Shown here: positions 1 through 64,000 of the stretch, piece after piece
Layout: each line of letters starts with the position of its first letter
Position numbering within the stretch: position 1 is the first letter of the stretch
DNA from: Dromiciops gliroides
Lineage: Eukaryota; Chordata; Mammalia; Microbiotheria; Microbiotheriidae
DNA: 64,000 nt
Direction: 5' to 3'
Assembly (NCBI RefSeq): GCF_019393635.1
Contig: NC_057863.1
Span: 643,967,306-644,031,305 of the forward strand
The notes under the pieces: model-generated
What the model saw: the letters and a program-made list of their open reading frames with translations, nothing else
What the model was told of the DNA's origin: nothing
Database searches by the model: none
Made by a program: the position numbers and the translations under genes

Positions 1-113
1 GGACCTGAGTTCAAATCCGGCCTCAGACACTTGACACTTACTAGCTGTGTGACCCTGGGCAAGTCACTTAACCCCCATTGCCCTGCCCCCCCCCCAAAAG
101 AAAAGAAAACCAC
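1..113 (+). repeat. WSINE1-like CORE-SINE, 5' end outside window
   Basis: Begins within the SINE at GGACCTGAGTTCAAATCCGG and runs to CTTAACCCCCATTGCC and a C/A-rich tail. Confidence 0.9.
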
Positions 114-913
114 ATATTGATGTTATCTATGTTCTATTTTATTTTTATTTAATTTTGTTAAATATTTCCCCAAAACATGCATTTGCTCTCAGGAATGCTG
201 TCCTGCTGCCCATTGGCTGTGCGTTTGAACACCTCTGTGAGGATAGGATAGGTGAGGGGAGACTCGAAGGGACAGGAACACAAGTGCGCTCCTGACGGAT
301 AGTGCAGCTCTATCCATCCTTCAGTCTCCCCTTTTATAAACTAGAGAAGACATCGTAGACTATCCTGGATTCGCAATCAGAAGAATTTAGAATCCCAGTT
401 TTGACCCTGGATAACCTCCTGGGGCCTTGTTTCCCCTTCCGAAAAATAGAGGAGGCATCAGGGTTTAGTGGAAAGTCTATTGTTCTGGATTTGGAACCAG
501 GGGAGCTATTACAATCCCACCTCTGACTTTGGGCATTCTCTGGGCCTCAGTTTCCTCATCTGTAAAATGGGAAAGTCGCACCAGATGACTCCCAGTTTTA
601 AATCTATACTTTTTCTGCTCTGAAGTGCATGGGACCTGGAGGCCCTACCTCACAGTCCTGTGGGGGTTTCCCTCCCCCTTGCTCCAGGCAGGGCCCCCTT
701 TCATTAACCCAGAGGGATTATGGGAGCTAGGGTAGTTCTCTTGTGCTAAATCATTTTCAGGACAGGAGGTTCCCACACCTCTGCTCATCCTTCCCCATCC
801 ACCCAAGCCTGACCCATCCTGGCATTTAACCATAGCCCATCATGCTGCAAAACGTGCTGTTAACAACAGCAGCAGTATTTTGTGACTGCAAAGCACATTA
901 AGAAACAGCTTTC

Positions 914-1055
914 GGGGGCAGCTAGGTGGTGCAGTGGATAGAGCACCCTGGATTCAGGAGGACCTGAGTTCAAATCCGACCTCAGACTCTGGACACTTAC
1001 TAGCTGTGTGACCCTGGGCAAGTCACTTAACCCCAATTGCCTCACCAAAAAAAAT
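914..1055 (+). repeat. WSINE1-like CORE-SINE
   Basis: Full-length head GGGGGCAGCTAGGTGGTGC and tail CCCCAATTGCCTCACC plus A-run; a few bases of the GCACCGGCCCTGG segment are missing. Confidence 0.9.
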
Positions 1056-1161
1056 AGGTATACTAGTGTGTGACCTTGGGCAAAATCTCTTCCCTTTTCT
1101 GGGACTCAGTTTCACTCTTTGTAAAGGAGAGTATAATAATCTTTAAGGTTTCATCCACTTT

Positions 1162-1297
1162 GGGGGGCAGAGGCAATCAAGGTTAAGTGACTTGCCCAGG
1201 GTCACACAGCTACTGTGTCTTAGGTCAGATTTGAACTCAGGCCCTCCTGCCTTCGGGCTGGTGCTCTCTCCACTATCCAGTGCCACCTAGCTGCCCT
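1162..1297 (-). repeat. WSINE1-like CORE-SINE
   Basis: Reverse copy: GGTTAAGTGACTTGCCCAGG to CACCTAGCTGCCC. Confidence 0.88.
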
Positions 1298-1438
1298 GGG
1301 CTCTTCTATTTTTACATCCTCTCATGTTATATTCTCTTTCCAAGCCTCAGTTTCTTCATCTGTAAAGATTAGCCAACCTGGAGCAGGCTCTGCACCCAGG
1401 CTGTGTTTTCACTTGGCCCTCTTCTCTCTCCACACCAG

Positions 1439-14956
<13,518 letters not shown>

Positions 14957-16170
14957 CCGCACCTCAGGCTCTCCACCACTCCTATGGACCCAGGCCTTAC
15001 CCCGGCGGGCACGCCCATCCTGAGGGCCCTGACAACCACACAGAGATGTCTTCCCCTCCACCTTCCCCACCTCCTCCTGCCTGGGCATGGAGACACTTCA
15101 CCCTTCTCCCTTTGTGATGTGGAGAGATGCCCTCAACTTCTCCTCTGCCCGGTGGGCCCAGAGAGACCTGGACACTGAGAAAAGGGGGACTCTCCTGGGA
15201 GAAGGGTCATGGTGCCCTCTCCTGGAATGGGGGGTGGAGCGCCTCATGCCATCAGCCCCTTGCTGGAGGCCTGCCCTCACAAGCCATATTGCTGTTCCTG
15301 CTCCCTTCCCTCGGGTCTTGGGCTTCATTTTTTTTTTATGCAATAAATGGGGGGGGGGGTAGAGGACAAGGGTGGTATAGTTTGGGTCAGAGCTGGGGGA
15401 GGGAGAGGGGAGAGCAAAATGAGCCAAGCCTCCCTTCCCCTCACCCTTCCTACCCACCAGGGTCCCTGGCCTAGAGGAGGGGGCAGGAGGACCCTCAGAT
15501 CTGTGGGAGCAATAAGTCCAGCCTCAACCCTGTATTTTTTTCAGGAGACAGGGAGCACAGTGCTGTAATGAGGTCTGGGTGGGTGGACAGAGGCCTGTGG
15601 GGGGGGCCATTGCGGCCTACTCTCTTTCCCCAGGAATACAGGGACCCCCCCTAAGGGGCAGCCAGCCCAGGGTGCTGGGGGATGCGGGGGTTCCCTCCTC
15701 TGCTTTTACCTCACTTCCAAAGCTGCCTTGATCTGCCTAAGGGCCTGGTAGGGTGAGGGTGAGGGGGGGAGTAGAGGGGACCCCAGAGCCTGAGCCCCCC
15801 CACCCCCACCTCCCATGCTCAGCGCCATCTGGTTCCTTTGGGTCTCAGTTTCCCTTTGCAATCCTCCATCCTGCCATTAGCCTTCCTCCCATTCACCTAT
15901 AGAGACTCCGACCGCTTTCCATGGGATTTGAGGGGAGGGTTGTCCTCCAGTCTGCCTCTGGATGCTCCCAACTAGTGGGGAGGGGAGCTCCTAAGGTCTG
16001 CTGGTCACCGCACGGCCGGGCACTGCTGCCCCTGCATGCCAGGCACCCTCCCCTAGCCTCAGGAACAGGGGCTGGCACAGAGGGAGCCCCAGGCTGGGGG
16101 GCAGGGGAGGGGAGGGCAGCGGCCCTGGCGCACTGTATGCACCTTTAATAAACCCTTGCTCTGTCCAGTC
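14957..16170 (+). other. SPTBN4: SPTBN4 3'UTR with two candidate poly(A) signals
   Basis: About 1.2 kb follows the SPTBN4 stop with no coding exon. AATAAA occurs at 15342-15347, inside a T-rich to G-rich stretch, and at 16147-16152, followed by a GT-rich segment (TCTGTCCAGTCTGTGCTG). The distal signal sits about 700 bp before the SHKBP1 start and has the better downstream element, so I place the main 3' end near 16170; the proximal one may give a shorter transcript. Confidence 0.65.
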
Positions 16171-16718
16171 TGTGCTGCTCCATTGCTGCCCCTTTTCTTT
16201 GGATCTGGGGTACCTGGGAGATGGGGTCAGTGTGGTGTTGGGAGTGGTGGGGATCCAAAGTCTGCTTGGCAGGAAATTGCAAGACCTAGGCCTCAGGTGA
16301 AGAGGCCGGGTCCTAAACCCTATCTCCACCCTCACCCCCAGGGCTGGATGGAACCCCTAGACCCCCAAACCCCAATTAAGCATGCCTGCCCTGCCCAGGA
16401 GGGCTGCCTGGGAGCACTAGGCCGTCTCCTGGGGTTGTGGCGCCCATTTTTCGAAGCTAGAAGGTTTTTCATGCATTTCTGCTTCAACAGTCGTATGAGG
16501 TAGGTGGTGCCCATTTTATCACCCATTTTGCAGAGCAGCAAACTGAGGCTTCTGGGGAGATCAGGCGCCTTGCCAAAGACCATAGGGACTTTTAAGTGTC
16601 TGAGCCAGGGCTTTGACATTTCTGGAAACCGGGGCCAAGGAAGGCGTGAGTCCTCGGGTCCGAAGGGGGGACCAGGAATCGGGGGCAGTTTGTGTGCTTT
16701 GGGACAGAGAATTGTCGC

Positions 16719-16891
16719 GGGGGGGGGGGGGGGGGGGGGGGCTCTTCCGGCCCTTTAAGAGGCGGGAGCTGCAGCCGGACGGGCGGACCTACTGACCAAT
16801 GGTTGACGGCTCGGGAGGTGCCGGGCCAATCGGCGGGGGCATGGGCGGGACTTCGGCGGGACCCGGAAGCTGGCCCGGCTGGGTCCAGGCC
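16719..16891 (+). promoter_or_regulatory. SHKBP1: SHKBP1 CpG promoter: G-run, two CCAAT boxes, ETS site
   Basis: A run of about 23 G at 16719-16741 opens a GC-rich segment. Two CCAAT boxes in the same orientation lie at 16796-16800 and 16826-16830, 30 bp apart, which is NF-Y-like spacing. An ETS-type CCGGAAG lies at about 16863. No TATA box is seen. The start codon is at 16892. The transcription start is inferred to be between the CCAAT boxes and the ATG. Confidence 0.6.
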
Positions 16892-19800
16892 ATGGCGGCG
16901 ACGGCCGCGGTGGGGATCCCGGGGGCTGCGGGCGACCCGGGCCGGGGCCGGAGCACGCCCGGGGAGGTCATCCACCTGAACGTGGGGGGAAAGAGGCGAG
17001 TCCCGAGCCCAGGCCCGGGGAGCCCCTGGAGAGCGCGCTTCTCCGCGCCCTTCCCTGCGCCCATTTCTCGGAAGGGGAAGCTGAGGCCGAGAAGGAGACC
17101 GGCCCGGGGAGGGGGCGGGGTGCAGCTGGGGTCCTCTGCCCCAACCCCCGCCCCCGGCGTCCCCTCCCTCCCTCTCACAGCCGCCTCTTCTCCGCAGGTT
17201 CAGCACCTCCCGCCAGACGCTCACCTGGATCCCCGACTCCTTTTTCTCCAGGTGACTGGGGAGGGGGGGGAGCCCCAGGTGGACCCTCCCCCTTACGCAG
17301 CCCGGGGACCCCCACCCCCTTAATGTGCCCCCGGGACTCCCACCTCTCTCTCCACCCTTCGGGGACCCCTCCCCTCGGTGACCCTCACCCTTCCTTTCTT
17401 TGCTCCTTGGGGACCCCTCCCCTTGATGACCCTCACCCCCTTCTTTGCTCCCCCACAGCCTCCTGAGTGGGAGAATTTCCACCTTGAAGGATGAGACTGG
17501 AGCAGTGAGTTTTGGGGGACAGAGGCTGGTTTTGGGGGGATGGCTACTGGGGGCTGGGCCCTCCCCCAATGGTCTTCTCCGCCCATCTCCCCCAGATTTT
17601 TATCGACAGGGACCCCACAGTCTTTGCCCCCATCCTCAACTTCCTGCGAACCAAGGAGCTGGACCCCAGGTAGGCTTCTCCCAGGGGAGGGGTTTTGGGG
17701 TGGGAGTGGCTGATCCTGGCAGAGGAGGGGGCTTGGAGGGGGAAGGAGTCCCATCCCTTGTCCTGACCCCGCCCTGCTTCATCAGGGGTGTCAACGGCTC
17801 CCTTCTCCTGCATGAAGCCCAGTTCTACGGGATCACCCCTCTGGGTACGTCCACACTCCTGCCCATCCCTTTCCCTACCCCCACCCCAACAGGTATTTAT
17901 TAAGTACCTAAGGTATACCCTATAGCGATTAGATGTTAAGAAAGGCAAAAAGCAGAGTCTACCCTCAGGGAGCTAGTCTAATGGGGCTAGAGGAAGAGGA
18001 TAAGGATTTCCAGACTCTTTCTGGGGAAGTGAGGAGCCCCCCATTTGGATTAGGAAGCAACAACTACCCAGACTGAGAAAGAACTTGGGGTTTGAATGAT
18101 GTGCAGGGGGTGGGGGTGGCTGGACGAACTCTGGGAGAAAAGGATCCTGTGGGCCAGAGTGAACCCAGAACCCTTTGCGGAGAAGGGCATCTTCTCCCAT
18201 TCTGCCGTCCTTCTTCAGTTAGGCGTCTGCAGCTCCGGGAGGAACTGGACCGGTCATCTTGTGGGAATGTCCTTTTCAATGGATATTTGCCCCCACCAGG
18301 TACAGTGGTGGGGGGCATCTTCTCTTCCCAGGGTAGAAGGGAGCCATAGATGGGCCTATGGAACAGGATAGAAAGAAAGGAGGATGAATCCCAATGCTTC
18401 CAGCCCCTTACATCCCATGCCCAGGGGCATGATGGGAGTTGTAGGGGGGTGGGGGGGATGTGGGAGAGAAGTATCCTAAGTCTAAGCCTGGGCTGGGGCC
18501 AGATTGGGGCTGTCAGTGAAAAGTAGAGGAGGGTGAATTTGTTCCCAGGTTATAGGGAGCTTCTGGAGATTGTTGAGGGAGATCATGGTGGGGGACTCCA
18601 ACCCACCACTACCATCCCCTCCCTTTCTAGTGTTCCCAGCCAAGCGGCGAAACCGGCACAGCCTTGCAGGTCCCCAGCTGTCAGGCGGCCGGCCGGCCCC
18701 GGTGCGCCGCAGCCACACCATGCCCCCCAACTTGGGCAACGCAGGGTTGCTGGGCAGGTTGCTGGAAGACAAGGCACCCACGCCCCCCTCAGGTACAACT
18801 CTGAGTACTGGTGGCCTCCCCCAGCCCCGGTGTGGCCCTGTAAGTGAGCCCCTCGGTCATAGGAGGAGCAGCCACTTCAGAAAGGCCCAGATCCCCTCAA
18901 TCCCTTGTGGCCACCCAGGGATGCCGGACGAGCCAGGGATGGTGCGGCTGGTCTGTGGCCACCACAACTGGATTGCCGTGGCTTATACACAGTTCCTGGT
19001 GTGCTACAGGTATGACTGTGGAGGCCACAGAGGCCACAGATGCAGGCGGGAGGGTGGGCAGGTCAGAAGTGGTCAGGGCCTGGAGGTTGAAGATGATGGT
19101 CATCAGACACTGGGGTCTGGAGTGTGGACATGGGAATGTGGAAGGGGCAGTGAGGGCGGCAGGAGCCCAGGGCCTTGGGGGTGGGAGAGGTTAAGGATAT
19201 CACATCCCACTAAGTAAGGGAGGCAGAGAGGAGGAAAGGGGCCCGGGTGAGCATGGGGGTGTGCCAGGACATACGTGGTAGGACTTCAGGCCCTCTCTGC
19301 CCACCAGGCTGAAGGAGACATCGGGCTGGCAGCTGGTATTCTCAAGCCCGAGGCTGGACTGGCCCATTGAGCGCCTGGCGCTGACTGCCCGTGTCCCTGG
19401 CGGTGCCCTGGGCGAGCATGACAAAATGGTGGCCGCGGCTGCTGGCAGCGAAATCCTCCTCTGGGCCCTGCAGGCTGATGGCAACGGCAGCGAGATTGGT
19501 GGGTGCCCTCCCGCCACGTGGGAAGCCTTCCCCCAGCCTAACCCCTCTCCTCCCTTGGCCTCAGCCTCTTCCTCATCTGCCTTCCTGGCCCCTCGGGCAT
19601 GGGCCCCTCCCAAGGGCAGGACCCTTCCCCTGGTCCAAGCCTCCTCCTGCTCTGGAGGGTCCCCCTTCCTAAGGGCCCCTGCCTCCTTCCCATCTCTGTC
19701 GTGCCTCTTCCCCCCCCCAGCCCTAAAGGCCCCTCTTGCTCTCCCTGGGCTGTTCCTCAAAGGGGCTCAGCCCCCGGGCTGATGGGCCCCATCCCCTCAC

Positions 19801-22800
19801 GCTTTCCCCCATCTCCCCCTGGGCAGGTGTCTTCCAGCTGGGCGTCCCTGTCGAGTCTCTGTTCTTTGTGGGAAACCAGCTCATCGCTACCAGCTCCACG
19901 GGCCGTATCGGCGTCTGGAACGCTGTCACCAAGCATTGGCAGGTTCGGGGAGAGGGACCTTCCTCCCCCAAGGTGCCCAGCCCCATGCCAGGCCCAGGGC
20001 AGGGGTATGAAGATGGAGGGAGCCTCAGAGGAGGCTCCTAGCTGGGCCAGGGGGTAGGGCTCACCCGGGGGTATTGGAGGGGGATTGGGAGTGGTAGTGG
20101 ACCCCAGCCAGTCTGGGGTGGCCATAAGGCTGGGAGGACACAAGACAGACTGAGAGGAGGGCAGAAGGGACCTGCTGGGGTCCTCAGTTTCCTCATGGAC
20201 CTGATCCTCTCCAAGAAACCTCCTGGCTCTGAAACTTCTTGGAAGGAAGAAAGGAAGAGGGAGGGAAGGGAGGGAGGGGAGGGAGGGAGGGAGGATCCCT
20301 AAGAGCCTGCCGTGTGCCAGGCAGGGCCTTGGGAGCTTGCCCTCCCTGCATGCCCCCCACCCCATGCCCACCCCAGCCTCCTCTTGCCCAGGTCCAGGAA
20401 GTCCAGCCCATCACCAGCTACGATGCCGCCGGCTCCTTCCTGCTCCTTGGCTGCAATAATGGAGCCATCTACTACTTAGGTGAGGCTTTGCCCACCTTTG
20501 CTCTGGGCCTCACCTCAGGGTCGGTTCGGGTCCCTGAGGGCTGGCTCCCCCCACCCCCGCCCCTGGGCTGTGACTGGTGGGGGAGGGGAGGATGCTTCTT
20601 TAGTGCCCTTCTGCCCCACCCCCCCAGATGTGCAAAAGTTCCCCCTCCGGATGAAGGACAATGACCTGCTAGTGAGTGAACTGTACCGAGACCCGGCCCA
20701 GGATGGAGTCACGGCCTTGAGTGTCTATCTCACCCCCAAGACCAGTGAGCTCCCCCACCTGCCAGGCCAGCTGGCTCCACTGCCAGGCCCCACCCTTTGT
20801 CCAAAGCTCACACTGCCCTGGTCCCTGCCTCTTTGCCCCTCTCTCCCTCTTCCCTCCACCCTCCCCCTGCCTCCCCAAGCAGTCCCTGTCCCTCCACCCA
20901 CATCTCCCCCAGGCCCTCCCTGTCTCCCCCCCCCCCCGATTTCTCCAGCCCCTCCCTGCCCCCCTGATTTCTCTGTCCCCCCAGCCCCTCCCTGCCCCCC
21001 CGATTTCTCTGTCCCCCCCCCACCCCCAGCCCCTCCCTGCCCCCCTGATTTCTCTGTTCCCCCCCCCATCCCCAGCCCCTCCCTGCCTGGCCTCTGAGTC
21101 CCTGTACCCCTGGCCCAGGTGATAGTGGTAACTGGCTGGAGATTGCCTATGGCACCAGCTCGGGGGGTGTCCGTGTCATCGTGCAGCACCCAGAGACTGT
21201 GGGCTCGGGGCCCCAGCTTTTCCAGACCTTCACCGTCCACCGCAGTCCCGTTATCAAGATCATGCTGTCTGAGAAGCACCTCATCTCTGGTAGGCAGGCC
21301 CAGCTCCTGTCACTGGGCGAGGGGAGCCTGAGGCCTCTTAGGGCCATGGGCCCCAGACCAAAGCCCACAGGCCCCTGGGGGGCCGCCCGGGGAGGGAGTC
21401 AGGCCCCGGTGCGGCTCTGGGAGGGGGGCAGGCTTCTGGGGAGGCTCAGGGAGGGGACGGGCTGAGGGTTCCCAACTCTTTCCCACATTATTTCCCCCAC
21501 CCTTGGCCTGTTCTCCCTCCAGTTTGCGCTGACAACAATCATGTTCGGACGTGGTCTGTGACCCGCTTTCGGGGCATGATCTCCACCCAGCCAGGTTCTA
21601 CCCCACTGGCTTCCTTCAAGATCCTGGCGTTGGAGGCTGCCGACAGCCACGGGGGCTGCAGTGCTGGCAGTGACATTGGTGAGCGCCCCTGACCGACTGG
21701 CTCACCGCTCTCTCCTCCCCACCCATCACACTGTCTGTCTCTCGGCCCTCATCCTTTCCTCCATCCTGACCCCTCTGCCCTGGGTGACTGTGGGGCACAC
21801 TGTAGTAGGAGGCTTCTCTGTGCCCCGTCCTGCCCCCTCCCTCTCTTTCTCTCCCTCCTCCTCCCATTCCTCCATTTCCCCATTTAATTGAACTTCTTGC
21901 ACTAGTGGAGGGAGTTCCCTCTGCCCCAGAAATCCCAGGTGCCATCCCTGGCCGTGCTCCAAGCCCCTTTTCAGGGGTCCCTCTGACACTAAGGAGAGTT
22001 TGGGGAGTAAGGCTGGGCAGTGGGAGGGTTCCTGAGGAGCTCAGACGGGTACTGGGGCATCTTGGGCTGAGCCTCGATCCTTCGGGTCCTGTGCAGGCCC
22101 TTATGGTGAGCGGGATGACCAGCAAGTCTTCATCCAGAAGGTGGTGCCCAACTCCAGCCAGCTCTTCGTTCGGTTGTCATCTACCGGCCAGCGGTGTGGA
22201 CCCCCTGCTCCCCACCCTCTCGTCCCCCTCCTCCCCTGGGTCCCAGACCTCAGCTCTGGGACTCCTGAGGGATTCCCAGGGGAGCCTGGGAGGGAATAGA
22301 GGGGGAAGCCACAGGGCGGGGGGGGCAGGGAGGGGCAGAGCCTGACCTCTGAGATCCCAGGGAGAGTGATGTTTGCTCCCTCTCCTTGGACCAGGGTATG
22401 CTCGGTGCGCTCCGTGGACGGCTCTCCCACAACAGCCTTCACGGTCCACGAGTGCGAGGGTTCCCGGAGGCTGGGTTCACGGCCCCGACGCTACCTTCTC
22501 ACTGGCCACGCCAACGGCAGCCTTGCCATGTGGGACCTCACCACGGCCATGGACCGACTGGGCCAGGCCCCAGGTAGACCCAATGCCCCTGCCCCCTCGA
22601 CGTGGCCACTCCCCTGAACTGCTGACTCTGCCTACCCCTAGATAGCTGGGCTGAAAGTCGAGAAGCCCTGGGTTCAAATCTCACCTGGCACTGGCTGCTG
22701 TGGGGTCTTGGGCATCACTTCCTGTCTGAGCCTTGGCTTCCTTGTTTGTGGCATGAGACGGTTGGCCTTGATGATGTCCAAGGCCCCTTCATGCTCTGGA

Positions 22801-23484
22801 TCTGTGTTCCTTTGGTCTCTGCTGACCCCTGAACCCCAGTTTCCCCCCTCCTCTGCCCTGGGAGCCCTGAGCCAGTCTCTATCCCTGCAGAGGGAGGCCT
22901 GACGGAGGAGGAATTGTTGGAACAGCTGGAACAGTGTGAGCTGGCCCTTCTGGCCCCCAGCCCGGAGCCTGGCCCCCAGCCCCTCACCCCGGACTTCTAT
23001 CTGCAGGTATTGGGGAGAGTCCTTTGAGGGGTCCCCAGTTAGCATAGGGGTGGGGAAGGGCGTGACCTGCCCCAGAGGGCATGTCTGCTCTGAACTCCAG
23101 AGGGAATCGGGGTCTCCTGGGTACAGCTCCCAAGGCGACGGTGGGGGATGGCAGGGGGGTGGGGGTGGTTACTTGGGTCTCATCTCTGGTCACAGGGGGA
23201 CAGAGGGAGAATCGGAAGCTTCTCCTATATCTACTGATCTGCAATTCTACCCCCTCTTGCCCAGCTTCCAATCAGAGGCTAGTGTAGATGCCAGTCCAAG
23301 TCATCAAGGGAGCCCAGGCCCCCCACAACCAGAGGCCCGGAGGCGGGGGGCTGGCAGCTTTGTGGAACGGTGTCAGGAGCTAGCCCGGAGTGGACCAGAC
23401 CCCCGCCGGCCCCCCACACCAGCCCCCCGGCCTTACCCAGGCCCTGGGGGGGCCCCTGTTAACCCCCAAGGCTCCGCTCAGTGA
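16892..23484 (+). CDS. SHKBP1: SH3KBP1-binding protein 1 (BTB/T1 plus WD-like repeats), 18 coding exons
   Basis: SHKBP1 binds CIN85 (SH3KBP1) and in mammals slows EGF-receptor down-regulation by interfering with the CBL-CIN85 complex; it is cytoplasmic. Exons: 16892-16995, 17198-17251, 17459-17504, 17596-17669, 17786-17844, 18219-18299, 18631-18792, 18919-19009, 19308-19498, 19827-19942, 20392-20479, 20628-20744, 21119-21289, 21523-21678, 22097-22193, 22395-22573, 22891-23006, 23265-23484. The N-terminus has the KCTD-type BTB/T1 fold ([44 protein letters not shown]). The middle holds WD-like blades ([44 protein letters not shown]). The C-terminus keeps [10 protein letters not shown] and PPTPAPRP. 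Intron 1 starts GCGAGT, an apparent GC-AG intron. The conserved C-terminal frame does not follow directly from exon 17; one base seems gained between about 22930 and 22990. Otherwise intact. Confidence 0.93.
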
Positions 23485-23695
23485 GACGTCCTTCTGAATC
23501 TTCCCGGCCTTGCTAAGGGAAGACTTTGAGGTGCCTTTGGACGTCTGTCTCCATCTGCCTGTCCATTCTCCTAACCCATCTCCATCATCCTGGGGTCAGG
23601 GCTGGGGTCCCCTTGGAGCTGTCACTCTTACAACCCTGCCACAAGAAGCCAAAGTCTCCCCTGCTGCACACAATAAAGTGTTCCCCATTGCTGCC
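23485..23695 (+). terminator. SHKBP1: SHKBP1 3'UTR and poly(A) signal
   Basis: A short 3'UTR of about 200 nt follows the TGA at 23482-23484. AATAAA is at 23672-23677 and is followed by a GT/T-rich stretch (GTGTTCCCCATTGCTGCC). The cleavage site is inferred at about 23690-23700. Confidence 0.75.
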
Positions 23696-24469
23696 TCCAT
23701 TGACCTCTCTCATTTCTCCCTGGTGTCCAGCTCTGGGCTCTCTCCTGCCACAGCCCAGCTCTCTTGGTTTCCTGGCTCTCTTCCCCACAACTGCTGGGGA
23801 TGACGGCCTTGTGTAGCCTGTGGGAGCTCTGAATAGCCTGGACTTGCAAGTGAGGAGAGGCCTGGAAGAATAGTCCTTAATTGCTTAGTAAACACCCAGG
23901 GCCTTTGAAGCCTTCCAGGGAGGAGGAGATGAGCCACAGGAGTAGAGAGGTCCCAATTTTCCCAAAAAAGGGAAGAGAGCTGAGCTTGCAACTCATAGGT
24001 CAGGACATTCAACCTTGACATGCTAGGATGTGTTGTTAACAGAATGGTTGGTAAACACCTGGAAAAGAAGTAGTGATCGAGCAACCAGTACATTCTAACC
24101 TCACTTCCTTTTCTGTTGGGAGTAACTCGTAGATTAGGGAAATGCCGTAGACAGAATTTACCTAGCTTTGTCAGAAAGGGCTTTTGTGTTATTAGAGACA
24201 AGAAGGAGAGATGTGGGCTAGACTAATAATCCAGTTAGGGAATCCATCTTGACTGACTCCAAGGACTAGTCAACTATGTCTCTCATGGAGTGGATAAAGT
24301 CATAGATGGCACAGTGTTTCAAGACACAGCTACTGTATTGGATTACAAAGTCAGGATCAACAGTCTTGGTTGTTGGGGTGATTTAATAAGATGAAATGTA
24401 ATAGGGATACTTGTAAAGCTGGCAATTTGAAAAAGATCTGGAGGTTTCAGTGGACCATATGACTCAATA

Positions 24470-24620
24470 TGAGTCAGCAATTTCAACCTCCTCATGTTAC
24501 AAATTAGGAAACTGAGGCACAGAGAGTTCAAGTACCTTGTCCAGGGTCCCACAGCTAGTGTCTGAGGTGGGATTTGAACATAGATCTTCCTGATCCCAAT
24601 TTCTATGCCATATCCACTCT
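24470..24620 (-). repeat. MIR/THER1-like CORE-SINE, old
   Basis: AAATTAGGAAACTGAGGCAC and GTCCCACAGCTAGTGTCTGA show the shared CORE region; ends are diverged. Confidence 0.7.
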
Positions 24621-24664
24621 CCACCTGTATCCACTATCCACCCTGCCTCTTAAAACTACACCCA

Positions 24665-24814
24665 GGGGCAGCTAGGTGGCGCAGTGAATAGAGCACCAGC
24701 CCTGGAGTCAGGAGTACCTGAGTTCAAATCCGGCCTCAGACACTTGACATTTACTAGCTGTGTGACCCTGGGCAAGTCACTTAACCCCAATTGCCTCACT
24801 AGAAAAACCAAAAC
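24665..24814 (+). repeat. WSINE1-like CORE-SINE
   Basis: Near-consensus copy; ACTACACCCA repeats at 24655-24664 and 24815-24824. Confidence 0.93.
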
Positions 24815-24836
24815 ACTACACCCAATGGGATAGATT

Positions 24837-24990
24837 GGGGTGGGGGGACGCTGTGTGGCAATGAGGGTTAAGTGACTTGCCCAGGGTCACAGAACTAGTA
24901 AGTGTCAAATGTCTGAGGCTGGATTTGAACTCAGGTCCTCCTGAATCCAGGGCTGATGCTTTTTCCAGTGCACCACCTAGCTGCCCCCAA
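24837..24990 (-). repeat. WSINE1-like CORE-SINE
   Basis: Reverse copy; GGGATAGATT repeats at 24827-24836 and 24991-25000. It lies head to head with the copy at 24665. Confidence 0.92.
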
Positions 24991-25000
24991 GGGATAGATT

Positions 25001-25460
25001 ATTTTTTAAGCATGCTTTTTTAATTCTTGTTTTATCAGTTCCAAATTCTCTCCTATTCCCCACTCCCTTGCCATTGAGAAGGCAAGAAAAATAAAACCCA
25101 TTTATACATAGGCATAGTCATGCAAAACAACTTTCCACATTAGCCATGTTGCAAGAAAAAGAAGACAATCTATTTCAGTCTGCATTTGGAGTCCATCAGC
25201 TCTCTACCAGTACATTTCATCATGACTCCTTTGGAATTGTGATTTGTTATTGTGTCTATCAGAGTAGCAAGGTCTTTCACAGTTGGTTGTAATTTTGCTG
25301 TGACTGTAAAATTTCCTGGTTCTGCTCAATTCCCTCTGCATCAGTTCATAGAAGTCTTCTAAGATTTCTCTGAAGCCATCCCCTGCATCGTTTCTTATAG
25401 AACAGCAGTATTCTATTCCACACGTAAACCACAAACTGTTCAGCCATTCAGCGGCATGTG
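25001..25460 (-). repeat. Marsupial interspersed repeat fragment
   Basis: Minus-strand reading contains GAACTGATGCAGAGGGAATT, CAATTCCAAAGGAGTCATGA and CAACATGGCTAATGTGG, shared with the piece at 28260-28600. Probably the 3' part of a non-LTR element; family not assigned. Confidence 0.5.
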
Positions 25461-26354
25461 ATCATCACTCCCATGGTATTAGTCTGCAAGGACACAGCAC
25501 TGTTACAGTCTGGGAGATGCAGCTGGTCAGAAGGGTGTGTCGAGTGCCCCACACTGGGAATCTGTCCAGTCTGGGGAGCTTTGGAACTTTTGTATCCTCC
25601 TGGCTTTGTCAATAGCTTAAGTCCTGCCTCCCTTGAATCAGTCCAATCTCAGAGATGGCATCCTTGCCTTTTAGGGGGAAAACAGCTTGTCTGACAGGGA
25701 TCCTCAGGAATGTGCTCCTACTAAGCTGGGTCAGGATACGATCTGGAGGATTGCATTGGTTCTAAAACTCACTCAGTAAAACTATATTACAAATATGAGG
25801 ATGTTAATGGACTAGTGGCCACACACAACATTGAAGGAGAACATAACACGGTGGCTGGGACTTCTCAGTTCTGGTCCTGCCCTTTTCCTATTTCCCCTTG
25901 CAGCCTTTCCCTGCTCATTCCAAGTGCCAGTTTTATGGGAGACATCGGTAAGTTTGCAACTTTCTGAGGAGACCAAGCAAGTTGGCCCAGGGGCTCCACA
26001 TTATGCAATATGGGGATCTATCAAAGAAACCAGGGATGGTTCTCCTGGAGGAGGAGAAGCCCCAAGGGGCCCCTGAGAGAGCATGTGCAGGTGTCTAAAG
26101 GGAGACGATTTAGAAGGAGAGTCTGATTTGTTCCCAGCTCCCCAGAGCAGAACTGGGGGCAATGGGTTGGAGTTTGCAAGAGAAATTTAGTTGGATGAAA
26201 TGAAAAATCCTAATGATTGGTGCAACCCAGAGGTGAACTAGGCCACCTGGAGATATAGTGGGTTCAATCTGACAAGTCTTTTTTAGATGACTGTGCTAGT
26301 GGCTGCATCTCTCTCTTTAAGCTGAGCTGGGAATGGTGAGGTGGGGGAGGGAAA

Positions 26355-26595
26355 TAAGCATTATTAGCACCTACTATGTGCCAGGCACTGTGCTAAGTAC
26401 TTTATAAATATCTCATTTGATCCTTGAAGCTCTGGGAGGTGGATACTATTATTATCTCCATTTTATAGTTGAAGAAGCTGAGGTAAACAGAGGTTAAGTG
26501 ACTTGTCTAGGGTCACCCAGGTATTAAGTGTCTGAATCAGGATCTGAACTCAGGTCTTCTTACTCTGCACCCTATCCACTGCACCCTGCCCCCAG
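26355..26595 (-). repeat. MIR/THER1-like CORE-SINE
   Basis: GGCACTGTGCTAAGTACTTT, then AGGTTAAGTGACTTGTCTAG and ACTCAGGTCTTCTTACTCTG. Confidence 0.75.
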
Positions 26596-26964
26596 CGGCC
26601 TTCCTGATAAGTATCTGTCAAGTACAAGTAGAACTAGATAGCTTCTGATGTCCAGACTTTGAGATTCAGTGATCAGGGTTGGGCTCTATTTTATGGATTA
26701 TAATGAGGGATTAACTGGAGTTGTATTTTTAGAATTTAGAGTAAAAAGGACCTTAGAGGTGCTCACATTGGATAAGGAAAACAATTGCAGCTCTTTTCAC
26801 TCCTGATAGCTCCAGTCCAGAACCCACTGGGATTAGATGTTTGAGGGCTGAGGGTGAGAGGTGGGTGGGGGTGGAGGTAGACCCTAGATCATAGATTGCT
26901 CCTCAAGGGACTACAATGAAGGGTCGGGACCTTTGCAAACCTGACGAGTTTCCATCACAACTTT

Positions 26965-27116
26965 CTTTTTTTTTTCTTTTTTTTTTGCAGGGCAATGAAG
27001 GTTACATAACTTATCCAGGGTCACACAGCTAGTAAGTGTCCTGAGGTCAGATTTTAACTCAGGTCCTCCTGACTCCAGGGCTGGTGCTTTATGCACTGAA
27101 CACCTAGCTGCCCCCC
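26965..27116 (-). repeat. WSINE1-like CORE-SINE
   Basis: T-run then GCAGGGCAATGAAGGTTA to CACCTAGCTGCCCCCC; CCATCACAACTTTC flanks recur with one extra base. Confidence 0.88.
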
Positions 27117-27748
27117 ATCACAAACTTTCTATGGAATGGTCTCACCCTGGCACCCCAAAGAGAGTTGAAGCATATCCTGTTGCTGGACTACGAGGAAGCC
27201 CCGACCCCCCAGTCCTGCTCATTCTTTTGCCCTTCCTGGAACTGCAGCTAGATCCATTCCTACTTCAGGACGTAATAAGTCTCCTGGTATGAAAGATGCT
27301 CAAGAAGAGAATGCTAATCTGAGATGGGCGATTTCTGCCCAGGTATGGGATGGACTAGCTTCCCTCTGAAGACCCTTCAAATTCTGCAATTCTGCAATTC
27401 TGTGAAGCCTGTTTCTCTTCCATTGTGGTAGAAGGGATGAAGAGCAGTCTAGAAACACAAGGTGACTAGAACATAGGCACAATAACATTTGAATAGAAGG
27501 GATGTCCTAGTCAGATCTGGAGTCCTTTACATATTGCAGTAGTCACGTTTTAGGCAAGGGAATGATACACTGGAGCAGGTCTGCAGGAAGGTTGACGAGG
27601 ATTATGAGATAGGAGAGCAGTTCTTGTTGAAGAATTGATCCAGGACTTTGTACATTCTCATTGAAACAAGGCAATTTGTTTTCTATGTCCAAAAGGGAAG
27701 AGCTCTAACACAGATATGGGAAGAGGTGCTATAGCCAGGTTCTTTTCT

Positions 27749-27891
27749 TTTCTTTTTTTTTTTGCAGGGCAATGGGGTTTTAAGTGATTTGCCCAGGGTC
27801 ACACAGCTAGTAAGTGTCTGAGGCAAGGTGTGAACTCAAGTCCTCCTGAATCCAAGGCTAGTGCCTTATCCATCGCGCCACCTAGATGCCC
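27749..27891 (-). repeat. WSINE1-like CORE-SINE
   Basis: Reverse copy; CCAGGTTCTTTTCT repeats at 27735-27748 and 27892-27905. Confidence 0.92.
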
Positions 27892-28259
27892 CCAGGTTCT
27901 TTTCTAAAACAGGATAAATCCAAACATTTTATTGTCTTTCTTGCTGAATTGAGAAGACAAAAAGATAAGTGAGGGCAGTGAGGAGTTTGGGAGTAGCTGG
28001 CTCATTCCAGGAGCAAGTAATACATGAAAAGTATAAGGTTCTAACAAGTTGAGCAGGTGTTTTCCATTGTTTTTGCAGAAAGAGAGACAGAGAAGAGAGA
28101 GAGGAAGAGAGAGGAGAGAGAGAGGAGAGAGAAGACAGGGAGTGGGAGAGAGACAGATACGCACACAAACACACATACCAGATGGCCAACTTTTCCTTTG
28201 GGAAAGGCAATTCCTCTAATCCGTCAATGGTAGCAATATCTAGCCCTGTTTGCTAGGAT

Positions 28260-28606
28260 TCAGGTTCCAAAACCTTGGAATAGACTTATATGAACTGATG
28301 TAAAGTGAAAATGTAGCAAGAACCAAGGAAAACATTGTACACAGCAATAGCAACATTGTAGTGATGATCCAACTATGAATGACTTAGCTCTACTCAGCAG
28401 ATACAATGATCCAAGGACAATTCCAAAGGAATCATGATGTTTGAAGTTGCTATCCATATCCAGAGAAAGAATCAATGGACTCTGAATGCAGGAATGAAGC
28501 ATACTATTTTCAATTACTTATTTGTTGTGGCTTTTTTCCTTTTGGTATGTTTTTTTTTCTGTCACAATTATGACCAATATAGAAATACGTTTTAAATGGA
28601 CTGTAA

Positions 28607-28640
<34 letters not shown>

Positions 28641-28670
28641 ATATATATATATATATATATAATTACTGTT
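28260..28670 (+). repeat. Marsupial interspersed repeat fragment with AT microsatellite
   Basis: GAACTGATGTAAAGTGAAAA, GAAAACATTGTACACAGCAA and CAATTCCAAAGGAATCATGA match the 25001-25460 fragment; (AT)n follows at about 28610-28665. Probably the 3' part of a non-LTR element; family not assigned. Confidence 0.5.
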
Positions 28671-29048
28671 TTAGGAAGAGGGGAAGGAAGAAAAATTTGA
28701 CTCCAGGCTTGACACTCTATCTGCTTCATCACCTAGCTGCCCATTATTTCTACATTAGACGGTATCTTTGAAGTTACACTGCTTGTATAGAATGGAAGAG
28801 GATCCAAGATTCCTCTGTGTTTATTTATCCAGGCCAACAACAAATTGACTTGGTAAGGTACAGTGCAACATGAAAGGTTCTCTTGAGATGAGGAGTTTCT
28901 CATACATATGTTAAGATCATATCAGCATCCTTGGTAAATGAAACCACAGAGATAACTTCAGTCACCCTTTAATGATGAACTTTAAGTAAGGCATGTAAAG
29001 CAGAGAGATGCTCCCTGTGAAAAGCATTTACCAAAAGCTCATGAAAAG

Positions 29049-29183
29049 GAGGCAGCTAGGTGGTGCAGTGGATAAAGCACCAGCCTTCCTGAATTCAAAT
29101 CCGGCCTCAGACACTTGACACTTACTAGCTGTGTGATCCTGGGCAAGTCACTTATGCCTCATTGCCCGGCAAAAAAAAAAAAA
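29049..29183 (+). repeat. WSINE1-like CORE-SINE
   Basis: CTCATGAAAAG repeats at 29038-29048 and 29184-29194. Confidence 0.9.
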
Positions 29184-29820
29184 CTCATGAAAAGCATTCA
29201 CCACAAATGTTCTCTGCAAGGTCCAAGTGGAGGAGAAATTCCCCATAGGCCCTCGAGGATTCTGTCCCAAAGTTGCAGGAGCTTTCCAGGGAAGTGAAGA
29301 TTTTCTCAGTGATGGACTTCTTTGAGCAGGGCTTGGGTGACAACTTGTCAGTGATGTTGCAGGGGTGGATTCGCATGCAAGTATAGGTCAGACTAGATAC
29401 CCTTGGAGGCCCCTTCCTGTTCTGAGAATATGAAGTCTAGCAAATTTGATTCCATTAAACAGTTATGAAAGGCTTACCATATTCAGATCACATGATATAA
29501 TTGAAGCGCCAAGCCTTGGTTTCCTACAAGTAGAGTCAGCATATTTAAATTACCCAGAGTACAGCAAAGGCCTCCTAGCCTTCAGTGTATTTGGAGTACT
29601 CTCTAATCTAGAACCCAGAGACTCTAGAATGCACCCTGAATCCAAGAGGGGGAGGAACCCATATGTGACAAAGAATTCCCACCATAACACACACTACAAT
29701 GATCATCTCACCTCTACAAAAAGACTTCTAGCAGGTCTTCCTCCCCCTCTCCCTTCAGCACCACCTTCTCAGACAGTCCATTCCAATTGTGGATAGCTCC
29801 AGTAGTTAGGAAGGCTTTTT

Positions 29821-29827
29821 CTTTTCT

Positions 29828-29893
<66 letters not shown>

Positions 29894-29948
29894 TTCCTTC
29901 CTTCCTTCCTTCCTTCCTTCCTTCCTTTCTTTCTTTCTCTCTTCCTTC

Positions 29949-30022
<74 letters not shown>
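29821..30022. repeat. (TTTC)n / (CCTT)n microsatellite, about 200 bp
   Basis: Long pure TTTC tracts flank a CCTT core at about 29890-29960. The open frames it creates on both strands are artefacts. Confidence 0.97.
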
Positions 30023-30595
30023 GATGTCAAACCTAAACTTGTTCTTCCATTCTGCTCTTAATTCTGTCCTCTGGAACCAAAGAGAACAAGTCTAATCTCT
30101 CTTTCACGTGTTAGTCCTTTAAATATTTGAAAATAGTTCTCTTGTGTACCGCCGCCACCCCAATCTTCTCTTTCCCAGGCTACACCATCTCAAGTTCCTT
30201 TCTACCAATCTTCACATAGCACAGACTCAAGACCTTTCAACCACCCTCCTTGTCTTCCCCTGGCACTCTCCAATTTAACAAAGTCCTTCCTAAATTGTTG
30301 CACTCAGTTGTGTGTCTGACCAGGGCAAAGGTATAGCAGGGCCATTACTTCCTTATTTCTTTTCCTGAAGGCATGCCTTTGGATGGATTCTAAGATCACA
30401 CTAACTTTGGGGGGCTGCCATATCACAGACAGGCTGCCAGAACCCAGGAAGTGGTAATCTAGATCCCAAGTTGGGTCTAGAATGCAGCCTAGAATTCAAG
30501 AAAGTAAAGGTGACCTAGAAGGGCCACTGGGGTCCAGTAACTGCTCCCTTCCATTTTTCTCCCATCTGCTTCCCATGGACCAGGATGATGGTACA

Positions 30596-30830
30596 GTTGC
30601 ATTAGCAACCAGAGGGTGCAGTTGTGATGACTCAAAGGAGGAGGAGCCAGGGGTACAGAATCCTCCCTCGGCTAAGAATCTGGGGTGGGGGCTGGGGGGG
30701 CGGGAAATATAATCCTCCTAGAGTTGGAGGTGGGGATTAGATTGGACTCCTCCCTGTTTAAGAGAGGCGGGGCTGCCGAGGGGCGGGGCTTCCAGGCCGG
30801 GAATTGGAGGGTTTTGGCTAAGACCGAACA
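30596..30830 (+). promoter_or_regulatory. Promoter of the TUNAR-like gene: X-box, AP-1 site, GC boxes
   Basis: A 14-bp palindrome GTTGCATTAGCAAC at 30596-30609 matches the X-box layout bound by RFX factors (GTTGC, four bases, GCAAC). TGACTCA, an AP-1 type site, lies at 30628-30634. GC boxes (GGGGCGGGGC) follow near 30780. The segment lies directly before the candidate 5'UTR exon of the small gene. Binding is inferred from motif only. Confidence 0.5.
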
Positions 30831-31152
30831 GGCTGACCTGTCCTCCCCCTCCCCACCTGCGGGTAAGAGGAGGCGGCGGTCTGGGGTGCAGAGCAGACTG
30901 AGACAGGGGCGAGAGGGCCTGGTTGAAGGTAGAGGACTCCGGAGTCCTGGCCTGGAAACAGCAGGTACGGAGGCTGAGAACCATGCACACACACAACCTC
31001 ATTCTTACCCACCCTCCACCTCAGTCCCGGGGCAGCGAACACTCACGGGGCCTCCATCCCACAGGCTCCGGGGAGCCCTGACAGTGGTTGTATCTGGGGA
31101 CCGAGGAGGAAGAGGAGGCACCAGCTAATGCTGCGAGGAGGAGCAGGAACTG

Positions 31153-33191
31153 ATGCTGCGCTTGGTGAGGGCCTGGAGACCCGCCCCCTCCCTCTCCTCC
31201 CCTTCCCTTCTCTCCCTCTTTCCTCTCCTGGAGCAATTCCCCATTCTCCAAGTATGTGTGTTGGTGTGCACTTGAGTGTAATTGCGAGTATTCTTTGTTT
31301 CACTGCATGTGGACCACTGTATGTCTATTTGTACCAGTGTGGGTAATCGTGTATGGGTGTGCATGTCTGTGTCTCTGTGTACTCTCTGTGTCCCATGATA
31401 TATGTACCCCTGTATGTTTGCGTGTGCCTGGGAGCACCTGGACCCCTGTGTATGTAGCCTCCTCTCCATACGTTGCATGTGCCTGAAATTTGGCACATGT
31501 CTATCTTTGTCTCTGGGCATCCCTGTGTACTCTCTGGGCATCAGTGTAGGTGTAGCTCTCTCTCTATGTCCCTGGGCACCTGGGAGTAATTGTGTGTGTC
31601 CCATGTACCTCTATCTGTGTGTGTGTCTGTGTACCTCTACCTCTTGGTGCATGTGTTATGTCATGAATGGAATTAGTTTTGAGGTGTTCCTATATTTGAG
31701 TATTTTGTTTCCTGTGCGAGCACCTAGGGATTTCTTTGTGTACCTTGAGTAAGTGTGTTTATACCTATTTGTGGGTATCTGTATGTAATTGTGTGTGTAC
31801 CTAACTCAGTCTCTCTCCTCTGCATGTGTACCTCTGTATGTGTGTGTGTGTGTGTGTGTATTTGGAAGCAATAGTGTGTTCATATCTGGCTCTGTTCATC
31901 TGTTTAGTTTTATCTCTGGTGTCACTTGTGTGTAATTCTTCATGTGTGTAGCTGTCTCTAGGTATCTCTGTTATCTTCTTCGTACTCTATTTTCTCTGTC
32001 TCTGTGTCAGTGGACTGAGTCCCTGTGGCTGTGGCTGTGGCTGTGGCTGTGGTAGGGAACACTCAATCATTCACTCATTCATTCCGCAAACATTCCCTCA
32101 GGCTCAGAGAGGGCCCTGGGAGAAGCTAAGGGGATTTGAGAGATGAAGCCCACCTAGCTCTAAGAGAGCTCCCAGGCTAGCAGAGGCTTTCATACAGACA
32201 CAAGCCAAAAATAACCAATTCAGAGCCCTGGGAAATAGGGAAGGCAATGATTAAGATGGTCCCTTTGACACAAGCTTGGAGGAGATAGTGATTTGTCCAC
32301 TACACACAGGAAGTTCCTTGAGGTAGAACTCAAACTCTGATCTCCTGACTCTCCAAGTCAAGGCCCAGGCTGGATATGGTCAGGGTCGGGGGAGAGGGAG
32401 TACTATAGGAAATGAGGTGAAGGAGGAAGTATTACTTTAGACTGGAGGGGAGGGGAAGAATCAAATGAAGAGGAGGGCGGATGAAGAGGAGAGGGATCCT
32501 TCAAAGGCTTCCTGGAGGTTGGCCCTTGGATGTCAGGGAGCTTTTCTGGGTTATGTTAGTAGGCTCACAGTGAAGAAGAGCCTGATGGGCCTTAGCCACC
32601 ATACGTTACACTCAGGTTTCAGCAAATCCCTTGTCAAGGACCCATGTGTGTGAGAGGACCTGGGTGGTGGGGGGAGGGAGAAGCCACTCCTCTGTCATTC
32701 TGGGTCTCCCTCTGGGGTCGTGTCCTCTGTCTCCAAGTCTTTCTTTGGTCACCACGTCTCTTTCTCTTTCTGTGTGTCCTCTGCCTCAGAGGTCTTTCTG
32801 TTTCTCTGTAGTCTCTATCTCCCAGGGTATGTGTCCTCTATTTCCAGCGTCTTTGTCTTTTGACCTCCCTGTCTCTGGGTGTCTCCGTTGTCCTTTCCTC
32901 TTGGGGAAATGGGGCGGGGGCTGGGGTGAGACACTGGGCAGGCATGGTCCTGAACTTCCGGCTGATGGGGAAGAATCTAGGGGTGGCCAGAGATAGGGCC
33001 TCTTCCCTGGCCACGCCCCGTTCCCGACCCCTCCCCAGCTCCTGTGATTTCTCCAGGAGGAGGGGAGGTTGCGGATGGAAGAGCCCATCGGACCGGAGAG
33101 GGAAGAGAGGCTGCTGGCGCTGCTGGGCCTGGTAGGCACAGCACTCAACCTGCTGGTCCTCGTCTGTGTCTACGTCTACACCACCCTCTGA
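31153..33191 (+). CDS. TUNAR/BNLN-like single-pass membrane microprotein, 48 aa, two coding exons
   Basis: Coding exons 31153-31164 (M-L-R-L) and 33057-33191 join in frame to a predicted 48-residue protein. Its second half reads EERLLALLGLVGTALNLL followed by a VYVYTTL end. As I recall it, human TUNAR is also 48 residues with EESVLAMLGIIGTILNLI and the end VYIYTTL. About 18 of the last 29 residues agree, including the terminal YTTL and the GT-LN core. TUNAR is a small ER/membrane peptide linked to neural and beta-cell calcium handling, so this copy is likely a paralogue with one transmembrane helix (about residues 23-43) and a charged N-terminus (EEPIGPEREER). An internal ATG at 33075 would give a 38-residue form. 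The N-terminus is the least certain part. I do not know its official symbol. Confidence 0.72.
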
Positions 33192-33920
33192 GCTGATGTC
33201 ACCTACTGGGGCGGGGCCCGGGAAAACCCTCTAAGGTTTTCCGTTGAGCCTATGGAGCTGGAGGCGGGGCCTTTACATCTCCTTGAGAAGACTGGGTCTG
33301 CATGGAGGGGGCGGGGCCGGGGAGCAGGATGGGATTTGGAGCCACTTTCTGAGAGAAGGGCCACTGGTGGCGGGGGGCGGGGCCTAGAAAGATGGGGGAG
33401 GGGCCTTCATGAGAAGGTGGAGCCTAGACCCACCCTGGGACCGGGGCGGGGACTGCCTTTGGAACCTCACTAGGTGGGGCCAGGTGGAGGGAAAGCGGAT
33501 CAGTAAGGAAGGACCTGGGTCCTTCGGTGCTGGTCAAAACTTGGCACATTTCGCTCTACTGGGGTTAGAATGAAAAATATACCACGGGTTCCAGCTGCCT
33601 TGACCCCGGCACCTTCCACGTGGAGACCCAGTGAGGAGCGAGGAATTCTCTGGCCCCAAACATTCCGATGCAGAACCCGCCAGTGTAGTCCGCACCGCCG
33701 CCCAAGCGAATTCCCCGGCTCAGCAGGGCTATCCCTCTCTGCAGTCCCTGCAGGGCAGGGTTTCCGGGGGGTCCACAGCCAGAGGGTTTTGCCTCTCTCC
33801 CGAATCTGGGGTCGGAGTGAGAGGATGAGCTCTCTCTTCCCTAGAATCTCTCTGGGGGGTCTGGGGGTGCGATCATATGGGATTCTCTTCGTACTACCGA
33901 ATTTGAAATAAACCCGCCCT
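33192..33920 (+). terminator. 3'UTR and poly(A) signal of the TUNAR-like gene
   Basis: GC-rich untranslated sequence follows the TGA at 33189-33191. AATAAA is at 33907-33912. LTBP4 promoter elements begin less than 300 bp further on, so the two genes are closely packed in tandem. Confidence 0.6.
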
Positions 33921-34194
33921 TGACCATGATAAAAGACTTGGGAGTGCCAGCCTCCTTACTGCGCCCGAGGCCAGGGGTCCGAGGATGGAGCCTACTGCAG
34001 GATTTCCTAACCCCCTGCCTCCTTATTCAGGTCTGCTGCACGTGGGGTCCGAGGGGGACGGGGCTCATGGATCCCTGCCCCTAAAGGATCCACGCGAGAT
34101 GTTCTCTGTCGTCACCCGTGGGCCGTCCAGGGCACCCCCCCTTACGCCCCCAAGTCCTCAAGGGCCACCTGTCTCAGACGCCCCGCCCCGTGGC

Positions 34195-34440
34195 ATCCTC
34201 ATTGGCCCTTTCCGAGCACCCCCAGCCGGCACTGTGCTCTTATTGGTCAAACCAGGGCTCCCCCGGCCGGCGCCGCACCCCATTGGTCCAAAGTTGGAGC
34301 CCGGCAGCGGGGGAAAGTTGGGTCTGGTGGAGTGGCGGGGAGGGGAGGGCGGGGTAAGAGGAGGGAGTCCGGGGCGCGGGAGACCGAGGGACCAGAGTCT
34401 AGGGACTGGACGGACAGGGACAAGGGCAGGTGTCAGGGAC
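34195..34440 (+). promoter_or_regulatory. LTBP4: Upstream LTBP4 promoter with three evenly spaced inverted CCAAT boxes
   Basis: ATTGG (CCAAT on the minus strand) occurs at 34201-34205, 34242-34246 and 34282-34286, at 41 and 40 bp spacing. The segment is GC rich and lies 155-240 bp before the first LTBP4 start codon at 34441. Multiple CCAAT boxes in phase are a known NF-Y promoter layout. No TATA box is seen. Confidence 0.55.
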
Positions 34441-37400
34441 ATGGAGCAGGACAAGATGCTGCCGCGGGGCCCCAGCTGCCGCCTCCGCCACCGCCCCCGT
34501 CCCCTCCTCCTGCTCCTCCTCCTGCTGCTGGCTGGTCCACGAGCCGCGCCCAGGCCAGGCCGTCGGGGCTGCAGGGACACAGGGGAGTAGAGGCCGGGGC
34601 CGTCCAGGGGGGCCAGGCCCGGTAAGTGCGCTCCTTCCCTGATTCGCTCCCTTTCCTCTCACTCTCAAACAAAACTCTCCCCCCCCCTACCCCAGGGGAA
34701 GGGTCTCACATGGACTGAAGTGGGGGGGGGACCAAGGGGGGAGCTCAAAACTCAGGCCCGCCCCTGCATCCCAGGTGGTACCAGCCCATCCCCCCAGCTT
34801 GCAATCGGCGCCCCCAGAACTAAGAGAAATGGAGGAAGAAAGGAAGGTGCTAGGGAAACACACAGAACCCTCACAAGGAGGACAGAGAACAGCCCCCCAA
34901 TTTCCAGGCAGTGCCAGCCCGCCCCCTCAGCCTGTAGTCGGTTCCCCCCCGTGGTCCCCGCCAGAGCGGGACGGGAGGGACACAGAGCCCGCAGTGTGTG
35001 CACTGGAGGTCCCCTCGACCTCGGAATCCAGGTGGCGGCAGCCTCGGGCTGCAGTCTGTGCCCCCGGCCCCATTAGAAAGGAGGGAGGGAGAGGGAGGGA
35101 AAGTCCTCAACTGTCTCCCCACCCCGGGTCCCGGACAGCCCTCTGTCTGTCTGGTGGTGGAAGCCCAGGCCCCCTCTCCCGGGTTTTGGGTGGAGAGAGA
35201 GCCGGCCCTGGCTCCCTCCTCCGCCCCCCTGCCAGTTCGGCCCCCGCGCTCCGCTACAAAGGGCCCAGGCTCCGACTCCCGCCTCTGCGATCCGCTCAGT
35301 AACCCGAGCTCAGTCGTGCAGCGCCGCGCCGGGGGCGGGGCTGGGAAGGTGTTAACTGGCAGGCCCGGGGGGAAGGGCTTCTCCAAGGGTTTTTCTCTAA
35401 CGCTCTTTCTCCATGGGGGAAGCAGAGACTTGGGACCCGCAACCCAAGACCCAGCCGCAGTGTCCCCTCACGTCGCCCCATTTTCTACCCCCTTCCCATC
35501 TAAGGGGCCTGAGAGCCCGTGGGTCTCGCAACCCACTCCAGGGGAGAATGGAGCGGGTCTTGGAGGGGTGCGGAGGAGGGGGTGCGCCTGCGCAGGGGTT
35601 GGAGGTGGTAAGAAAGGGAGGAGGGACACTAGGGTTTTGGGGCCTCGGAAGCCTGGCCCCAGGCGCAGAGCCGGGCCTCTGGGAGGGCGGGGCGCCACCT
35701 TGTGGAGGGGGGGGGTCAGGAGGGAGTGCGTCCTGGGGGGCCTCGGGGAGCTGGTGGAGGCTGGACGCTAGCAGCCGAAGCCGTGGGGTAGCGATGCCCT
35801 GCTGACCCCGGCCTCTCCTCCCTCCGGCGACCCTCTGCTTCCAGCCCTGCAGCTGCCTGCCGCCGCTGCTGCGCTGGGCGCCCTCCACGCCCGAGCCCCT
35901 GGTCCTAGAGGTGAGTGAGTGCCCTCCAGGGGCGGAGGTTGGACGGGGCGGGCGAGGGTCGCGTGGGGCAGGGTGGAGCGCAAGATGCACCCTGCCTGAG
36001 CTCCTGCCGCCGTCTCTGTGGTGGCACTGGGCGCGGCGCAGGGGGCCCTGGAGGCTGGGTCTCACGGAGCCCGAGGGGAGGGGAGGTTCTTGCTCTCATC
36101 CCCGGGTCTCTCCCCTACAGCTCACTGTTCGTCCCCGCAGTGCCCACCAGGGGGGCAGTGTGGAGCTCCACAGCTGTGTCCCTGCCGGTCGGGCTGTCGG
36201 ACAGTTCGTGTCCCCCGGGCCACAGCGCCCCCCGCCCCCAGCCCCGTGCCAGCCACCCTAGAGAGGCCTCCCTCACCTGGCAGCCGCTGACGTGAGTGCG
36301 GCCTAGGGGCTCCTCTCCTGACCCCAGTCGTGCTGCCCCCTGCCTCTGATTGTCCTCTGCTTCGTTTTTCACTCCTTGTTGGACTGGCTGTCCCATAGTG
36401 ACCATCACTTCCCGCCTCCCATTACCTCAGTTGTCTCTGCCTCTGTGGAGTCACTGTCTCTCTCTGGGTCTCTGCTGACTGGGTTCACCGATTAGACGGG
36501 TTCTCTCTGTTCAGTACCTCCTCTGCCTTTCTCTATTTCTGTCTTCTTCAGAAGCGGCATAGTACTTGGGAAGGAGGCTAGACTCAGAGGACCCAGCCCT
36601 CCCATTGTGGCAAGTACTTAAGGTCCCTGGCCTCAGTTTCCTGGTCTGTACAAAATGAGGGGGTTGCACTAAATGAGCTCCATACGGTCTTTTCCAAACC
36701 ATAGATCTATGTTTTAGAATGCTATTGTCTTGTATCTCTGTCTCCCTGTGGAAGGCCCCAATCTCTTCTTCTCCCCCAAGTGGTGAGTCTGTCTTTCTCC
36801 CTGGGGACTCTCTCTTTCCACCTGTCTTCTCTGAAGATATTCCTATGTCTCCTCTCCTTCATCTCCCTGTCTCTGACTCTCCAGCTCATCTTTGTCTCTG
36901 ACTGTCTATCTGTTCTCTCTCTCTCTCTCTCTGACTCCAGGCTCCATTCCTTCTGTGGATTCTGACTCAGAATCTCCCTCTGTGGCTCCTCCCCCCCCCT
37001 TTCCTTCTCCCTCTCTCTCCCTCCTTCCTACCACATGTTGGTCTCCAGTCTCTTCCCTGTGGGTGGGCCCCTTTCTGTGAGTCTCATCTCTCTGTGGGTG
37101 TCTTTGCTTCCCCCCCTTTTCTGTATCTAGATGGCTCTGCTTGCAGATCCACATCTCATCTCTTGAGTGTCTCTGCCTTGTTCTCCTGTCTCTCCTCCCT
37201 GTCTAAACTCTTTTTTCTCCTCTTACTCCCCACCTTTTTGAGACTGTCTCTCATCCGAGGTTCTATCGCATGCCATTTGTGTCTCAAGTCTCGAATTCTC
37301 CTGTCTCTTTCTGTCAACCACATGGTGTGACTCTCTTCTCTTCCTCAGGATCCTCTGCTCTCCAGCTTTCTCTGTCTCCCCGGAGACAATTTCTCTCAGT

Positions 37401-38251
37401 CATCTTTTGGTGACTCTTGCTTTCTCTGTCTCTGATGGGAGTCTCCAGCTTTGGACCCAGTGGTCCTCTTCTTCCTCCTCTCCCCAAGTCTCTGCCTGGC
37501 AGGTTCTTCACCTCCTCTGTATCTGTGTCTGTAGCTCCCAGTCTCACCTTCAGCGTCTCCACAAATCTCTGGGCTCCCTCCTCTATCTGGGATTCTCGCT
37601 CTCTCCAACTTCAGGTCTTCCCCTTCTCAGGGGAGGAGGTGAGGGTGGGCTGACTGTACTCCTCGCTCTTTCTGAGTCACAGTCTCCTGCCCCTCTCCCC
37701 CAGTTCTCTCAGTCCTCTTGGGGGTCCGTACCTGGGGCTCTCTCTCTTACTCTCTCTCCCTTTCTGTCTTATTCAGTGCATGTTTCTGACGGTCACCCCA
37801 TGCCTCTACTTCCCGAAGGTCTCAGTTCTCCATCTTTCCAAGTCTCTACTGCCAGGGCTCTGTTGCCGTCTGCTATCTCCACGGATCAATCACATCTTCT
37901 CCGGTACACTAGGTCCACTGCCTCTGTTTCTGGTCTCTGAGTCTGTCTCTGTCTTGGGGCTCTCGGGGTAACCCTCATCCTTCGGGCAGTGCCTGCAGGG
38001 GGGCGCCTGCACTTAGCCTCAATGATGGGGGGGGGGAAAGCTCGTGGGTGAGGGGCTTTTTCTTCGTTTTGCCCCAGAGGAGGAGCCAGGGGGGCGCCCT
38101 CCCGTGCTGGGGCTGACCACCTCTCCTCCCCTCCCGCAGGCTGCAAGAGGCCCGGGCATTGCTGCAGCGCCGCCCGACCTCGAGGGCCCCGGACACAAGG
38201 GCCTTTTGCGCTCAGCCGCCAGCTGAGAGAGCCGGCCGCTGCTCCTGCCCC
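34441..38251 (+). other. LTBP4: LTBP4 long-isoform N-terminal exons
   Basis: Four alternative 5' exons match the long human isoform that ends this block with [13 protein letters not shown]. Exon 34441-34621 gives a signal peptide (start at 34441 or 34456; hydrophobic core [15 protein letters not shown]). Exon 35845-35910 holds ACRRCCAG. Exon 36121-36291 holds [15 protein letters not shown] and, in a shifted frame, [11 protein letters not shown]. Exon 38140 opens [12 protein letters not shown] and moves to another frame for REPAAAPAP; its donor is unclear and the end given is approximate. The domain is Cys- and Arg-rich, as in other LTBP N-termini that bind matrix. Confidence 0.65.
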
Positions 38252-41200
38252 GGGCCCCTGGAAAGCACTTCGGCCCCCCTTCTCTCCCTCCCCCGAGGCC
38301 GATAAGGCCGTCCTGGTTCCCACGCCCTGCATTGTCCAAGGGGAAACCCAAGGGACCGCGAGGCGTGTCGATGGCGGCCGCTGTCCCGGGCCTGGGGTTG
38401 CCACTCTCGCGGGGCTCTATGGCCACGTCCATTCCTCCAAGCCTCAGGGGACCCAGGACTGGATGTAGGGCGGGGTGAGGGGTCTAGGGTCCCAGTTCTT
38501 CACGCCCTTCTCTTAACTCTCTCTTCCCTTCGTCCAGGGCGGGAGCTGAGAGACCCTGGTACCACGGCCCCTCTCCCAAGGTGGCTCCGTGACAGCGGGC
38601 GTGGGGGAGGGAGGTAAGGTGCAGGGGGAGGGAGATTGTCAGGGAAGATGTTGTCCAGAGCCGCTGACCCAACGGGGCGGCCGGCCCGGGGAGTGTACCC
38701 CACCCCCACCCATTTAACCCTTTCCTGGTCGCCAGCGGGAGGAACTCGGAGTCCGAGTCCCGCTCCAAGTCTTAAGGGGGAAGGCAGGCGGGAAGAAAGA
38801 GGGGTTCCGAATTGGCCCCGCTGGCTAGGGAGCGAGGGGCGTATGGCAGGGCCCCCAATCCAGACAACAAAGGGGATTGTGAAGCGGCGGCGCCGGTGGA
38901 AGGGTCTGGTCTGATATTGCGGGACTGGGGCGGGGGGGGGGAAGAGAAGAGGAAGTGGGGGTGTGTGTGCAAAAGAGAGACCCGGCGGCGCAGCCAGGAA
39001 AACTGGTAACCCTGCCTCTACCTCCGGGCTGCTCCACCTTTCTCCAATGCCCCTGCCTTCGGCCCCTTGAAACATCTGTAGCCCCAGAGCCTTGTCCAGC
39101 TGTGCCCCGCTGTCAGGTTCTATCCTCAGCTGTAGCCCTCCGGTTCCCCAGATGTGCCCCCCTCAAAGCGCTGTCCCGCCCCTGACTTCTCAGTCCAGCT
39201 GGGGCCCCCATCCCCTAGACCCCAAAGGTACCCGCCTATCTGCCTGCCTCCGCCGGGACTTGGCGCTCTAACTACCTACTCCTCTCATCCAGCTGTTGTG
39301 GGCCCCCTCAGAGCAGAACGTTGGGGGGAAGTTTCCAGGTGTGTGCCCCTGGGTCAGCTCTTCCGCTATATGGAGCCCAGGAAGCGCCTGGCGGGGCTCC
39401 CTGGCGCCCCCACCTGTTCCCCCCCCACCTCCCAACACTTGTTGCAGCTGGGGTCGGGGCTGGGGCTTGGCCTGGACGGGACTGGTGGGGGTGGAAATGG
39501 GGGAGAGGAGGAGGGAGAGAAGGGGAGGGAATGGGTTGGGGAAAGCAGTATGTGTGAGTGGGGAGGGGGGGCGGTGATCAGACCCGCGCTCTCCCCCGCT
39601 TCGCGCACAAACATTGGTGTTGGCTCGGAGCCGCCCGGCCCCTACGGCGCCCCCGCGCGGTTGCCAAAGAGCTAAGGAGTGGGGTTGGCCCGGCTGGGCT
39701 GGGCCGGGCCGGGCCGGGCCGGGCCGGGCTGGGCCGGGTTGGGCGGGGCGCGTGGGGCCGCCCCCTCCCCGGTCCATCCCCCTCCCCCTCTGTTCCCCTC
39801 CCCCCCCTCCCCTCCCCTCCCTTCCCGCACTGCGCAGCGCTAGCTGCTGTCTGGGCTTGGGGCCCCTCGGGGCGGGCGGCAAGGCAGCTCAGTGCGCAGC
39901 TATGGGCGGCGCCCGGCAACCCCGGCGCCTCGTGCTCCTAGTGCTGTCGCTGCTGCCGCTGCTGCCATGCCTCAACTGCCCGGCCCGGGCCCCGCGAGCG
40001 GCTGCTCCGAGTACTCTTCACCCCGGCTGTGTGCCGCCTGCGCTGCACTGGGAATCGCTGCGTGCCCCACTGCGTGCGCGCCAACACCACGAGCGTGGAG
40101 AGCGGCGCCCCTGGCGGGGCAGCACCCGCGGGGCCAGGCTTCCGAGTCTGTGAGTGCCAGTCCAAGGACAGGGCCGGGGACTGGGGACAGGGAAGGGAGC
40201 CGGGAGTCTCCCAGGGGAGGGAGCAGTGTGCCCTTGCATGCACCAGTGATATCCCTAGAGGAAAGGCGCAGAAGAGGGAGCCAGACACCCTTTGCCAGGG
40301 GAAGGAAAGGAAGTAGGATGCCCATGGAAGGGGCAGGGAGCTACTTAGTGGAGGAGCACAAGGGAGAGTCGGTTTTCCTGCACAGAGTCGGCCCCGAGCC
40401 TCCAAAAAGGCAGGGAGCCTTCCAGAGCTCGGAGGAGGGTAAAAAGGGTGCTTCCTAGATGAGAATCTAGCATCCCTAGAAGACAATAGGGAGGGAGGAC
40501 GTCCAGGGCGCCCCTTGGAGGTAGAGACTATGGGGGACTGGGGGAAAATGGGGGTGCGCACCTCAAAAAGGGCCTTGAAGGAGTGCTAAGGTGCCCCTTG
40601 GAAGCAATCCCTGAGGCCCCAAGGGAGAGCCTGGCTCACCCGACTGGAGATGGAACTAGGTGCTCCCTTCAGGTGTCTGCCAGGTATAGGAGAAAGCCCG
40701 TGGGTGGTCGGGTGGGGGTGGGGGAGTGACGACAGTACAAGTTTCCTGGGAGGGACAGCAGGGGTCGCTGAAACACTAAGGAAATCCAAGCATACGGAGC
40801 TCCCCACCCCACCTGATTGGCTCTCAGTGAGGGCAGGGAGACGGGATGAGGCGGGATTGACCCAGGGCTGGTACACTGGGACCACCTGCTTTGCTGGGCC
40901 ACCCCTTTCTCCCCTAGGTTATTCAGTTCCCCTCAGTGGGATGTCGCTCAGTCTAGCTGTGCCTCAGGTGCGGACTGAGTGGAGAGAGGAGTCTAGCTCC
41001 CCTATCCTGAACCTCGACCCTATCCCCAACAGCGCGCCTCTCCCCATATCCTCAATTGCCCCCGGGGGCGGCCCCCAGCCTCAGAGATTGCGGCAGCCGG
41101 CGAGGAGGGAGCTGGGGGCCCCCCCGGCGCCGGGAACAGGCCAGGCCTGGCCCGGCTCCAGACCCGGCCGGCGTGAGCTCATCTCTCGCTCGGCCCCGCC

Positions 41201-44200
41201 CTTTCCCCCGCCCCTGCCTCGCAGACCCAACCCGGGGGGCCCGGGGGAGCCAGGCTTCAGGTCCATGATGCCAACTCTCGTGCCAGGGGCTGAGCCCTGA
41301 AGATGGTGCCAAGATCCCCTGGCCTCTTGCCTGGTGAGCAGGCGTAGTCGGGTTGCTTGTAAGGCTGGGCCTGACCTTACCAAGACCCCGGCATCCTCGG
41401 CCCCCAACCCCTCCTCTCCCCTCCTCCCAAAGGGCGGGAGGAATTGGCACTACCCCCGAGGAGCGCCCCGCCCATGGCGTGGGCTTGGCCCGTGGGAGCG
41501 GGGCTTCGCTGGCGCCAAGAACAACGGGAAGAATTTCCACGGACCCCTCCCGCCCCTGAGCCCGCCTCTCCCCCCTTCCCGTCTCCAGTGAGACCCCAGC
41601 TTACAACACCAACACCATCTCTGATCTCCAAAACTGAAATCTCTGCCCGCAAGACCTTGCGGAGTCCTCTCCCACTCTTGCCCAGAGAACCCCTGACTTC
41701 CCTTCCCCCTCTTCTCTGTGAGATCCCCCCCACCCCCAGCAGCAGCAAAACTCCTAGTTCTGGCGCCTCCTCCACTCCCCGAGACCTAGGACCCCAGAGT
41801 TCCGCCCCCACTCCGGGCTATGGGCTGGCCCCCGCCCGGCCCCACCCCAACAGCTGTTTCCAGCGTTGCCGCTGCGGCTTTCGGGGGGGCTCCAGTGGGG
41901 GAAGAGGCCGGCGGGGGAGAGAAAGGGGAGAGAGGAGGACTCAGGGCAGGACCCGCCCCCTGGTCCCCTGGAAGCGCCAAACAGCTGCCCCAGCTGGGCA
42001 CAGGCTGGGCATGGGGCTCCAGGACAGGCGGAGGCCGAAATGCCTGCTTTTTGGGTGGGGGGGGGATAGGGCTGCACCCCTCAAGGCCCCCATGCTGAGC
42101 CAAGGGAATGTGGAGCCGCCCTCCTTCCCCCCACCGCTTTTGTTTACCCGGCCTCACCACTGGCGGCACCGCGCCCAGATGTCCCTGCTGCGGGAGCTGG
42201 GCCGATGTCCCATATGGGGACCACGCGCTCCCCCTCCCGGGGTGCAGCTGCCGGGGAGAGCTAAGCTGTCGAATGGGGGGGGGGAGGAGCAGCCGAGGGA
42301 AGAGGACATTTGGGTTGTGTGGAGGGGGGGGACTGTTGAAGGGGACGCATCAGCTTCTTCGAAGGGATGGAAGACAGGGACGCCTGGTTCCTTGAGGAAC
42401 AGAGCGAAGAAACTGGGCGAAAGGAAAAGAAGGGTCCTTGGACAAAGGAGGAAGAATCGAGAGGAGGCTTCTGTGCTCTTCTGTCAGAGGGGGCTGATTT
42501 TTGGCCGAGGTAGGCGGGGAGGAGCGGACGCGAGACCCGCTTCTGCCCCTTCCATCCCTCCCTAGTCTTGTGTCCACTCTTGTGCCACAACGGGGGTGTG
42601 TGTGTGAAGAAAGGACCGTTGCCTTTGCCCCCCGGACTTCGCGCGGCAAGTTCTGTCAGCTGCCTGCCTCCCGCACACGCCACGAGGCTCCAGCGCCGCC
42701 CCCACCTGGGGTCACCAAGTCGGTGTACACGCTGGCCCCTGGCCAACCACCGGGAGGAAGAGGACGGTGAGGGGAGGGAAGAAAACACCCGCCACCAACC
42801 AGGCAGCCCTGCTCGCTCAGGGGAGCGGGGCGGGGAAGCAACAGGGCTGGGGGGGTGGGGGGGGGTGGCAGTGGAGACAGGTCCAGGCAATTGAGTCAGA
42901 CCTGGGTTCTACCCTGCAGTTCTCCGGATTAGGTGTGGACTTGGCCAAGTGTCTGTTCTCCGGGCCTAAGTTGCCCTATCTCTAGAGCTAGATGAAAGGC
43001 TTGTTTGGTATGATGTAGGGGGGAAAGAGCTACATTCGAATATTGGGGGATTCCCTGAGCCTCAGTTTCCTTATCTGTAATGTGAAGGGCGTGGACTTCC
43101 AAAGTCCCTTCCAGATCTAAATGCTCTCTTCCCAGCTTTCGCTTGTGTGATTTTAAGAGCAGACTGATGCTTTTGGGTGGCCTCTTCCCAGTCCACAGGC
43201 CTCAGTTTCCCCTCCTGATGAATTTCTTGGAAGCCTTCCTCACTTTCCATTCTTATAACTAGATTCTTGTCCCTCGCATTCTCTTCGAGGATTCCCGCAC
43301 ACACTACTCTTCCCGGAGGGACTTTGGCTGATCCCCTCCTCACTGTCTCCCATAGGACCCCCAAGCCCCACCCCCAGACTGTGTTATCTCCTCGTCCTCC
43401 CTCCGCACAAGAGCTCACTCTACTCCCTTCCCCCCTCCCATCCAGGCGTTGCGTCCCTGGTGAGCGTGCATGTGGAACACCCACAGGAAGCTTTCAGTGG
43501 TCATCCACCAAGTGGAACGTGTGAGCGGCCCGGGGCCCAGCCTTTGGGCTCCGAGGACTCTGTAGCTACGGCCAGGGCCAGGCTCGGGCCTCGGGGGTGG
43601 CATCGGACCGCGCTGCCTTGTACACGGTGCTGGCCCAGAGCAGCCCCCCGGGGTGAGGATGAGGCGGGTGCGTTACACTGATGCCTCGGGCTTCGGCTAC
43701 TGCTTCCGCCAGCTCCGGGAAGGCGAGGTGAGCTGGGGACGAACCAGGAGGGAGAGCAGAGAAGGTTTGACGCTGGCGGTCTAGGAGCGCTGAGCTTCTC
43801 CCTTTGTCTTGTGCAGTGCGCATCCCCTCTCCCATGGCTTCGAACCCAGAGGTCTGCTGTCGAGGGGCTGGATGGCCTGGGGAGTGCACGACTGTCAGCC
43901 GGTGCCCCGAGCACCTAAGTAAGAAGTCTGGCCTGGATCTGGCCCCTCTGCCCCCCTCCATCGCCACCCCCACTGCCCCAAAAGGCGCAAGCGCGCGGAA
44001 GAGCGCCGGGTGCTACCCTCTCCCTGCTCTCCAAGCCCGCTCCCTTCTAGTGGGTGCTATCTGCACCAAAGCCACCCTTTCACCTTCCATCCGCTCGGGG
44101 CTGGGAGAGATCTTCACGCCAAGCCCCGCCTCGACTCTGACTCTTGGTTTTTCTGGCCCGGAGCCCCGCTAAACTCCACCTCTCACGTTTCCGCAGGCGG

Positions 44201-47200
44201 CGGAGGCCGGGCGAGGATCCTCAGACGCAGCCTGCCCCTCCGGCTTTGAAAGAGTCAACGGCTCCTGCGCCGGTGAGGGGGCACTCGAGCGAGGCGGGGC
44301 ATGGAAAAGTGTCCGGGAATGGGGCTGGTCAGCACCTGGAGGACGGGGACGGGCACGGGCGCAGGGGCACCGGCCCCTACCCCCTCCAGGCAGGCCGGCC
44401 TGCCCCCATTTCCCTGAATCCCCCTTCCTAGATGTGGATGAGTGCGCCGAGCCAGGGCGGTGCCAACACGGGGAGTGCGGCGAACACTCGCGGCGGCTAC
44501 ACGTGCGTGTGCCCCGATGGCTACCTGCTGGATTCATCCCGGAGCAGCTGCATCTGTGAGAGACCCCACCTTGGCACCCTGTGCTCCTCCCTCCGGGCCA
44601 GCCCAAGACCCACCCCCCAACTCAGAAGCTCCTCCCTCTCCTTTCCCAAGCCCTACCCTGGCCCCGCCTAACCTCTCCCAGTGCAGATCAAAGCCCACCC
44701 CTTCGAATGCCACCGAGAGCTCAGTGCCAGGATTCTCCGCTGGCCCAGTGCCTTGCCCCCTTCTACCTCTGCTCCCAGACCTCTCCCCATTCCCAAAGGC
44801 CCTCCCTTCCACCCCCCTCGGTCTCCTCCTGACCACAGCCTCTGATCCCTGGTCTTCTCTAGCCCAGCATGTGATCTCAGAGGCAAAGGGGCCCTGCTTT
44901 CGAGTACTCAGGGCTGGAGGTTGTTCACTGCCCCTCCTGGCGCAATATCACCAAACAGATCTGCTGCTGTAGTCGGGTGGGCAAGGCATGGGGCCCATAG
45001 CTGCCAGCTGTGTCCACCTTTTGGCTCAGGATGGGCCCCAGGATTCCCCTGTATTCTCCTTCTATATCCTCAACTCTCAACTGTTACCTCGACCTCCCGG
45101 ATTCTCCAAATCCTCCACCATCTGGCGTACTCTGATTGCAGATACCTACACCCTGAGGGATGCCCTAACCTGGACAGTCATACATTTTACACTACAGCCT
45201 GGTCCCACATCCCCCAAATTCCCACATTCTGGAATACCTGTGCATCCCAATTCCCTTCACATCTCACAAACTGGACACTCACCAAGCTATCTGAGCCTCT
45301 TTACCCAGCAGGACCCCTCCAACCCATACTCTGTACACCTTTGTGCCCAGGTCCCCCAGCACTCCCCAAATCCCAAATCTCTACCCTTACAGACCCCAAC
45401 TCAATACCTCTACAAGTCCTGTCTCTGCCTTCCTGTCTTACTGACTTGCTTCTCTCTGTGTCTCTCAATGTCTTTTTTTCTTTTTTTTTTGGCTGGGTAA
45501 TGAGTGACTGCCCAGGGTCACACAGCTAGTAAGTGTCAAGTGTCTGAGGCCAGATTTGAACTCAGGTCCTCCTGAATCCAGGGCCAGTACTTTATCCACT
45601 ACGCCACCTAGGCTGCCCCTCTCAATTTGTCTTTAGAGCCCTTCTTCATTCAATGACCTTCTCTCTCCTTTTCCATCTCTCCTACAGAGGGTTTCAGGAG
45701 ATATCCCCAGCTGGTCCTGGCTATTCATTTACTCTGCCTCTGACCTCAGATAACAACACTCGCCCCTTGGGCCAGGAGCCACCCGAGTACCCCATCAGTC
45801 AGCCCCGGGTACCTCCACCTGTCACCCAGGCACCCCAGTCTGGGCCCCCACAGGTAAGCTCTGGGCCTACTTCTCCATCCACCTTGAACTAGGTGACATA
45901 GTTAAGATGGAGGTAGTGGGTGGCAATGAGTATGGCTGCAAAATGAGAGGAAGGCATGGATGGCATCAAGCGCCCCCCCAAATGCCATAATCTTGACCTG
46001 ACCCATCACCTATTTCCCTACCCAGTTGTCTGGAACTACCCACCTACCTCCCGCCCAGAGCCCAGACACCTAGACCCCGGCCCCGGCCCCAACCCAGGCC
46101 TGAGGAACCCCTACCCACTGTCCCCATGCAGCAATCCCTGAAGTCCCTGAAAGAGGTAATGGAGCAGAAGATGATGGAGTGTTCTGGAACGGGAACTTTA
46201 AATGGGAAGATCTTGGGAGAGGAGGAGATTCTGGGGACATGAGAAAGATCTGAGGGGGGAGGGAAAGAGAAGTTCACTCGGTGGGGAAGGAGACAGAAGA
46301 TTGTATTTCAGAGGAGATTGCAGGGGAAGCTAGGCACCTCAGCTGGGGGCACAAGGCTGATCCTTGGGCTGCTCCACCAGCCCAGGACAGGGGGCGTGTG
46401 TCAGCGGAACCCCCAGATCTGTGGCCCGGGGCGCTGTGTCCCCCGCCAGGGTGGCTACACTTGCGTTGGGACTCTGGCTTCTGGCTCATGCACCCATGGC
46501 ACCCACTGCATCGGTAAGACTGAAGAATGCAGGGGGAAGGGTGGGGAGCTGGGGGTAGGAGGGCCCATCCACCTCTGGCCCCTCTGACCTTACCTCCCAT
46601 CCCTGTCTGATTCTCTGGGACAGATGTGGATGAGTGTCGCCAGGTAACCCGGCCCTGTGCCCATGGACGCTGTGAGAATTCAGCAGGCAGCTACCGCTGT
46701 ATCTGTTCTCCTGGTTTCTATGCCAACCCACAGGGCCACTGAATGTCAGGGTGAGCCTTTGTCCCTCTTTCTCCCAGACCTGACAGGATAAACACTTTGC
46801 CCTGTCCAACTGCTCCAACCAACTCGACCATAGGCACAGATCTTTGGGGAGGATCAGGCAGATGTGGGGATGCCCACAAGGGCCAAGCCCTAGGCCAGAG
46901 ATGGCTGCTCGAATTGTTAGCCACTGCCCACTCCTGATCTCTGGCCCTACCCCGATCCTTGTGCCCACAGATGTGGATGAATGTGTCCAGCATCCCTGCA
47001 CCAATGGGCGTTGTGAGAACACTCCTGGCAGCTACCCTGTGTGTTTGTCCAGCTGGCTACAAGGCTGTCTCCCCATGGAGCTGGCTGCCAGGTCAGGTGG
47101 GGGAAGAATTGGCAGACAGCTAGACACAGGGATCTGGGAAGAGAGGCAGAGGGCCAGAGGGATATGGAGAGTGGGGGAATTGGGCTTGAGGGGCAAAGCA

Positions 47201-50200
47201 GAGTATTGGGCGTGATCTTTGAAGGATTGGACCCCACTTGGGTATGTTCTGCATTGAGAGTCAGGGAGTGAGTTCTTGGGCTGGCCAGAGGAATCCCCAC
47301 AGGCCTTTGGAGGCAAAGAGGCTTCCTCAGATATCCACGCAGACTGGTAGTGGCCAAAGCAGGGCCCTAATATCGGTCATGTCTCCCTTCTCAGACATCA
47401 ACGAATGTGCCCAGAGTCCCTGCGGCCCTGTGGCTGGGGCCACTGTGAAAATCTGCAGGCTCTTATCGCTGGTTCCTGCCCACCCGGCTTCCAAGGCCCT
47501 GACTGTGAAGACATAGACGAGTGTGCCCGGGACCCCCCTCCCTGTGGGCCTGGCCGATGTGGACAACACGGCTGGAAGCTACCACTGTGCCTGCCCTGCT
47601 GGGTACCGCTCCCATGGGCCTGGGGCACCATGTGTTGGTACGGGTCTCTCTCACTGCCTCTACCTGTTCCCAGTCCTCTCCCTTGTTATGTGGAGAGCTC
47701 ATAGATCTAAAAGCTAGGATAGAGGTCATCTAATCCAACATACACATTTGACAGATGAGGAAAACTGAGTCTCCTTGTGGTCATGTGACTTGCCCTGACT
47801 CACACATCTGAGGCAGGGCTGAACCCAGGTCCAAAGTCAGTGCCCTAGCCACCCACACACTGTCCCCTTTCTTTCCTGTCCTGTCTCCTGACATTCCAGT
47901 TCTCTGCCTGCCCCCCTCCCCTGATTTACTGGCCAGCCCAGCAAAAGCACCCTCTATTCCTCAACCCTGGTTCCTCCATCTAGACTAAAAAATGGGGACT
48001 TAATGGACTTGGGAAACTAAGTGCCCTTCTGATTCCTGCCACAGAGACTGTCTAGTCTGAGTCCATTTTCTGAGAGAGCCAGAAAGGACTCTGACGCTGC
48101 TGTGTAATCCTGAGCAAGTCCTTTCAGATGTCCGAGCCTCAGTTTCCCTCCTGTGTAAAATGTAGATAATGCCTTATCCTGTGGTGACGGTAGAGCCACT
48201 ATTGTAAGAGGCTTCCCTAAGGTCACATGGTTGATATGGGAGCTGGGATTAGAAACCGAAATTTCTTGGCTCCAAGCCCAGTCTCTTCATTGCTACCACA
48301 CTGGCCTCATATTACTTATCTGTAGGATGGGGGGAAGGAAAGGGGCAGGATGTTACTTAATGGTTGCACCTTGAAGGAGAAAAAGATTTCATCCAGTAGA
48401 GATGAGAATTGAGTACGTTCAGGCTAACTCCTGAAGGTGGAGACTGGGGAGATGGAAAGGCATTTTACTGGATGTCTGGGTCTGGCTTCTAACTTCTTGC
48501 TCTGTCCCTGTGTGATTCTGGGAAAAGCTCTTTGCCTCACTGAACCTCAGTTCCCCCATCTATAAAATGAGAGGGATGCTCTAGATGGCCTAAGGGGGCC
48601 TCACTGTTGTGATGTAGGGAAGATGGGGGTGGGGAGTGGCCAGCCTCAGGAAGATCTTGCCGGCGTGCCTATGGGTGGGGGTGGGGGGTCGGCTAGGTCC
48701 TCGTACCCCATCTGCGCCGCCTCATTTCCCGCAGACGTGGATGAATGCCAGCGAAGCCCCCCGCCCTGCAGTTATGGGAGATGTGAGAATGTGGATGGCT
48801 CCTACCTGTGTGTACCTGTCCCACCGGCTTTCCGGCTCAACGCTGCGGGACAGGCTTGTGAGTGTGTGAGCGGGGCAGGGCTTGGGAGGAGGGGCAGGGT
48901 TTAGGCGCCCGGGGGCTGGACTTATACCCTTCCCTTGCTCTGTTACTTTCCCCCAGACATTAATGAATGTGAAAATCACGTGGCCTGTCCGGGGCAGGAA
49001 TGTGTCAACTCTCCTGGGTCCTTTCCAGTGTCGGGCTTGTACCGCCGGCCACCGATTGCTCCAGGGACGCTTGTACTGGTGAGACTGATGTCCCCTTTCT
49101 TCACTCCGAGCGCACCTAGTTGCCCCTGACACTTAACCTCCCGATTTAGGTCATTTGAGACCCATTCTACCCCACCCCACCCCCATTCCTCTTATACGTC
49201 GAAGAAGATCTGAACAATCCCCCCTCACGCCCTGTGCCCTGGACCCCAGACCTGCAGCCCCCATCCCTCCAAAGGGAACATCTGCCTGCATCTTGTGCCC
49301 TGAACCCCAGACCTGCAGCCCCTATCTTGTGACCTGGACCCCAGGCCTTCGGCCCTCTGACCCGGGGACTTGAGACATCCCTCCAGTCCCTCCCATGGAA
49401 AGGTTCTGGAGCACTGTCCCTCACCTGGACCCCAGACCCCCAACCCTCTGAGCCAGGTACAAGCTGGTCGTCTTCCATGTCTTCCGATCTGGGAAGCGGA
49501 GGCCTCACGACACCGTCCATGAAATCCCAGCCCCAGATTCCTTCTCTCACTCAGTTTGTACTTTAGGCTTTCTCCCCACCGCTCTCCCGAATTTGGGGCT
49601 CTCCGAGCCTCACACCCAGGCGTTCCTCCTTTGTAGACGTGGACGAGTGCAGCTCGGGCGTCCCCTGCGGTCCCCACGGACACTGCACCAACACCGATGG
49701 CTCCTTCCGTTGCAGTTGCGAGCCTGGCTACCGGCTCCCACCGGGCGGGCGATCCGGTCCTTGTTCAGGTGGGCAGGGACACGGGGAGTGTGTCTAGCTG
49801 GCAAGGGTACCGAACCTCTCCAGCCCTAACCTTTCACCCTCTCCCCGCTGCCTTCCCTAGACGTGAACGAGTGCCTGGAGGGAGATTTTTGCTTTCCCAC
49901 GGGGAGTGTGTCTCAACACCGACGGCTCCTTCGCGTGCACGTGTGCTCCGGGTTTACCAGGCTGGGCCCCGTGGGTCTTCCTGCATCGGTACGCCTAGGC
50001 CTAGGACAGAAGCTGGCGTTGCAGGGACCTAGCCTGGAACGTGGCGGGACGGAATTTAGCATGTGGGCTTGGTCTAGCGTGGGGCAGGACTGGCAGAACA
50101 GGGAGCTGGGACTGGACAGTGCTTGAAGGGATTGGTGGATGGAGATGGGTGGGAGAAGGGAGGAGGCAGAGGTGGTCCACCCTTGGCGCTTCCTTCCTCC

Positions 50201-53200
50201 TGTTATCCTGTACTCCTAGACGTGGACGAGTGCCGGGATGAAAGCCTGTGCCAGGGAGGCCTTTGCACCAACACCGATGGCTCTTTTGAGTGCGCCTGTC
50301 CTCCAGGATACCGCGCCAGTGCTGACCTGACGTCCTGCAGCGGTGAGCGCCCCTCTACCTTCTTTTCTCTCCAAGTCCTGGGCCTTTCGCATCCCCCAGT
50401 GACTGACCCTAGCCCCGGTGTGTGTTGCGTCCCTCAGATGTGGACGAGTGTCGTGAAGGAGGGTCGGCCCTGTGTGGGACCCAGCGCTGCGAGAACTCCC
50501 CAGGTTCCTACCGCTGCGTCCGTGACTGTGACCCGGGTTACCACGCGGGTCCCGAAGGCAACTGTGATGGTGAGAGGACCCACCGAACCCGTGCGGGTCC
50601 CCAGGATAGCCAGTCTCCTCCTCCAGAGCCCAGGGATGCAAGTGGGCTGGGGCTGGGGTGCAAACGGGCTGGGACAAGCAGGTCGCGCCACCCTGGCCTT
50701 GATGTGCTGTCTCAGAGGGTTCCCCGCGTGGGAGGGGAGAGAGGAGGAGGGCCGCCTTATGCGGTCTGCTTCTGCGCACTCGTGCTCTCAGAGCTGCGGG
50801 CTGCGGGCCCCCTTGCTGATGACCAGGAGGGGGGCGCGCCAACGCCCGTTCCTCCTGCCTCTTTTTTCCAACTCTGTCTTTTCCCTCCAGATGTAGACGA
50901 ATGCAGAGAATACGGGCAGGCTCTTTGTGGGGCCCAGCGTTGTGAGAACACCCCGGGATCCTATCGTTGTGTCCCCCTTCTGCGACCCGGGCTACCAGCC
51001 CACGCACCAGCGGTGGGCTTGCCAAGGTAATGCATGTTTGCGGCACGAATGAGACCCCAGGTGTAACAACATCTGGGAGATGCTGGGCAAACACATTTAG
51101 CACTCCTCCGCGGACTGTTTCCTCATCTGTAAATTGATGAGGGCAGACTAGGTGGTCTCTAAGGCCCCTTTTGGTTTAATTTGTATGGCTGGGAAGGGGG
51201 GATATGGCTGGGCAATCTTCCTTCATGGTGTAAGGAAAGAAATTAGCAATTATATAGTGTCTGCTGTATGCCTGTCTTCCAGTTGAGGAAACGCAGCAAA
51301 GTTAAACCCAGGGTCTCACAGCTAGTAAGTATCTTGAGTTCCCCATTTGACCTCAGATCTCCAGACTCTAGCCCCAAGTACTCCATCTACTGGCTCTGTA
51401 GTCAGGAAACCTGAGCCAAAGTTCTGATTCAGCCTCCCCTTATCATGTGAACTTGGGCAAGTTACTTGGTCATACTTTAACCTCAGTTTCCTCATCCCTA
51501 AAGTGAGGCAGTTGTGCTAGATGACAGAAGTCAATTCAATTCTATCACCTATTCATGTTAGTCTACTTGCGTGCTGAGGCTATAAAGACATAAATCATTC
51601 CACCAGGCCAACCTCATCTATGTTCCAGACCAGCTCTGGGCTCAGTGTCTTCCCTTAGACTGCCCTCCCCCACCTTGCTTCTCTATGTCTCCCCCAGAAT
51701 AGGAATATGCAAAGAGAATACAAAATCACTACTCTTTCTTGATGGTATGATGGCATGCTTAAAAGAAATGGAAATAAGTAACAAATCTGGCAAGTTGCAG
51801 GTTATAGATAAACCCATGGAAATGATCAGCGTTCCTATATAACAGTCACCACAAAACCCACAGGAAGAGCGAGAAGAGAAATTCCATTCAAAATTTTTAC
51901 CAGAAGCCATAAGATACTTGAGAGTGTATCCAAGATGCATCCAGGAACTATATGATCTCTAAGTATAAAACATTCTTGCTGAAATAGATATTACCTAAAT
52001 AACTGGAGGAAGATTCGTTGTTCAGGGGTAGGTCAGGCCAACAGAAGACAGTGGGAAGGAAAGGGTCTGTGAGTACCAGATCTCAAACCATGCTGCAGGG
52101 TGGTAATTATTAAAATGATGTTGGTGTGCTAAGTCATTTTTCAGTCTTGTCCAACTCTCTATGACTTCTTTGGGGGTTTGTCCGTGGCAGAGGTACTGGA
52201 GTGCTTTGCCATTTCCTTCTCCAGCTCATTTACAGATGAGGAAACTGAGGCAAACAAGGTGAAATATCTTGCCCAGGGTCACACAACTAGAAAGTGTCTG
52301 AAGCCAGATTTGAACTCAGGAAGATGAGTCTTCCTGATTCCAGCGCAGGCACTGTAATGTATTCACTGCTGTTCTAAATGATTTTTGTACTGGTTAAAAA
52401 AAAGGGGGGGAGGGTCTATGTTTCCTCCAGCTCTCTCTCTACTGCAGAGCATAAATAGGTCCCCCCAATCCAGTCCTAGGTTCCCTCTGACTCATAAGGT
52501 CCGTTCCCAGGAGGGTTTTCCAATGTCTTTAAGTGAACCTCACCTTTAGTCCTGGGTTTTCTCCTGTCCTAGAGAAATCCCTGAGCTTCAATAGGTTGTT
52601 AAAACCAATCATCTCAGTTCACAGATGAAGAACCCAGGCAAAAGAAATTAAGTGACATGTGACACAGGTGGAAGCTGGACCTACATCTCTCTCTACCCCA
52701 AGTCCAGTGTTCTGTTCACTCTACCCCGAGGTGCTGGTGTCACGTGATGCTGGTGCCAATGTAGTGTGGGTGTCACGTGGTGCTGGTGCCATGTGGAGTG
52801 AGCCCTTTTTTCCAGGTCCCAGTACCTTAGGAGTGGTGGGTGGGTGTGTAGGAATCCACATAAAATTGCTTGGTTTGATTACAGATGTGGACGAATGTCG
52901 GAACCGAACCTTCTGTGGGGCCCACGCCATGTGTCAGAATTTGCCAGGTTCCTTCCAGTGTCTGTGTGACCAGGGCTATGAGGGAGACCAGGGATGGGCG
53001 CCACTGTGGTGGTATGACGAGCCCTAGGGGTTTGCTGGGGGGAGGGTCCTGGGGGGACGTGGACACAGGTGGGGGTGAAGGAGAATTTGTTCCTTGACTC
53101 CTTCCTTTCCTACTTCCTCGGCAGATGTCAACGAGTGTGAGACCCTCAGGGGGGTGTGTGGGCCGCACTGTGTGAGAATGTGGAAGGCTCCTTCCTCTGT

Positions 53201-56200
53201 GTCTGCCCCACCAGCCCTGATGAATTTGACCCCATGACTGGACGCTGTGTTCCCCCAAGACCTCCTGCCATGTGAGTGTCATTCCTCTCTCTGTTAACTG
53301 ATGGCTGCAAACTGACACCTGTATGAGTCCGAAGCCACCCGGTGATTAACCAACTTTGTATAGCTGTTTGCAAAGGTGTCCATACCACTTGCTTAGGCCT
53401 GGTGTTCAGTCATTTTTCAGTTGTGTCTGACTCTTCATGATCCCATTTTGGAGTTTTCTGGCAAGATCCTAGAGTGGTTTTGCCATTTCCTTCTCCAGCT
53501 CAGGTTACAGATGAGGAACTTGAGGCAAACAGGCTAAAAATGACTTGCGCAGGGTCACACAACTAGAAAGTGTCTGAAGTCAGATTTGAACTCTGGAAGC
53601 TGTCTTCCTGACTCCAGGCCCAGCACTCTATGCACTATGGTCGCCAACCTAGCAGCCCTAGGACTGTCAGCAAGTAAAATTTGGAAAATCAGATGTGTGA
53701 CTGTTCCCTCCCTGGACCCTTTCTGTCTCTAAAATGGGTGGGAGCGTAGGACCTCCAAGGGCCCTTCCAGCTCCAGTGGTCCATAACCCGGGAGTCACCA
53801 TAGCATTGTCACTTGCCAGCTTCATAGACATTTCTATGTGCCCCCCGAATACCCAGAGCAGCCTGTTGGTTAAATTGGAAAAAAAAAAGGTCAGGGGCAG
53901 CTAGGTGGCACGGTGGATAGAGCACCGGCCTTGGAGTCAGGAGGACCTGAGTTCAAATGTGCCCTCAGAAGCTTGACTTTACTAACTGTGTGACCCTGGG
54001 CAAGTCACTTAACCCCAATTGCCTCACCAAAAAAAAAAAAAAAAAACTGGCTGGGACTCGGGCCTGCCCTGCCCATGTTCCTTATTGTTGGTGGACATGG
54101 TTTGAGGGACAGTGGGTGTGTTGTTGTTCTGGGTCCTTGATGAAAAACCCCCTGTTTGTGCTATTCCCAGGGTCGGGTCCTCAGCTGCCCTCCAGCCCAG
54201 GGCTCCCTGCCCGTCCTCCACCTCCACCTGCTCCTCCTCGTCGGCCCGCTGGGCCGAGGCCTGGCCCTGGCCCCTGGGTTAGCAAGATGGGCGAAGGGAG
54301 TGTTATTATGACACTGGGGCCCTGATGCCTGTGACAACATCCTGGCGCGGAACGTCACCTGGCAGGACTGCTGTTGTACTGTGGGCGAAGGCTGGGGTCA
54401 TGGCTGCCGCATCCAGCAGTTGTCCGGGCCCTGAGACAGGTGCTGGGGGATAAGGAGGCTGGCAGAGGCTGGGTGTGGGGGAGGGGGAGTTAGAAGTGGG
54501 GGGCAGGAGGTGGAGGGGGCACTGGGGGAGAGGGGGGGTGGGAGGGAGACATAGAGGGAGGGAGAGAAGAGAGAGGAGAGAGGGAGGAGAGAGGAGAAGG
54601 GAGGGAGGGAGGGAGAGAGATAGAGAGGGAGGGAGAGAGGAAGAGAGACAGGGAGGGAGGGAGAGAGAGGGAGGAGAGAAGAGAAGAGAGGGAGAGGGAG
54701 GGAGAGGAGAAGGGAGGGAGGGAGGGAGAGAGATAGAGAGGGAGGAAGAGAGGAGAAGAGAGACAGGGAGGGAGGGAGGGAGAGAGGGAGGGAGTGAGGG
54801 AGAGAGGGAGAGAGGGAGTGAGAGAGAGGAAGGGAGGGAGGGAGAGAAACAGGGAGGGACAGAGAGAGGGAGGGAGACAGGGAGGGAAGGAGAGAGGGAG
54901 TGAGGGAGAGAGAGAGGGAGTGAGGGAGAGGAAGGGAGGGAGGGAGAGAGAGGGAGGGAGGGAGAGGAAGGGAGGGAGGGAGAGAAACAGGGAGGGACGG
55001 AGAGAGGGAGGGAGAGGGGGCTGAGAGAGGAGAGAGAGAGAGACATAGAGAGGGAGCTGGGATGCCTGAGTCCTCAGGCTGGAGGGGGAGTCACCCCACT
55101 TTGGGCCCTACCTCAGTAAGTCAGTAATATGCCCTTCTCTTTGCCCAGCGGAATACCAGTCTCTGTGCCCACATGGCCGGGGTTACCTTTCCCCCCCAGG
55201 AGAGCCCAGCGTCCGGAGAGGTGAGTCATTTGACAGTGGAAAAGGGTAGCAGATGATGAACTAGTCCCTTCTTTGAATGACCTTGGGTAGGTCACTTCTC
55301 TTTGGCACCCAATTCCTCATCCCTAAGTTGAAAAGGATGGATGAGATGGCCTCCAAGCTGGCCCTGAGCCCACTGACTCCAGAGTCTGATACTGCCCTCA
55401 TTTCTGACTTGGCCCGCTTCTCCCTGTGGCCTCACATCCCATCTTCTGGCTCCTGTCAGTGGCTGACTGTTGATTGCATCTGCCCAGTTTCTTTCTCAGG
55501 TCCTGGCATCACATTCCCTCGGGGCTGTTGGGTGGGATGAGGTCAGTGGAGAAGACCCTGACCTTTGAGCCTTTGGCCCCTCTCTTCCACAGATGTGGAT
55601 GAGTGCCTTTTGTTCGGGGACCAGGTGTGCAAGAGTGGGGTATGTGTGAACACGGCCCCCGGCTACTCCTGTTACTGCAGTAATGGCTACTACTACCACA
55701 CCCAAAGACTGGAGTGTATAGGTAACGCCCCCTCCCTGTGCTGGGCAGCCCTCTTTGGAGTCTGGCCTCCATCCTTCCTTCAGTAGCTGAGAAGAGAATA
55801 AGATTGGGGAGGAGAGGGCTTTGTATGGGGCTGGGGCTGAAGTCTGACTTCCATTCCTCCTCCTCCTCCTCCTTCTTCTTCTTCTTTGGTGAGGCAATTG
55901 GGGTGACTTGCCCAGGGTCACACAGCTAGCAGGTGTTAAGTGTCTGAGGCTGGATTTGAACTCAGGTCCTTCTGAATCAGGGCTGGTGCTCTATCCACTA
56001 CACCATCTAGCTGCCCCACTTCCATTCCTTCTGATGCAGCAAGGAAGGTGGTCAAATGGGGGACGAGAGGGGAAAGCTGAGCTCCAATGGTACCACCCCC
56101 CCTTCTTGGGAGGCATGGTCTCCATCCTTTCTGCTTCTGCAGAGGAGATGAGCTGGAAGGTGGAGGTGCTGTCTCTGGGCTTCCCTCCTTCTCACCCCCC

Positions 56201-59200
56201 GTGTCTCCCCAGACAATGATGAGTGTTCCGACGAGGAAGAAGCATGTGAAGGTGGCCAATGTGTCAACACGATCGGCTCTTATCACTGTACCTGTGTCCC
56301 CTCCATTGGTGCTGGATGGCTCCCGGCGCCGCTGTGTGACCAATGACAGTCAGAGTTTGGGTAACCAGTGGCCCTCATCTCACCTCTCCCTGGGCTAGAG
56401 GGATGGATGGGTGCCCTGCCTGGAGAATGGATGCCGGCCCCTCTGGAGGTGGGAGGGAGCCCAGGCCTTGGGTGTGGGGCTCATTCTGGGGAATCACAGA
56501 GTCCAGGGAAAAGAGAATCACAGGGACCTATTGGGGATTGGGTCTGGGAGGGAGAAGAGAGGAGAATGAGACATCTTTCAGAGGAACTGACAGCAGGTAG
56601 GAGACAGACTATCAGCAAATACCTTCCTTCCTTCCTTCCCTCTGACCCCTTATTCAGATGACACCTGGCTGTGTGCTGGCAGGAGGTGGGGCCGGACCTG
56701 GTGTGTAGCCGCCCTCGACTGGACCGTCAGGCCACATACACAGAGTGCTGCTGCCTTTATGGGGAGGCTTGGAGCATGGACTGTGCTCTGTGCCCAGCCA
56801 GAGACTCAGGTACTGCCCCCTCCCCCAGTGCCCTCAGCAGTGTGGCACCAGATCAGAGAATTCACTTCTGCATCCCAGAAAGGCAGCTAGGCTCAGACAC
56901 CAAGGAGTCTGATTGGTCGGTCTATGGCCTTGGGTACCACCTGTCACCTAGTGGCCATTGCTGGAATTACAGGCATGGCTCCTAAGAGGAAGGCTCAGAG
57001 TGACCTGAGGAGCAAAGAGGTGAAGGGATTTTCCCAGGGTCACCAGAGCCAGCCTCAGAGGCAGGAAGACTTGAGAGATATTCTACTTCTGAGGCCCTGG
57101 ACAAATCATTTCACTCCTCAGTCCCTAAAATTATGTTCATTGTGGACATAAGACTAAGAATGTTGCGGGTCTGGGGGCAGCTAGATGGCACAGAGGATAA
57201 AGCAGTGGCTCTGGATTCAGGAGGACCTGAGTTCAAATCTGACCTCAGACACTTGACACTTACTAGCTGTGTGACCCTCATTGCCCTACAAACACAAAAA
57301 CTAAACAAAAACCAAAAGGAAAGCCAAAAAAAAAAAAAAAAGAATGTTGTGGGTCTGCCTGGGCTGAGGAAGGGTGTTACCTCAGCAGGGAGTTGGTTAC
57401 CTAGACCGGTGCGATCCCAGCTTGGCACCCAAAGAAGGACCATGTGACTAATTCCATATTGGAGGCAAAATTTGAACCCAGAATGCATGGGCCTACTGTC
57501 ATCCCACCTAGTTCACAAGATCAGAGGATTTCAAGCCAGAAAGTGGATCTGAGCCCTTTGGCCCTCCTCCTTTTACCCCTCCAGATGACTTTGAGGCACT
57601 GTGCAACGTCCTTCGTCCACCAGCCTACGGCCCAGCCCGCCCCGGAGGCTTTGGGATCCCCTACGAATATGGACCAGACTTTGGACCGGGCTATGGGGGT
57701 CTCCCCTATGGACCAGAGCTGTACCCACCCCCACCCCCACCAGTCCCTGGGCTGGGCTATGACCTTACCCACCTCCTCCAGGGGCCCTGCCTTTCCCTGG
57801 CCCAGGTAGTCCCTATGGCCCACCACCCTTTGAGGTGCCTGACTTTGACTCGGTTGCTGCCGGGGCCTACAGGGAGCCTAGGGCCGCCCACCCCTGGATT
57901 CTACCCACCGCTGGCGCTATCGACCCGGGACACCGGTGGCTCCTTCCCAGAGCCTGAGGAGGAAGAGGAAGAGGAGACTGGAGCACCCTATGCTGGTGAG
58001 CCCCCCTGGAGCATGGTCCATGGGCTCTCTCGGGACAGATGGTAGCATTCTGGGCTTCCCTCTGTGATTCTAGACTCCTGGCCCATGCAAGAGAGGGGGG
58101 CTGGTCCACCCTGACTGCCTTCCACTCCAGCCCCTTTACTACCAACCAGCCATCCCTGCCACCCCTCAGACCCTCCCCACCTCCTTTACATTCATCTTTC
58201 TCTCCCCCAAGCACCTGAGGCTTCCAGCCCCTGGTCTCTGTCTGGGTCTCTGCTCTTTTGGGCTACATCTATTCCCTCCCTTTTATTGGCCTGTTTCAAG
58301 GGGGCAGCTTAGATTTAAAGAGCCACGCACAAAAGAGCACCCTAGCCTTTGCCCACCTGCCTCCCCAACACCCTCAGTAAAGCTCAGTGGGTCACAGGAT
58401 TCAGCAGGAGAAGGGAAATCTGCCACCAGCTAGCGGGGTCTGCTCTTGCCTCTTCCACATCATTGGACATGAGTCCCAGGGAAGGAAGGTGCCCAAGGTC
58501 ACAGCTGTGTGACCTCCCCATTTCTTACAGAAGTTCTGAAAGCATTAGTCAGTCAGTGGCTAAAACCTTGGTCAGGTGATTCCTTCCCTGCTCTCCCCAG
58601 GCACTCCCCCACTCCCTCTCACATCTGTCTGATGCCCAAGGCTGGACCTGGGCCTGGCTCTTACATCCTGGATGGCTGGAGCAGCCAGGGGTGGCTGGGG
58701 AGGGCAAAGGCGGTGGCAGACCTGTGGCCTCCCCTCCCCAGCTTCCCAGTATGAGCCCTTCGAGGGGCTGCAGGCTGAGGAGTGTGGCATCTTGGACGGC
58801 TGGTAACAACGGGCGCTGCATCAGTGTCCCCGAGGGCTACACCTGTGACTGTTTTGATGGCTACCGGCTAGATATGACCCGCATGGCCTGCGTGGGTGAG
58901 CTCGGGTGGGGCACTTGGAGGAAGGAGGGCAGGGGAGAGGGATCCGGGGTCAGAATCACTATCCTGAAGGAGGCAGAGTGTGGAGTGTCCCACCCCTCAG
59001 GACCAAAGAGGCCTGGCTTCCCTTAGGGAGGTGGTGTGGGACCAGACTCCTGGGTCCTCAAGGTAGCTAAGCCAGGTGTTTTGGGTGAGGAGCCCTGAAT
59101 GTCCACATACTAAAATCCAGCCTGACTCTCCTCTTTCAGATATCAATGAGTGTGAAGAGTCGGGAGATCGGACCTCACTGTGTGTGAACGGGAGGTGCCT

Positions 59201-59293
59201 CACTCTGACGGCTCCTTCCGATGCCTTTGCCGGGCTGGCTACATACTGTCCCATCAGCCTCACCGTGTGTCCCCTGCCCGCCCCCAGGCCTGA
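34441..59293 (+). CDS. LTBP4: Latent TGF-beta binding protein 4; full gene span, about 33 exons, many with single-base shifts
   Basis: LTBP4 is a secreted extracellular-matrix protein that binds latent TGF-beta1 through a TB (8-Cys) domain and helps elastin assemble with fibulins. Common exons read as: 42566-42766, 43446-43727, 43817-43918, 44197-44272, 44432-44555, 44863-45029, 45688-45853, 46026-46155, 46381-46513, 46624-46750, 46971-47091, 47395-47637, 48735-48860, 48957-49078, 49637-49768, 49861-49988, 50220-50342, 50438-50569, 50891-51026, 52885-53011, 53125-53271, 54171-54439, 55149-55220, 55593-55721, 56213-56360, 56658-56809, 57585-57995, 58742-58895, 59140-59293. Most encode calcium-binding EGF modules opening DVDEC or DINEC, with TB domains at 43817, 44863, 54171 and 56658. 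About 25 exons contain gains or losses of one base, while nearly all splice sites and flanking residues are kept, so the written frame is broken. Local consensus error is likelier than true loss. Confidence 0.88.
36292..38139. other. LTBP4: LTBP4 intron, pyrimidine-rich
   Basis: Dominated by CTCTGTCTC-type low-complexity sequence from about 36420 to 37960. No exon recognised. Confidence 0.6.
39690..39901 (+). promoter_or_regulatory. LTBP4: Internal LTBP4 promoter with GGGCC pentamer array
   Basis: A GC-rich, TATA-less segment lies just before the second LTBP4 start codon. Tandem GGGCC/GGGCT pentamers run from about 39690 to 39745, followed by GGGCGGGGCGCG (Sp1-like) and a C/T-rich stretch to about 39830. 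The 5'UTR is inferred to begin around 39830-39890. Confidence 0.5.
39902..40149 (+). other. LTBP4: LTBP4 alternative first coding exon
   Basis: ATG at 39902 starts [20 protein letters not shown], a signal peptide. After a shift of frame the exon continues [36 protein letters not shown], closely matching the human isoform whose exon reads RVRFTPVVCGLRC and [15 protein letters not shown]. It ends at GTCT before GTGAGT and joins exon 42566 in the correct phase (V-F-L-C-P). One base therefore appears gained or lost near 39975-40000. Confidence 0.75.
40150..42565. other. LTBP4: LTBP4 intron after the second first exon, GC-rich
   Basis: GC-rich sequence with a 373-codon chance open frame at 41444-42565. 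No exon matching LTBP4 or another family was recognised; a further alternative LTBP4 exon cannot be excluded. Confidence 0.5.
42566..42766 (+). other. LTBP4: LTBP4 first shared exon (EGF-like, CHNGGVCV)
   Basis: This exon is the one both 5' ends splice to. It encodes [15 protein letters not shown], then [16 protein letters not shown] and TKSVYT in shifted frames. The ELN/matrix-side EGF-like module is complete once single extra bases near 42615, 42650 and 42735 are allowed for. Both splice sites are canonical (CCCTAG before it, GTGAGG after it). Confidence 0.75.
43446..44272 (+). other. LTBP4: LTBP4 linker and first 8-Cys (hybrid) domain exons
   Basis: Exon 43446-43727 reads [13 protein letters not shown] then [11 protein letters not shown] and [14 protein letters not shown]. 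Exon 43817-43918 holds [18 protein letters not shown] and VHDCQ in several frames. Exon 44197-44272 is intact ([15 protein letters not shown]). Together they form the first TB/hybrid domain. Five or more single-base shifts are visible here. Confidence 0.7.
44432..45853 (+). other. LTBP4: LTBP4 EGF module and TGF-beta-binding-type TB domain exons
   Basis: Exon 44432-44555 encodes [16 protein letters not shown] and [16 protein letters not shown] with one extra base between. Exon 44863-45029 encodes [36 protein letters not shown] and [10 protein letters not shown]; the CCC triplet marks a TB domain. The sequence after 45029 is GATGGG rather than GT, which one extra base would explain. Exon 45688-45853 continues the domain ([16 protein letters not shown]). 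The last TB cysteine (human EICPAG) reads as serine here. Confidence 0.7.
45471..45619 (-). repeat. WSINE1-like CORE-SINE in LTBP4 intron
   Basis: T-run, TAATGAGTGACTGCCCAGGG to CACCTAGGCTGCCCC; CTCTCAATGTCTTT-like duplications flank it. Confidence 0.9.
47638..48734. other. LTBP4: LTBP4 intron with old MIR-like pieces
   Basis: MIR-like CORE fragments are visible at about 47740-47860, 48100-48310 and 48480-48600 (CCTCAGTTTCCC, ATCTATAAAATGAGAGGG). No exon recognised. Confidence 0.5.
51690..52125 (+). repeat. LINE-1 ORF2 3' remnant in LTBP4 intron
   Basis: A decayed plus-strand reading, TATGATGGCATGCTTAAAAG then [15 protein letters not shown]-like and WVGR-like segments, resembles the L1 ORF2 region after the reverse transcriptase. 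It has stops in every frame. Confidence 0.6.
52130..52375 (-). repeat. THER1/MIR-type CORE-SINE
   Basis: AGTCATTTTTCAGTCTTGTC, GCCATTTCCTTCTCCAGCTC and GCCCAGGGTCACACAACTAG mark a marsupial CORE-SINE. Confidence 0.8.
53400..53660 (-). repeat. THER1/MIR-type CORE-SINE
   Basis: Same family as 52130: CAGTCATTTTTCAGTTGTGT, CCATTTCCTTCTCCAGCTCA and GTCACACAACTAGAAAGTG. Confidence 0.82.
53894..54047 (+). repeat. WSINE1-like CORE-SINE
   Basis: GGGGCAGCTAGGTGGCACGG to CCCCAATTGCCTCACC and a 19-A tail. Confidence 0.93.
54480..55060. repeat. Purine-only low-complexity tract in LTBP4 intron
   Basis: About 580 bp of GGGA/GAGA units between exons 54171-54439 and 55149-55220, almost without pyrimidines on the plus strand. 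Confidence 0.95.
55859..56017 (-). repeat. WSINE1-like CORE-SINE
   Basis: CTCCTCCTTCTTCTT tail then GGTGAGGCAATTGGGG to CATCTAGCTGCCCC; ACTTCCATTCCT repeats at 55847-55858 and 56018-56029. Confidence 0.93.
57174..57339 (+). repeat. WSINE1-like CORE-SINE
   Basis: AAGAATGTTGCGGGTCTG (57156-57173) and AAGAATGTTGTGGGTCTG (57340-57357) flank it; part of the CORE (GGGCAAGTCACTTAA) is deleted. Confidence 0.92.
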
Positions 59294-59715
59294 GCCGGCT
59301 CATCCCACCTGCCGAGGACCTGACTGGGCCAGAGAGGGCTTGTGGAAGGACGTAAACCCAAGCCCCAGAGAGCCTGCTCCATCTGGCCCCGGCCAGCCCC
59401 ATCTACTGTATCCCCCCTCCCCATGACACTGCACACACGTGTCCCATCCCGCACACACGCTTCGCCGCACTCCTCTGCTCAAATGCACGGGACACATGAC
59501 TGGATGGAGAGGTGGGCAGGGGGACAGACAGATACCACTCCAGACACATGCCCTCCACCTCAGCCCAGGGCCAGCAGAATCCTCTTCCCTGCAAAGGAAC
59601 TGTGAGGCCTAGAGGCATGAGTACCTGGGTCCTGGCTTCTCCCCTCCCCTCCCCTTCCTTTCCCTGACCGCCCCCAACCCTGTTTTCAATAAAGTTTCTT
59701 TTTCTACCTGTGGTC
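59294..59715 (+). terminator. LTBP4: LTBP4 3'UTR and poly(A) signal
   Basis: A C-rich 3'UTR of about 400 nt follows the stop. AATAAA at 59688-59693 is followed by a T-rich stretch and GTGGTCTT, a usual cleavage and GU-rich context. Confidence 0.75.
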
Positions 59716-60034
59716 TTATGCACGGTCACCCAAGCCCAGTTCAGAGGGAGGGAAGATGTGACCTTGGCCTTGAAAACCCCGTGGCCCTTTTTGCCAGGAG
59801 ATGGCCATCCATCTTAGGGCCTTGCCTTCTTGGGACTGTCTGCCAAACTACTTCTCTGGATGGTTTTGTCTCACGCTTGGAAGCCATCCCCTGCCTTGGC
59901 ACAACTCATTCCTAGTAAACACCTGTTGGGAGTGATTATCACCATCTTCATTATCATCATCACTAATGTTTACATAGCTAGGTGGTGTGGTGGGACCAGA
60001 AGACTCCTCTTCATGAGTTAAAATCTGACCTCAG

Positions 60035-60185
60035 GAGCAGCTAGGCGGCTCAGTGGATAAAGCACCGGCCTGGAGTCAGGAGGACCTGAGTTCAAATCCG
60101 GGCCTCAGACACTTGACACTTACTAGCTGTGTGACCTTGGCAAGTCACTTAACCCCAATTGCCTCACCAAAAAAAACTTAAAAAA
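60035..60185 (+). repeat. WSINE1-like CORE-SINE
   Basis: AAAATCTGACCTCAG repeats at 60020-60034 and 60186-60200. The copy has several single-base gaps against its siblings. It inserted into an older CORE-SINE. Confidence 0.92.
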
Positions 60186-60199
60186 AAAATCTGACCTCA

Positions 60200-60375
60200 G
60201 ACACTTTCTAGCTGTGTGACCCTGGGCAAGTCCTTCTCTCCCTATTTGCTCAGTTTCCTCATCTATAAATGAGCTGGAGAAGGAGATGACCGGACTATGT
60301 CAGTATTTCTGCTGAGCAAACCCCAAGTGGGGTCATGAAGAGTCAGACACGACTGAAATGACTCAACAACAGATA
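60200..60375 (+). repeat. THER1/MIR-type CORE-SINE
   Basis: TCAGTTTCCTCATCTATAAA, GAGCTGGAGAAGG and GTCAGACACGACTGAAATGA are the reverse of the copies at 52130 and 53400. Confidence 0.75.
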
Positions 60376-60399
60376 GCTCTTACTATGGTGCTGAGCACT

Positions 60400-60580
60400 T
60401 TACAAACATCTCATTTGCTGTCATCATCTCCTTTTTACAAATGATGAAACTGAGGCAAAGGTGAAGTGATTTGCCCAGGGTCACACAGCTATTAAGTGTC
60501 TGGGATTAGATTTGAACTCAGGTCATCCCAACTCCAGGTTCAGTGCTATCCACTGTGCCACCTACCCCGCCTGCGTAAGA
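60400..60580 (-). repeat. MIR-like CORE-SINE
   Basis: ATGATGAAACTGAGGCAAAG, GCCCAGGGTCACACAGCTAT and ACTGTGCCACCTACC. Confidence 0.75.
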
Positions 60581-60873
60581 TCAGAGAGCCAGAGTTGGGA
60601 GGGACCTCATATCCATCTGGCCCAATCCCCTCGTTTTACTGATAAGTAATAACAAATGTGGCCCTGACTTGAGGAAACTCACAGCCCGGGATTGGGATCA
60701 GATCCAGACTCCTGAAAGGGAGACAGGCTTGAAGGTGCTGGGAAGAGGATCTGTCATCGCCCAGTAAGGCCACTTCTCCCGAGGGACCTTATTCAGCCCT
60801 CGGACTTTCCACAGTTCAGTGAAACACACGCTACATACCACTGTGCAAAGTGCCGCAGTTCCAAAGACAAAAT

Positions 60874-61036
60874 GGGGGGCAGCTAGGTGATGTAGTGGTT
60901 AAAACACTGGCCCTGGATTCAGGAGGATCTGAGTTCAAATCCAGCCTCAGACACTTGACACTAGCTGTGGAACCCTGGGCAAGTCACTTACCCTCATTGC
61001 CCACAAAAACCCAACAACCACCACAAAAACCCCAAA
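60874..61036 (+). repeat. WSINE1-like CORE-SINE
   Basis: GGGGGGCAGCTAGGTGATG to CCCTCATTGCCCACAAAAA; CAAAGACAAAA recurs on both sides. Confidence 0.88.
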
Positions 61037-61424
61037 ACAAAGACAAAACAAGAAATAATCCCAGGCCTCAGTGAACTTGCAGAGACACCTTTGATCTAGT
61101 AAGTACAAAAATGTAATAAGTACAAAGAGTAATTAGGAGAAGGCACTAAAAACCAGGAACTCAGAGAAGACTTCTTGGAAGAGGCGGCATGTGGGCTGAG
61201 TCTTGAAGAGAGCTAAGAATTCCAAGAGGTCATGGAGGAAGAGTGTACAGAAACATGGACGTAAAAGAAGGAATATCATCTATAGTAACAAGCCAGTTTG
61301 GCTGGAATCAAAAATACACAGTGTGCGATAGGGAGAGTAATGAGAAATCAACTGGGAAATAGGTTGGAGCCAGAAGCAAAGGATTGACAATATCAGATGG
61401 AGGAAATAGGGAACCACGGACGAT

Positions 61425-61457
<33 letters not shown>

Positions 61458-61507
61458 TTCTTTCTTTTCTTTCTTTTCTTTCTTTCTTTCTTTTTCTTTC
61501 TTTCTTC

Positions 61508-61544
<37 letters not shown>

Positions 61545-61712
61545 TCCTTCCTTCCTTCCTTCTTGCTTTCTTTTTGGTGAGGCAATTGTGGTCAAGCGAC
61601 TTGCCAGGGTCACACAGCCAGCAAGTGTCAAGTGTCTGAGGTTGAATTCGAACTCAGGCCCCCCTGACTCCAGGGCCGGTGCTCTATCCTACTGCGCCAC
61701 CTAGCTGTCCCA
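61425..61712 (-). repeat. WSINE1-like CORE-SINE with expanded TTTC tail
   Basis: A (TTTC)n tract to about 61570 is the grown tail of a reverse SINE copy ending CACCTAGCTGTCCC; GACGATTCTT flanks both ends. Confidence 0.9.
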
Positions 61713-61828
61713 CCACTGACGATTCTTGACCAGGAGAGTAACAAAGTTGGGATAGTGTTAGCTACTATCAGTTTGGAGGTCATATGCAGGATAGATTGGA
61801 AAGGGGGAGGGGCTGGAGGCAGGGAACT

Positions 61829-61976
61829 TACTTTTTTTTTTGTGGGGCAATGAGGGGTTAAGTGACTTGCCCAGGGTCATATAGCTAGTAAGTGTCAAGT
61901 GTCTGAGGCTGGATTTGAACTCAGGTCCTCCTAAATCCAGGGCTGGTGCTCTATCCACTGAGCCACCTAGCTGCCC
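61829..61976 (-). repeat. WSINE1-like CORE-SINE
   Basis: T-run, GGGGCAATGAGGGGTTAAG to CACCTAGCTGCCC. Confidence 0.9.
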
Positions 61977-62140
61977 TTTTGGGGTTTTTTTTTTGTTGTT
62001 GTTTTTTTGTTTTTAGGGTGACTTACTTTTGCAATGGTCCAGATGAGAGATAACAAGAGCCTGAACCAGGAGGAAGAACGGAGTATGGCTCCAACACTGA
62101 GAAACTGGGTGAGAGCAAGGAGTAGTGGATGTCCTGGACA

Positions 62141-62141
<1 letters not shown>

Positions 62142-62180
<39 letters not shown>
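62142..62180. repeat. (GT)n microsatellite
   Basis: About 18 GT units. Confidence 0.95.
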
Positions 62181-62615
62181 ATTACATGTGCAATGTCACC
62201 ACTGGGTGCCTACCAGACAAGCAGGTGAAGATGTGGGAGACGCACTCAGGAGAAAGATAAGGAGGGGATCGAGAGAGTTTTGTTATTGTTAGTTGGCTGT
62301 TCTTCCGTTCTCAAAGAGGAATAAATGACATCACTATGTCGAGTCAAGGTACAGTGTGTCCAACTCTGGCTGATCACACCAATTTGAGCTCTAGCACAGG
62401 TTGGGTACAAATATCTGGATGAACATTTGGATTAGAGATGACTTGAAATTTGTGCATCTCACATTTCCTTTGAGCTACAGCAATTCTGCTTTGGTGATAG
62501 AGCACAGTGCCTTCTCTGATGTGGGCACTCCATGCTGGGTGGTCCCATGCTAATGTCTTCCATGGCTCCCAATTGATCCCAAAGCTTTTCAGAGAGACCT
62601 TGAGAGGGTCTTTTT

Positions 62616-62800
62616 GTACCAAATTTGTTTTATTCTTTACACTTCCTCATTCATCTTTTTTTTTTTTTGGATGAGGCAATTGGGGTTAAGTGACTTGTCC
62701 AGGGTCACACAGCTAGTGTCAAGTGTCTGAGGATGGATTTGAACTCAGGTCCTCCTGACTCCAAGGCCAGTGCTCTATCCACTGTGCCACCTAGCTGCCC
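62616..62800 (-). repeat. WSINE1-like CORE-SINE inserted in the LINE
   Basis: GAGGCAATTGGGGTTAAGTG to CACCTAGCTGCCCC. AGAGGGTCTTTTT occurs on both sides (about 62603 and 62803), as a target duplication of LINE sequence. Confidence 0.85.
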
Positions 62801-62913
62801 CTAGAGGGTCTTTTTATTACTTCTTCTGACCTCCATGCCAGCTTGCCTTGTGTGAGTTCTCTGTAAAATGGTCTTTTAGGTGAACATACTTTTGGCATTT
62901 GAAAACATGGTCT

Positions 62914-63130
62914 GTAGCTGTGTGACCTTGGGCAAGTCACTTAACCCTCATTGCCCTGCAAAAAGAGAAAGAAAGAAAAGAAAGAAAGAAAGAAAAGAAA
63001 GAAAGAAAGAAAGGAGAAGGAAGGAAGGAAGGAAGGAAGGAAGGAAGGAAGGAAGGAAGAAGGAAGGAAGGAAGGAAGGAAGGAAGGAAGGAAGGAAGGA
63101 AGGAAGGAAGAAAAAAGAAAGAAAGAAAGA
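62914..63130 (+). repeat. 5'-truncated SINE with GAAA/GGAA tail inserted in the LINE
   Basis: Only AGCTGTGTGACCTTGGGC to CATTGCCCTGC of the SINE remains, followed by (GAAA)n and (GGAA)n to about 63130. ACATGGTC flanks both sides. Confidence 0.85.
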
Positions 63131-64000
63131 CATGGTCCGCCCATTAGAGAGTTGTGATCTCTGCAGTAGAGTTTGAATGTTTTGCAATTTAGCTTGAAAA
63201 AAGGACGTCAGTGTCTGGCACAGTGTCTTTCCAGGTGATCTTCAGAATCTTCCTAAGACAATCCTAATGCAAGTGATTCAGTTTCTTGGCATGGCCATGG
63301 TGGACTGCCCCAGGTTTCACATAGTACAACCGTTCTGTAGACCTTTAGTTTGGTAGGCAGCCTAATACCTTTTTTCTTCCACACTTTCCTTTGGAGCCTC
63401 CCAAACACTGAGCTAGCTCTGGCAAAGCATGTATCCAACCTCATCAGCTATGTGGACATCCCTGGAAAAATACTGTCAAGGTAAGTGAACTTATCCACAG
63501 CATTCAAAATTTGTTCATTTACTGTAATTGATGCTTCCACGTATGGATGGTGTGGTGCTGGCTGGTGGAAGCACCTGTGGTTTCTTGTGTTAATTGTGAG
63601 GACAAAATTAGTACAAGTAGCAGACAATCATTCCATACTTGGTGGCATCTCAGCCTCAGAGGCTGCATTAAGTGCATGATCATCTGCAAACAAAAACTCA
63701 TGCACCAACTCTCCCTTTACTTTTGTCTTGGCTTGTAGCCTTTTCATTCTTAAATCATTTACCATCAGTGCCATAGCTGACCTTGATGCTGTGTTCATCC
63801 TCACTGAAGGCATTTGATAACATTGCTGAAACACGCTAAAAAAGCAAGGGAGCAAGCACGCAGCCCTGCTTGGCAACTGGAAAAATGGAAGAGTATCGTT
63901 CATTTTCCAGAACCTGGGTAAGCTTGCCATCATGAAATTAATGGAACCTGGCCTCCATTACTCTCACATCCCATCTTCTCCATACAATGACATAGGCTAT

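Follow-up and report, generated by a model that had tools for sequence, protein, structure and literature searches.

We analysed a 64,000-nt window of the Dromiciops gliroides genome (NC_057863.1:643,967,306-644,031,305, forward strand) and, unless a chromosome is named, give coordinates as positions within it. Three neighbouring genes on its plus strand concern us here: SHKBP1, represented by an exon of its BTB domain (17430..17900) that matches PDB 4crh, SH3KBP1-binding protein 1 (E 1.6e-10, 27 residues); a short two-exon microprotein gene; and an LTBP gene, represented by two TB-domain exons (54327..56808, with PF00683 at 54327-54410 and 56704-56808), the first of which was found about 21 kb downstream of the microprotein gene. 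The original prediction had placed the microprotein gene between SHKBP1 and LTBP4. The PDB match bears out SHKBP1 and the TB domains bear out an LTBP, but the name LTBP4 derives in part from the gene order expected for this region; we take the gene to be LTBP4 rather than another LTBP because of that order and because other LTBP-type loci lie elsewhere in the genome. Pfam searches of five pieces of the window returned a spectrin domain in one, a TB domain in one and nothing in three, including the first stretch tried for SHKBP1. The spectrin repeat lies further upstream in the window, in a gene that is presumably SPTBN4. The open reading frame list also contains a minisatellite-like repeat at 13785-14521, in which several frames are open on either strand.

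The two exons were located exactly by the original prediction: 31153-31164 and 33057-33191 join in frame to encode 48 residues, MLRLEEGRLRMEEPIGPEREERLLALLGLVGTALNLLVLVCVYVYTTL. The coding part of exon 1 (31153..31164, Met-Leu-Arg-Leu) comprises the 12 nt before the donor, a position and phase shared with TUNAR and with a BIRC6-linked relative described below, and an in-frame TAA at 31126..31128 closes the frame upstream of the ATG. The phase-0 intron of 1892 nt (31165..33056, GT...AG) is canonical, as had been claimed, with the donor TTG/GTGAGG at 31165 and the acceptor TTTCTCCAG/GAG at 33057; an alternative acceptor at 33039 would lead from exon 1 into an in-frame stop, and another at 33060 would remove one Glu. 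Exon 2 (33057..33191) carries the remaining coding sequence and the stop codon TGA (33189-33191). Within it lie an internal ATG with G at +4 (33075..33077), which by its context and its position in the paralogs is the counterpart of the start of the 48-residue TUNAR and would give a 38-residue form, a match to the Pfam TUNAR family PF21954 (33099..33188, profile positions 19-48), and a predicted single transmembrane helix (33114..33176, residues 24-44 of 48, mean Kyte-Doolittle value 2.44 over 21 residues) that ends four residues before the C terminus. All of these features are on the plus strand.

The gene has its own poly(A) signal, as predicted, with AATAAA at 33907-33912 (plus strand). By eye, the LTBP4 start appears to be an ATG near 34443, some 530 bases past this signal (33907-34443), and read-through or shared regulation between the two genes is possible. 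On the 5' side, 30600..31152 (plus strand) is probably the leader or promoter region. The promoter-like region originally described is GC-rich (GC 0.56-0.63 and CpG o/e 0.32-0.38 in 400-base windows starting from 30600 to 31000) and on that basis no more than a putative promoter. The same region contains two more donor candidates, at 30863 and 30965, and an acceptor candidate at 31065, and a long TTTC/TTCC microsatellite occupies 29820-30023, about 1.1 kb 5' of ATG 31153. At -3 both window ATGs have C, where the starts of TUNAR and of the BIRC6-linked copy have A; the G that those two genes show at +4 is shared only by the ATG at 33075.

Membership in the TUNAR family

The 48-residue product matches PF21954 with 43.1 bits (E 4e-11, cut-off 27), or 41.5 bits when scored from DNA, and its residues 19-48 align with profile positions 19-48. 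The match runs to the end of the profile (48/48), which is also where the stop codon falls, and the protein shows the hydrophobic C-terminal core that ends in Y-x-Y-T-T-[LIV] at the stop, here as VYVYTTL. Profile positions 1-18, the N-terminal half, were not matched; because this half is also unlike between TUNAR and the second family member, we did not take it as family-defining. Compared with the human TUNAR sequence as printed in PMC11351124, 18 of the last 30 residues are identical and the first of the 30 is a mismatch, which yields the roughly 18 of 29 originally reported. NCBIfam and PDB searches with the microprotein gave no match.

These similarities exceed those of our controls. When the last 30 residues were shuffled, TUNAR was matched in none of 10 trials. 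With an HMM built from 114 family proteins that excluded the window protein, this frame ranked top of 1914 window ORFs at 52.9 bits, the next reaching 5.9, and the same HMM gave at most 4.9 bits on one reversed and three shuffled windows. The claim of a TUNAR-family gene is thus backed by the profile score as well as by a genome-wide search, a common intron position and mostly silent codon changes, described below. The LTBP4-adjacent gene is a new and apparently unannotated addition to the known TUNAR family, and we regard it as very probably a real coding gene.

Three family members with a common intron

We searched the genome (3,303,199,800 bases) with the PF21954 profile, scored 65 candidates and examined the best 12 of these. 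The cut-off was passed at three loci, with 104.1, 73.9 and 41.5 bits. The first is TUNAR itself (C2:303922764-303922907, L001), whose spliced model has 71 of 74 residues in common with P0012, the TUNAR annotated for the marsupials Petaurus and Monodelphis. The second is a BIRC6-linked copy, with the family match at C2:478425184-478425303 on the minus strand (L002) and the gene at C2:478425184-478426083 (L002, L011); its spliced model has 75 residues and an intron of 674 nt, and its kind goes under the name 'TUNAR-like' in a snake, in amphibians and in eels. The window gene comes third, so that the 'second family member' of the original prediction is in fact the third found in this genome. A fourth copy was sought and rejected: the fourth match scores 20.9 bits, matches 4 to 12 are all at or below that value, and the three of these nine that we inspected (L004, L005, L008) look unrelated.

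Over the 30-residue core the window protein shares 19 residues with the second copy, which is itself far closer to TUNAR (27/30). Eighteen of the 30 recur in the window protein, the second copy and both the human and the animal's own TUNAR; put otherwise, of the 26 residues that the two TUNAR proteins and the second copy have in common, the window protein keeps 18 and changes 8. At the nucleotide level, BLASTN gave a second-exon alignment of 98 nt (72%) between TUNAR and the BIRC6-linked copy, and no match between the window exon regions and either locus.

In all three genes a phase-0 intron follows an exon that ends CTG-ATG-N9/GT. The upstream exon of TUNAR ends TTCCTGATGCACTGCACG/GTAAGG, 73.6 kb away and about 0.3 kb after the sole CpG-rich place that our filter picked up in the 111 kb upstream, and that of the second copy ends TTCCTGATGCAATGTAGG/GTAAGG, 0.67 kb away; in both the frame continues across the junction, and the spliced models match long forms that have been annotated or predicted, among them MLPAPLLFLMHCMVSLRRR... 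and MSDDILFLMQCR.... Exon 1 of the window gene ends GAACTGATGCTGCGCTTG/GTGAGG, with the phase and the CTG-ATG before the donor as in the paralogs. CTGATG stands at that spot in 3 of 1031 good donors (both strands of two 120-kb stretches), two of the three being the genes themselves. Because the window donor was chosen for its preceding ATG, ATG 31153 adds no independent evidence, unlike the CTG before it and the phase. Agreement across this junction extends to only 14-15 of 24 bases, and we therefore regard homology of exon 1 among the three genes as likely rather than proven. A retrocopy is ruled out by the intron, which is kept in the same phase.

The shared structure also bears on where translation starts. 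The spacing from acceptor to inner ATG is exactly 39 nt, or 13 open codons, both in TUNAR and in the second copy, and 18 nt in the window gene. TUNAR has a longer isoform of 65 residues, 17 beyond the usual 48, and its main product starts within the second exon, the longer form being less translated (PMC8758570). Proteins of 65 residues are likewise known for TUNAR of Molossus, Euleptes and Liasis (P0025, P0047, P0050), and the spliced TUNAR model agrees with them. We infer that in human TUNAR the 17 extra residues correspond to 13 codons 3' of the acceptor plus four 5' of the donor. From this structure ATG 31153 is therefore the counterpart of the 65-residue start, and ATG 33075, which opens the 38-residue form, that of the 48-residue start. 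The original prediction had set the total length equal to that of TUNAR; the window frame does have 48 residues from ATG 31153, but the equivalence is a coincidence of starts that are not homologous.

Neighbourhood, relatives and divergence

The second copy sits between BIRC6 (PF12356, C2:478.370 Mb, plus strand) and LTBP1 (TB exons from C2:479.226 Mb, plus strand, one of which matches PDB LTBP1 with E 1.7e-32), on the opposite strand and some 0.8 Mb away from the first TB exon detected for LTBP1. TUNAR and LTBP families are thus neighbours at two loci, those of LTBP4 and LTBP1, and the odds of the second copy falling by chance within 0.8 Mb of one of the three other LTBP loci are about 0.15% (~3 x 1.6 / 3303). 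TUNAR itself shares its chromosome with another LTBP-type locus, 67 Mb apart, and the best 12 of the 65 genome matches include none near the LTBP-type locus on C6. Besides the LTBP- and fibrillin-like loci, a further TB-domain locus with four matches lies at C1:470618372-470690757 on the minus strand. Human TUNAR is at 14q32. We take PAPOLA to be a neighbour of TUNAR; a genome search with PAP_central returned six places, none close to C2:303.9 Mb, and so did not confirm that neighbourhood here. The third copy is probably an ohnolog from the early vertebrate genome duplications. Against a trio of ohnologs stand the 0.8 Mb and the strand change that separate the second copy from the LTBP1 TB exon, as well as the lack of a fourth copy among the matches. 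The human TUNAR transcript has been called orthologous to zebrafish megamind (linc-birc6) in PMC5300904; given the BIRC6-linked copy, which lies in the very neighbourhood that gave linc-birc6 its name, this orthology is worth rechecking.

Over 30 codons, the window gene differs from TUNAR at 10, 3 and 22 first, second and third codon positions (pS 0.79, pN 0.24) and from the second copy at 10, 4 and 23 (pS 0.96, pN 0.21), values that cannot be read as calibrated rates because silent sites are near saturation. In random-substitution controls, amino-acid identity was as high in 0 of 5000 trials for each of the two comparisons. Third-position GC is 0.81 in the window gene and 0.42 in TUNAR.

Relatives of the window protein in other species were few. 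A search of 5.8 billion proteins with the window protein alone yielded no candidate, which is no proof of absence because the search needs three shared words, and neither it nor its probe variants recovered a placental or other marsupial orthologue from this database. The gene thus appears to be unannotated there, in a database that does include TUNAR of Sminthopsis and of Petaurus/Monodelphis. When three invented probe variants were aligned with the window protein, six of 32 candidates were retained, all with the TUNAR domain. Three of the six are proteins of Gekko kuhli, Lepidochelys kempii and Eretmochelys imbricata (P0122-P0124), labelled hypothetical or unnamed, which share EER, LNLLV and VYVYTT with the window protein and differ from it in a longer N terminus and a last residue of I or V. 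Near the C terminus these three signatures occur in 9, 16 and 1, respectively, of 120 other family proteins (120 of 245 matches), a comparison in which the probes, themselves containing the signatures, favoured matches that carry them. The other three of the six, P0125, P0126 and P0127, are short, unnamed and more distant, and carry a diverged TUNAR core with YTP[VI]; they perhaps represent a fourth branch of the family.

Core identity to the window protein is 22/30 for the gecko and 20/30 for the turtles, and it does not favour the reptile proteins, since newt and eel 'TUNAR-like' proteins also reach 22/30; over the full alignment, identity is highest for the newt protein (67% of 45 columns). 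In the full-alignment tree the window protein falls outside the fork that unites TUNAR with TUNAR-like (86/84, the branch carrying no star), with the reptile proteins nearest by path, and in the tree of the 30-residue core it takes no resolved place. Its branch is long in both (0.36 for the core, 2.83 for the full alignment). For neither alignment did any of 200 bootstrap trees unite the window and reptile proteins in one clade (0%), a result with which a single origin remains compatible. A fuller scenario, which we put forward tentatively and at somewhat below even odds, is that three TUNAR-family ohnologs were born beside an ancestral LTBP gene and that the LTBP4-linked copy, unannotated, survives in marsupials and some reptiles as a fast-evolving microprotein that tunes SERCA.

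Proposed action and alternative readings

Our best overall explanation, to which we assign a probability of about 0.72, is a coding third paralog of the TUNAR family between SHKBP1 and LTBP4, with a 48- and/or 38-residue product and an inferred action on SERCA. The single hydrophobic segment near the C terminus has the layout of a tail-anchored protein, and the window protein would insert into the ER membrane in this manner with its acidic N terminus in the cytosol. One face of the helix would hold residues A25, G28, G31/T32 and N35 and lend itself to packing; this conserved face would sit against SERCA and alter ER calcium uptake, as with TUNAR/BNLN, and in either direction. TUNAR is localised to the ER, brings down SERCA2 in co-precipitation and, when overexpressed, makes calcium reuptake faster; Li et al. 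2021, as told in the same paper, found an interaction with SERCA3 and reduced reuptake in beta cells (PMC8758570). By analogy, modulation of SERCA by the window protein is rather more probable than its absence.

The window protein resembles TUNAR (also pTUNAR or BNLN) in its Pfam family, the hydrophobic C-terminal segment near the stop, 18/30 core residues and the phase-0 intron after CTG-ATG-N9, and differs in the N-terminal half, the acceptor-to-inner-ATG spacing and the length of the intron (1.9 kb versus 73.6 kb). With the BIRC6-linked copy it shares 19/30 core residues, intron position and phase and, at about 0.8 Mb in the case of that copy, an LTBP neighbourhood; that copy differs in its closeness to TUNAR and in an exon 1 with a longer N terminus. 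The regulins (phospholamban, sarcolipin, myoregulin, ELN and ALN) and DWORF are likewise SERCA-acting micropeptides, and the regulins carry the motif xLFxxF (PMC8758570). Lacking that motif and any Phe, the window protein is not a regulin, and a Pfam search with it gave no regulin match.

Several other readings of the locus deserve weighing. A chance hydrophobic frame that resembles TUNAR by composition could be entertained for a product this short and rich in leucine and valine, but the shuffle, window-wide and genome-wide controls and the intron position common to all three genes make it exceedingly improbable; the locus looks like an old third copy of the family rather than such a frame. 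More serious, though still unlikely, is a decaying third paralog that once was coding and has since become a unitary pseudogene or a non-coding RNA in this lineage, its 48-codon frame intact by chance. Such decay would fit the long branch, the poor start contexts, the 8 changed residues among the 26 shared by the other family members, and the protein database that holds marsupial TUNAR yet no match to this gene; the silent bias, too, could partly predate any recent loss of function. It sits poorly with a frame free of stops and frameshifts, two intact splice sites, 18 of the 26 residues kept, and changes that are mostly silent or at third positions.

If the gene is coding, as we favour, the two forms of its product have about equal odds. 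The 38-residue protein from ATG 33075 may be the sole product, with exon 1 a 5' leader and the MLRL start unused, and we see this as an even bet: in TUNAR, too, the main product starts within the second exon and the longer form is translated less (PMC8758570), and G at +4 is present at 33075 and absent at 31153, but the exon 1 ATG stands in the homologous place with an in-frame stop upstream. As to its target, the action of the protein in the membrane could be directed at a partner other than SERCA, such as another calcium ATPase, or the protein could have an extracellular-vesicle role. The TUNAR paper leaves other mechanisms open, reports vesicle localisation and finds TUNAR itself without the regulin motif (PMC8758570), just as the window protein has no Phe; the interactions of TUNAR with SERCA2 and SERCA3 reported there weigh against such a target, which we consider doubtful in comparison with SERCA.

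Reports on TUNAR describe an action on calcium pumps in neurons and beta cells, and the parts of the literature covered handle it as a single gene. None of the literature matches listed had a TUNAR paralog as the topic of its title or abstract opening, and a search joining LTBP4, SHKBP1 and microprotein found none. The gene illustrates how short frames split by an intron escape annotation, and it places a candidate calcium regulator beside LTBP4. A family of three copies changes the reading of TUNAR knock-outs, since overlap between copies is possible, and the three paralogs are ready-made variants with which the helix face that binds SERCA could be mapped.
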